From positions 1 through 28,990 of the IMG/VR virus record IMGVR_UViG_3300027833_000177: a DNA stretch of 28,990 bases; one strand, given 5' to 3'. The first letter of the stretch is position 1; each line of letters opens with the position of its first letter. This stretch comes from a virus. Of the stretch, positions 1-28,990 are shown piece by piece. The notes beneath the pieces are model-generated. The model was not told the DNA's origin, searched no databases, and was given only the letters and a program-made list of their open reading frames with translations. A program made the position numbers and the translations under genes.

Positions 1-1
1 T

Positions 2-1132
2 TTCGAAGGTATAAACCCCTTCGATATATACCTACAAATGGCACTTTCTAAAAATGGCGACCTAACTAATCACCCCGTTTATGACGTTTTACCTAACGGA
101 CTAGGACTTACCGAAGAAGAAATAGATATAACAAGGGTCGAAGAAATACGCGACACTTTCTTTTTTAATACGTTCTTTAAATTATACTTCTATAATACCG
201 ACAAAACTTTACGGTGGTTAGAAAACGAAATATTTAAGGCGACTAATACACGCATATTTTCCGAAGACGGTAAAATAACAATGGCGGTATTAGACCAAGC
301 CGACCCCGCGGGTACTGTACCGGAGTTAAACGAAAGTACTATTTCGGGCGTACCTACTTGGTCGTTAGGAAGTAATAAAATAACTAACGTAGTTAGGGTT
401 ACTTTTGATTACGACGAAGCAACCGGCAAATATTTAAAAACCATTACCGAACGCGACGAAGACAGTATAGCGACTTTCGGAGAAAAGAAACCGCTTGTAT
501 TTAAGTTTAAAGGCTTGTCCGAAGATTTTGACGGTAGTTCTTTAGCCTTTAGCATGGCCACAACGTTACTAGGTCGGTTAAGTTCGCCGCGTAGTACTAT
601 TAGAGTTAACGCACAATTTGACGCGTCTATTTATAACATAGGTAGTAAGGTCGTTTTAAATCATAGGTACTTGCCGAAGCAAGGGGCGGGGTCGGGAATT
701 TACGACCAATTAGAAGTAATGTCCACGGGTGTAAACTTAAAGAACGCTACGACTACCCTAACTTTAGAATATACGTCTTTTACGGGTGTAAGAACCGCGT
801 TTATTTCGCCTTCGCCTTTAATAACTAGTGTTATTAATCAAAATACTTTCGAAGTACCCGACGGGTCTTGTTTTGCCGTGGGTTACGGGCTTCTTTTATG
901 GGACAATATAAACGGGGTTTACTTACCCGACCCACTTAACAGAATTGTAGACATTACCGGTAATATAATCACAATGGAAGACGCTTTTTTGACTGTTTTA
1001 GATTCTAATATTAAAATAAAAATGTCAGACTATAACGAGACTAGTAAAGAACAAAAGGGGCGTTATAGCCATATTGGGTTTAATAGTGGTTTCTTTGCAG
1101 ACAATACTAAATCATACGAAATACTACCATAA
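2..1132 (+). CDS. Tail hub/tip-type protein, C-terminal part (5' truncated by window)
   Basis: The frame is open from base 2 (FEGINPFDIYLQ precedes the Met at 38). The ATG at 38 has no Shine-Dalgarno, so this is the end of a longer gene starting outside the window. The pattern NPFDIYLQM...YDVLPNGLGL, followed by an acidic/aromatic stretch ending in W-LE-E, resembles the part of phage tail hub or tip-attachment proteins that carries NP-DILL...YDVLP-G-GL. The rest is beta-rich with no clear enzyme motif. Tail fibre genes follow directly (12-bp gap with AAAGGAA), which supports a distal-tail role. The family assignment is from memory of the motif; the structural role is inference. Confidence 0.6.
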   Translation, partial: FEGINPFDIYLQMALSKNGDLTNHPVYDVLPNGLGLTEEEIDITRVEEIRDTFFFNTFFKLYFYNTDKTLRWLENEIFKATNTRIFSEDGKITMAVLDQADPAGTVPELNESTISGVPTWSLGSNKITNVVRVTFDYDEATGKYLKTITERDEDSIATFGEKKPLVFKFKGLSEDFDGSSLAFSMATTLLGRLSSPRSTIRVNAQFDASIYNIGSKVVLNHRYLPKQGAGSGIYDQLEVMSTGVNLKNATTTLTLEYTSFTGVRTAFISPSPLITSVINQNTFEVPDGSCFAVGYGLLLWDNINGVYLPDPLNRIVDITGNIITMEDAFLTVLDSNIKIKMSDYNETSKEQKGRYSHIGFNSGFFADNTKSYEILP

Positions 1133-1144
1133 AGGAATAATAAA

Positions 1145-2848
1145 ATGGCTTTAGAACCTGAAATATTACCAGAACAAACCGACGCAAAAAGTCCTATAGA
1201 CCAAGATTTAATGGACGGCATACGCTTAAACCTTGAAAGGGTTAGCGACGAAGTTACTTTAGCGAAAGGGCCGGACGTTTCCTTTAGAGTTAACGGAAAC
1301 TTATCAGTTTTAAACTTAGGAAGTACACCGGAAACGGGCGTAGAAATAGACGGGGCTTTTGTAGCGCAAGAAAGTATTGTACAAAACGCTACGGTTTATT
1401 TAGCTAAACAAGGGGCGGGCGGTACTTTAGAAATTAACGTTAAAAGATTAAAGTATTTAAGCCGGTCAATTAGTGGAATTAAAAATATATTTACAGCTAA
1501 TACCGAATCGGTAGCGCGAGGGTCGGGGGCTTTACCTACGCAGTCAATCACGAAAGCCGAAAGTGACTTAGCTACTTTATCGGTAAGTTACTCTAAAGGT
1601 ACTATTTCAATAGATAGTATTATACAAGTAAACGGCTCACAGCTTTTTAGAATAAATTTAGAAGACCCTTTAGACGCTTTAGACGAAGACTATATAGTAG
1701 GTAAGTACATAAACGTAACTGGTACGGACTCCGCTGCAAACGTTGGGTTTTTTGAAATAAAAGAAATTAACAAAGATACCGGTAAAAATATAATTGTGGA
1801 AAACGTTGCGGGCGTAGCCCAAACAAATGTAAACGGAAGTATTCAACTTTTACTAGTTAGTTATACTTTTGTTAGTATTGTGCCGGATAACTTTGCAGCG
1901 GGGGAAAACTTTGTAGCTAACGGACATATTGACGGTTCTAACGACGGTACTTTAGAGATATATAAAAAGAATATAGGTGGCAATAATATTCAAGTATTTA
2001 TACAAACCGCATTAGTTAACCAAGTAGGCGCGGGCGGACAATGCGAAATTTTACGTTACCAATATAATTTTTTGACTGCGGTTTTAGGGGCGTTTGAAGT
2101 CGGCGAAATAGCAGAATTTACAAGTCATTCAAGTGTTGTAAACGACGGTTCTTTTGAGATAAAACAAGTTAACAATAATTTCGGCGACAATATCGTAGTA
2201 TATAACCCGACGGGTACTTTGCAACCGGTTGTTTCGGGCGACGTAAATACTAATCGTTTTGTATATGCTTTAGACGTCGACCCCGCGGGCTTTTTTGTCG
2301 AAGGTGATATAGCTATTTTTACAGGCCATGACAACGTTTTAAACGACGGTAGTTTTTCAGTCGTAGACGTTAAATATTTAGCGACTAATAATATCGTAGT
2401 ATATAACCCTAACGGAATTAATCAACTTACACCCAACGGAATAACAGACCATGCAGAAAAAGCAATAACATTTTTCGAAGACTTTAGCGAAGACTTTCAA
2501 ATAGACAAAAGTAGCGTTAATATTAGTAATACTTTTAACGCAATAAACGACGGCGACTTTATAGTAAAAGATATAAACCGCGCGGCGGTAAGTCCCTTTA
2601 ATATTGTTTGCGAATTGACAAGCGGAATTTTACAAGAAAACCCAGACGGTCAAATAACAAGCGAAACGAGAAGTATTTTTACCGAAGGTTCTTTAATTAT
2701 GGACGTTGTACAAGATAAACAATTTAAAACAGTTAGTATTTTAGAAGGCGAAATAATTAACGAGGCGGTAGCGTCCGATACTATTATTTTACTAGACATT
2801 TTACAAGCACCGTTAGAAAGTATTAACTTAGCGGTAAACTTAAAATAA
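1145..2848 (+). CDS. Repeat-rich structural tail protein
   Basis: 567 residues; the start follows AAAGGAATAATAAA. The first ~150 residues are a separate region with a low-complexity, Ala/Ser/Thr-containing end. From about residue 162 to 495 there are five diverged units of about 55-70 residues. Each has an aromatic/acidic strand, a G-x-(I/F)-x-(V/F) strand, a (N)DG-F-(I/V) turn-strand, and an NNI-V-(Y/E)NP-G-type end. The third and fourth units share about 20 identical bases at their NIVVYNP ends. All-beta tandem units between a tail hub-type gene and a collar-fibre gene suggest a virion spike, fibre or baseplate decoration. No enzyme motif was seen. Family not recognised. Confidence 0.6.
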   Translation: MALEPEILPEQTDAKSPIDQDLMDGIRLNLERVSDEVTLAKGPDVSFRVNGNLSVLNLGSTPETGVEIDGAFVAQESIVQNATVYLAKQGAGGTLEINVKRLKYLSRSISGIKNIFTANTESVARGSGALPTQSITKAESDLATLSVSYSKGTISIDSIIQVNGSQLFRINLEDPLDALDEDYIVGKYINVTGTDSAANVGFFEIKEINKDTGKNIIVENVAGVAQTNVNGSIQLLLVSYTFVSIVPDNFAAGENFVANGHIDGSNDGTLEIYKKNIGGNNIQVFIQTALVNQVGAGGQCEILRYQYNFLTAVLGAFEVGEIAEFTSHSSVVNDGSFEIKQVNNNFGDNIVVYNPTGTLQPVVSGDVNTNRFVYALDVDPAGFFVEGDIAIFTGHDNVLNDGSFSVVDVKYLATNNIVVYNPNGINQLTPNGITDHAEKAITFFEDFSEDFQIDKSSVNISNTFNAINDGDFIVKDINRAAVSPFNIVCELTSGILQENPDGQITSETRSIFTEGSLIMDVVQDKQFKTVSILEGEIINEAVASDTIILLDILQAPLESINLAVNLK

Positions 2849-2858
2849 AAGGAATTAT

Positions 2859-3404
2859 ATGACTACATTAGTTTCCGGCGGCGGCGTACCTGTAGGGGCA
2901 ATCTTACCTTTCGGCGGGACTATTGCGCCCGAAGGTTTTTTAATTGCGGACGGTTCTTTACTTAATAGAAATGATTTCGCCGACCTATTCGCAGCAATCG
3001 GAACGGGTTGGGGTACAAGTAGTGCGGTCGATTTTAGAATACCTACAACGCAAGGGCTTCTTTTACGTGGCCGTGCTAACGGTTCGGGTTTCGACCCCGA
3101 CCGCGCAAGTAGAACGGCAATACAAACCGGTAGTAATACGGGCGACAATGTAGGAAGTTACCAAAGCAACCGGTTTGGAAGTCATAATCATGCGGGTAGC
3201 GGAAGTCATAATCATACTTTTCAGTGCGTCGATAGTTCTAATACTAGTGGCGGGGCAGGGGTAAACGGCCCGCTTGATAAAACTAATTCAGCAAAATACG
3301 GCGGTACTTATTCAACTTCTACTAGCTCGGTTTCTATAGCTGCGCAAGGTGGTAATCAAACTGTAGGTAATAACGTTGCAGTAAACTTTATAATTAAAAT
3401 TTAA
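2859..3404 (+). CDS. Tail fibre/collar-domain protein
   Basis: 181 residues; start after AAAGGAATTAT. The N-terminal half carries the phage tail collar pattern: VGAILPFGG, then PEGFLIADGS, then FADLFAAIGTGWG, then DFRIPTTQG and LLRGR. Next is a Gly/Ser-rich stretch with two HNH triplets (GSHNH at about residues 107-111 and again six residues later). In known distal tail fibres such HxH pairs bind metal ions along a trimer axis. The end NNVAVNFIIKI matches the usual C-terminus of collar-type fibre proteins. Probably a short trimeric distal tail or receptor-contact protein. The domain call is strong; the receptor role is inference. Confidence 0.85.
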   Translation: MTTLVSGGGVPVGAILPFGGTIAPEGFLIADGSLLNRNDFADLFAAIGTGWGTSSAVDFRIPTTQGLLLRGRANGSGFDPDRASRTAIQTGSNTGDNVGSYQSNRFGSHNHAGSGSHNHTFQCVDSSNTSGGAGVNGPLDKTNSAKYGGTYSTSTSSVSIAAQGGNQTVGNNVAVNFIIKI

Positions 3405-3417
3405 TAGGGAAAATGAC

Positions 3418-4074
3418 ATGTATTATATTTATGACGAACAAACTAAACAATTTAATGGTATGACTCAAGGGCAAAAGAACCCAAAAAGAGAAGGGTTTTT
3501 ACAGCCGGCTAACAGTACGTCTGTAGCCCCGCCCGCGGAATTTTCTGTTAACGAAGTACCTGTATATAATATAATTTCGGGCGCGTGGGAATTAAAAGTA
3601 AGTCAGTATAAAAAAGACTTAGACAAGGCACTAATTAACGAAGTTAACGGTTATGGGGTAAAACTTAATGAAGAAGTAGACGGCGCGGTAGTACCAAAGG
3701 CGCAGAATGTAGTGGACACCGAAACGGACAATATTATTTTAGTACAAAACGAAAAAGAATTAGAAGAACAAAAACAAAACTTAAAAAATATGATGAATTA
3801 TAACATAGAAATAAAAGCTCGACTAATTACCGGCGGTTCTAGTTTAGAAAGCATACAGGCTTTTATGTCCGCATTTAGTTTGCGGGCGTTTAGTCCTAGT
3901 TTATACGCTAACGAAGGCTTAGTAGTTTACTACGCTATAGAAGGTTATACAAAAGGCGAAGCGTTAGACACTGAATTTAAAATTACGGACTATTATACTA
4001 AAGTTTTAGTAGAAATAGACTTATACCGTAACGCCGAAATAAATACTTATTTACAAGCGTTAACTAATCTTTAG
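3418..4074 (+). CDS. Possible tail fibre assembly/chaperone-like protein
   Basis: 218 residues, starting after AGGGAAAATGAC directly downstream of the collar-fibre gene. The first ~60 residues (MYYIYDEQTKQFNG, then P-ANSTSVAPP, then a Trp-containing GAWEL) resemble the N-terminal part of tail fibre assembly proteins, which bind the preceding fibre. A coiled, Gln/Glu/Lys-rich middle (about 118-132) and an alpha-helical C-terminal half follow. The position right after a fibre gene is the usual place for such chaperones. The C-terminal half is not recognised. It could also be a fibre tip component. Confidence 0.45.
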   Translation: MYYIYDEQTKQFNGMTQGQKNPKREGFLQPANSTSVAPPAEFSVNEVPVYNIISGAWELKVSQYKKDLDKALINEVNGYGVKLNEEVDGAVVPKAQNVVDTETDNIILVQNEKELEEQKQNLKNMMNYNIEIKARLITGGSSLESIQAFMSAFSLRAFSPSLYANEGLVVYYAIEGYTKGEALDTEFKITDYYTKVLVEIDLYRNAEINTYLQALTNL

Positions 4075-4101
4075 GTATATAATTGATATGAGGTAAAGTA
4101 T

Positions 4102-4515
4102 ATGGAAGTTATTAATATAGATTCATTAAAAAAACGTAATGCATGTAAAGAAGGTATAGAAGCTTGGTTAACACTTTTCGGCGTAGACTACGAGTGTACT
4201 ATAATAGAAATGATAGGGCTTTCTAATACAAAATGGGAACACAGAAAATTTTTACTTTTTGGTAGTAACATTTCTTTAGTTAGCGAAGAAGTTAAAAGAG
4301 CTTTCTTTTTATTTTGCGGTAGCCGTTTAGACAGTCATAAAGAAGAATTTTTAAAAGCTTGTTATAGTACCAAGCCGTATAAAAAAACAGACTTTTCTAA
4401 AGAAATTATAGACCAAGTAGAAGACAAAAAAGCAGAAGAACTTTTACAAAGTGAAACTTTAAAAGACTTTATTATAAACGGCGTACCTACTAAGTACTTA
4501 CATAAAGGGCGGTAA
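4102..4515 (+). CDS. Hypothetical protein
   Basis: 137 residues, soluble, mixed alpha/beta by appearance, with four scattered Cys and a charged C-terminal third. The start at 4102 is preceded by GAGGTAAAGTAT. The stop is followed at once by the TTG start of the next gene, so the two are probably translationally linked. No family recognised. It sits between tail genes and the small membrane/lipoprotein cluster. Confidence 0.6.
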   Translation: MEVINIDSLKKRNACKEGIEAWLTLFGVDYECTIIEMIGLSNTKWEHRKFLLFGSNISLVSEEVKRAFFLFCGSRLDSHKEEFLKACYSTKPYKKTDFSKEIIDQVEDKKAEELLQSETLKDFIINGVPTKYLHKGR

Positions 4516-4719
4516 TTGAAAAACTTATTTTTAACGATAATCGGCGGTATGGGTTTATTTATAGCTACGATTTTTTTAAATGCTTTTGTTTCTTCGCCGC
4601 CGTCGCGCGCTGAATTTAACAGTTTTAAAGCCGAACAAACTTTACAAAATAGACATATAGAAGGTAAATTAGACGAAATAAAAAAAGGGCAAGACCGCCT
4701 TATCGACAAATTACTTTAG
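4516..4719 (+). CDS. Small membrane protein with C-terminal coiled coil
   Basis: 67 residues with a TTG start; AAAGGGCGG lies a few bases upstream, inside the end of the preceding gene. Residues ~4-26 (LFLTIIGGMGLFIATIFLNA) form one transmembrane segment. A Pro-Pro and a 35-residue charged, heptad-like helix (F..F..EQ.L...IEGKLDEI..GQDRLIDKL) follow. A single N-terminal membrane anchor with a coiled coil is the layout of inner-membrane spanins and some holin partners. No sequence family was recognised, so the lysis role is inference from topology and position. Confidence 0.6.
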   Translation: MKNLFLTIIGGMGLFIATIFLNAFVSSPPSRAEFNSFKAEQTLQNRHIEGKLDEIKKGQDRLIDKLL

Positions 4720-4728
4720 GGGTATAGA

Positions 4729-4959
4729 ATGAAAAACAAAATTTTAAAAATGGTTATTAAGTACTTTAACATTAAAGGTTTTATGTCTGAAATGATTACG
4801 GAAGTATTAGACGAAGCTTTAGACAATGTAGTTAAGGGAACTAAAAACCCTATGGACGATATGGCAAAAGCCGCTTTGTGGCCTGTACTTGAAGAAGAAG
4901 CGAAGAAACTAATCGAAGAAAAATTAGACCTAGCTAAAATTTTCAAGCTTGAAGAATAA
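4729..4959 (+). CDS. Small amphipathic helical protein
   Basis: 76 residues starting after AGGGGTATAGA. It is predicted all-helical: a hydrophobic/basic N-terminus (ILKMVIKYFN), then acidic amphipathic helices (EMITEVLDEALDNVV and EEEAKKLIEEKLDLA). No clear transmembrane span. It resembles the next gene's product in the N-terminal pattern (ILK..I.(Y/H)F, then (K/W)-rich to EVLDEALD / KEFSEEVIEF), so the two may be a diverged tandem duplication. Function unknown; context suggests an envelope-associated role. Confidence 0.55.
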   Translation: MKNKILKMVIKYFNIKGFMSEMITEVLDEALDNVVKGTKNPMDDMAKAALWPVLEEEAKKLIEEKLDLAKIFKLEE

Positions 4960-5215
4960 TTTTATACAAAGAAATAAGGGCGTTTTAATAGACGTCCTTA
5001 AATCTTTAATTCTACACTTTCTAAAAATGCAAACAATGGGCGGTTTTAAAGGTTGGTTAATAGCTACTTTAGTAAAAGAATTTTCCGAAGAAGTAATAGA
5101 ATTTATAGAAGTCAATTTAACAAATATACAAATAAAAAGAAAAGTACAAGGCACGGTTAACAATGAAAACAGAAATGAAGCGACTAGCGACCTTAACGAC
5201 GTTTTTAATAGTTAG
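4949..5215 (+). CDS. Small hydrophobic/amphipathic protein, start uncertain
   Basis: Up to 88 residues from the TTG at 4949, which overlaps the previous gene by 11 bp but has no SD. AAGGGCG at about 4977 is followed in frame only by ATA (4988); in-frame ATGs at 5027 and 5036 lack an SD. The stretch VLKSLILHFLKMQTMGGFKG and the following LIATLVKEF are hydrophobic/amphipathic; the C-terminus is Asn-rich. The last 53 bp overlap the next (lipoprotein) gene in another frame, an arrangement reminiscent of overlapping spanin genes. Function unknown. Confidence 0.45.
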   Translation: MKNNFIQRNKGVLIDVLKSLILHFLKMQTMGGFKGWLIATLVKEFSEEVIEFIEVNLTNIQIKRKVQGTVNNENRNEATSDLNDVFNS

Positions 5216-5486
5216 TTCGTGCGGAAGCCTTACGAAATACCGCCCTTCTATATATGGCCATGACTACCGAAATCAAGAAATAATTACACCCGTAACCTTT
5301 GAGCGTATAAGCTGCGGAAACCCTACTTTTAACGAGTACGCAAGCGTTAGACTCGACGACCTTGTAAAGTTAGCCCTTGTTTTAAAGTACGCTAAATTAC
5401 CTTTTAAAGTACGTGTTTTAGTAGACGAATTTACTAAGGAAGTAGAAACGCGTAATAAACAAAACAAGACTTTAAATATTAAATAA
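5163..5486 (+). CDS. Predicted lipoprotein (possible outer-membrane spanin-like)
   Basis: 107 residues. The N-terminus MKTEMKRLATLTTFLIVSSC is a type II signal peptide with lipobox (V-S-S-C, Cys20). The mature part is polar and ends in a Lys/Asn-rich helix. The gene begins inside the end of the preceding ORF (53-bp overlap, different frame). Rz1-type outer-membrane spanins are lipoproteins often encoded in overlapping frames. This one is longer than Rz1 and not Pro-rich, so the assignment is tentative. An in-frame ATG at 5175 is an alternative start. Confidence 0.6.
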   Translation: MKTEMKRLATLTTFLIVSSCGSLTKYRPSIYGHDYRNQEIITPVTFERISCGNPTFNEYASVRLDDLVKLALVLKYAKLPFKVRVLVDEFTKEVETRNKQNKTLNIK

Positions 5487-5520
5487 ATTACCATTACTGT
5501 AATACTAGATTTAACTAAGG

Positions 5521-6342
5521 ATGGTTACTATCAAGATTACAGAATTTATAAAACCCACTAATATTCAAAAGCTTTCGGTTCTCGTATTATCAGATATTCA
5601 CAGCGAATATTGCGACGTAGACGCCTTAGAAACCGTTATACGGTTCTTTACCTTAACCCCTAAGAAACGTCGGCGTATTGTATTGTTAGGTGATATTTTA
5701 GACTTCGAAGCTTTCGTAAGTAAGTTAGAAAGTTTTCAAGGTGCTAAGAAAAACAAAGATTTCGACGGGTACTTTTTACCAGAAATACAAAAAGAGATAG
5801 ATTGGTTCGATTGGTTACTATCTAAATTAATGCCATTATTACAAGACTATTCGCACCTATATTTCGTCGAAGGAAACCACGAAGAAAGGTTACGACGCCC
5901 TAACTTAGATAAATTTATGTTAGAAGAATACCGACATAACTTCGATATTCAAAAGCTTCTAAAGATAAAAGAACGCGGAATAAACTTTATATATTATAAC
6001 GATTGGTTAAGAATTAAAACTAAGTCAGGTAATCTAATGTTAACCCACGGTATATACTGCGGGGCTAACCCTATTAAAAAGCATGTAGACGTCGCCCGTT
6101 GCTCGGTAATGTTCGGTCATACTCACGAAAGGGGTGTACGAAGTTTTAAAAATGTCGAGGGTACTTTTATGGGCTTTAATAACCCGTGTCTTTGTAATAC
6201 GCAACCGCGGTATATGGAAGGACGCCCGCATAATTGGTCGGTCGGTTTTAGTACTATACAGATAAGCGACGAAGCTTTTTTCGTTAATCAATTCACAATA
6301 CATAATGGGTTACTATTAGACGCCCACGGTAGGAAAATTTAA
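5521..6342 (+). CDS. Calcineurin-like metallophosphoesterase
   Basis: 273 residues with the full dimetal phosphoesterase set: SDIH (Asp25, His27), GDILD (Asp58, Asp61), GNHE (Asn119, His120), LTHG (His176) and FGHTHE (His200, His202). These proteins hydrolyse phosphomono- or diesters with a Mn/Fe-type bimetal centre. Phage members include protein phosphatases and nucleases; the substrate here cannot be told. AAGG abuts the ATG directly, and an in-frame stop (5512) rules out an upstream start, so initiation is probably inefficient. It lies downstream of the envelope cluster, apart from the replication block. Confidence 0.88.
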   Translation: MVTIKITEFIKPTNIQKLSVLVLSDIHSEYCDVDALETVIRFFTLTPKKRRRIVLLGDILDFEAFVSKLESFQGAKKNKDFDGYFLPEIQKEIDWFDWLLSKLMPLLQDYSHLYFVEGNHEERLRRPNLDKFMLEEYRHNFDIQKLLKIKERGINFIYYNDWLRIKTKSGNLMLTHGIYCGANPIKKHVDVARCSVMFGHTHERGVRSFKNVEGTFMGFNNPCLCNTQPRYMEGRPHNWSVGFSTIQISDEAFFVNQFTIHNGLLLDAHGRKI

Positions 6343-6344
6343 AT

Positions 6345-6581
6345 ATGAAAAAGAAGTTTATAGAAGGCAAGTTATACAAAATTAGATTTTATGACCACTG
6401 TGTTGGCAAGTCCGAAAAAATGGTTTGTGAGGTCGTCGGCTGGTGTACTAAAAACGAAGAAGACTTCGTAGTAATTACCGCTTGGCAAGTTATAACCGAC
6501 GACATGGAAGTAAAAAGGGACAATATAGAACCGGTTACGTTAATAAAAAGCTGTATAACTAGCGTGCGAAAATTGCTTTAA
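6345..6581 (+). CDS. Hypothetical small beta-rich protein
   Basis: 78 residues beginning 3 bp after the phosphoesterase stop. AGGAAAATTTAAAT is a weak, distant SD, so translation may be coupled. The pattern of short strands (KLYKIRFYDHC, KMVCEVVGWC, DFVVITAWQVI) suggests a small SH3-like or OB-like barrel. Its 3' end overlaps the 3' end of the oppositely oriented VRR-NUC gene by 23 bp. No family recognised. Confidence 0.6.
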   Translation: MKKKFIEGKLYKIRFYDHCVGKSEKMVCEVVGWCTKNEEDFVVITAWQVITDDMEVKRDNIEPVTLIKSCITSVRKLL

Positions 6582-6861
6582 GTTTGTCTAAAATTAAATT
6601 CCACGTAAGGGGCGTAACTACAAAACCTTCGCCCCCCGCTTGTTTGATTTCTAGTAATTTTAAAAGCTGTAAAGGGGCTATAACCCCGTCGTCTGTTTTT
6701 AATTCTAAAGCTACAAAAGTACCATTAAGACAAATTAACCTATCGGGCGTTCCTATCTTACCGACTTGCTGAATATTTTCGACCCATATTTTTTTGCCGA
6801 AAGTTTTCTTTAATTGTTTGTCTATCTTTTCGGCGAAAATTGTTTCCGGTTTTTTACTCAT
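6559..6861 (-). CDS. VRR-NUC domain nuclease
   Basis: 100 residues, essentially a stand-alone VRR-NUC domain. It shows an N-terminal helix with Glu6 (ETIFAEKI), GTPDRLI (Asp40), the ExK strand VALELKTD (Glu53, Lys55) and Gln65 in the following helix. This is the PD-(D/E)XK-type core used by phage structure-specific or resolvase-like endonucleases. It is the last gene of the leftward operon; its ATG overlaps the stop of the NlpC/P60 gene (6858-6861). A likely role is processing branched DNA during replication, recombination or packaging. Confidence 0.85.
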   Translation of the reverse strand: MSKKPETIFAEKIDKQLKKTFGKKIWVENIQQVGKIGTPDRLICLNGTFVALELKTDDGVIAPLQLLKLLEIKQAGGEGFVVTPLTWNLILDKLKAIFAR

Positions 6862-7232
6862 AGGTTTAGCGCCGCTACTAAGTCTTTTCTATTATTAACG
6901 TGTCTAATTCTTACATAGCCTAAGTCGGTTTCTACACGACCTTCGCCGCCCGCTTCTATCATTTGATAAGTATTTAACCCCACGGCGACATGGCTAATTT
7001 GTTTTTTACTTTTACCGAAAAATAAAATTGCGTCTTTTTGAACCGCCGAAAGTTTTGATTCATCTTTTAAAAATTCGTAAAGCCCTTGCGCCGTTAAGTC
7101 TGTTTTACCTAATTGCCCTATAGACCTAAGACCTTCACAAACTAGCCCGCTGCAATCGAAACCCTTCGGAGTATTACCGCCCCAAACGTAAGGGACGCCA
7201 ATATATAACATCAATATAGTACTTAAATTCAT
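6858..7232 (-). CDS. NlpC/P60-family peptidase (candidate endolysin)
   Basis: 124 residues. The catalytic core is visible: VPYVWGGNTPKGFDCSGLV with Cys27 in DCSG, then ISHVAVGL with His81, followed by MIEAGGEG, which normally carries the third active-site position. The family cleaves peptide bonds in peptidoglycan stems. No signal peptide or cell-wall-binding domain, so it is a minimal catalytic domain. The SD GAAGGGGTTATAA lies inside the end of the polymerase gene. It could be the endolysin, although it sits in the replication block rather than with the small membrane genes at 4516-5486. Confidence 0.88.
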   Translation of the reverse strand: MNLSTILMLYIGVPYVWGGNTPKGFDCSGLVCEGLRSIGQLGKTDLTAQGLYEFLKDESKLSAVQKDAILFFGKSKKQISHVAVGLNTYQMIEAGGEGRVETDLGYVRIRHVNNRKDLVAALNL

Positions 7233-9068
7233 TTATAACCCCTTCGGTACATGTTTATATTTTATTTTATCAAACCAATTTTTATTGGAAAAGTCTACGC
7301 CCGCCGTAAGTGGTAAACTGTTTTGGGGGTAAGTAGTTTCCATAACTTTTAAAATTTGCGGTATTAGGTCTTCTTCGCCGTATTTCATTTCTATTAATAG
7401 TTCGTCGTGAATTTGTAAAAGCATATTACTTTTATGCGGTTTAAGTAGTTTACTAATTTTATTCATGGCCATTTTAACAATGTCGCCGCAACCGCCTTGT
7501 ATGTAATGGTTAGGCATTGTATAAGGTCTATTTGCATCTAAGTAAATTCTACGCCCTAACCAATTAACTATAAAACCGCGTCTTTTTGCCGTGTCCGTTA
7601 GTGCTTTAACGAGCGCGGAAACAAACTTTAAAGTTTTAAAGTAATCTAACTTTAGTTTTTTAGCTTTGTTAATAGCTATTTTTAAAGCTGCGGCAAGTTT
7701 AGCCGGGCCCCCGCCGTAAAGAAGCATAAAGTTTAGAGTTTTCGCGGCTTCGCGTTCCGTTCCCATACCTTCCGCCGTGGCCGTATGTACGCACAAACCG
7801 TCTTTTATTCGTGCTATTAGTTCACTTTCGCCCGCAATATCTAGTAAAAGTCTGTATTCCATCTGGTCGAAATCGACCATAATAAAAAAGTAACCGTCGC
7901 GAGGTATAAAACATTTTCTAACGGGGTATTTACTTGAGTCTTCGCCACGTTTCGGAACGTTTTGTAAGTTAGGTTCGTTTGCAGACATACGGCCCGTTAC
8001 CGTACCGTCTTGTCTAAAATTACAATGTATAACGTCGTTTTCGTCGGCAAGGTCTAAATAGTTTCTAAAGTAAGTACCGGCACGTTTATTATGTTTTCTA
8101 TAGCCTAAAATTAGTTCGGTTACTGCGTTTTTCGGTAAGTTTTCTTCGCTGTAAGAGTCGTTACCTAAAGGCGTTTTACCCGACTCTAAACCTAACTTTT
8201 TAAAAGCTTCTTTAAAACAAGTAGGTGAGTCGTTAAATTCGATACCTGTATAACCTTCGAACTTCGCCGCGTATTCTTCCGCGCTTTCTTTTTCGTAGTT
8301 ATAAGCTTCTTTTATGTAATCAATATCCACTTTTACGCCGGTTTGTTCCACGTAGAACAATGTATTAGTTAACTCGACTTCGTTATTAAAGACCCCACTA
8401 ATACACGGTAAACCTTCGCTTAATTGTTCTTGTTTTAATTCTTCGATACGTTTTAACTCGTATTCGCCTAATTCAAAAGTAACCCGCCCGTCTGTTAGGC
8501 CATATTCACTTATCAAATTAAACGGGACTAAATCAAAATGTTTGTTTCTTTTTGGTTTCTTTTTACCTACGTCTACGTCTGTATAAAGTTTATGTTTCAT
8601 TATGTACGCGTCTACTTTATCGTCTTTTTTATGCCCTATTAGTTCGGCCACTTTAGAAAGGCTTAACGAGGGTAATCTATTATAAATTAACCTAGCTATT
8701 GACTGCGTACAATAAATTGTACCGCCTATAAATAGACCGTCTTGCGCGAGTATATGCATGTCGAACTTAGCGTTATGTAAGTACCAAGTATTTTTTGGGT
8801 CTTCTAACATTGGTTTAAAGTCGTCTAACCAAGACTTAGGTAAAATATTTTCGTAAGGAATAAAAGCCCCTGTATTATCGGGGCGTGTATTAAAGTTAAA
8901 ATAGTAGTCGTTTTCTAGTGTAGAAATTATTATAGAAAAAAGACGGTCGCCTAAATATGCTTTTAAACCCGTCGTTTCCGTATCTAAAGCCCGTCGTTTA
9001 TGTGGGTTATTTTCTATTTCTTTAATACATTCTATAAAAGTAAAATTAGTAACGGTTATTCGTGCCAT
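7233..9068 (-). CDS. DNA polymerase, family A, with 3'-5' exonuclease domain
   Basis: 611 residues. Exonuclease motifs: DTETTGL (Asp29, Glu31), HNAKFD (98-103) and YGLTD (Tyr189, Asp193). Polymerase motif A is DFDQME (Asp399, Glu404). Motif B is R439-x3-K443-x3-F447-x3-Y451-G. Motif C is QIHDE (His554, Asp555, Glu556). All key catalytic residues are present, so it should be a proofreading replicative polymerase of compact phage type. Phe447 matches E. coli Pol I Phe762, the residue linked to discrimination against dideoxynucleotides (T7 has Tyr). There is no 5'-3' exonuclease domain. The start is preceded by AGGCGGAAAC. Confidence 0.97.
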   Translation of the reverse strand: MARITVTNFTFIECIKEIENNPHKRRALDTETTGLKAYLGDRLFSIIISTLENDYYFNFNTRPDNTGAFIPYENILPKSWLDDFKPMLEDPKNTWYLHNAKFDMHILAQDGLFIGGTIYCTQSIARLIYNRLPSLSLSKVAELIGHKKDDKVDAYIMKHKLYTDVDVGKKKPKRNKHFDLVPFNLISEYGLTDGRVTFELGEYELKRIEELKQEQLSEGLPCISGVFNNEVELTNTLFYVEQTGVKVDIDYIKEAYNYEKESAEEYAAKFEGYTGIEFNDSPTCFKEAFKKLGLESGKTPLGNDSYSEENLPKNAVTELILGYRKHNKRAGTYFRNYLDLADENDVIHCNFRQDGTVTGRMSANEPNLQNVPKRGEDSSKYPVRKCFIPRDGYFFIMVDFDQMEYRLLLDIAGESELIARIKDGLCVHTATAEGMGTEREAAKTLNFMLLYGGGPAKLAAALKIAINKAKKLKLDYFKTLKFVSALVKALTDTAKRRGFIVNWLGRRIYLDANRPYTMPNHYIQGGCGDIVKMAMNKISKLLKPHKSNMLLQIHDELLIEMKYGEEDLIPQILKVMETTYPQNSLPLTAGVDFSNKNWFDKIKYKHVPKGL

Positions 9069-9076
9069 GTTTCCGC

Positions 9077-9283
9077 CTATAAATCTAAATTTATTTGTAC
9101 TTCATTTTCTTCTATACTTGGTAAAGGTTCTATTGCTAGTTCTTCGGGTTTAGCTTTTATAAAACCGTGTCTAGTTAGGGCGTTTATTGAATCAATAACC
9201 CCGCCTTGTTTGTTAATATGGCACGTACTTAATACGTCTTCTAAAATTGTTATAGGACATTCGATTTTAATTTGTTTTGACAT
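9077..9283 (-). CDS. Hypothetical protein
   Basis: 68 residues, start after AAAGGAAAAGA. The middle (TILEDVLSTCHINKQGGVIDSINALTRHGFI) looks like a short helical, possibly winged-helix or antirestriction-like fold, followed by a Pro/Glu-rich acidic tail ending INLDL. Its 5' end overlaps the preceding 57-codon gene by 17 bp, and the polymerase start follows 8 bp after its stop. No family recognised. Confidence 0.6.
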   Translation of the reverse strand: MSKQIKIECPITILEDVLSTCHINKQGGVIDSINALTRHGFIKAKPEELAIEPLPSIEENEVQINLDL

Positions 9284-9440
9284 TCTTTTCCTTTGTTCTA
9301 ACGTCTGTTATTAACGTGTCGACAAACTCCGAAAGCGTAGAATAGCCATATTTTTTATATGTATTCTTTATATATTTACGGTTTGTCTTAGTTATATGTG
9401 CGTAAAGTATTTCTGTTCTTTTCTCTTTTTTCTTTATCAC
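9267..9440 (-). CDS. Small predicted ribbon-helix-helix-like protein (57 aa, GTG start)
   Basis: Found by reading the gap. GTG at 9440 is preceded by GAAGGCGTAAAAA and overlaps the TGA of the upstream gene (GTGA). The frame runs 57 codons to TAA at 9269-9267. It begins MIKKKEKRTEILYAHITKTN, followed by an R-K-Y-I-K helix, then KKYGYSTLSEFVDTLI. A short basic strand, then helix, Gly-Tyr turn and S-x-S/L-SEF-(V/L)-x helix, is the outline of CopG/Arc-type ribbon-helix-helix DNA-binding proteins. A regulator role is inference. The overlaps on both sides support a real gene. Confidence 0.65.
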   Translation of the reverse strand: MIKKKEKRTEILYAHITKTNRKYIKNTYKKYGYSTLSEFVDTLITDVRTKEKNVKTN

Positions 9441-9760
9441 TTTTTACGCCTTCGACCGAAAGGGCCATATATATGGTTTCCGAAGAAAAACGTTTTTAAC
9501 CGTAGGGCGTAACGTTTAAGAACTTCGTTTGAAGTCATGTTTCTATTTAATGTTATTCCTTGTTCGTTTAACTTTAATGCTTTGTTAAACCTTACGGAAT
9601 TAAGGCAAATTATACAGGCTAAACGGTTAACCCCGTTAGCCTGTACGACTCTAAACGTACTAAGTTCAAAACAAAATTTACAGCGTAGTACATTATTAGT
9701 TTTGTTAACCTTACTTAATTTATGAAAGCGCATTTTAGGGGCGGCTTTAATTGATTTCAT
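9437..9760 (-). CDS. Small zinc-ribbon-like protein
   Basis: 107 residues, very basic. CKFC and CIIC pairs (about residues 27-30 and 49-52), separated by 18 residues, form a four-Cys zinc-ribbon pattern. The C-terminal half is Lys/Arg-rich and ends GRRRKK, which fits nucleic-acid binding. The start follows AAAGGTAAATA. The gene lies just past the terminator hairpin at 9780-9809, so its expression depends on read-through or a nearby promoter. Comparable small phage zinc proteins are often HNH-like nucleases or transcription factors, but no HNH residues are evident here. Confidence 0.6.
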   Translation of the reverse strand: MKSIKAAPKMRFHKLSKVNKTNNVLRCKFCFELSTFRVVQANGVNRLACIICLNSVRFNKALKLNEQGITLNRNMTSNEVLKRYALRLKTFFFGNHIYGPFGRRRKK

Positions 9761-9779
9761 TATTTACCTTTTTAAAAGA

Positions 9780-9809
9780 AGCCCCCGTAGTCAGTCCAAA
9801 ACGGGGGCT
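9780..9809 (-). terminator. Rho-independent terminator (leftward)
   Basis: On the minus strand a perfect 9-bp stem AGCCCCCGT / ACGGGGGCT with a 12-nt loop is followed by TTCTTTT. It lies 6 bp past the stop of the Lys-rich 62-residue gene, so it should limit or end transcripts from the 10881-9816 genes. Confidence 0.85.
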
Positions 9810-9815
9810 AATTAA

Positions 9816-10004
9816 TTAAGCGTTTAGAGCGTTTAATTTATTGTCTAAAAACTTAAAAGTTTTCTTGTTCTTAACTGCGAAAGCCTGTAAAGATTCAGCT
9901 TGCTTTTGTGTTAATGTAACGTTCTTAGTTACTTTCTTAGCTACCGATTTAGTTACTTTCTTCATTACTTTTTTTGTCTTAACTGCTTTTGTTTTTGTAG
10001 TCAT
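9816..10004 (-). CDS. Small Lys/Thr/Val-rich basic protein
   Basis: 62 residues with no acidic residue in the first 37 and about one third Lys. It begins MTTKTKAVKTKKVMKKVTK and continues with KK-V-T repeats, then a short mixed helix (QKQAESLQAFAV). The SD is AAAGGGGTAAGAA. The composition resembles histone-tail-like or nucleoid-type DNA binders. The N-terminus matches that of the small terminase (M-T-T-K-rich) and the tail of the 85-residue gene at 26923. A terminator follows directly. Role as a DNA condenser or replication accessory is inference. Confidence 0.6.
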   Translation of the reverse strand: MTTKTKAVKTKKVMKKVTKSVAKKVTKNVTLTQKQAESLQAFAVKNKKTFKFLDNKLNALNA

Positions 10005-10041
10005 TTCTTACCCCTTTAGGCTTTATATGTTCTAAGTTATC

Positions 10042-10881
10042 TTAGAATTTTTGGTTACTATTTACTTCGACCGCTTCGGCTTCTATGTCTTGTACTGTAG
10101 TACCTTCCGTTGCGTCGCTTTCGTCCGCGCTGTATTTATTTGCGTTAGTCGCTAATTCTCTAACCCAATGTTCTACTGCGACTAATTCTTCTTTTTCAAT
10201 GTTACGGCCTAAAGAAACTTCTTTTACATAATAGTCGTAGTCATTAGAAACAAACTTAGATTTTAGATTAAATACTTTAGCATACGAAGGAAGCTTAACC
10301 GAACGCATTTTAGCGAAAGTACTTTCTAATTGAGTACCGGCGGGGTAACTAGTTCTTTTAAAGTCTACAAAGTACGGGAACGCTAAACCTTGCATAACTT
10401 CTTCGACAAGTAATACACTAAAACGTAAAATTCTATCCGGCTTTAGTAACATTTCTTCGGTTACGCCCTTTTCCGCTGCTTTTTCTTTTAACTCGTTAGG
10501 TATGTAAACAATGTCTTTAAGGTCTTTATTATCTCTATTATGTTCTATAGTTCCTAAGTACTCTTTAGTAACTTTTTTACCTTGTCTTACTTCGTAGTAA
10601 AATTGCCATAACTTAACTTTACCAATTACGAACATGTCCATTTTGTCACTCATTAAAGACTTATCGACGCTATTCATATAAGAACCGGCGTTAATAGGGT
10701 TTTTACCGTCTTGCGCTTCGGGTGTAAGGGCTTGCGCTAAATGTATTTTCGGTATTACAATGTCGTCGTTATCAATGTTTTCGCCCGCGCCTAAACCTAA
10801 ACTACTATCGAATTGGTTTGCGAAGTCGTTACTTACGTCGAATTGTGTTTTTACTACTACTTCGTTTTTGTTTTCACTCAT
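10042..10881 (-). CDS. Candidate phage ssDNA-binding protein
   Basis: 279 residues from the ATG at 10881, chosen because AAGGAATAAAAAAC precedes it; an in-frame ATG at 10902 has no SD. The region IVIPKIHLAQALTPEAQDGK followed by INAGSY resembles a family of phage replication-region proteins with IP-(L/I)-L-Q--SPE---G----G. A beta-rich core (FVIGKVKLWQFYYE, RILRFSVLLVEEV) and a strongly acidic, disordered C-terminus rich in Asp/Glu follow, as in many SSBs. The position between polymerase and helicase genes fits. No SSB signature is decisive, so function is inference. Confidence 0.45.
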   Translation of the reverse strand: MSENKNEVVVKTQFDVSNDFANQFDSSLGLGAGENIDNDDIVIPKIHLAQALTPEAQDGKNPINAGSYMNSVDKSLMSDKMDMFVIGKVKLWQFYYEVRQGKKVTKEYLGTIEHNRDNKDLKDIVYIPNELKEKAAEKGVTEEMLLKPDRILRFSVLLVEEVMQGLAFPYFVDFKRTSYPAGTQLESTFAKMRSVKLPSYAKVFNLKSKFVSNDYDYYVKEVSLGRNIEKEELVAVEHWVRELATNANKYSADESDATEGTTVQDIEAEAVEVNSNQKF

Positions 10882-10922
10882 GTTTTTTATTCCTTGTTTC
10901 ATAATGGCTTTATGCCATTTCG

Positions 10923-11096
10923 TTATTTGTTATTTTCTATAAAATCTAAATACGCTTTAAAGTTTAAGTCTTCTTCTTTTACTGTTATCGGTTCTTGTCT
11001 TCCGATTATAAAAAACTTAATATAACTTTGTTCGTCCATTTCTATAAGCTGTACGGCTTCGACGCGTTCTTGTTCTATGTACGTTTTAACTTTCAT
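10923..11096 (-). CDS. Small hypothetical protein (57 aa)
   Basis: Found by reading the gap. ATG at 11096 shares its A with the TAA of the upstream gene (TAATG), giving translational coupling. The frame runs 57 codons to TAA at 10925-10923. The product starts MKVKTYIEQERVEAVQLIEM, has a strand SYIKFFIIGR and a Glu-rich C-terminal helix ending FIENNK. A small alpha/beta protein; family not recognised. It fills the space exactly between the 146- and 279-residue genes, which supports it. Confidence 0.65.
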   Translation of the reverse strand: MKVKTYIEQERVEAVQLIEMDEQSYIKFFIIGRQEPITVKEEDLNFKAYLDFIENNK

Positions 11097-11536
11097 TATG
11101 CTTTTTTACTTCTTTTACGAATACCTAAAGACATACGTTCGTGAGGTTTTAACATGGGTAAAGACCAATCGAATTGTCCTTCGTTAACTTTCTTTTCTTG
11201 TTCGGCATTGTAAAAAGAAGAAAATGTCATAGCGTTTATAGTAATCATATCGAACAATACGCTTTCGTCGTATTCGTTTTTGATATAGTCGAATAAGTCT
11301 TGTTTAGCTTTATGGTCTTTAGGTACTGAAACCGAAGACTTTAGTTTTAAACTAACTGTACATTCGTCGCCTTGCATTTTGTCTACTTCGGCTTCTTCCA
11401 TAATTTCGGCTAACATATTCTTAGCGTCTTTAAATTTCTTTTCCGCTACTTCCGCCAATAATTTGAGGCTATACACTTCATCGACTAGATTTTTAATTTT
11501 GTTTAGTTCTTCCGCTGCTTTACTCTTTGTTTCCAT
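11096..11536 (-). CDS. Hypothetical replication-block protein with N-terminal coiled coil
   Basis: 146 residues, start after AAGGCGGAATT. Residues 1-52 form a long charged helix (EELNKIKNLVDEV...AEKKFKDAKNMLAEIME). A beta region (CTVSLKLKSSVSVPKDHKAK), a helix (DLFDYIKNEY), and a C-terminal LPMLKPHERMSLGIRKRSKK follow. This order (coiled coil, K-x-S-V-x-(V/I)P motif, final L-P-x-(L/V)KP segment) is seen in a common unnamed phage family near polymerase genes. Biochemical role unknown. It is the first gene of the leftward run starting at the divergent 11537-11600 spacer. Confidence 0.6.
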   Translation of the reverse strand: METKSKAAEELNKIKNLVDEVYSLKLLAEVAEKKFKDAKNMLAEIMEEAEVDKMQGDECTVSLKLKSSVSVPKDHKAKQDLFDYIKNEYDESVLFDMITINAMTFSSFYNAEQEKKVNEGQFDWSLPMLKPHERMSLGIRKRSKKA

Positions 11537-11590
11537 AATTCCGCCTTAATTGAATGTTTTTATTAGGAATTAATTTTATATATTGTTAGA

Positions 11591-11596
11591 TATAAT
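11591..11596 (+). promoter_or_regulatory. Possible -10 element of a rightward promoter
   Basis: A perfect TATAAT lies 62 bp before the ATG of the 46-residue gene, in a very AT-rich spacer between divergent genes. No good -35 sits 16-18 bp upstream, so the call is weak. The same spacer read leftward has TATAAA/TAATAA boxes that could serve the gene starting at 11536. Confidence 0.35.
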
Positions 11597-11657
11597 AATG
11601 CAAGGTTTTTTCTTGTATTTTATGGTACAATGTAAAAAAGATAATAAAGGGGTAATT

Positions 11658-11798
11658 ATGGAAAATAAAATAAAAGTATTAAAAAGAATACATTTAGTAG
11701 CAAGCGAACTTTACTTATCAAATAGGGACGAAGAACTAAAGGAAACTTTAAGGCTTTTAACTTTAGATATAAAGGAACTAACTAAAAAATGCGCCTAA
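11658..11798 (+). CDS. Small hypothetical protein (46 aa) in an inverted two-gene unit
   Basis: The start was set at 11658 because AAAGGGGTAATT precedes it; the frame is open back to 11583 but that part has no SD and unlike composition. The product is a two-helix peptide beginning MENKIKVLKRIHLVASELYL and ending TLDIKELTKKCA, with no membrane span. It overlaps the following lipoprotein gene by 10 bp. Both genes run against the surrounding leftward block. Function unknown; it may serve the lipoprotein. Confidence 0.55.
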   Translation: MENKIKVLKRIHLVASELYLSNRDEELKETLRLLTLDIKELTKKCA

Positions 11799-11983
11799 TA
11801 TTGTTACTTCTATTTATAAGCTGCGGTAAAGAAGACCCTAACGGGCGACGTTGCTATACAAAGGAAGAAGCAAAAACCGCGTGTATTGTAGAACAAATTA
11901 CAACTTATAACCAAACTAGCGACTTAGCGGAATTTACTTGCGCGCCACAATTTACAGTGGACTATTGTTATTACTTAGATTAA
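11789..11983 (+). CDS. Small Cys-rich predicted lipoprotein
   Basis: 64 residues. MRLILLLLFISCGK is a very short signal peptide with a lipobox-like FISC (Cys12; Phe at -3 is less usual than Leu). The mature part has four Cys (22, 32, 51, 59) that could form two disulfides in the periplasm or outside. It is the last gene of a two-gene unit opposing its neighbours, followed by a hairpin. Small phage lipoproteins in such isolated units are often superinfection-exclusion or receptor-blocking factors (as T5 Llp). That role here is inference only. Confidence 0.6.
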   Translation: MRLILLLLFISCGKEDPNGRRCYTKEEAKTACIVEQITTYNQTSDLAEFTCAPQFTVDYCYYLD

Positions 11984-11986
11984 ACA

Positions 11987-12014
11987 AGCCCCGTAAGAAC
12001 TAGAACACGGGGCT
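11987..12014. terminator. Hairpin between convergent genes, possible bidirectional terminator
   Basis: A perfect 8-bp stem AGCCCCGT / ACGGGGCT with a 12-nt loop lies 4 bp after the lipoprotein stop and 40 bp past the helicase stop. Neither strand has a strong T tract (TGTTTAA leftward, AAATATAAA rightward). The stem closely matches that of the terminator at 9780-9809 (AGCCCCCGT). Termination or transcript-end protection is likely. Confidence 0.6.
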
Positions 12015-12053
12015 AAATATAAACACAGTTAATTTTATGCGTCTAGTACACGG

Positions 12054-13637
12054 TTACTTTCTTAATAAACCTAAAACTTCTTTTCTACTAAATTCTTTAT
12101 TTTCTAAAATGTTTTCAGCGGTAGCGTGTTTTTCTTTTAACTTCGCTAATACATGTTCGTCTATAGTCTCCGGCGTAACTAAATCTATACGGGTAACTTT
12201 TCTTGTTTGTCCGCCCCTATAGTTTCGCGCTTCGCTTTGTAAGTCATGGGCAAGGTTAAAACTACGGCTATAATAAATAGAGTAATTACCGCCCGTTAAA
12301 TTTACACCCGTACCGCCCGCACCTTGGTTTGCAATTAATATCCTAGTATTAGGGTCGTTATTAAATGCGTCTTCCGAAGCTAACTTTTCGTCTTTACTTT
12401 GTAGGCCTGTAATAAATACCGGTTCTATACCTATTTCTTTACAAACGTTTTCTAATTGTTCGTAAGTACTTTTAAAGACCGTCCATATTATTATTTTATT
12501 TTCTTTGTTCGCTGTAAGTAACTCTAACGTATCTTTTAAAGTTTTTAACCTAGAAGAATCGAGTAACGTTACTTCGCCTTCTTCGTTTGTGAATATACCG
12601 CAGATTAATTGCTGTAATCTAATAGTTTTTACTATAGCTAAATCGGCACGCATAACGTCGGGTATTTCGAAGTCGTCTAAATCTAAGCTTTCTAACATTG
12701 TTTGAGAAGCGTCTTTACTATCTAAAAATACAACTAAGTCTTTTTTAAATTCGTCGTACATTTTACGAGTCTTACTATTTAAAGGAACGTCTAAGCGTTG
12801 ATAAACCATGTCGGGCAAGTCTAAAACGTCGTTCTTCATTACTCGCGAAGCATGTTTATAAATTATTTCGTTTAATGTATCTTCGTTACCGTCATGTCGA
12901 GGGTCGAAACCAAAACGTTTAAAATATGCCTTGTCTTTAGGTACAAAGTTCGGAAAATGTACATGGCTAGGCATGTTTGCGTTTTTATCATAAAAGTATT
13001 TACTTCTAAATGCGAAGTAGTTACTTCCTAATATCTTAGGATTTAATATATAGAATTGACTCCAAAGGTCTAAAGCGTTTTGTAATACAGGCGTACCGGT
13101 TAAAATATACCTGTACTTTAGTTCGGGTCGATTAGTAAATTTATGTAGGGCCTTAGTTCTTTTACCCGTCGGGTTTTTAAAGTTATGTACTTCGTCAATA
13201 ACTAACATTTCAATAGGTAGCTTAATAAGTTCTTGCCATATAGAGCCGGTTTTGCCGTCGACCGTTTCCGTACTAATTATAAATATCTGTTTACCCTTTT
13301 GTTCTAACTGTTTAAGCTTTAAAGTTTTGGTAGGGTTTTTATTCTTTTTACCGTCTATTTTAGTAATACCGTCTATTACGGCCACGGTAGTTATAGGTAT
13401 GTTAGTATGTAGCTTTATTTCACGTTTCCAATTTTCTAAAACTACAACCGGACAAACTATTAAAGTATATGGTACGGCGTTCTTTTGAAAACATGCTATT
13501 CGTAAAATGTCGCAAGCTTGCTTTGTTTTACCCGTTCCCATGTCCCATAGTAAACCGTAGTAAGGTTCTTTTCGTTCTTCGCTTAAATACTTAGACGTCT
13601 TTAGTTGATGCGCCCACGGTTTAGTTTTAAATTCCAT
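12054..13637 (-). CDS. SNF2-type DEAD/DEAH-box helicase
   Basis: 527 residues with a two-lobe SF2 helicase layout. Q-type start WAHQLKTSKYL, motif I WDMGTGKT (Walker A 34-38), Ia IVCPVVVLENW, motif II DEVH (148-151), motif III LTGTP (180-184). The second lobe ends in motif VI QSEARNYRGGQ, the SNF2 hallmark. Such ATPases translocate on dsDNA. Phage members are usually placed with replication or recombination genes, as here, and may clear proteins or restart forks. The start follows TAGGAATAAATA and overlaps the stop of the upstream gene by one base. No nuclease domain is fused. Confidence 0.93.
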   Translation of the reverse strand: MEFKTKPWAHQLKTSKYLSEERKEPYYGLLWDMGTGKTKQACDILRIACFQKNAVPYTLIVCPVVVLENWKREIKLHTNIPITTVAVIDGITKIDGKKNKNPTKTLKLKQLEQKGKQIFIISTETVDGKTGSIWQELIKLPIEMLVIDEVHNFKNPTGKRTKALHKFTNRPELKYRYILTGTPVLQNALDLWSQFYILNPKILGSNYFAFRSKYFYDKNANMPSHVHFPNFVPKDKAYFKRFGFDPRHDGNEDTLNEIIYKHASRVMKNDVLDLPDMVYQRLDVPLNSKTRKMYDEFKKDLVVFLDSKDASQTMLESLDLDDFEIPDVMRADLAIVKTIRLQQLICGIFTNEEGEVTLLDSSRLKTLKDTLELLTANKENKIIIWTVFKSTYEQLENVCKEIGIEPVFITGLQSKDEKLASEDAFNNDPNTRILIANQGAGGTGVNLTGGNYSIYYSRSFNLAHDLQSEARNYRGGQTRKVTRIDLVTPETIDEHVLAKLKEKHATAENILENKEFSRKEVLGLLRK

Positions 13638-13846
13638 TATTTATTCCTACGGACTAATTCTTTATTAATATTATACTCTAAATTACTATAAGGTTCTTGG
13701 TCTAAAACCCATTGTAAATAGCTCGTAGGTATTTCTGATAAGTCTAAACCGAAATATTTACCGAAGGTCATTGTAGAATTAGATTTTTTATTTTCTTCTA
13801 TTCCTATTTTTTGTATAGCTTCTATTTGTTCTTTTGTTGTTTTCAT
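13637..13846 (-). CDS. DUF3820-like small protein
   Basis: 69 residues. The core TFGKYFGLDLSEIPTSYLQW followed by VLDQEP matches the DUF3820 pattern (FGKYKG-L-DIP--YL-WL), a small family found in bacteria and phages, often near exonuclease or replication genes. Function of the family is not established. It lies directly upstream of the helicase with a shared base between stop and start, so the pair is probably co-translated. The SD is AGGGGTTATTA. Confidence 0.75.
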   Translation of the reverse strand: MKTTKEQIEAIQKIGIEENKKSNSTMTFGKYFGLDLSEIPTSYLQWVLDQEPYSNLEYNINKELVRRNK

Positions 13847-14142
13847 TAATAACCCCTATTTTTAGTTAGCAGTTTGTAAATAGTATTTACTTTAATATAC
13901 ATGTTTGTATTGTCCTTAAAGTCTTTTTTAAGTGACTCTAATAGCTTTACAGCTTTAGCCCTATTTTCTATTACTTCTAATTCTTCTAACCTTGCTAAGT
14001 CGTTTAACTTGCGACTAATTGACGCTATTTGTGCCGCTTTTACACGGTCTAAGTAGTTCGGGTTAATATCTTTTTTAGCTTGATAAGCTTGCGATAATTC
14101 TACTTTCTTTATTCTTAGTTCGTGTATTTTTTTACTATCCAT
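13846..14142 (-). CDS. Hypothetical helical protein
   Basis: 98 residues, Lys-rich and almost wholly helical, with a heptad-like stretch (LNDLARLEELEVIENRAKAV). No Cys and no membrane span. Its start overlaps the stop of the 44-codon gene (TAATG) and its end overlaps the next start. Family not recognised. Confidence 0.55.
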   Translation of the reverse strand: MDSKKIHELRIKKVELSQAYQAKKDINPNYLDRVKAAQIASISRKLNDLARLEELEVIENRAKAVKLLESLKKDFKDNTNMYIKVNTIYKLLTKNRGY

Positions 14143-14276
14143 TATTGCCCTTTCATGGGAATTTTAAGTAAGTCGAAAAGATTAATTATAGTTAATAATT
14201 GGTTTTTATCACATTTTTGTAAGTCCGCGCTTTGTATTAATTCTACTATTAATTGAAATTCACTTTTTACTTCCAT
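14142..14276 (-). CDS. Small hypothetical protein (44 aa)
   Basis: Found by reading the gap. ATG at 14276 follows AAAGGAATATATA, and the frame runs 44 codons to TAA at 14144-14142, which overlaps the next ATG. The product starts MEVKSEFQLIVELIQSADLQ and continues with a hydrophobic helix (LLTIINLFDLLKI). No family recognised. The good SD and the coupled stop/start are the support. Upstream, 14277-14361 has no ATG, GTG or TTG ORF leftward and no clear site. Confidence 0.6.
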   Translation of the reverse strand: MEVKSEFQLIVELIQSADLQKCDKNQLLTIINLFDLLKIPMKGQ

Positions 14277-14361
14277 TATATATTCCTTTGTTAGTTTTAG
14301 TATGAAGCTCGATTTTACAGTTATAGTCTTTAAAACCTTGCGCGAAAATTAGACTTAAAAT

Positions 14362-14748
14362 TTATTCTATTACTACTTCTTCAAAAGCTTGTCTTGCCAA
14401 AAAGTATTGTTCTCCGTGTTTTCCATACTCTCTTACTTCGCCATGTTCTAAATAGTTCCCTACCGTGGTTTTTATAACCCCCGTGTCTAAATCTAAAATA
14501 ACTTCCGTATCTATAGGAAGGTTTTTTAGTATAACGGCGTTAGTTCCATAACTATCAGTCTTACGAAATAAATGTTCACTTTGTTTTAAAGCCGGTTTAG
14601 TAAAAACGTATTGTCCGTTTTTCTTTTGACTTAGTACGCCCATAACTTTAGGTTCGGCGTCCATACTTGTACGGTATAAAGTATTACCTTTAATTACGAT
14701 ACTTGTTTTAAAAGTTTCGGCAATTGGAAACATATCTTTAATCTTCAT
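14362..14748 (-). CDS. Hypothetical protein
   Basis: 128 residues. A strand-rich N-terminal part (TSIVIKGNTLYRTSMD) leads to a middle with ILKNLPIDTEVILDLDTGVI and a C-terminal part with HGE-REYGKHGEQYF. The start follows AAGGTCGACAAT and overlaps the upstream stop by 4 bp (ATGA). Family not recognised. A small beta domain, perhaps a modulator of host functions in the early region, is only a guess. Confidence 0.55.
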   Translation of the reverse strand: MKIKDMFPIAETFKTSIVIKGNTLYRTSMDAEPKVMGVLSQKKNGQYVFTKPALKQSEHLFRKTDSYGTNAVILKNLPIDTEVILDLDTGVIKTTVGNYLEHGEVREYGKHGEQYFLARQAFEEVVIE

Positions 14749-15014
14749 ATTGTCGACCTTAACCCTTCGACTTTATAACCGGCTTGTTCTAACAATACGG
14801 TAAAAGCCTTTTTGTCTGTATTAAATAAGTGAATTGCAGCGGCAAGAAAACCCCCGCCGTCTTTATGCTTCTTTAATAGTTCTTCGTTAATAATAGTTGA
14901 TAGGTATATAAAAGGCGTTTCTTCCGTTATAGTTTTATCTAAACTAAACGAAGCGAACCCCTTCGCATTTTCCCTAGACTTCTTTAATTGTTCTTCCGCT
15001 AAATTTGTTTTCAT
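14745..15014 (-). CDS. Hypothetical protein
   Basis: 89 residues, soluble, mainly helical, with a KHKDGGGFLAAAIHLFNTDK stretch in the middle. AAAGGCAATGA precedes the ATG; two ATGs in tandem (ATGAATGA) lie here, one frame closing the upstream gene. Coupled at both ends by 4-bp overlaps, so it is part of a tightly packed early operon. Family not recognised. Confidence 0.55.
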   Translation of the reverse strand: MKTNLAEEQLKKSRENAKGFASFSLDKTITEETPFIYLSTIINEELLKKHKDGGGFLAAAIHLFNTDKKAFTVLLEQAGYKVEGLRSTI

Positions 15015-15232
15015 TCATTGCCTTTATTATTTAATATGTCTTCAAAGATACGCAATTTGTGCATAGTATTGTTAACTTTTGTGCGCCACTTATTGTGTAT
15101 AATAAAAGATTTTTGAAAAGATTTTTTCTCTTTTTTCTCAAATCTCTTTAGTTCTATTTTAAGGTTTGCAATAGCTAACTTTAATTCGGATGTGGGAAAG
15201 CCTTTGTAATACATTCTTTCAAATCTGTTCAC
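15011..15232 (-). CDS. Small basic helical protein (GTG start)
   Basis: 73 residues starting at GTG 15232, with CGGAG eight bases upstream. Strongly basic: a stretch LKIELKRFEKKEKKSFQKSF in the centre, then helices ending NNKGNE. It may bind nucleic acid, but no motif is recognised. It is the first gene downstream (leftward) of the noncoding segment 15233-15378, which holds tandem and inverted repeats, so its transcript probably begins there. Confidence 0.55.
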   Translation of the reverse strand: MNRFERMYYKGFPTSELKLAIANLKIELKRFEKKEKKSFQKSFIIHNKWRTKVNNTMHKLRIFEDILNNKGNE

Positions 15233-15244
15233 GTTTACTACTCC

Positions 15245-15275
15245 GTATTTAGTTTTCGTATTTAGTTTTCGTATT
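15245..15275. repeat. 13-bp tandem direct repeat (about 2.4 copies)
   Basis: The unit GTATTTAGTTTTC occurs at 15245-15257 and 15258-15270, followed by GTATT. It lies just upstream of the SD of the leftward gene starting at 15232, inside a noncoding segment. It could be a protein-binding iteron or a slippage product. Confidence 0.75.
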
Positions 15276-15279
15276 AAAA

Positions 15280-15354
15280 TGTACTACGTCCTAGGTTAAC
15301 TTTTATAAAAACTTAACTAAATAAAAGATTCCTTTGTAGTTGGGACGTAGTACA
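15280..15354. promoter_or_regulatory. Nested inverted repeats in noncoding segment (operator or origin candidate)
   Basis: Perfect 12-bp arms TGTACTACGTCC (15280-15291) and GGACGTAGTACA (15343-15354) enclose 51 bp. That interior holds GTTAA/TTAAC arms around the 10-bp palindrome TTTTATAAAA (15301-15310). The 15233-15443 segment has no larger ORF. A 21-codon leftward frame (15379-15444) begins at a TAATG junction but lacks other support. The interior TATAAA could be a leftward -10 box flanked by operators. A replication origin is the other reading. Confidence 0.5.
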
Positions 15355-15438
15355 AAACGTTAAATATAATTCGTAAAGTTAGGTACTCTTTGTTTTCTTA
15401 TTTCGTATTCGCCAAGCATTGCATTTACCTAAGTTAGT

Positions 15439-15470
15439 AAACATTACTTAGCCGCCTTTTTCTCTATTGA
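15439..15470. repeat. Duplicated gene-junction sequence, copy 1
   Basis: The run AACATTACTTAGCCGCCTTT and the next ~11 bases nearly repeat 15685-15715 (about 28 of 31 positions). In the coding sense each copy encodes a C-terminal S-I-(V)-E-K-K/A-A/V-K end, the TAA, and an overlapping ATG-TT of the next frame. Confidence 0.7.
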
Positions 15471-15689
15471 TAAAATTTGTTCTTCTAAAATACATTTGCC
15501 GTTTTCGGTTATGTAGTGCAGTTTAACTACGTTATTTTGATTTATTTTTATTACAACCCTATATATTTTAGAATATGAATGTCTTTCTTCTTCCGAGTGT
15601 TTAGTGGAATACTTAAACTTAATTAAAGTACCAACACATAGGTGTGTATCAGCTTCTACACTTATGTTATTTTTTAATTTAACTAACAT
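15444..15689 (-). CDS. Hypothetical small beta-rich protein
   Basis: 81 residues. Alternating strands (LVKLKNNISVEA, CVGTLIKFKYS, KIYRVVIKINQNNVVKLHYI) suggest a small barrel, then a C-terminal helix ending SIEKKAAK. The end is a near-copy of the end of the upstream gene (SIVEKAVK) at DNA level. The start overlaps the upstream TAA (TAATG). Family not recognised. Confidence 0.55.
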   Translation of the reverse strand: MLVKLKNNISVEADTHLCVGTLIKFKYSTKHSEEERHSYSKIYRVVIKINQNNVVKLHYITENGKCILEEQILSIEKKAAK

Positions 15690-15715
15690 TACTTAACCGC
15701 CTTTTCTACTATCGA
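15685..15715. repeat. Duplicated gene-junction sequence, copy 2
   Basis: Starts AACATTACTTAACCGCCTTT and matches copy 1 at 15439-15470 with a few substitutions and one-base indels. The 246-bp spacing equals one gene (15444-15689), as expected if that gene was inserted or duplicated by recombination between the two junctions. Confidence 0.7.
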
Positions 15716-16057
15716 ACGTAACCATTTTATTTCTTCTTTGTATTGTTCTTTTTGTTGGCAAACAAGTTCTACGGCTTCTTCGTAACTTTCTTTAAGGTCG
15801 TTATTAGCCTCTTTAAAACTTGCGTTAGCTTCTAAAGCTTTTTCTAAATTCTCTTTTAATACTTTTATGTCTTCGTTAGGTACTTCGTTAAAAGTAGGTT
15901 CGAAATGTAATCTAAATAATTGTTCTAAAGAGTCGGTAGCTAGTTTAGACATTTTGTTTAATGCTTCGTCGGTTGGTAAGTTCTTAACCGCTTCGCTTTC
16001 TATCTTTATTATGTTTTTTACTTCGGCTACTAAATAACCTTTACTCATAGTTCCCAT
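15689..16057 (-). CDS. Hypothetical coiled-coil protein
   Basis: 122 residues. The second half is a continuous charged helix with heptad character (IKVLKENLEKALEANASF...NNDLKESYEEAVELV). The N-terminal half is helical and acidic. Start at 16057 follows AGGGGCGAATTA and overlaps the upstream stop; an in-frame ATG three codons later (MSKGYLV) is possible. Family not recognised. Confidence 0.55.
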   Translation of the reverse strand: MGTMSKGYLVAEVKNIIKIESEAVKNLPTDEALNKMSKLATDSLEQLFRLHFEPTFNEVPNEDIKVLKENLEKALEANASFKEANNDLKESYEEAVELVCQQKEQYKEEIKWLRSIVEKAVK

Positions 16058-16335
16058 TAATTCGCCCCTAGCATATTTTTAAGTTGATTTAACATATCTA
16101 ATTTACCTATAGTTATATTATCCGTTGCTATATTAATTAAACTTTCTATTTCAGAAACTAAACTTTCTTTTACATTGCGTTCTCTTATAAACGCGTCGTA
16201 ATTATCTTTACTAAGTTTTTTACTTACTTCTAATTCTTGGTTTTGCGTCCAGTATTTTGAAGAAGAATAGTTTATTTCGTCGGTTTGTTTTATTAACCTA
16301 TCTAAGATTACATTTACAATTTCGTATTCATTCAT
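16057..16335 (-). CDS. Hypothetical helical protein, first gene of the leftward block
   Basis: 92 residues from the ATG at 16335, chosen because GAAGGGGTAAAG directly precedes it; an ATG at 16365 in the same frame has no SD. Helical and charged (NVILDRLIKQTDEINYSS..., KESLVSEIESLINIATDNIT). Unknown function. As the first gene after the divergent control region 16366-16568 it is likely expressed early. Confidence 0.55.
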   Translation of the reverse strand: MNEYEIVNVILDRLIKQTDEINYSSSKYWTQNQELEVSKKLSKDNYDAFIRERNVKESLVSEIESLINIATDNITIGKLDMLNQLKNMLGAN

Positions 16336-16416
16336 CTTTACCCCTTCGGTTTGTCGTTTGTTCAAACTTAATACAGGGCTTTCGTTAATGCAAGGTATTT
16401 TTTTAGATAAAATAGC

Positions 16417-16460
16417 GGGGTGTAAAAATTACCCCACGGAAGACATAAAATTTACACCCC
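16417..16460. promoter_or_regulatory. Inverted repeat in the divergent control region (operator candidate)
   Basis: GGGGTGTAAA (16417-16426) and TTTACACCCC (16451-16460) form 10-bp perfect arms, with a third half-site ACCCC at 16431-16435 that also pairs with the first GGGGT. Three AAAGGCA boxes follow (16462, 16530 and 16556 regions). The 16366-16568 spacer separates the leftward early block from the rightward primase gene and holds no gene. A repressor or activator site controlling both directions is likely. Confidence 0.5.
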
Positions 16461-16497
16461 TAAAGGCAGAATAACCGTATTAAAAATACAGAAACAT

Positions 16498-16527
16498 TTT
16501 ACAAATATAGAATAGTCTGTTTATATC
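16498..16527 (+). promoter_or_regulatory. Possible rightward promoter of the primase-helicase gene
   Basis: TTTACA (16498-16503), one mismatch from the -35 consensus, is followed after 18 bp by TATATC (16522-16527, four of six -10 bases). It lies about 40 bp before the ATG at 16569. Plausible but not strong. Confidence 0.3.
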
Positions 16528-16568
16528 TGTAAAGGCAATTAACCAACAAAAATACAAAGGCAGTCAAA

Positions 16569-18908
16569 ATGATTCAAGTAATGAAACTTAGGACATTCGT
16601 CCCTAAAGACAGCGAAACCGGCGAAGAAATAGGTTATTTTAAAGCAATTAAGGGGCTTTCTTACCCTTCATTAAAGGAATGTTTTTCTAATATCGAACAA
16701 GACTTAAATGATAACATAGGCGAAAAAGAACGCTTTAATTTATTCTATACAGTCGCGCACCATTTAGAAGGCAAACGAACAAAAAGTTCTTGGCAAGCTC
16801 AAGACATAATACCCTTCGACCTAGACGGTATAGACTTAGCTAGAATAGACGAATACCCTCCGATAGTAGCGAAGGTATTAAATATTGATTTAAGTAAATG
16901 CGGTATAGTATACACTGGAAACGGTTGTCATGTTTTAATTCAAGTACCAATTATAAAAGACAAAGACTTTATAAAAGATAAAAAAGCGGGCTACAAAAAA
17001 CTATTAGACGAAATAGAAATTGAATGTTCGAAAGCTAACTTACCACTAGATAAAGACTCGACCGCATGGGATTACGCCCGTATCTTGAGACTTCCATTTA
17101 CTCGTAACGAGAAAATAAAAGAAGGACAAATAGTCATTAAAGAAGCCCGCCTAATTCAGAATAGTTTAGAAGAACAAGACTTGCAAATAGAGTCAATAGC
17201 TAAAGTAGACGCTTCGCTAACAATGCCCCGCGGTTCTTTTCCATTACCCGACGGCAAAACTATCTTAAAAGAATGTAACTTCTTTAAGTGGTTAGCAGAA
17301 AAACCCGACGAAGTACACGAACCACACGCCTACGCAATGCTTTCTATAAGTGGTTACTTCCAAGACGACCAAGAAACAAGTAAAGCATTATGGGAAAACT
17401 TTTCTAGCCCTTCGATTAACTCTAAAGAATTAGAAGACTTTACAATGCAAGCCTTGAACGCGTCCGGCCCGCGTACTTGTAAAGGTATAGAGCAAATTTT
17501 TGACGGTTGTAAAACGTGTCCTAACTATAATAAAGTTACTTCGCCTATACTTATTAAAGACGAAAAGTTTATCGGTTCACAACATTGCGGCTTTAGTTTG
17601 AAAGGGCCACGCGGCGGCGTTGTAAGACAATACGGCGATATGCTTTTACATTTTGATAATACTTATAAACATAAATCAGTCGGCGCAATTGGTAAAGTTT
17701 ACCTATGGAATAAAACTCATTACAGGATTACAGACGAAACATTTATTAAAAACTTCGCGCAAGTAAACTTTGAACCCCTTGCCAAAACAGACGAAAAAAG
17801 AGAATTTTTACACTTGGTTCGTGATACGGAATACACCGACGTAAGTTTTTTAGAAAATGAAAAGTGTAAAGACAAAGTAAACTTACTTAACGGTGTATTA
17901 GATTTAAAAAGCGGTTTAGTTACTGCGCACGACCCCGCCTACGAATTTTTATACTGTTTACCGTTTGAGTACGACCCCGACGCTACTTGTCCACGTTGGG
18001 ACGAATTTATACAAGACGTAACTTTAGGCCGTGAGTGTTTACAAAACATTTTACATGAGTACTTAGGTTATATAATTAGCGGTAGTAATTACAAATACCA
18101 AAAAAGTTTAATACTAGACGGGTCGGGTAACAATGGTAAAACTACTTTCTTAAAAGTTATGAAAAAGTTAGTAGGTAATACAAACATATCAAACCTATCT
18201 TTAGACAGCTTACAAAACAGTGTATTCGCGTCCGCGGGGTTACATGGTAAGTTATGTAATATTTCGGAAGAAGAACCGCCTAAGACCTTTAGAGAGTCTA
18301 ACGGGGCTTTTAAAAACTTAACCGGCGACGGCGTGGTAAACGCACAATACAAATACGGAAACCCTTTTGAGTTTGAAAACAAAGCTAAGATAGTTATAAC
18401 TTATAACGAAATGCCTTACATAAACGATACTACTAAAGGAATGTTAAGGCGTTTAATGATTACCCCTTGGGAATTTGACATATCTAAGAACCCCGACAAA
18501 AAAGACCCTGACATTGAGTACAAACTTTACGACGAACTAAGTGGTATTTTTAATAAATGTTTAGAAGGGTGGTTTCGTCTTGAGAAGCAAAAAGGTTTTA
18601 CTAAGTCAATACATGTAGACAAAAAAGTTAATGAAGTTCACGAATACAGCGACGTAGTTTTTAGGTTTTTAAACCAATGCGTTAACAAAACGGACGACGA
18701 AAAAGACCGCATAGACTTCGGTATTATGTATGAAAACTATTGTAAGTTTCACGAAACGGAAGGCGAAGGCGGCAAGAAATTGACGACAAACACTTTCGCG
18801 AAGCGTCTTAAAAAAGAAGGTTTTGCAAAAGAGATGCGAAAATCTAACGGGGCGCGTAGCTATTATTTTGAAAATGTAAAGTTTAACCCGAAAACACTAC
18901 CCTTCTAA
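16569..18908 (+). CDS. Primase-helicase (AEP-type primase with D5-like SF3 helicase)
   Basis: 779 residues. The N-terminal part has FDLDGID (about 84-90) and GNGCHVLIQV (about 117-126), matching the acidic pair and the His strand of archaeo-eukaryotic-type primases. A Cys cluster follows (RTCKGIEQIFDGCKTCPNYN, near 302-321), possibly binding Fe-S or zinc as in PriL-like modules. The helicase has Walker A GSGNNGKTT (about 518-526), Walker B NISEEEPP (about 562) and an NEMPY...GMLRRLM sensor/arginine-finger segment (about 613-629). A winged-helix end (FAKRLKKEGF) closes it. It should prime and unwind at forks with the family A polymerase. The SD is AAAGGCAGTCAAA. Confidence 0.92.
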   Translation: MIQVMKLRTFVPKDSETGEEIGYFKAIKGLSYPSLKECFSNIEQDLNDNIGEKERFNLFYTVAHHLEGKRTKSSWQAQDIIPFDLDGIDLARIDEYPPIVAKVLNIDLSKCGIVYTGNGCHVLIQVPIIKDKDFIKDKKAGYKKLLDEIEIECSKANLPLDKDSTAWDYARILRLPFTRNEKIKEGQIVIKEARLIQNSLEEQDLQIESIAKVDASLTMPRGSFPLPDGKTILKECNFFKWLAEKPDEVHEPHAYAMLSISGYFQDDQETSKALWENFSSPSINSKELEDFTMQALNASGPRTCKGIEQIFDGCKTCPNYNKVTSPILIKDEKFIGSQHCGFSLKGPRGGVVRQYGDMLLHFDNTYKHKSVGAIGKVYLWNKTHYRITDETFIKNFAQVNFEPLAKTDEKREFLHLVRDTEYTDVSFLENEKCKDKVNLLNGVLDLKSGLVTAHDPAYEFLYCLPFEYDPDATCPRWDEFIQDVTLGRECLQNILHEYLGYIISGSNYKYQKSLILDGSGNNGKTTFLKVMKKLVGNTNISNLSLDSLQNSVFASAGLHGKLCNISEEEPPKTFRESNGAFKNLTGDGVVNAQYKYGNPFEFENKAKIVITYNEMPYINDTTKGMLRRLMITPWEFDISKNPDKKDPDIEYKLYDELSGIFNKCLEGWFRLEKQKGFTKSIHVDKKVNEVHEYSDVVFRFLNQCVNKTDDEKDRIDFGIMYENYCKFHETEGEGGKKLTTNTFAKRLKKEGFAKEMRKSNGARSYYFENVKFNPKTLPF

Positions 18909-18923
18909 CCGGTTGAAATGTCG

Positions 18924-19070
18924 TTTTTTAGGGCACTTGGGGCACCTTTTTCTCTATATAACTTTGAATAGTATATATAAGAAAAGAAGAAGAAATAATA
19001 ATATATATATATATATATATAGGTATGAGAGAGTAGGACGGCTAAAAAGGTGCCTTAGTGCCCCAAAAAA
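18924..19070. repeat. Large inverted repeat flanking an (AT)n tract (origin, pac/cos or terminator candidate)
   Basis: Left arm 18924-18951 (T6, then GGGCACT, GGCACC and T5) pairs with right arm 19044-19070. They match at 24 of 28 positions, the differences being one A/G and a TGG/AA bulge. Each arm contains two GGGCAC-type boxes. The 92-bp interior is almost pure A+T, with a purine run (GAAAAGAAGAAGAAA) and a perfect ten-fold AT dinucleotide tract at 19001-19020. The 18909-19129 spacer has no credible gene. It lies between the primase-helicase and terminase genes. Confidence 0.8.
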
Positions 19071-19129
19071 TAAATGTAAGAAAACGAACGTCGGTTAATA
19101 ATAACACGGCGAAACAATAAGGTATTAAA

Positions 19130-19330
19130 ATGAAAAAAAATAACAAAGATGAATTAGTATTGAAGTTTATAGAAATATTGACTTCTAAACAAAATAGAAC
19201 TAATAGACCGCAATTATTAGAAGGGACTATACAAAATGCAATGATTTATGCAGAAATATTTTTAGAAGCGACTAATGAAAACAGAAATGAAGTATTATAT
19301 AAACTTAGTAAAGAATTATATATTGGTTAA
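19130..19330 (+). CDS. Hypothetical protein upstream of terminase
   Basis: 66 residues beginning after AAGGTATTAAA. All-helical, mixed charge (MKKNNKDELVLKFIEILTSK...AEIFLEATNENRNEVLYKLS). No family recognised. As the first gene after the inverted-repeat region it may be co-transcribed with the terminase genes. Confidence 0.55.
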   Translation: MKKNNKDELVLKFIEILTSKQNRTNRPQLLEGTIQNAMIYAEIFLEATNENRNEVLYKLSKELYIG

Positions 19331-19370
19331 TTCGTAGTTCTTCGGTTAATCTAAAATAGGGGTTTTAAAA

Positions 19371-19859
19371 TTGACTACAAAAAAGAAAGTGACAAAAAAG
19401 AAAGTATCAAAAAAGGCGACTAAGAAAGCTTCGGTTAAACTTAACGAAAAAGGTCGACCAATTACGACCAAGAAAAAGCCCGTCGGAAGACCTTCGGAAT
19501 ATGACCCCGCTTTTTGCGAAGTAGTTATCGAACAAATGGCTTTAGGTTTTTCTAAAGAAGCCGCCGCCGGTTATATTGGTATTTCTAAAACCACTTTGTA
19601 CGATTGGGCCGCGAAACATAAAGAATTTGCGAACGCCATTGCCTTAGGGGAATCGAAAAGTCAATTGTTATGGGAAAAAACTTTAGTCGATTATAGAGTA
19701 CATACAAAAAACGGAAGTCAAATTAATTCGCAAGTATTTAATCTCAATATGAAAAATCGTTTCGGTTGGACTGATAAACAAGAAACTAAAACGGAAGAAG
19801 TAAACCCTAAAAAGAAAACGTTTGCTTTTACACTGGAAAATAAACCATCGGAAGAATAA
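19371..19859 (+). CDS. terS: Terminase small subunit
   Basis: 162 residues with a TTG start; AGGGG lies nine bases upstream, and the next gene fits. The first ~38 residues are a Lys/Thr/Val-rich disordered tail (TTKKKVTKKKVSKKATKKAS), followed by GRPSEYDP. A helix-turn-helix (FSKEAAAGYIGISKTTLYDW, about 64-83) and an oligomerisation part with NMKNRFGWTDKQ complete it. That order (GRP-y-P, HTH, N-KNR-GW-D) is typical of phage small terminases that recognise the packaging site. The basic tail is an addition to the usual family layout. Confidence 0.85.
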   Translation: MTTKKKVTKKKVSKKATKKASVKLNEKGRPITTKKKPVGRPSEYDPAFCEVVIEQMALGFSKEAAAGYIGISKTTLYDWAAKHKEFANAIALGESKSQLLWEKTLVDYRVHTKNGSQINSQVFNLNMKNRFGWTDKQETKTEEVNPKKKTFAFTLENKPSEE

Positions 19860-19860
19860 A

Positions 19861-20058
19861 ATGCAAGACGCGGAACGTGCTATAGTTTATTTACAAAATG
19901 GAATTGTACAATTAATTATAGTAGCAGTAGCCCCCGACGAATCGTTATATGAAAAAGTATTATTAGGCGACCGAACTACCGCAACGTTTTCTAAGTTATC
20001 GCGAGAAGGTTATCCGATTTATATTCAAGACAATATTACCCCTAAAGGAATTTTTTAA
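19861..20058 (+). CDS. Small hypothetical protein between terminase genes
   Basis: 65 residues. The start at 19861 is one base after the small terminase stop and has GGAAG six bases upstream; the frame is open further back but lacks a start with SD. The pattern AIVYLQNGIVQLIIVAVAPD then TTATFSKLSREGYPIYI is a small alpha/beta protein. No family recognised; possibly a packaging accessory because of position. Confidence 0.6.
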   Translation: MQDAERAIVYLQNGIVQLIIVAVAPDESLYEKVLLGDRTTATFSKLSREGYPIYIQDNITPKGIF

Positions 20059-20060
20059 GC

Positions 20061-20103
20061 GAACGCACGATAATATAAATTATAGTGCAATGCGTTGTAA
20101 ATA
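20061..20103. promoter_or_regulatory. Hairpin element 1, upstream of the large terminase
   Basis: Begins GAACGCAC; GCAC-x-ATAAT pairs with ATTAT-x-GTGC around an ATAA loop, with an alternative outer pair AACGCA/TGCGTT (20062-20067 and 20091-20096), then TTGTAAATAAC. A related element sits just after the large terminase (21708-21757). It lies in the 85-bp spacer before the 34-codon ORF. Confidence 0.6.
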
Positions 20104-20143
20104 ACTGATTTTACATTAATCAATAAAATAGGTAAAAAGTATT

Positions 20144-20248
20144 ATGAATTTTATTATAGGTGTATTAATTGTTTGGTTTTTATTTACATTACCTATTGTT
20201 ATAACAGTAGCTAAAGATTTTTATAACGATATTGTGAAACGTAAGTAA
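20144..20248 (+). CDS. Membrane micropeptide (34 aa) coupled to the large terminase
   Basis: Found by reading the gap. ATG at 20144 with AGGTAAAAAGTATT upstream; 34 codons end at TAA 20246-20248, which shares its last base with the terminase ATG (TAATG). The product MNFIIGVLIVWFLFTLPIVI, followed by TVAKDFYNDIVKRK, is one transmembrane helix with a basic C-terminus. It may be a real small membrane protein or a leader that couples terminase translation. Confidence 0.5.
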   Translation: MNFIIGVLIVWFLFTLPIVITVAKDFYNDIVKRK

Positions 20249-21708
20249 TGGCAGAAAAAACAAAAGTCGGCACGACTTCGACCCCTTCATTCTTTGAATT
20301 CGACCCGACTGTTATTCCTTATCAGTATAGAGTCGTTTATGACATTAAGAAAAAGTTTTTTAAATCAAGTGACCAACCCCATTACATACTACTTTCGGGG
20401 TCGGTAGGTTCGGCTAAATCGGTTTTAATGGCATGGCTTATCTTATCGCATGTTACAAGCTTCGACGGCGCAAGGTGCATGATAGGGCGTAAAACCCTAC
20501 CCGATTTAAAAGATACTATATTTACTTTATTACTAGAAATGTTATCGGGGTCTTTAGAAGAAGGCGTCGACTTTTGGGTTAACCATACAAGCGCATCTAT
20601 TAAGTTTGCTAACGGTAGCGAAATAATATCTAGGTCGTGGCATGATAAGAAATTTAAAAAGTTCCGTTCCCTTGCCTTGTCTATGATATGCGTCGAAGAA
20701 TTAACGGAAAACGATACTAAAGACTGGGAATTTTTTATAGAGTGTATTGCGCGTTTAGGAAGATTGCCCCACGTGCCGGAAAACCTTTTTTTAGCAGCAA
20801 GTAATCCCGACGACCCTTCTCACCCCGCCTATACTGAATTTATAGAAGGCGCAGTAAAGAAAGGTTTTTACTCTCAAAAAGACGCAAACACTCATTGCTA
20901 TTTTTCAAGAACGCATGATAACCCTTTCTTACCGTCTTGGTATATTGAGAAGTTAAAAGAAAAGTACGACGACAAAATGATTAGGCGTTTACTTTTTGGG
21001 GAATGGCTATATATTTCTACGGACGTTATATATTATAATTACGACCCCGAAAAACATGTTAGTAAAGAACCTTTACCACTGATTAAGTCTTTACCTTTAA
21101 GAATAGGTTTTGATTTTAATATTGCTAAAGGTAAAGAAATGAGTAGCGCACTTTTTCAATTTAATAAACATGCTACTAATACGAATCATACTAATAGAAA
21201 ATTTAAAGTACTTGACGAAGTAGCAATAGACGGGGCGCGAACATTGGACGCAATGGAAGAATGGGCCGGACGCGGTTACTTCGATTTAAAACATAACCCC
21301 ACTATAATTATACACGGCGACGCGACCGGCTTTAAAGGCGATACGAGAGGCCCTAAAATGCGTACCGATTTTTCTATCATAGAAAAGTTTTTAGCTAACT
21401 ACGAAAGGAAGGACGGCGACGTAATAGAATACGACGTTAGAGTACCTTCGGTTAACCCTAGATTACGTGATAGACATAACAATGTTAACGGGGCTTTACT
21501 AAATGCGAATAAAGAAATATCTATAGCTATTAACGATAAGTGTACTTTTGTAAAAGCGGGTTTCGCTAATACTCGTTTAAAAGAAAACGCGGGCTATATA
21601 GAAGACCAAACTACAAAGGGACAAGATATGTCCAACGCACTAACTTACGGCTTTAACTATTGTATTGAATATGAAACTATTGACGCCGAAGACATAAAAT
21701 TTATGTAG
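20248..21708 (+). CDS. terL: Terminase large subunit
   Basis: 486 residues. The ATPase half has Walker A SGSVGSAKS (about 50-58), then RCMIGRKTLPDLKDTIF and Walker B MICVEELTE (about 144-152, with the catalytic Glu pair). The nuclease half has RIGFDFNI (Asp near 290), IIHGDATG (Asp near 354) and EDQTTKGQDMSNALTYG (Asp near 463 and 469), the RNase H-like metal-binding set. It cuts concatemeric DNA and pumps it through the portal. Both domains look intact. Hairpin elements lie on each side of the gene. Confidence 0.96.
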   Translation: MAEKTKVGTTSTPSFFEFDPTVIPYQYRVVYDIKKKFFKSSDQPHYILLSGSVGSAKSVLMAWLILSHVTSFDGARCMIGRKTLPDLKDTIFTLLLEMLSGSLEEGVDFWVNHTSASIKFANGSEIISRSWHDKKFKKFRSLALSMICVEELTENDTKDWEFFIECIARLGRLPHVPENLFLAASNPDDPSHPAYTEFIEGAVKKGFYSQKDANTHCYFSRTHDNPFLPSWYIEKLKEKYDDKMIRRLLFGEWLYISTDVIYYNYDPEKHVSKEPLPLIKSLPLRIGFDFNIAKGKEMSSALFQFNKHATNTNHTNRKFKVLDEVAIDGARTLDAMEEWAGRGYFDLKHNPTIIIHGDATGFKGDTRGPKMRTDFSIIEKFLANYERKDGDVIEYDVRVPSVNPRLRDRHNNVNGALLNANKEISIAINDKCTFVKAGFANTRLKENAGYIEDQTTKGQDMSNALTYGFNYCIEYETIDAEDIKFM

Positions 21709-21757
21709 AACGCACTTTAACGTTTATTATCGTGCGGACATTGTAAAGAAAAATAAC
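21708..21757. promoter_or_regulatory. Hairpin element 2, directly after the large terminase
   Basis: Starts at the last base of the large terminase stop with GAACGCAC, the same 8-mer as element 1. CGCAC (21711-21715) pairs with GTGCG (21732-21736) around AACGTT and TATTATC. The reverse complement of TATTATCGTGC (21725-21735) equals GCACGATAATA in element 1. TTGTAAAGAAAAATAAC follows, like the TTGTAAATAAC after element 1. Confidence 0.55.
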
Positions 21758-21782
21758 ATTCACTGTAAAAGGAATAGACAAT

Positions 21783-22331
21783 ATGAAAAACGTAATTAAC
21801 CTAATAATTCTATGTACTGTAATAGCTTGCAGTACAACGCCGGTTAAAACTCCGGTAAGTAATAACGACCCTGTATTTAATTCAGATACGAAAAGTTTTG
21901 TAAACGTTATTAAGTACACTAATTTTAGTGAAGAAGAAAAAGTAAAGGCTTCGAAATATATTCCTTTAATGGACAATGTACTAAACTCTAAATGCTTCGA
22001 AGAATTTATGATAGCCCGTGACCTTAGAAAAACTAACGGCAAGACTAATAAAGAAGTAGTACAGCATATTAGAAAAAGTACTGTAGACATTGAATTAATA
22101 ATGTACTTTAAAAGGTTTAGTAAAGTAGCCGGTTATACTAAAAAGGGCGCAAATTGGATTAAGCTCAACAGAAAATACCATGCGGGGGCTTCTTTTTGTA
22201 GCGAAGCGTCTAACCTTGCCCACGAATTAAGTCATAAAATCAATTATGAACATGATTTTAATGCGACAATAGACAGACCGTTAAGCGTACCATATTCTAT
22301 TAACGCGGCTTTTAAATCATGCTGTAAATAA
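21783..22331 (+). CDS. Predicted lipoprotein with metzincin-like HExxH motif
   Basis: 182 residues, start after AAAAGGAATAGACAAT. MKNVINLIILCTVIAC is a type II signal peptide with lipobox V-I-A-C (Cys16). A Ser/Thr/Pro linker and a helical middle precede a conserved-looking end: YHAGASFCSEASNLAHELSH then KINYEHD. The spacing HExxHxxNxxHD (His147, Glu148, His151, His157, Asp158) equals the metzincin zinc motif, with Asn in place of the usual Gly. RPLSVPYSI and a C-terminal CCK follow. Export and envelope anchoring are predicted from sequence; protease activity is inference. It is odd in a head gene cluster, between terminase and portal. Confidence 0.7.
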   Translation: MKNVINLIILCTVIACSTTPVKTPVSNNDPVFNSDTKSFVNVIKYTNFSEEEKVKASKYIPLMDNVLNSKCFEEFMIARDLRKTNGKTNKEVVQHIRKSTVDIELIMYFKRFSKVAGYTKKGANWIKLNRKYHAGASFCSEASNLAHELSHKINYEHDFNATIDRPLSVPYSINAAFKSCCK

Positions 22332-22343
22332 AGGAATTTTAAA

Positions 22344-23891
22344 ATGGCTTTAGATGCACGACAAATAGACTTAACTAATACCGAACATATTAGAACACTA
22401 GTAATTGATATAGAAAGCGACCAAAACCGCGCAAGAAAACGAAGCGCATGGAAACTTAATCAAACTTTAGAGGGTAATCAAGCGGAATATACTAGAAAGT
22501 TATTAGAAACTACTTACCCTAAAACTCATAGCAAATTTAGATTAGGCGATATTAATATACCTTTGAAAGTTGATAACAAAATTAGTAAGGCATATAAACA
22601 AAGTCCAATTAGAGCATGTAGTACAGAAAACGAAACGAAAGCTTTAGAAAATATCTATAACGAGTTTAAATTCCAAAGGGCTTTTAAAGAAGCCGATTCG
22701 ATTTTTAATTTACATAAATATGTATGTCTATGGTTAACATGGCAAAACCCCGACCCTAAACTTCGTATAATGGAAGGGTCATATGTACTTCACGCATTAA
22801 AGCCTTATGAATATGATTTAGTTCGCGACCAAGTAACGGGCGAACCTATTATATTTATACAAAGCCATGCGGATACTGAAATAACAGAATTATCTGGGCG
22901 TTCGGACGGTATAGAGCAAACCATTTCAGAAAACCAAAGCGATACGGCGGCACAAACTGTTATATATTATTTTTGGGACAAGGACTTTTACGCGGAATAC
23001 GCAGTAAAAAAAGCGACTACTCTAACAGATAAAGAAAACATAGAAGTAAAGTTAATAGATATTAAACCGAATTTATTAGACTGTTTACCGGTAACATATT
23101 TACAAGCCGATTCGAGCGTAGACTATCCAGTAAAAGCGAACATTGCCGAACAAAGTATAGACTGGAACGTAGCATTTTCAGACTTAAAAACAGCTGCGGC
23201 GACTCAAGGACACGGACAATTATTATTAACCCACCCCGAAGGACAAAAATTAAAAGACGTTCACATGGGTATGCATACGGCCATAAGTTTACCCCAAAGT
23301 AACAAGCCGGACGCAGCACCTACCGACGCTAAATACATTTCAGCAAACCCTGACTTAGCGGGACAATTAGACGTACTTAAATTTGATATTATAAACATAT
23401 TAGACGACCACGGTATTAAATCTAAAGGCGCAATAGAAGGCGGGGTTGATAAGTTCGCAAGTGGTTTTGATAGACTACTAAGCGAAGCGGACGTACAAGA
23501 CGTTGTAGAAGATAATCAAAGCTTGTATAGCATTACATTAGAACAAGGTAACTTTAAAGTTTTGAAGGCTACCGAAAAAGCAATGAATCAAAAAACATTT
23601 TCTGAAAATTCAGAATTAGAAGTAACGTTTCAAAAGCCTAAAGTTTTAATAAGTGACAAAGAAACTTTAGAGAACATAGAAAAGCGCGACGAATTAGGTT
23701 TAATTCTTCCGTGGGAAAAACATATAATTATGAACCCTAATTTAACGGAAGAACAAGCGAAAGCGCGAGAAGAAGAAATAGCAGCAAGTAAAGAAGAAAA
23801 ACTAAAAAAACAAATGTCTTTAATGGAAGGCGACGGAATTGACGACGACGACCAAGACGAAGAAGACGACGAAATTATAAAGGAAGAATAA
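22344..23891 (+). CDS. Portal protein
   Basis: 515 residues, start after AAAGGAATTTTAAA. The N-terminal YTRKLLETTYPKT...NIPLKVDNKI, the central PYEYDLVRDQVTGEPIIFIQ stem-type region with VIYYFWDK, and the acidic disordered C-terminus (DGIDDDDQDEEDDEIIKEE) match the general plan of phage portals. Its place after the large terminase and before connectors and capsid is canonical. It would form the ring at the capsid vertex and dock the terminase. Assignment rests on plan and context more than on a single motif. Confidence 0.75.
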   Translation: MALDARQIDLTNTEHIRTLVIDIESDQNRARKRSAWKLNQTLEGNQAEYTRKLLETTYPKTHSKFRLGDINIPLKVDNKISKAYKQSPIRACSTENETKALENIYNEFKFQRAFKEADSIFNLHKYVCLWLTWQNPDPKLRIMEGSYVLHALKPYEYDLVRDQVTGEPIIFIQSHADTEITELSGRSDGIEQTISENQSDTAAQTVIYYFWDKDFYAEYAVKKATTLTDKENIEVKLIDIKPNLLDCLPVTYLQADSSVDYPVKANIAEQSIDWNVAFSDLKTAAATQGHGQLLLTHPEGQKLKDVHMGMHTAISLPQSNKPDAAPTDAKYISANPDLAGQLDVLKFDIINILDDHGIKSKGAIEGGVDKFASGFDRLLSEADVQDVVEDNQSLYSITLEQGNFKVLKATEKAMNQKTFSENSELEVTFQKPKVLISDKETLENIEKRDELGLILPWEKHIIMNPNLTEEQAKAREEEIAASKEEKLKKQMSLMEGDGIDDDDQDEEDDEIIKEE

Positions 23892-23895
23892 CTAA

Positions 23896-24573
23896 ATGGC
23901 TTCTAATACAGTAACTTCCGAAACGAAGTTAATGCACTATTTAGACTTAGAAGAATATGGTTATGACGAAGTACCGGACGAAAGGAAACAAGACGCTAAA
24001 GAAGAAGTAGCGGACTACCTACTAAACGAAACATTAAGGTTTTTATCTAAAGGTACTAGTCCCGTAAAGGGCGAAGGTCGTTTCCGTATTCTTAATCAGA
24101 AATACGCTAAGAACGAAAAAGGCGGGGTAAGGACTGCTAACCTAGAATTAGAAGGCGACTTAAAAGACTCTTTAATTAGTAAACCCGCAGACGGTTCTTT
24201 TATTAAGTACGGACATAAAGGGACTCAAGTTCCTAAAGCAGACGGACATAATCAATTGAGCGAAAAGGCACAAACGTGGGCGGTTTCAAGTGGACACCCG
24301 AAAAGGCGTTATATTCCTAACGACGGGCAAACTTTTGTTAGTGAGATTACAAACGAAATACGCGCAATTATAAACGACTTCAAACCTACACTTAGTTCGA
24401 CTTCGGAAGAAGATGTAGACATAACCGCTTTTATAGATAGTAATACTAATCAAGACTTAAATATTAGCGAAACGCAAGAAAACGAAAATAATACTTTTGT
24501 AGGTATTGACGACCTTTTCGGCGACGATGCAATAGAAGCTTTATTATTAGATGCAATTCGTAGGGGGCGTTAA
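23896..24573 (+). CDS. Head-tail connector/virion morphogenesis-like protein
   Basis: 225 residues, SD AAGGAAG upstream. An acidic N-terminus, then RFLSKGTSPVKGEGRF, LEGDLKDSLISK, a YGHKGTQVPKADGHN segment and HPKRRYIPNDGQTF. L-x-DSL... followed by RR-(Y/F)-(I/L)P-D/N-G resembles gp10/virion morphogenesis-type proteins that complete the head-tail joint. The C-terminal third is acidic and Asn-rich. The stop overlaps the next start (TTAATG), so the two are co-translated. It and the next gene could be related. Confidence 0.5.
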   Translation: MASNTVTSETKLMHYLDLEEYGYDEVPDERKQDAKEEVADYLLNETLRFLSKGTSPVKGEGRFRILNQKYAKNEKGGVRTANLELEGDLKDSLISKPADGSFIKYGHKGTQVPKADGHNQLSEKAQTWAVSSGHPKRRYIPNDGQTFVSEITNEIRAIINDFKPTLSSTSEEDVDITAFIDSNTNQDLNISETQENENNTFVGIDDLFGDDAIEALLLDAIRRGR

Positions 24574-25160
24574 TGAGTTTAGAAGTTGATTTTTCGGAAG
24601 ACCTAAAGAAACTTTTAAGTACTGTTAGAAACGACGGGTTAATACCTAAAGTTAGAAAAGAATTTTCTAAGAAAGCTTTAGTACCTATTAAGAAAGCTAT
24701 AATTCAAGATATGATTATTGGTGTAAGTCCGGTTCGAAGCGTTGGTAATTGGGTTAAATATTCACAAAGCTACAAAGACGTAATAAGTGGTAAGGCTACC
24801 TTTAGAAAAGGTAAGACCGGTAAACTATACGTTACAAACGAAAAGGACGAAGAATTTTTTCGTAAGTCAAGTCCTACAAAGTTAATAAGTCCTGTAAATC
24901 TAAGACACTCCGGCGGGTTACATAAATCTTTATATACAAGAACTTTCGGCGGCGTAAAACAAAGATTTAGATTAATTATAGGGTTCGCTAATTTTTTAGC
25001 AGACATTCATAATAAAAGGGGTTCGGGTAAATCTAAAGTAGTTCGTAGAATGTTACCGACCGAAAGGGGCGAAAAGTTTAATCGACGCATTACGTCGAGT
25101 ATTGTAGACGAATTAAACAAAGCCGTTAAAACCATTGTAAAACAATTTAATAGACGATAA
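24573..25160 (+). CDS. HK97 gp10-like head-tail connector/minor tail protein
   Basis: 195 residues, basic. N-terminal helices with KKAIIQDMIIGVSPVRSVGN, then LRHSGGLHKSLYTRTFGG, a hydrophobic GFANFLADIHNKRG and a final VVRRMLPTERGEKFNRRI. G-SPV----(W/Y), S-GGL--S-, A-x-HN and (R)R-LP--RGE are shared with gp10-type tail-completion proteins. It lies between portal and scaffold, whereas such genes usually follow the capsid gene. Confidence 0.55.
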   Translation: MSLEVDFSEDLKKLLSTVRNDGLIPKVRKEFSKKALVPIKKAIIQDMIIGVSPVRSVGNWVKYSQSYKDVISGKATFRKGKTGKLYVTNEKDEEFFRKSSPTKLISPVNLRHSGGLHKSLYTRTFGGVKQRFRLIIGFANFLADIHNKRGSGKSKVVRRMLPTERGEKFNRRITSSIVDELNKAVKTIVKQFNRR

Positions 25161-25184
25161 GTTAATTTTAATAAATAATAACTA

Positions 25185-25211
25185 GACGAACCCAACGTAG
25201 GTTAGTTCGTC
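25185..25211 (+). ncRNA. Stem-loop A upstream of scaffold gene
   Basis: Stem GACGAA / TTCGTC (6 bp, perfect) encloses CCCAACGTAGGTTAG. Within it AAC/GTT closes a GTAG tetraloop, leaving an asymmetric internal loop CCC/AG. The 15-nt core is identical in stem-loop B while the stems differ. Likely an mRNA leader structure; a DNA-level site is not excluded. Confidence 0.7.
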
Positions 25212-25217
25212 AACAAA

Positions 25218-25240
25218 TACGCCCAACGTAGGTTAGCGTA
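25218..25240 (+). ncRNA. Stem-loop B abutting the scaffold ribosome-binding site
   Basis: Stem TACG / CGTA (4 bp, perfect) encloses the same CCCAACGTAGGTTAG core as stem-loop A. The AAAGGAAG ribosome-binding site begins at its 3' end (25240), so folding or protein binding here could change scaffold translation. Confidence 0.7.
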
Positions 25241-25253
25241 AAGGAAGAATAAA

Positions 25254-25874
25254 ATGCCAGAAATTACGGACGAAGAATTAAAAGCCTTAAAAGAAGCTGC
25301 AAACGAAGCGGTTAGTTTAAAGTCTACAAACGAACGTTTATTAGACGAAAACAGTAAAACCAAAACGCGAGCGCAGGAAGCGGAAGAAAAAATACAAGCC
25401 GCGGCAAAAAGAAAGTTAGAAGAAGAAGGTAAAACAAACGAGCTATTAGAACAAGAACGTAAAGAAAAACTTGAACTACAAGCGAAGTATGAAAACCAAA
25501 CGAAACTAGCTTTAAAAGAAAAGATTCGCTCGGAAGTTTCTAAACATGCTAAAGACGCTTTAGACGTTGACGACCTTTTAAGTATTAAAGATAAGGAAGT
25601 TAGAAGTCTATTAAAAGCAAGTGAAGAAGACTTAACGGTTCTAGGTGCGGAAGAATTTGTAACGAAAGTTAGAGAATTGAAACCCCACTTTTTTGGACAA
25701 AAGAAATTACCCGACTATAATAATAAGAAAGGTAAGAACGAAGACGAAGAAGGTAACAAGTCTAAAGACGACCTATACAGGGAAGCTTTAAAAAAGGTAA
25801 GTACAAGACAAGAACTAGCCGCGGTTAGAAAAAAGTTTGGTAAAGACCTAGACAGTTACAACAACAACTATTAA
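25254..25874 (+). CDS. Capsid scaffold protein
   Basis: 206 residues, start after AAGGAAGAATAAA. Residues ~5-90 are a long coiled coil rich in Glu, Lys and Ala (EITDEELKALKEAANEAVSL; EEKIQAAAKRKLEEEGK). A helical part DALDVDDLLSI and LGAEEFVTKVREL follows, then a Lys/Asp/Glu/Asn linker and a basic C-terminal helix (RQELAAVRKKFG). This is the usual form of phage scaffolds that nucleate capsid assembly through a basic C-terminus. It precedes the major capsid gene directly. No protease domain was seen. Confidence 0.85.
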   Translation: MPEITDEELKALKEAANEAVSLKSTNERLLDENSKTKTRAQEAEEKIQAAAKRKLEEEGKTNELLEQERKEKLELQAKYENQTKLALKEKIRSEVSKHAKDALDVDDLLSIKDKEVRSLLKASEEDLTVLGAEEFVTKVRELKPHFFGQKKLPDYNNKKGKNEDEEGNKSKDDLYREALKKVSTRQELAAVRKKFGKDLDSYNNNY

Positions 25875-25922
25875 GCTTTAATAGTAAGTAGTAAACTTAA
25901 CAACTAACAAAGGAATAAGAAA

Positions 25923-26852
25923 ATGGCATTTACATTAAACTTGTCGGGGACTGCGGAAGTAGATGACTCGATTAGAGAAGAATTTGACAGTGAATTTAGA
26001 TTATCTTTCGCAGAACAAGGGGTAGCTTCTCAATTCGCAACAATTATGCGTGACATTGGTTCTAAATCAATTTCACTTCCAAAGTACGACCAACTTGATT
26101 TAGCTATCACGCCTTTACAAGAAAAAGAAGACGTAACAAGCGAAGCAATGTCTGACAGCGCGATTATCATTACTCCTCAAGAGTATGGAAATGTTGTGAC
26201 AACGACGAAATTGGCGTCACTTCAAACTGGAAATATGGCCGATAGAGCAGCGGCAAGACTTGTAGGAATCAATGCGGGACGTACAAAAAATAAACTTGCT
26301 ACTTTAGCAATGGACTTAGGAACTAACGTTCTTATCGCAGACGGTAAAGCAGTAATTGCAGACCTTGAAGCGACTAGCACAATGGACGGTTCTTTACTTG
26401 GTAAAGCATTTAACAGACTTGCAAGAACAAACGTACCCGGCCTTTCTGGTGGTGATTATTTTCTAATTGCTCACGACGATGTTATTCAAGATATTAGAGA
26501 GCAGTCAGGGCCTAACTCATGGATAGACGCAAGTAAATATTCTTTACCAGAAAACCTAATGAGAAATGAAGTTGGAATGTACAAAGGTTTTAGAGTAGTT
26601 AGAGATAACTTTTCTACTATCATTACAGACGGCGGAGTATCGGGCGTAGACGTTTACCACTCGTATGCGGTTGGTTTCAATGCTTTAGGTTATGCGGTTT
26701 CTCAAGAGGTAGAAATGAAAGCGACAGGGCCTTTCGACAAACTAGCTAGGTTTGTTAACCTTGGTTGGCACGGTTGTATGAATTATAAAATCGTAGAACA
26801 AGAAGCTTTAGTAGTTATTAAATCGGCTTCTTCGGTAGGCGTTAACGTTTAA
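25923..26852 (+). CDS. Major capsid protein (HK97 fold)
   Basis: 309 residues, start after AAAGGAATAAGAAA. Long N-arm region (EEFDSEFRLSFAEQGVASQF), central E-loop-like LPKYDQLDLAITPLQEKEDV, a spine-helix region (NMADRAAARLVGINAGRTKN) and P-domain strands. The YKGFRVVRDNF and DVYHSYAVGFNALGYAVSQE region followed by FDKLARFVNLGWHG is typical of HK97-type capsids. Codon choice differs from neighbours (more CTT, CTC and GCA-type codons), as expected for the most abundant protein. A strong terminator follows. Confidence 0.93.
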   Translation: MAFTLNLSGTAEVDDSIREEFDSEFRLSFAEQGVASQFATIMRDIGSKSISLPKYDQLDLAITPLQEKEDVTSEAMSDSAIIITPQEYGNVVTTTKLASLQTGNMADRAAARLVGINAGRTKNKLATLAMDLGTNVLIADGKAVIADLEATSTMDGSLLGKAFNRLARTNVPGLSGGDYFLIAHDDVIQDIREQSGPNSWIDASKYSLPENLMRNEVGMYKGFRVVRDNFSTIITDGGVSGVDVYHSYAVGFNALGYAVSQEVEMKATGPFDKLARFVNLGWHGCMNYKIVEQEALVVIKSASSVGVNV

Positions 26853-26882
26853 TTTTTAAATACTGCAAATAAAAAATACGAG

Positions 26883-26907
26883 GGGCGGCTGAATAGTCGC
26901 CCTTTTT
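26883..26907 (+). terminator. Rho-independent terminator after capsid gene
   Basis: GGGCGGCT / AGTCGCCC form an 8-bp stem (one G-U pair) with a GAAT loop, followed by a run of six T. It lies 30 bp past the capsid stop, so it probably ends the scaffold-capsid transcript. The next gene's AAGGGGAATAAC begins just after it. Confidence 0.93.
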
Positions 26908-26922
26908 TATAAGGGGAATAAC

Positions 26923-27180
26923 ATGTCATTTTATTCGAGTATGAAAACAACTTTTATAAACGAACCTACGGAAGCAAAATTACAAGCTAAGATTAGAGAA
27001 GTCGAAGCGCAGCATGACAGTATGATTAAAGTTATCACTGTATACCCGTCAACGCGCGGTTTTACGTGTTGGTATTATCACGATATAACTAAAGCGGGCT
27101 ACCCTTCTAATAAAAAGAATAAAGAAGAACCGTCGGTAAAGAAAAAAACAACTAAAAAGAAAGTAACGAAAAAGGTTTAA
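26923..27180 (+). CDS. Small protein with Lys-rich C-terminal tail
   Basis: 85 residues, start after AAGGGGAATAAC. A folded N-terminal ~60 residues (SSMKTTFINEPTEAKLQAKI; MIKVITVYPSTRGFTCWYYH) precedes a tail KKKTTKKKVTKKV that closely matches the N-terminal tail of the small terminase. It may bind DNA or the capsid interior. No family recognised. Confidence 0.6.
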   Translation: MSFYSSMKTTFINEPTEAKLQAKIREVEAQHDSMIKVITVYPSTRGFTCWYYHDITKAGYPSNKKNKEEPSVKKKTTKKKVTKKV

Positions 27181-27183
27181 TTT

Positions 27184-27456
27184 ATGGACACGTTCGACAA
27201 GTCGACTAAATTACAAATAGCCTATGAAGACCTAGAACAAGCTAAATTCGATATTGTAGGCGGTAAGATAGTCGTTAGGACATTATCAAGGGGCGACTAT
27301 CATACGAACGCCCTATTAACTTTACAATTCTACACGGCTAAAGGTTTAACTTTAGAAGACGTAGAAAATCAGTATAATATAGACTTTGTAGTAGGCGCGA
27401 ATTGCGTTCCTGTATTAAAAGAGGGTAAACTAGTCGTAATAAATAAAGGAAACTAA
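27184..27456 (+). CDS. Hypothetical protein in head-tail region
   Basis: 90 residues, start after AAGGTTTAATTT. A helix AYEDLEQAKFDIV, then LSRGDYHTNALLTLQFYTAK, and a C-terminal acidic/hydrophobic part ending VVINKGN. No family recognised. Its place between the capsid-linked gene and the fibre gene would suit a neck or decoration protein, which is inference. Confidence 0.6.
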   Translation: MDTFDKSTKLQIAYEDLEQAKFDIVGGKIVVRTLSRGDYHTNALLTLQFYTAKGLTLEDVENQYNIDFVVGANCVPVLKEGKLVVINKGN

Positions 27457-27459
27457 ACC

Positions 27460-28990
27460 ATGACTATACAGCATAAAGAAATAGAAAGCGAAGAAAGGCA
27501 CGAAATAAAAGGTTTCGAAGAAGCCCCCGTAAATACTTTTCATACTAAAAACTCGCAAGGCCAAGTCGAATGGGTCGACCTTGATACTTTAGGCGGAAAC
27601 CCTGTAAGTCACTCGACAAGACATTTACCGGAAACGGGCGAAGATAAGTTACCCACTGTAGAACCGCAAACGACGGGCGAAGCTAATAACGTAGGAACTT
27701 CGGACGACTTTGTAAGGGGCGACCACGTACATGCGCACGGCGAACAAACTTTAGGTAATATGCACGAAGCCGTTTCACAAACTAAAAACGGTTTTATGAG
27801 TAAAGAAGATAAAGTAAAAATAGACGGTATAGAATCGGGCGCGACCGCAGACCAAACGGCTTTAGAAATTAAGTCACTTTACGAAAGTAACCTAGATACT
27901 AATGAATTTAACGACACTGAAAAAAGTAAACTTGCAGCAATCGAAACGGAAGCAACGCGCGACCAATCGGCAAGCGAAATTAAAATTAGTTACGAATCAA
28001 ACCTAAATACCAACGCTTTCGAAGATTTAGAAAAAAGTAAATTATCGGGCATTTCTGCGGGCGCGGAAGTAAATCAAAACGATACGCAAATAAAAAACCA
28101 ATACGAAGCAAACGCAAATACTAACGCATACACCGACGCAGAAAAAAGTAAGTTAGCCAGTTTAGAAACTTCTAAATTTTTAGGGGAGTACGTTTCTTTA
28201 TCGGCTTTACAAACCGCCCACCCTTCGCCGGTTGTAGGTTCATATGCTAACGTAGACAATGGTGTAGGTAGTGACGTAGTTCGCTACTTATGGGACTCGG
28301 ACGACTCTAATTATGTTTTACAATTAGGACAAAGTACAAACCTTACAGACGCACAAATTAAGGTTCAATACGAAAATAACCCCGATACTAACGCCTATAC
28401 AGATAGCGAAAAATCAAAATTAAACAACATAGAAGCGGGCGCGGAAGTAAACCAAAATAATACAGAAATAAAAGTACAATACGAATCTAATGCTAATACT
28501 AACGCCTTTGAAGACTTAGAAAAAAGTAAACTAGCCGGTATAGAGTCGGGCGCGGAAGTCAATCAAACCGACGCAGAAATAAAAGCACAATACGAAAATA
28601 ATGCTAATACTAACGAGTTTAATAACACTGAGAAAACTAAACTAAGTAACATAGAAGACAACGCTACTCGCGACCAAACTAGCGCAGAAATAAAAGTTAG
28701 TTACGAAAGTAATGCTAATACTAATGAGTTTAACGACACGGAAAAGTATTTATTAAGTAGGCTTGACGTAGGTTGGTTACAATATAGAAATAATAACGCA
28801 ATAACTACTACCGCCACTTCTCCAAGTTATACACTTTGTAATTTAGGTACTGACACAGATAGTTTTCCTAATGGGCTTTTTACTAAGTTAGGTAGCTCAG
28901 ATTTTAGAACGGACTTTACGGGCTATGTACAGATAGCAATTGCCGCGACGGGGCAAAATACTAGCGCAAACGATAGAACTTGGTATATAG
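27460..28990 (+). CDS. Tail fibre with 37-residue tandem repeats (3' end outside window)
   Basis: The frame runs from ATG 27460 (AAAGGAAACTAAACC upstream) through the right edge without a stop, at least 510 codons. An N-terminal part with GNPVSHSTRHLPETGED, RGDHVHAHGEQTLG and NGFMSKEDKVKIDGIESGA is the standard fibre opener. Then seven 37-residue units (Q--(A)-EIK--YE(S/N)N--TN-(F/Y)-D-EKSKL--IE--A). Between units 3 and 4 lies an insertion with LGEYVSLSALQTAHPSPVVG...VRYLWDSDDSNYVLQLG, a known fibre module. After unit 7 a new beta domain starts (TATSPSYTLCNLGT). Receptor binding is likely in the missing end. Confidence 0.85.
   Translation, partial: MTIQHKEIESEERHEIKGFEEAPVNTFHTKNSQGQVEWVDLDTLGGNPVSHSTRHLPETGEDKLPTVEPQTTGEANNVGTSDDFVRGDHVHAHGEQTLGNMHEAVSQTKNGFMSKEDKVKIDGIESGATADQTALEIKSLYESNLDTNEFNDTEKSKLAAIETEATRDQSASEIKISYESNLNTNAFEDLEKSKLSGISAGAEVNQNDTQIKNQYEANANTNAYTDAEKSKLASLETSKFLGEYVSLSALQTAHPSPVVGSYANVDNGVGSDVVRYLWDSDDSNYVLQLGQSTNLTDAQIKVQYENNPDTNAYTDSEKSKLNNIEAGAEVNQNNTEIKVQYESNANTNAFEDLEKSKLAGIESGAEVNQTDAEIKAQYENNANTNEFNNTEKTKLSNIEDNATRDQTSAEIKVSYESNANTNEFNDTEKYLLSRLDVGWLQYRNNNAITTTATSPSYTLCNLGTDTDSFPNGLFTKLGSSDFRTDFTGYVQIAIAATGQNTSANDRTWYI
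27853..28770 (+). repeat. 111-bp tandem coding repeat in tail fibre
   Basis: Seven diverged copies of a 37-codon unit, phased on the residue Q in DQT/NQN and ending at A-(T)-RD or GAEVN. A non-repeat module (about 28160-28348) splits copies 3 and 4. Copy number variation by recombination would change fibre length. Confidence 0.85.

Follow-up and report, generated by a model that had tools for sequence, protein, structure and literature searches.

What do two small stem-loops do in front of the scaffold gene of a phage? The question arises from IMG/VR virus record IMGVR_UViG_3300027833_000177, of which positions 1 to 28,990, here called the window, were analysed. The 15-nt sequence CCCAACGTAGGTTAG lies at 25191-25205 and again at 25222-25236, an offset of 31 nt, within a 93-nt leader gap (25161-25253); the repeat and its spacing were found exactly as a preliminary sequence-only reading of this DNA had them. 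The gap is bounded by the end of an upstream gene to which no function has been assigned (24573..25160, 195 aa) and is followed by the scaffold protein gene (25254..25874, 206 aa) and the major capsid protein gene (25923..26852, 309 aa; phrog_1357), all on the plus strand. No third copy of the repeat was found in the whole window with up to 3 mismatches allowed, and 15-nt repeats spaced by at most 100 nt are expected only 0.03 times per dinucleotide-shuffled window.

The gene after the gap had been taken to encode the scaffold, and its homologues support this assignment: 26 of 31 match the Pfam family Phage_scaffold (PF06810) and 17 of 31 match phrog_194 (head scaffolding protein), and the major capsid gene comes next. 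The window's own scaffold protein is too divergent to match either family. Its predicted structure (pLDDT 82) consists of a long coiled coil (residues 6-98), a small domain and C-terminal helices; the model has no recognisable RNA-binding fold, and a fold search with it gave no PDB match. The capsid family is called N4-type in the annotation of one cultured relative.

Each copy of the repeat forms the upper part of a hairpin on the plus strand. Hairpin A (25185..25211) has an outer stem of 7 bp, GACGAAC/GUUCGUC (25185-25191 with 25205-25211), an internal loop with CC (25192-25193) on one side and A (25204) on the other, a tip stem AAC/GUU and the loop GUAG (25197-25200). Hairpin B (25218..25240) has an outer stem of 5 bp, UACGC/GCGUA (25218-25222 with 25236-25240), and the same internal loop and AAC-GUAG-GUU tip, with its loop at 25228-25231. 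The proposed arrangement of flanks that differ between the copies and yet pair perfectly in both is thus what the fold gives, and the two tips are as described; the internal loop, which had been drawn as CCC/AG, is really CC/A, because the first C of the core pairs with its last G. Hairpin A folds with −10.9 kcal/mol (z −3.95), hairpin B with −6.5 kcal/mol (z −1.53, modest as a free energy alone), and the whole 93-nt gap with −17.4 kcal/mol (z −2.57), a value that only 3 of 200 shuffled gap sequences match. The Shine-Dalgarno sequence of the scaffold gene, AAGGA (25241..25245, plus strand), adjoins hairpin B at its end, 25240, so that this copy does touch the ribosome-binding site. Between 25050 and 25300, there is no intrinsic terminator in the form of a G+C-rich stem followed by a T run.

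A transcript that started downstream of 25240 would lack both hairpins, a case that the sequence-only reading had held against itself. The sole promoter-like match on the strand, a weak sigma-70-like one (25151-25179; 9/12), would instead put the start near 25185, at about hairpin A, and ATAAATAAT (25171..25179, plus strand) is a possible -10 element. An A+T-rich, ATAAATA-like motif is found just 5' of hairpin 1 in many relatives, and ATAAATA resembles the T4 late -10 element. The promoter is nevertheless only suggestive, since ATAAATA has a modest strand bias relative to shuffles and, in the relative G005, is no commoner than in shuffles. In several relatives (L109-L112, L117, L118), ATAAATA is frequent in the gaps just before late-strand genes (14:0, 11:1, 7:1).

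Is the paired structure itself under selection? Relatives were drawn from IMG/VR by capsid- and portal-based searches, and the covariation set for the window-type (GUAG) clade comprised 8 hairpins from 4 genomes of distinct sequence (the window, L002, L052 and L160), L001 being a near-copy of the window. In these 8 hairpins, the CAAC-GUAG-GUU tip is invariant, and its pairs therefore carry no covariation; the outer stems vary. Paired cells make up 96.9% of the stems; the corresponding figure is 71.6% for shuffles, and sliding the partner gives 42% at most. Stem changes on both sides number 18, compared to 5.2 in shuffles (a count reached in 0 of 500), and the covariation score is 0.750 as opposed to 0.196. 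Only the core served to locate the hairpins in L002 and L052, and their outer pairing is therefore an independent test: given only the core, the outer-stem pairing over all 8 hairpins sums to 43 bp where 4.7 would be expected, and none of 200,000 draws reached 43. In L002 (capsid 84% identical), stem B has gone from UACG/CGUA to UACA/UGUA, a double change from G-C to A-U, and stem A ends in G-U. L052 (capsid 75%) and the distant member L160 have new outer stems and carry the tip CAACGUAGGUU twice; in both, the lower stem of hairpin 2 extends into the first A's of the Shine-Dalgarno stretch. Relatives that conserved the core but lost the pairing would have spoken against a selected structure; the opposite was found, with outer stems that differ and still pair. 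The paired hairpins are a real RNA element whose structure is under selection, and the proposal that stem bases are swapped in pairs around a kept core holds good.

An alternative pairing of CC with GG around an AACGUA loop, which might have allowed a kissing loop, was ruled out, given that relatives have C, A or U as the first base of the core. Searches with the core sequence need care: many unrelated phage contigs (L005-L049) contain CCAACGTAGG within tandem repeats. A search for two copies of it returned 45 viral contigs that, apart from two relatives, were coding repeats or unrelated; a search for a looser core pair in the viral and genome collections gave L052 and L160, which belong, and otherwise unrelated repeats.

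Hairpins of the same design, with other loops, stand at the scaffold start in other lineages. L053 has GGGU-GAAC-ACCC and GUGGU-GAAC-ACCAC at the same site, L057 has two GAAC-loop hairpins in the scaffold leader, and L054 and L067 each have two GC-GAAG-GC hairpins there. The loop varies between the genomes of the clade (GUAG, GAAC or GAAG) and is identical in both copies in 9 of 11 of them (permutation p 0.0008, a rough figure as the genomes are related). In the other two, the copies differ at the fourth base of the loop (GAAU/GAAG and GAAG/GAAC), so recognition of this base is not strict. The loop types are not cleanly distributed over the scaffold tree, GUAG appearing in three places. More distant relatives carry two or three GGAU, GGAG or GGAA hairpins, distributed over the leader, the start codon and the early coding sequence. 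The loop class common to these lineages is G-N-A-N, a class named post hoc, and only the per-loop tests were corrected for all loops.

In 41 dereplicated relatives, whose scaffold starts were picked by Shine-Dalgarno sequence and reading frame, 28 GGAT hairpins lie within 100 nt of the scaffold start, compared to 7 in 268 kb elsewhere. With all tetraloops tested, GGAG and GAAG hairpins are also enriched within 100 nt of this start (the p-values overstate independence, the genomes being related), and an unbiased scan covering loop lengths from 3 to 6 nt picked the same loops. On the antisense strand near the scaffold start, no GGAT, GGAG or GAAG hairpins were found in the 41 relatives. Nine relatives were read nearly whole. 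One possible exception aside, their shared-loop clusters are found where the scaffold gene starts, and the hairpins are not dispersed over the genome. The exception, in G006, consists of two GGAG hairpins before a 107-aa gene, perhaps that of the small terminase subunit (L115, reverse strand, reverse-complement position 11592); this pair may be due to chance, one of its loops being the Shine-Dalgarno sequence itself.

All the carriers are uncultured contigs. L130, L132, L156 and L086 have no such hairpins, no GNAN pair was found in the cultured relatives (Streptomyces, Bacteroides, Bacillus Pagevirus and the SPP1 group), and no prophage relatives were found in the genome contigs collection. 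Two other loops were considered and did not reach significance, namely AGU triloops in L072, L073 and L141 (Bonferroni p 0.4) and a UGUA loop in L080. In the GAAG clade, a third hairpin within the scaffold coding sequence, with a GAAG loop and formed by GCG AAG GCN at about +50 to +56 (L063, L065, L067 and L070), is explained equally well by a conserved peptide, AKAL, and was set aside; at L069, the sequence is GCG AAC GCG, in agreement with its own GAAC loops.

The distant clade with GGAT loops offers a different view of the same site. In L083, L088, L089, L090 and L129, a group with capsids 72-84% identical to that of L083, the second (middle) hairpin runs through the scaffold start codon, and its stem holds the U and G of the AUG. 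The genes start with ATG GTG GAT ACC, ATG GCG GAT GCC or ATG ACG GAT GTC, such that codons 2 and 4 change jointly (V..T, A..A, T..V): the pairing is kept and the protein altered. To judge from these codons, such nonsynonymous paired changes fit an RNA and would be hard to explain at the level of the protein or the DNA.

What might read these hairpins? What is found here at the ribosome-binding site, a loop and an internal loop that are kept in sequence and a stem kept in its pairing only, agrees with a protein-binding operator that works as in MS2, and a translational operator or protein-binding tag, with a putative binding partner, is the best reading. Tips that are lineage-specific and mostly identical within a genome point to a trans-acting reader of changeable specificity, most simply a phage protein, while the location at the Shine-Dalgarno sequence or start codon suggests blocked initiation. 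Translational control of some kind by the hairpins is probable, in our judgement, and we lean, by a little, towards a tandem RNA operator in the scaffold mRNA leader that would be the site of a phage protein, with the scaffold as the likeliest reader. Taken separately, the identification of the scaffold as that reader is tentative and somewhat doubtful. It is conceivable, if short of probable, that a broad group of tailed phages shares a fast-changing loop code, re-coded in both copies, and that an RNA-binding protein of the phage goes with it, for which the scaffold is a plausible candidate.

In such an operator, each hairpin would present a recognition head made of a 3-bp tip and a G-N-A-N tetraloop, to which the window-type clade would add the internal loop of 2 nt and 1 nt; the sequence of the lower stem would be free provided that pairing holds. 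A phage-encoded RNA-binding protein would bind both heads, and, because the heads come in pairs some 20-32 nt apart, it would probably be dimeric or oligomeric. Once bound, the protein would deny access to the 30S subunit, through hairpin B against the Shine-Dalgarno sequence in the window and through the start codon held inside a hairpin in other clades, and less scaffold would be translated. If the scaffold is the reader, surplus free scaffold left after head assembly would shut off its own synthesis.

Other explanations invoke a different reader or a different step. A role at the 5' end of the transcript, as an mRNA stabiliser or as a signal to RNA polymerase in the manner of lambda boxB or HK022 put, is rather unlikely. 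boxB and put are small RNA hairpins near the 5' end of the transcript; put consists of two hairpins, and the boxB tips are lineage-specific and read by a phage protein. Hairpin 1 lies near the ATAAATA-like motif in most relatives, maybe at the extreme 5' end. However, hairpin 2 tracks the ribosome start in both clades, where it abuts the Shine-Dalgarno sequence or holds the start codon, further hairpins lie inside the coding sequence, and other genes with an ATAAATA motif upstream have no such hairpins. A plain stabiliser would have no need of a common loop. boxB and put act on transcription elongation, giving read-through of terminators, and do not lie on a scaffold start codon; boxB has a GNRNA pentaloop accompanied by boxA, and the loops seen here are GNAN tetraloops. 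Very unlikely, in comparison, is a DNA element, be it a double-stranded protein site, a packaging site or a hairpin promoter of the type used by the N4 virion polymerase. The N4-type label of the capsid family brings it to mind, N4 early promoters being small DNA hairpins. Yet the stems keep pairing rather than sequence, the loops are confined to the coding strand, and the paired start-codon changes are of a kind that fits RNA. The N4 promoters have triloops, the present hairpins tetraloops. A search with the RNA polymerase family PF00940 gave no match, but its control was silent too, and this family may not cover virion polymerases.

A host RNA-binding protein such as CsrA/RsmA could also repress scaffold translation until the phage needs the scaffold. 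CsrA targets have GGA loops in spaced sites overlapping the start region, and this is the pattern of the distant clade, where GGAU, GGAG and GGAA loops lie about 20-30 nt apart over that region. No csrA gene was found in ten phage genomes, so that CsrA would have to be the host's. The GUAG, GAAC and GAAG loops of the window clade are without GGA, even in the hairpin next to the Shine-Dalgarno sequence, and the change of loops among close relatives is incompatible with a fixed host specificity; this possibility is therefore distinctly unlikely. A pair of riboswitch-like hairpins for a small molecule, comparable to guanidine-II, is barely credible: the two small hairpins, with the same loop in each and placed ahead of a start codon, do recall it, but the loop varies between genomes, as a fixed ligand would forbid, and there is no Rfam match. 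The phage-protein operator stays the preferred reading.

Leader RNAs at the PF06810 scaffold family are a known theme, into which the hairpins can be placed. With Rfam 15 at curated thresholds, no family was found in the window or in seven relatives, nor did 25100-25400 give a match at E values up to 10. The statement that no named element has this form accordingly stands for Rfam, with the qualification that a different named leader RNA, GP20-b (RF03003), occurs at the same scaffold family: in Terrisporobacter phage TVCOM_ph1, it immediately precedes the scaffold gene (40 bits; L206:1119-1187), a gene of the PF06810 type, which makes leader control at this family plausible. Likely diverged copies of GP20-b, at about 20 bits and below threshold, precede the scaffold genes of Lj771 (AF195902.3:20868-20936) and BCJA1c (NC_006557.1:24048-24110). 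Like GP20-b, the present element lies directly upstream of a GP20/PF06810 scaffold gene, in its gap of 93 nt, and has two hairpins. GP20-b differs in its loops of about 10 and 8 nt, its other sequences and a tip that is not repeated, and neither the window nor G002-G010 matched its covariance model (at least 36.2 bits), the best score among the relatives being 9.9 bits, in G001. The present hairpins are an element distinct from GP20-b. To our knowledge, no mechanism has been described for leader RNAs of the GP20-b type.

Other stretches precede scaffold genes as well. GACCTGAGYAAGTCGTTAAA is common to Bacillus megaterium phage Pony and Lactobacillus prophage Lj771, before the (presumed) scaffold gene (L203, about 1430-1460; L201, about 1355-1385), with short matches in Lactobacillus phages mv4, phiEF-1.1 and phiJB, and is possibly another leader RNA. 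In SPP1, 268TH008 and Ray17 (L199, L200, L205), a conserved stretch, GGCTTGGGGTNAAA...AAGCGTAT...GTGAGGTGTGACACG, precedes the scaffold gene (gene 11 in SPP1) and is unlike the present hairpins.

Control of the scaffold/capsid ratio in tailed phages has so far mostly been inferred. With the hairpins, some thirty uncultured phages offer a compact element, explicit in its structural signature, where scaffold translation starts, and the idea of feedback by the scaffold becomes directly testable. If the scaffold is the partner, a structural protein would double as an RNA-binding regulator. A search of the literature library for scaffold autoregulation or for phage scaffold leader motifs returned no usable account. 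As King, Hall and Casjens reportedly found in 1978, and Wyckoff and Casjens in 1985, P22 scaffold outside proheads represses its own synthesis post-transcriptionally. The proposed control would resemble that of P22 gp8 in that free scaffold determines, post-transcriptionally, how much scaffold is made; the two scaffolds belong to different families, and we know of no defined RNA element in the P22 feedback.

Among RNAs of similar design, CsrA/RsmA leaders share with the GGAU clade several hairpins and a short loop motif around the ribosome start and differ from the window clade in their GGA loops; in the present element, moreover, loop identity shifts between relatives. ANTAR-target RNAs are tandem small hairpins read as sites for dimeric proteins. 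The pan motif has likewise been described as tandem small hairpins with repeated conserved features, which were read as dimeric-protein sites (PMC2864571). Both differ from the present element in having bulged A's or hexaloops rather than GNAN loops and in being associated with bacterial metabolic or regulatory genes.

Another parallel in design comes from the RNA phages. The MS2/R17 coat operator is a hairpin by the ribosome-binding site with a specific tetraloop, unpaired bases below a short upper stem and a lower stem for which pairing is the main requirement. The hairpin at the ribosome site, the specific tetraloop and the pairing-only lower stem are shared with the scaffold leader. The MS2/R17 operator, however, belongs to an RNA phage and is a single hairpin whose loop is ANYA and which has a bulged A, whereas the present element has two to three hairpins with GNAN loops in a DNA phage and a putative partner. 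If the scaffold is indeed the reader, the re-coded loops would form a natural family of orthogonal RNA-protein pairs, comparable to MS2 and PP7, and the scaffold and its leader would be the counterpart, in a double-stranded DNA phage, of the coat-operator pair of MS2.
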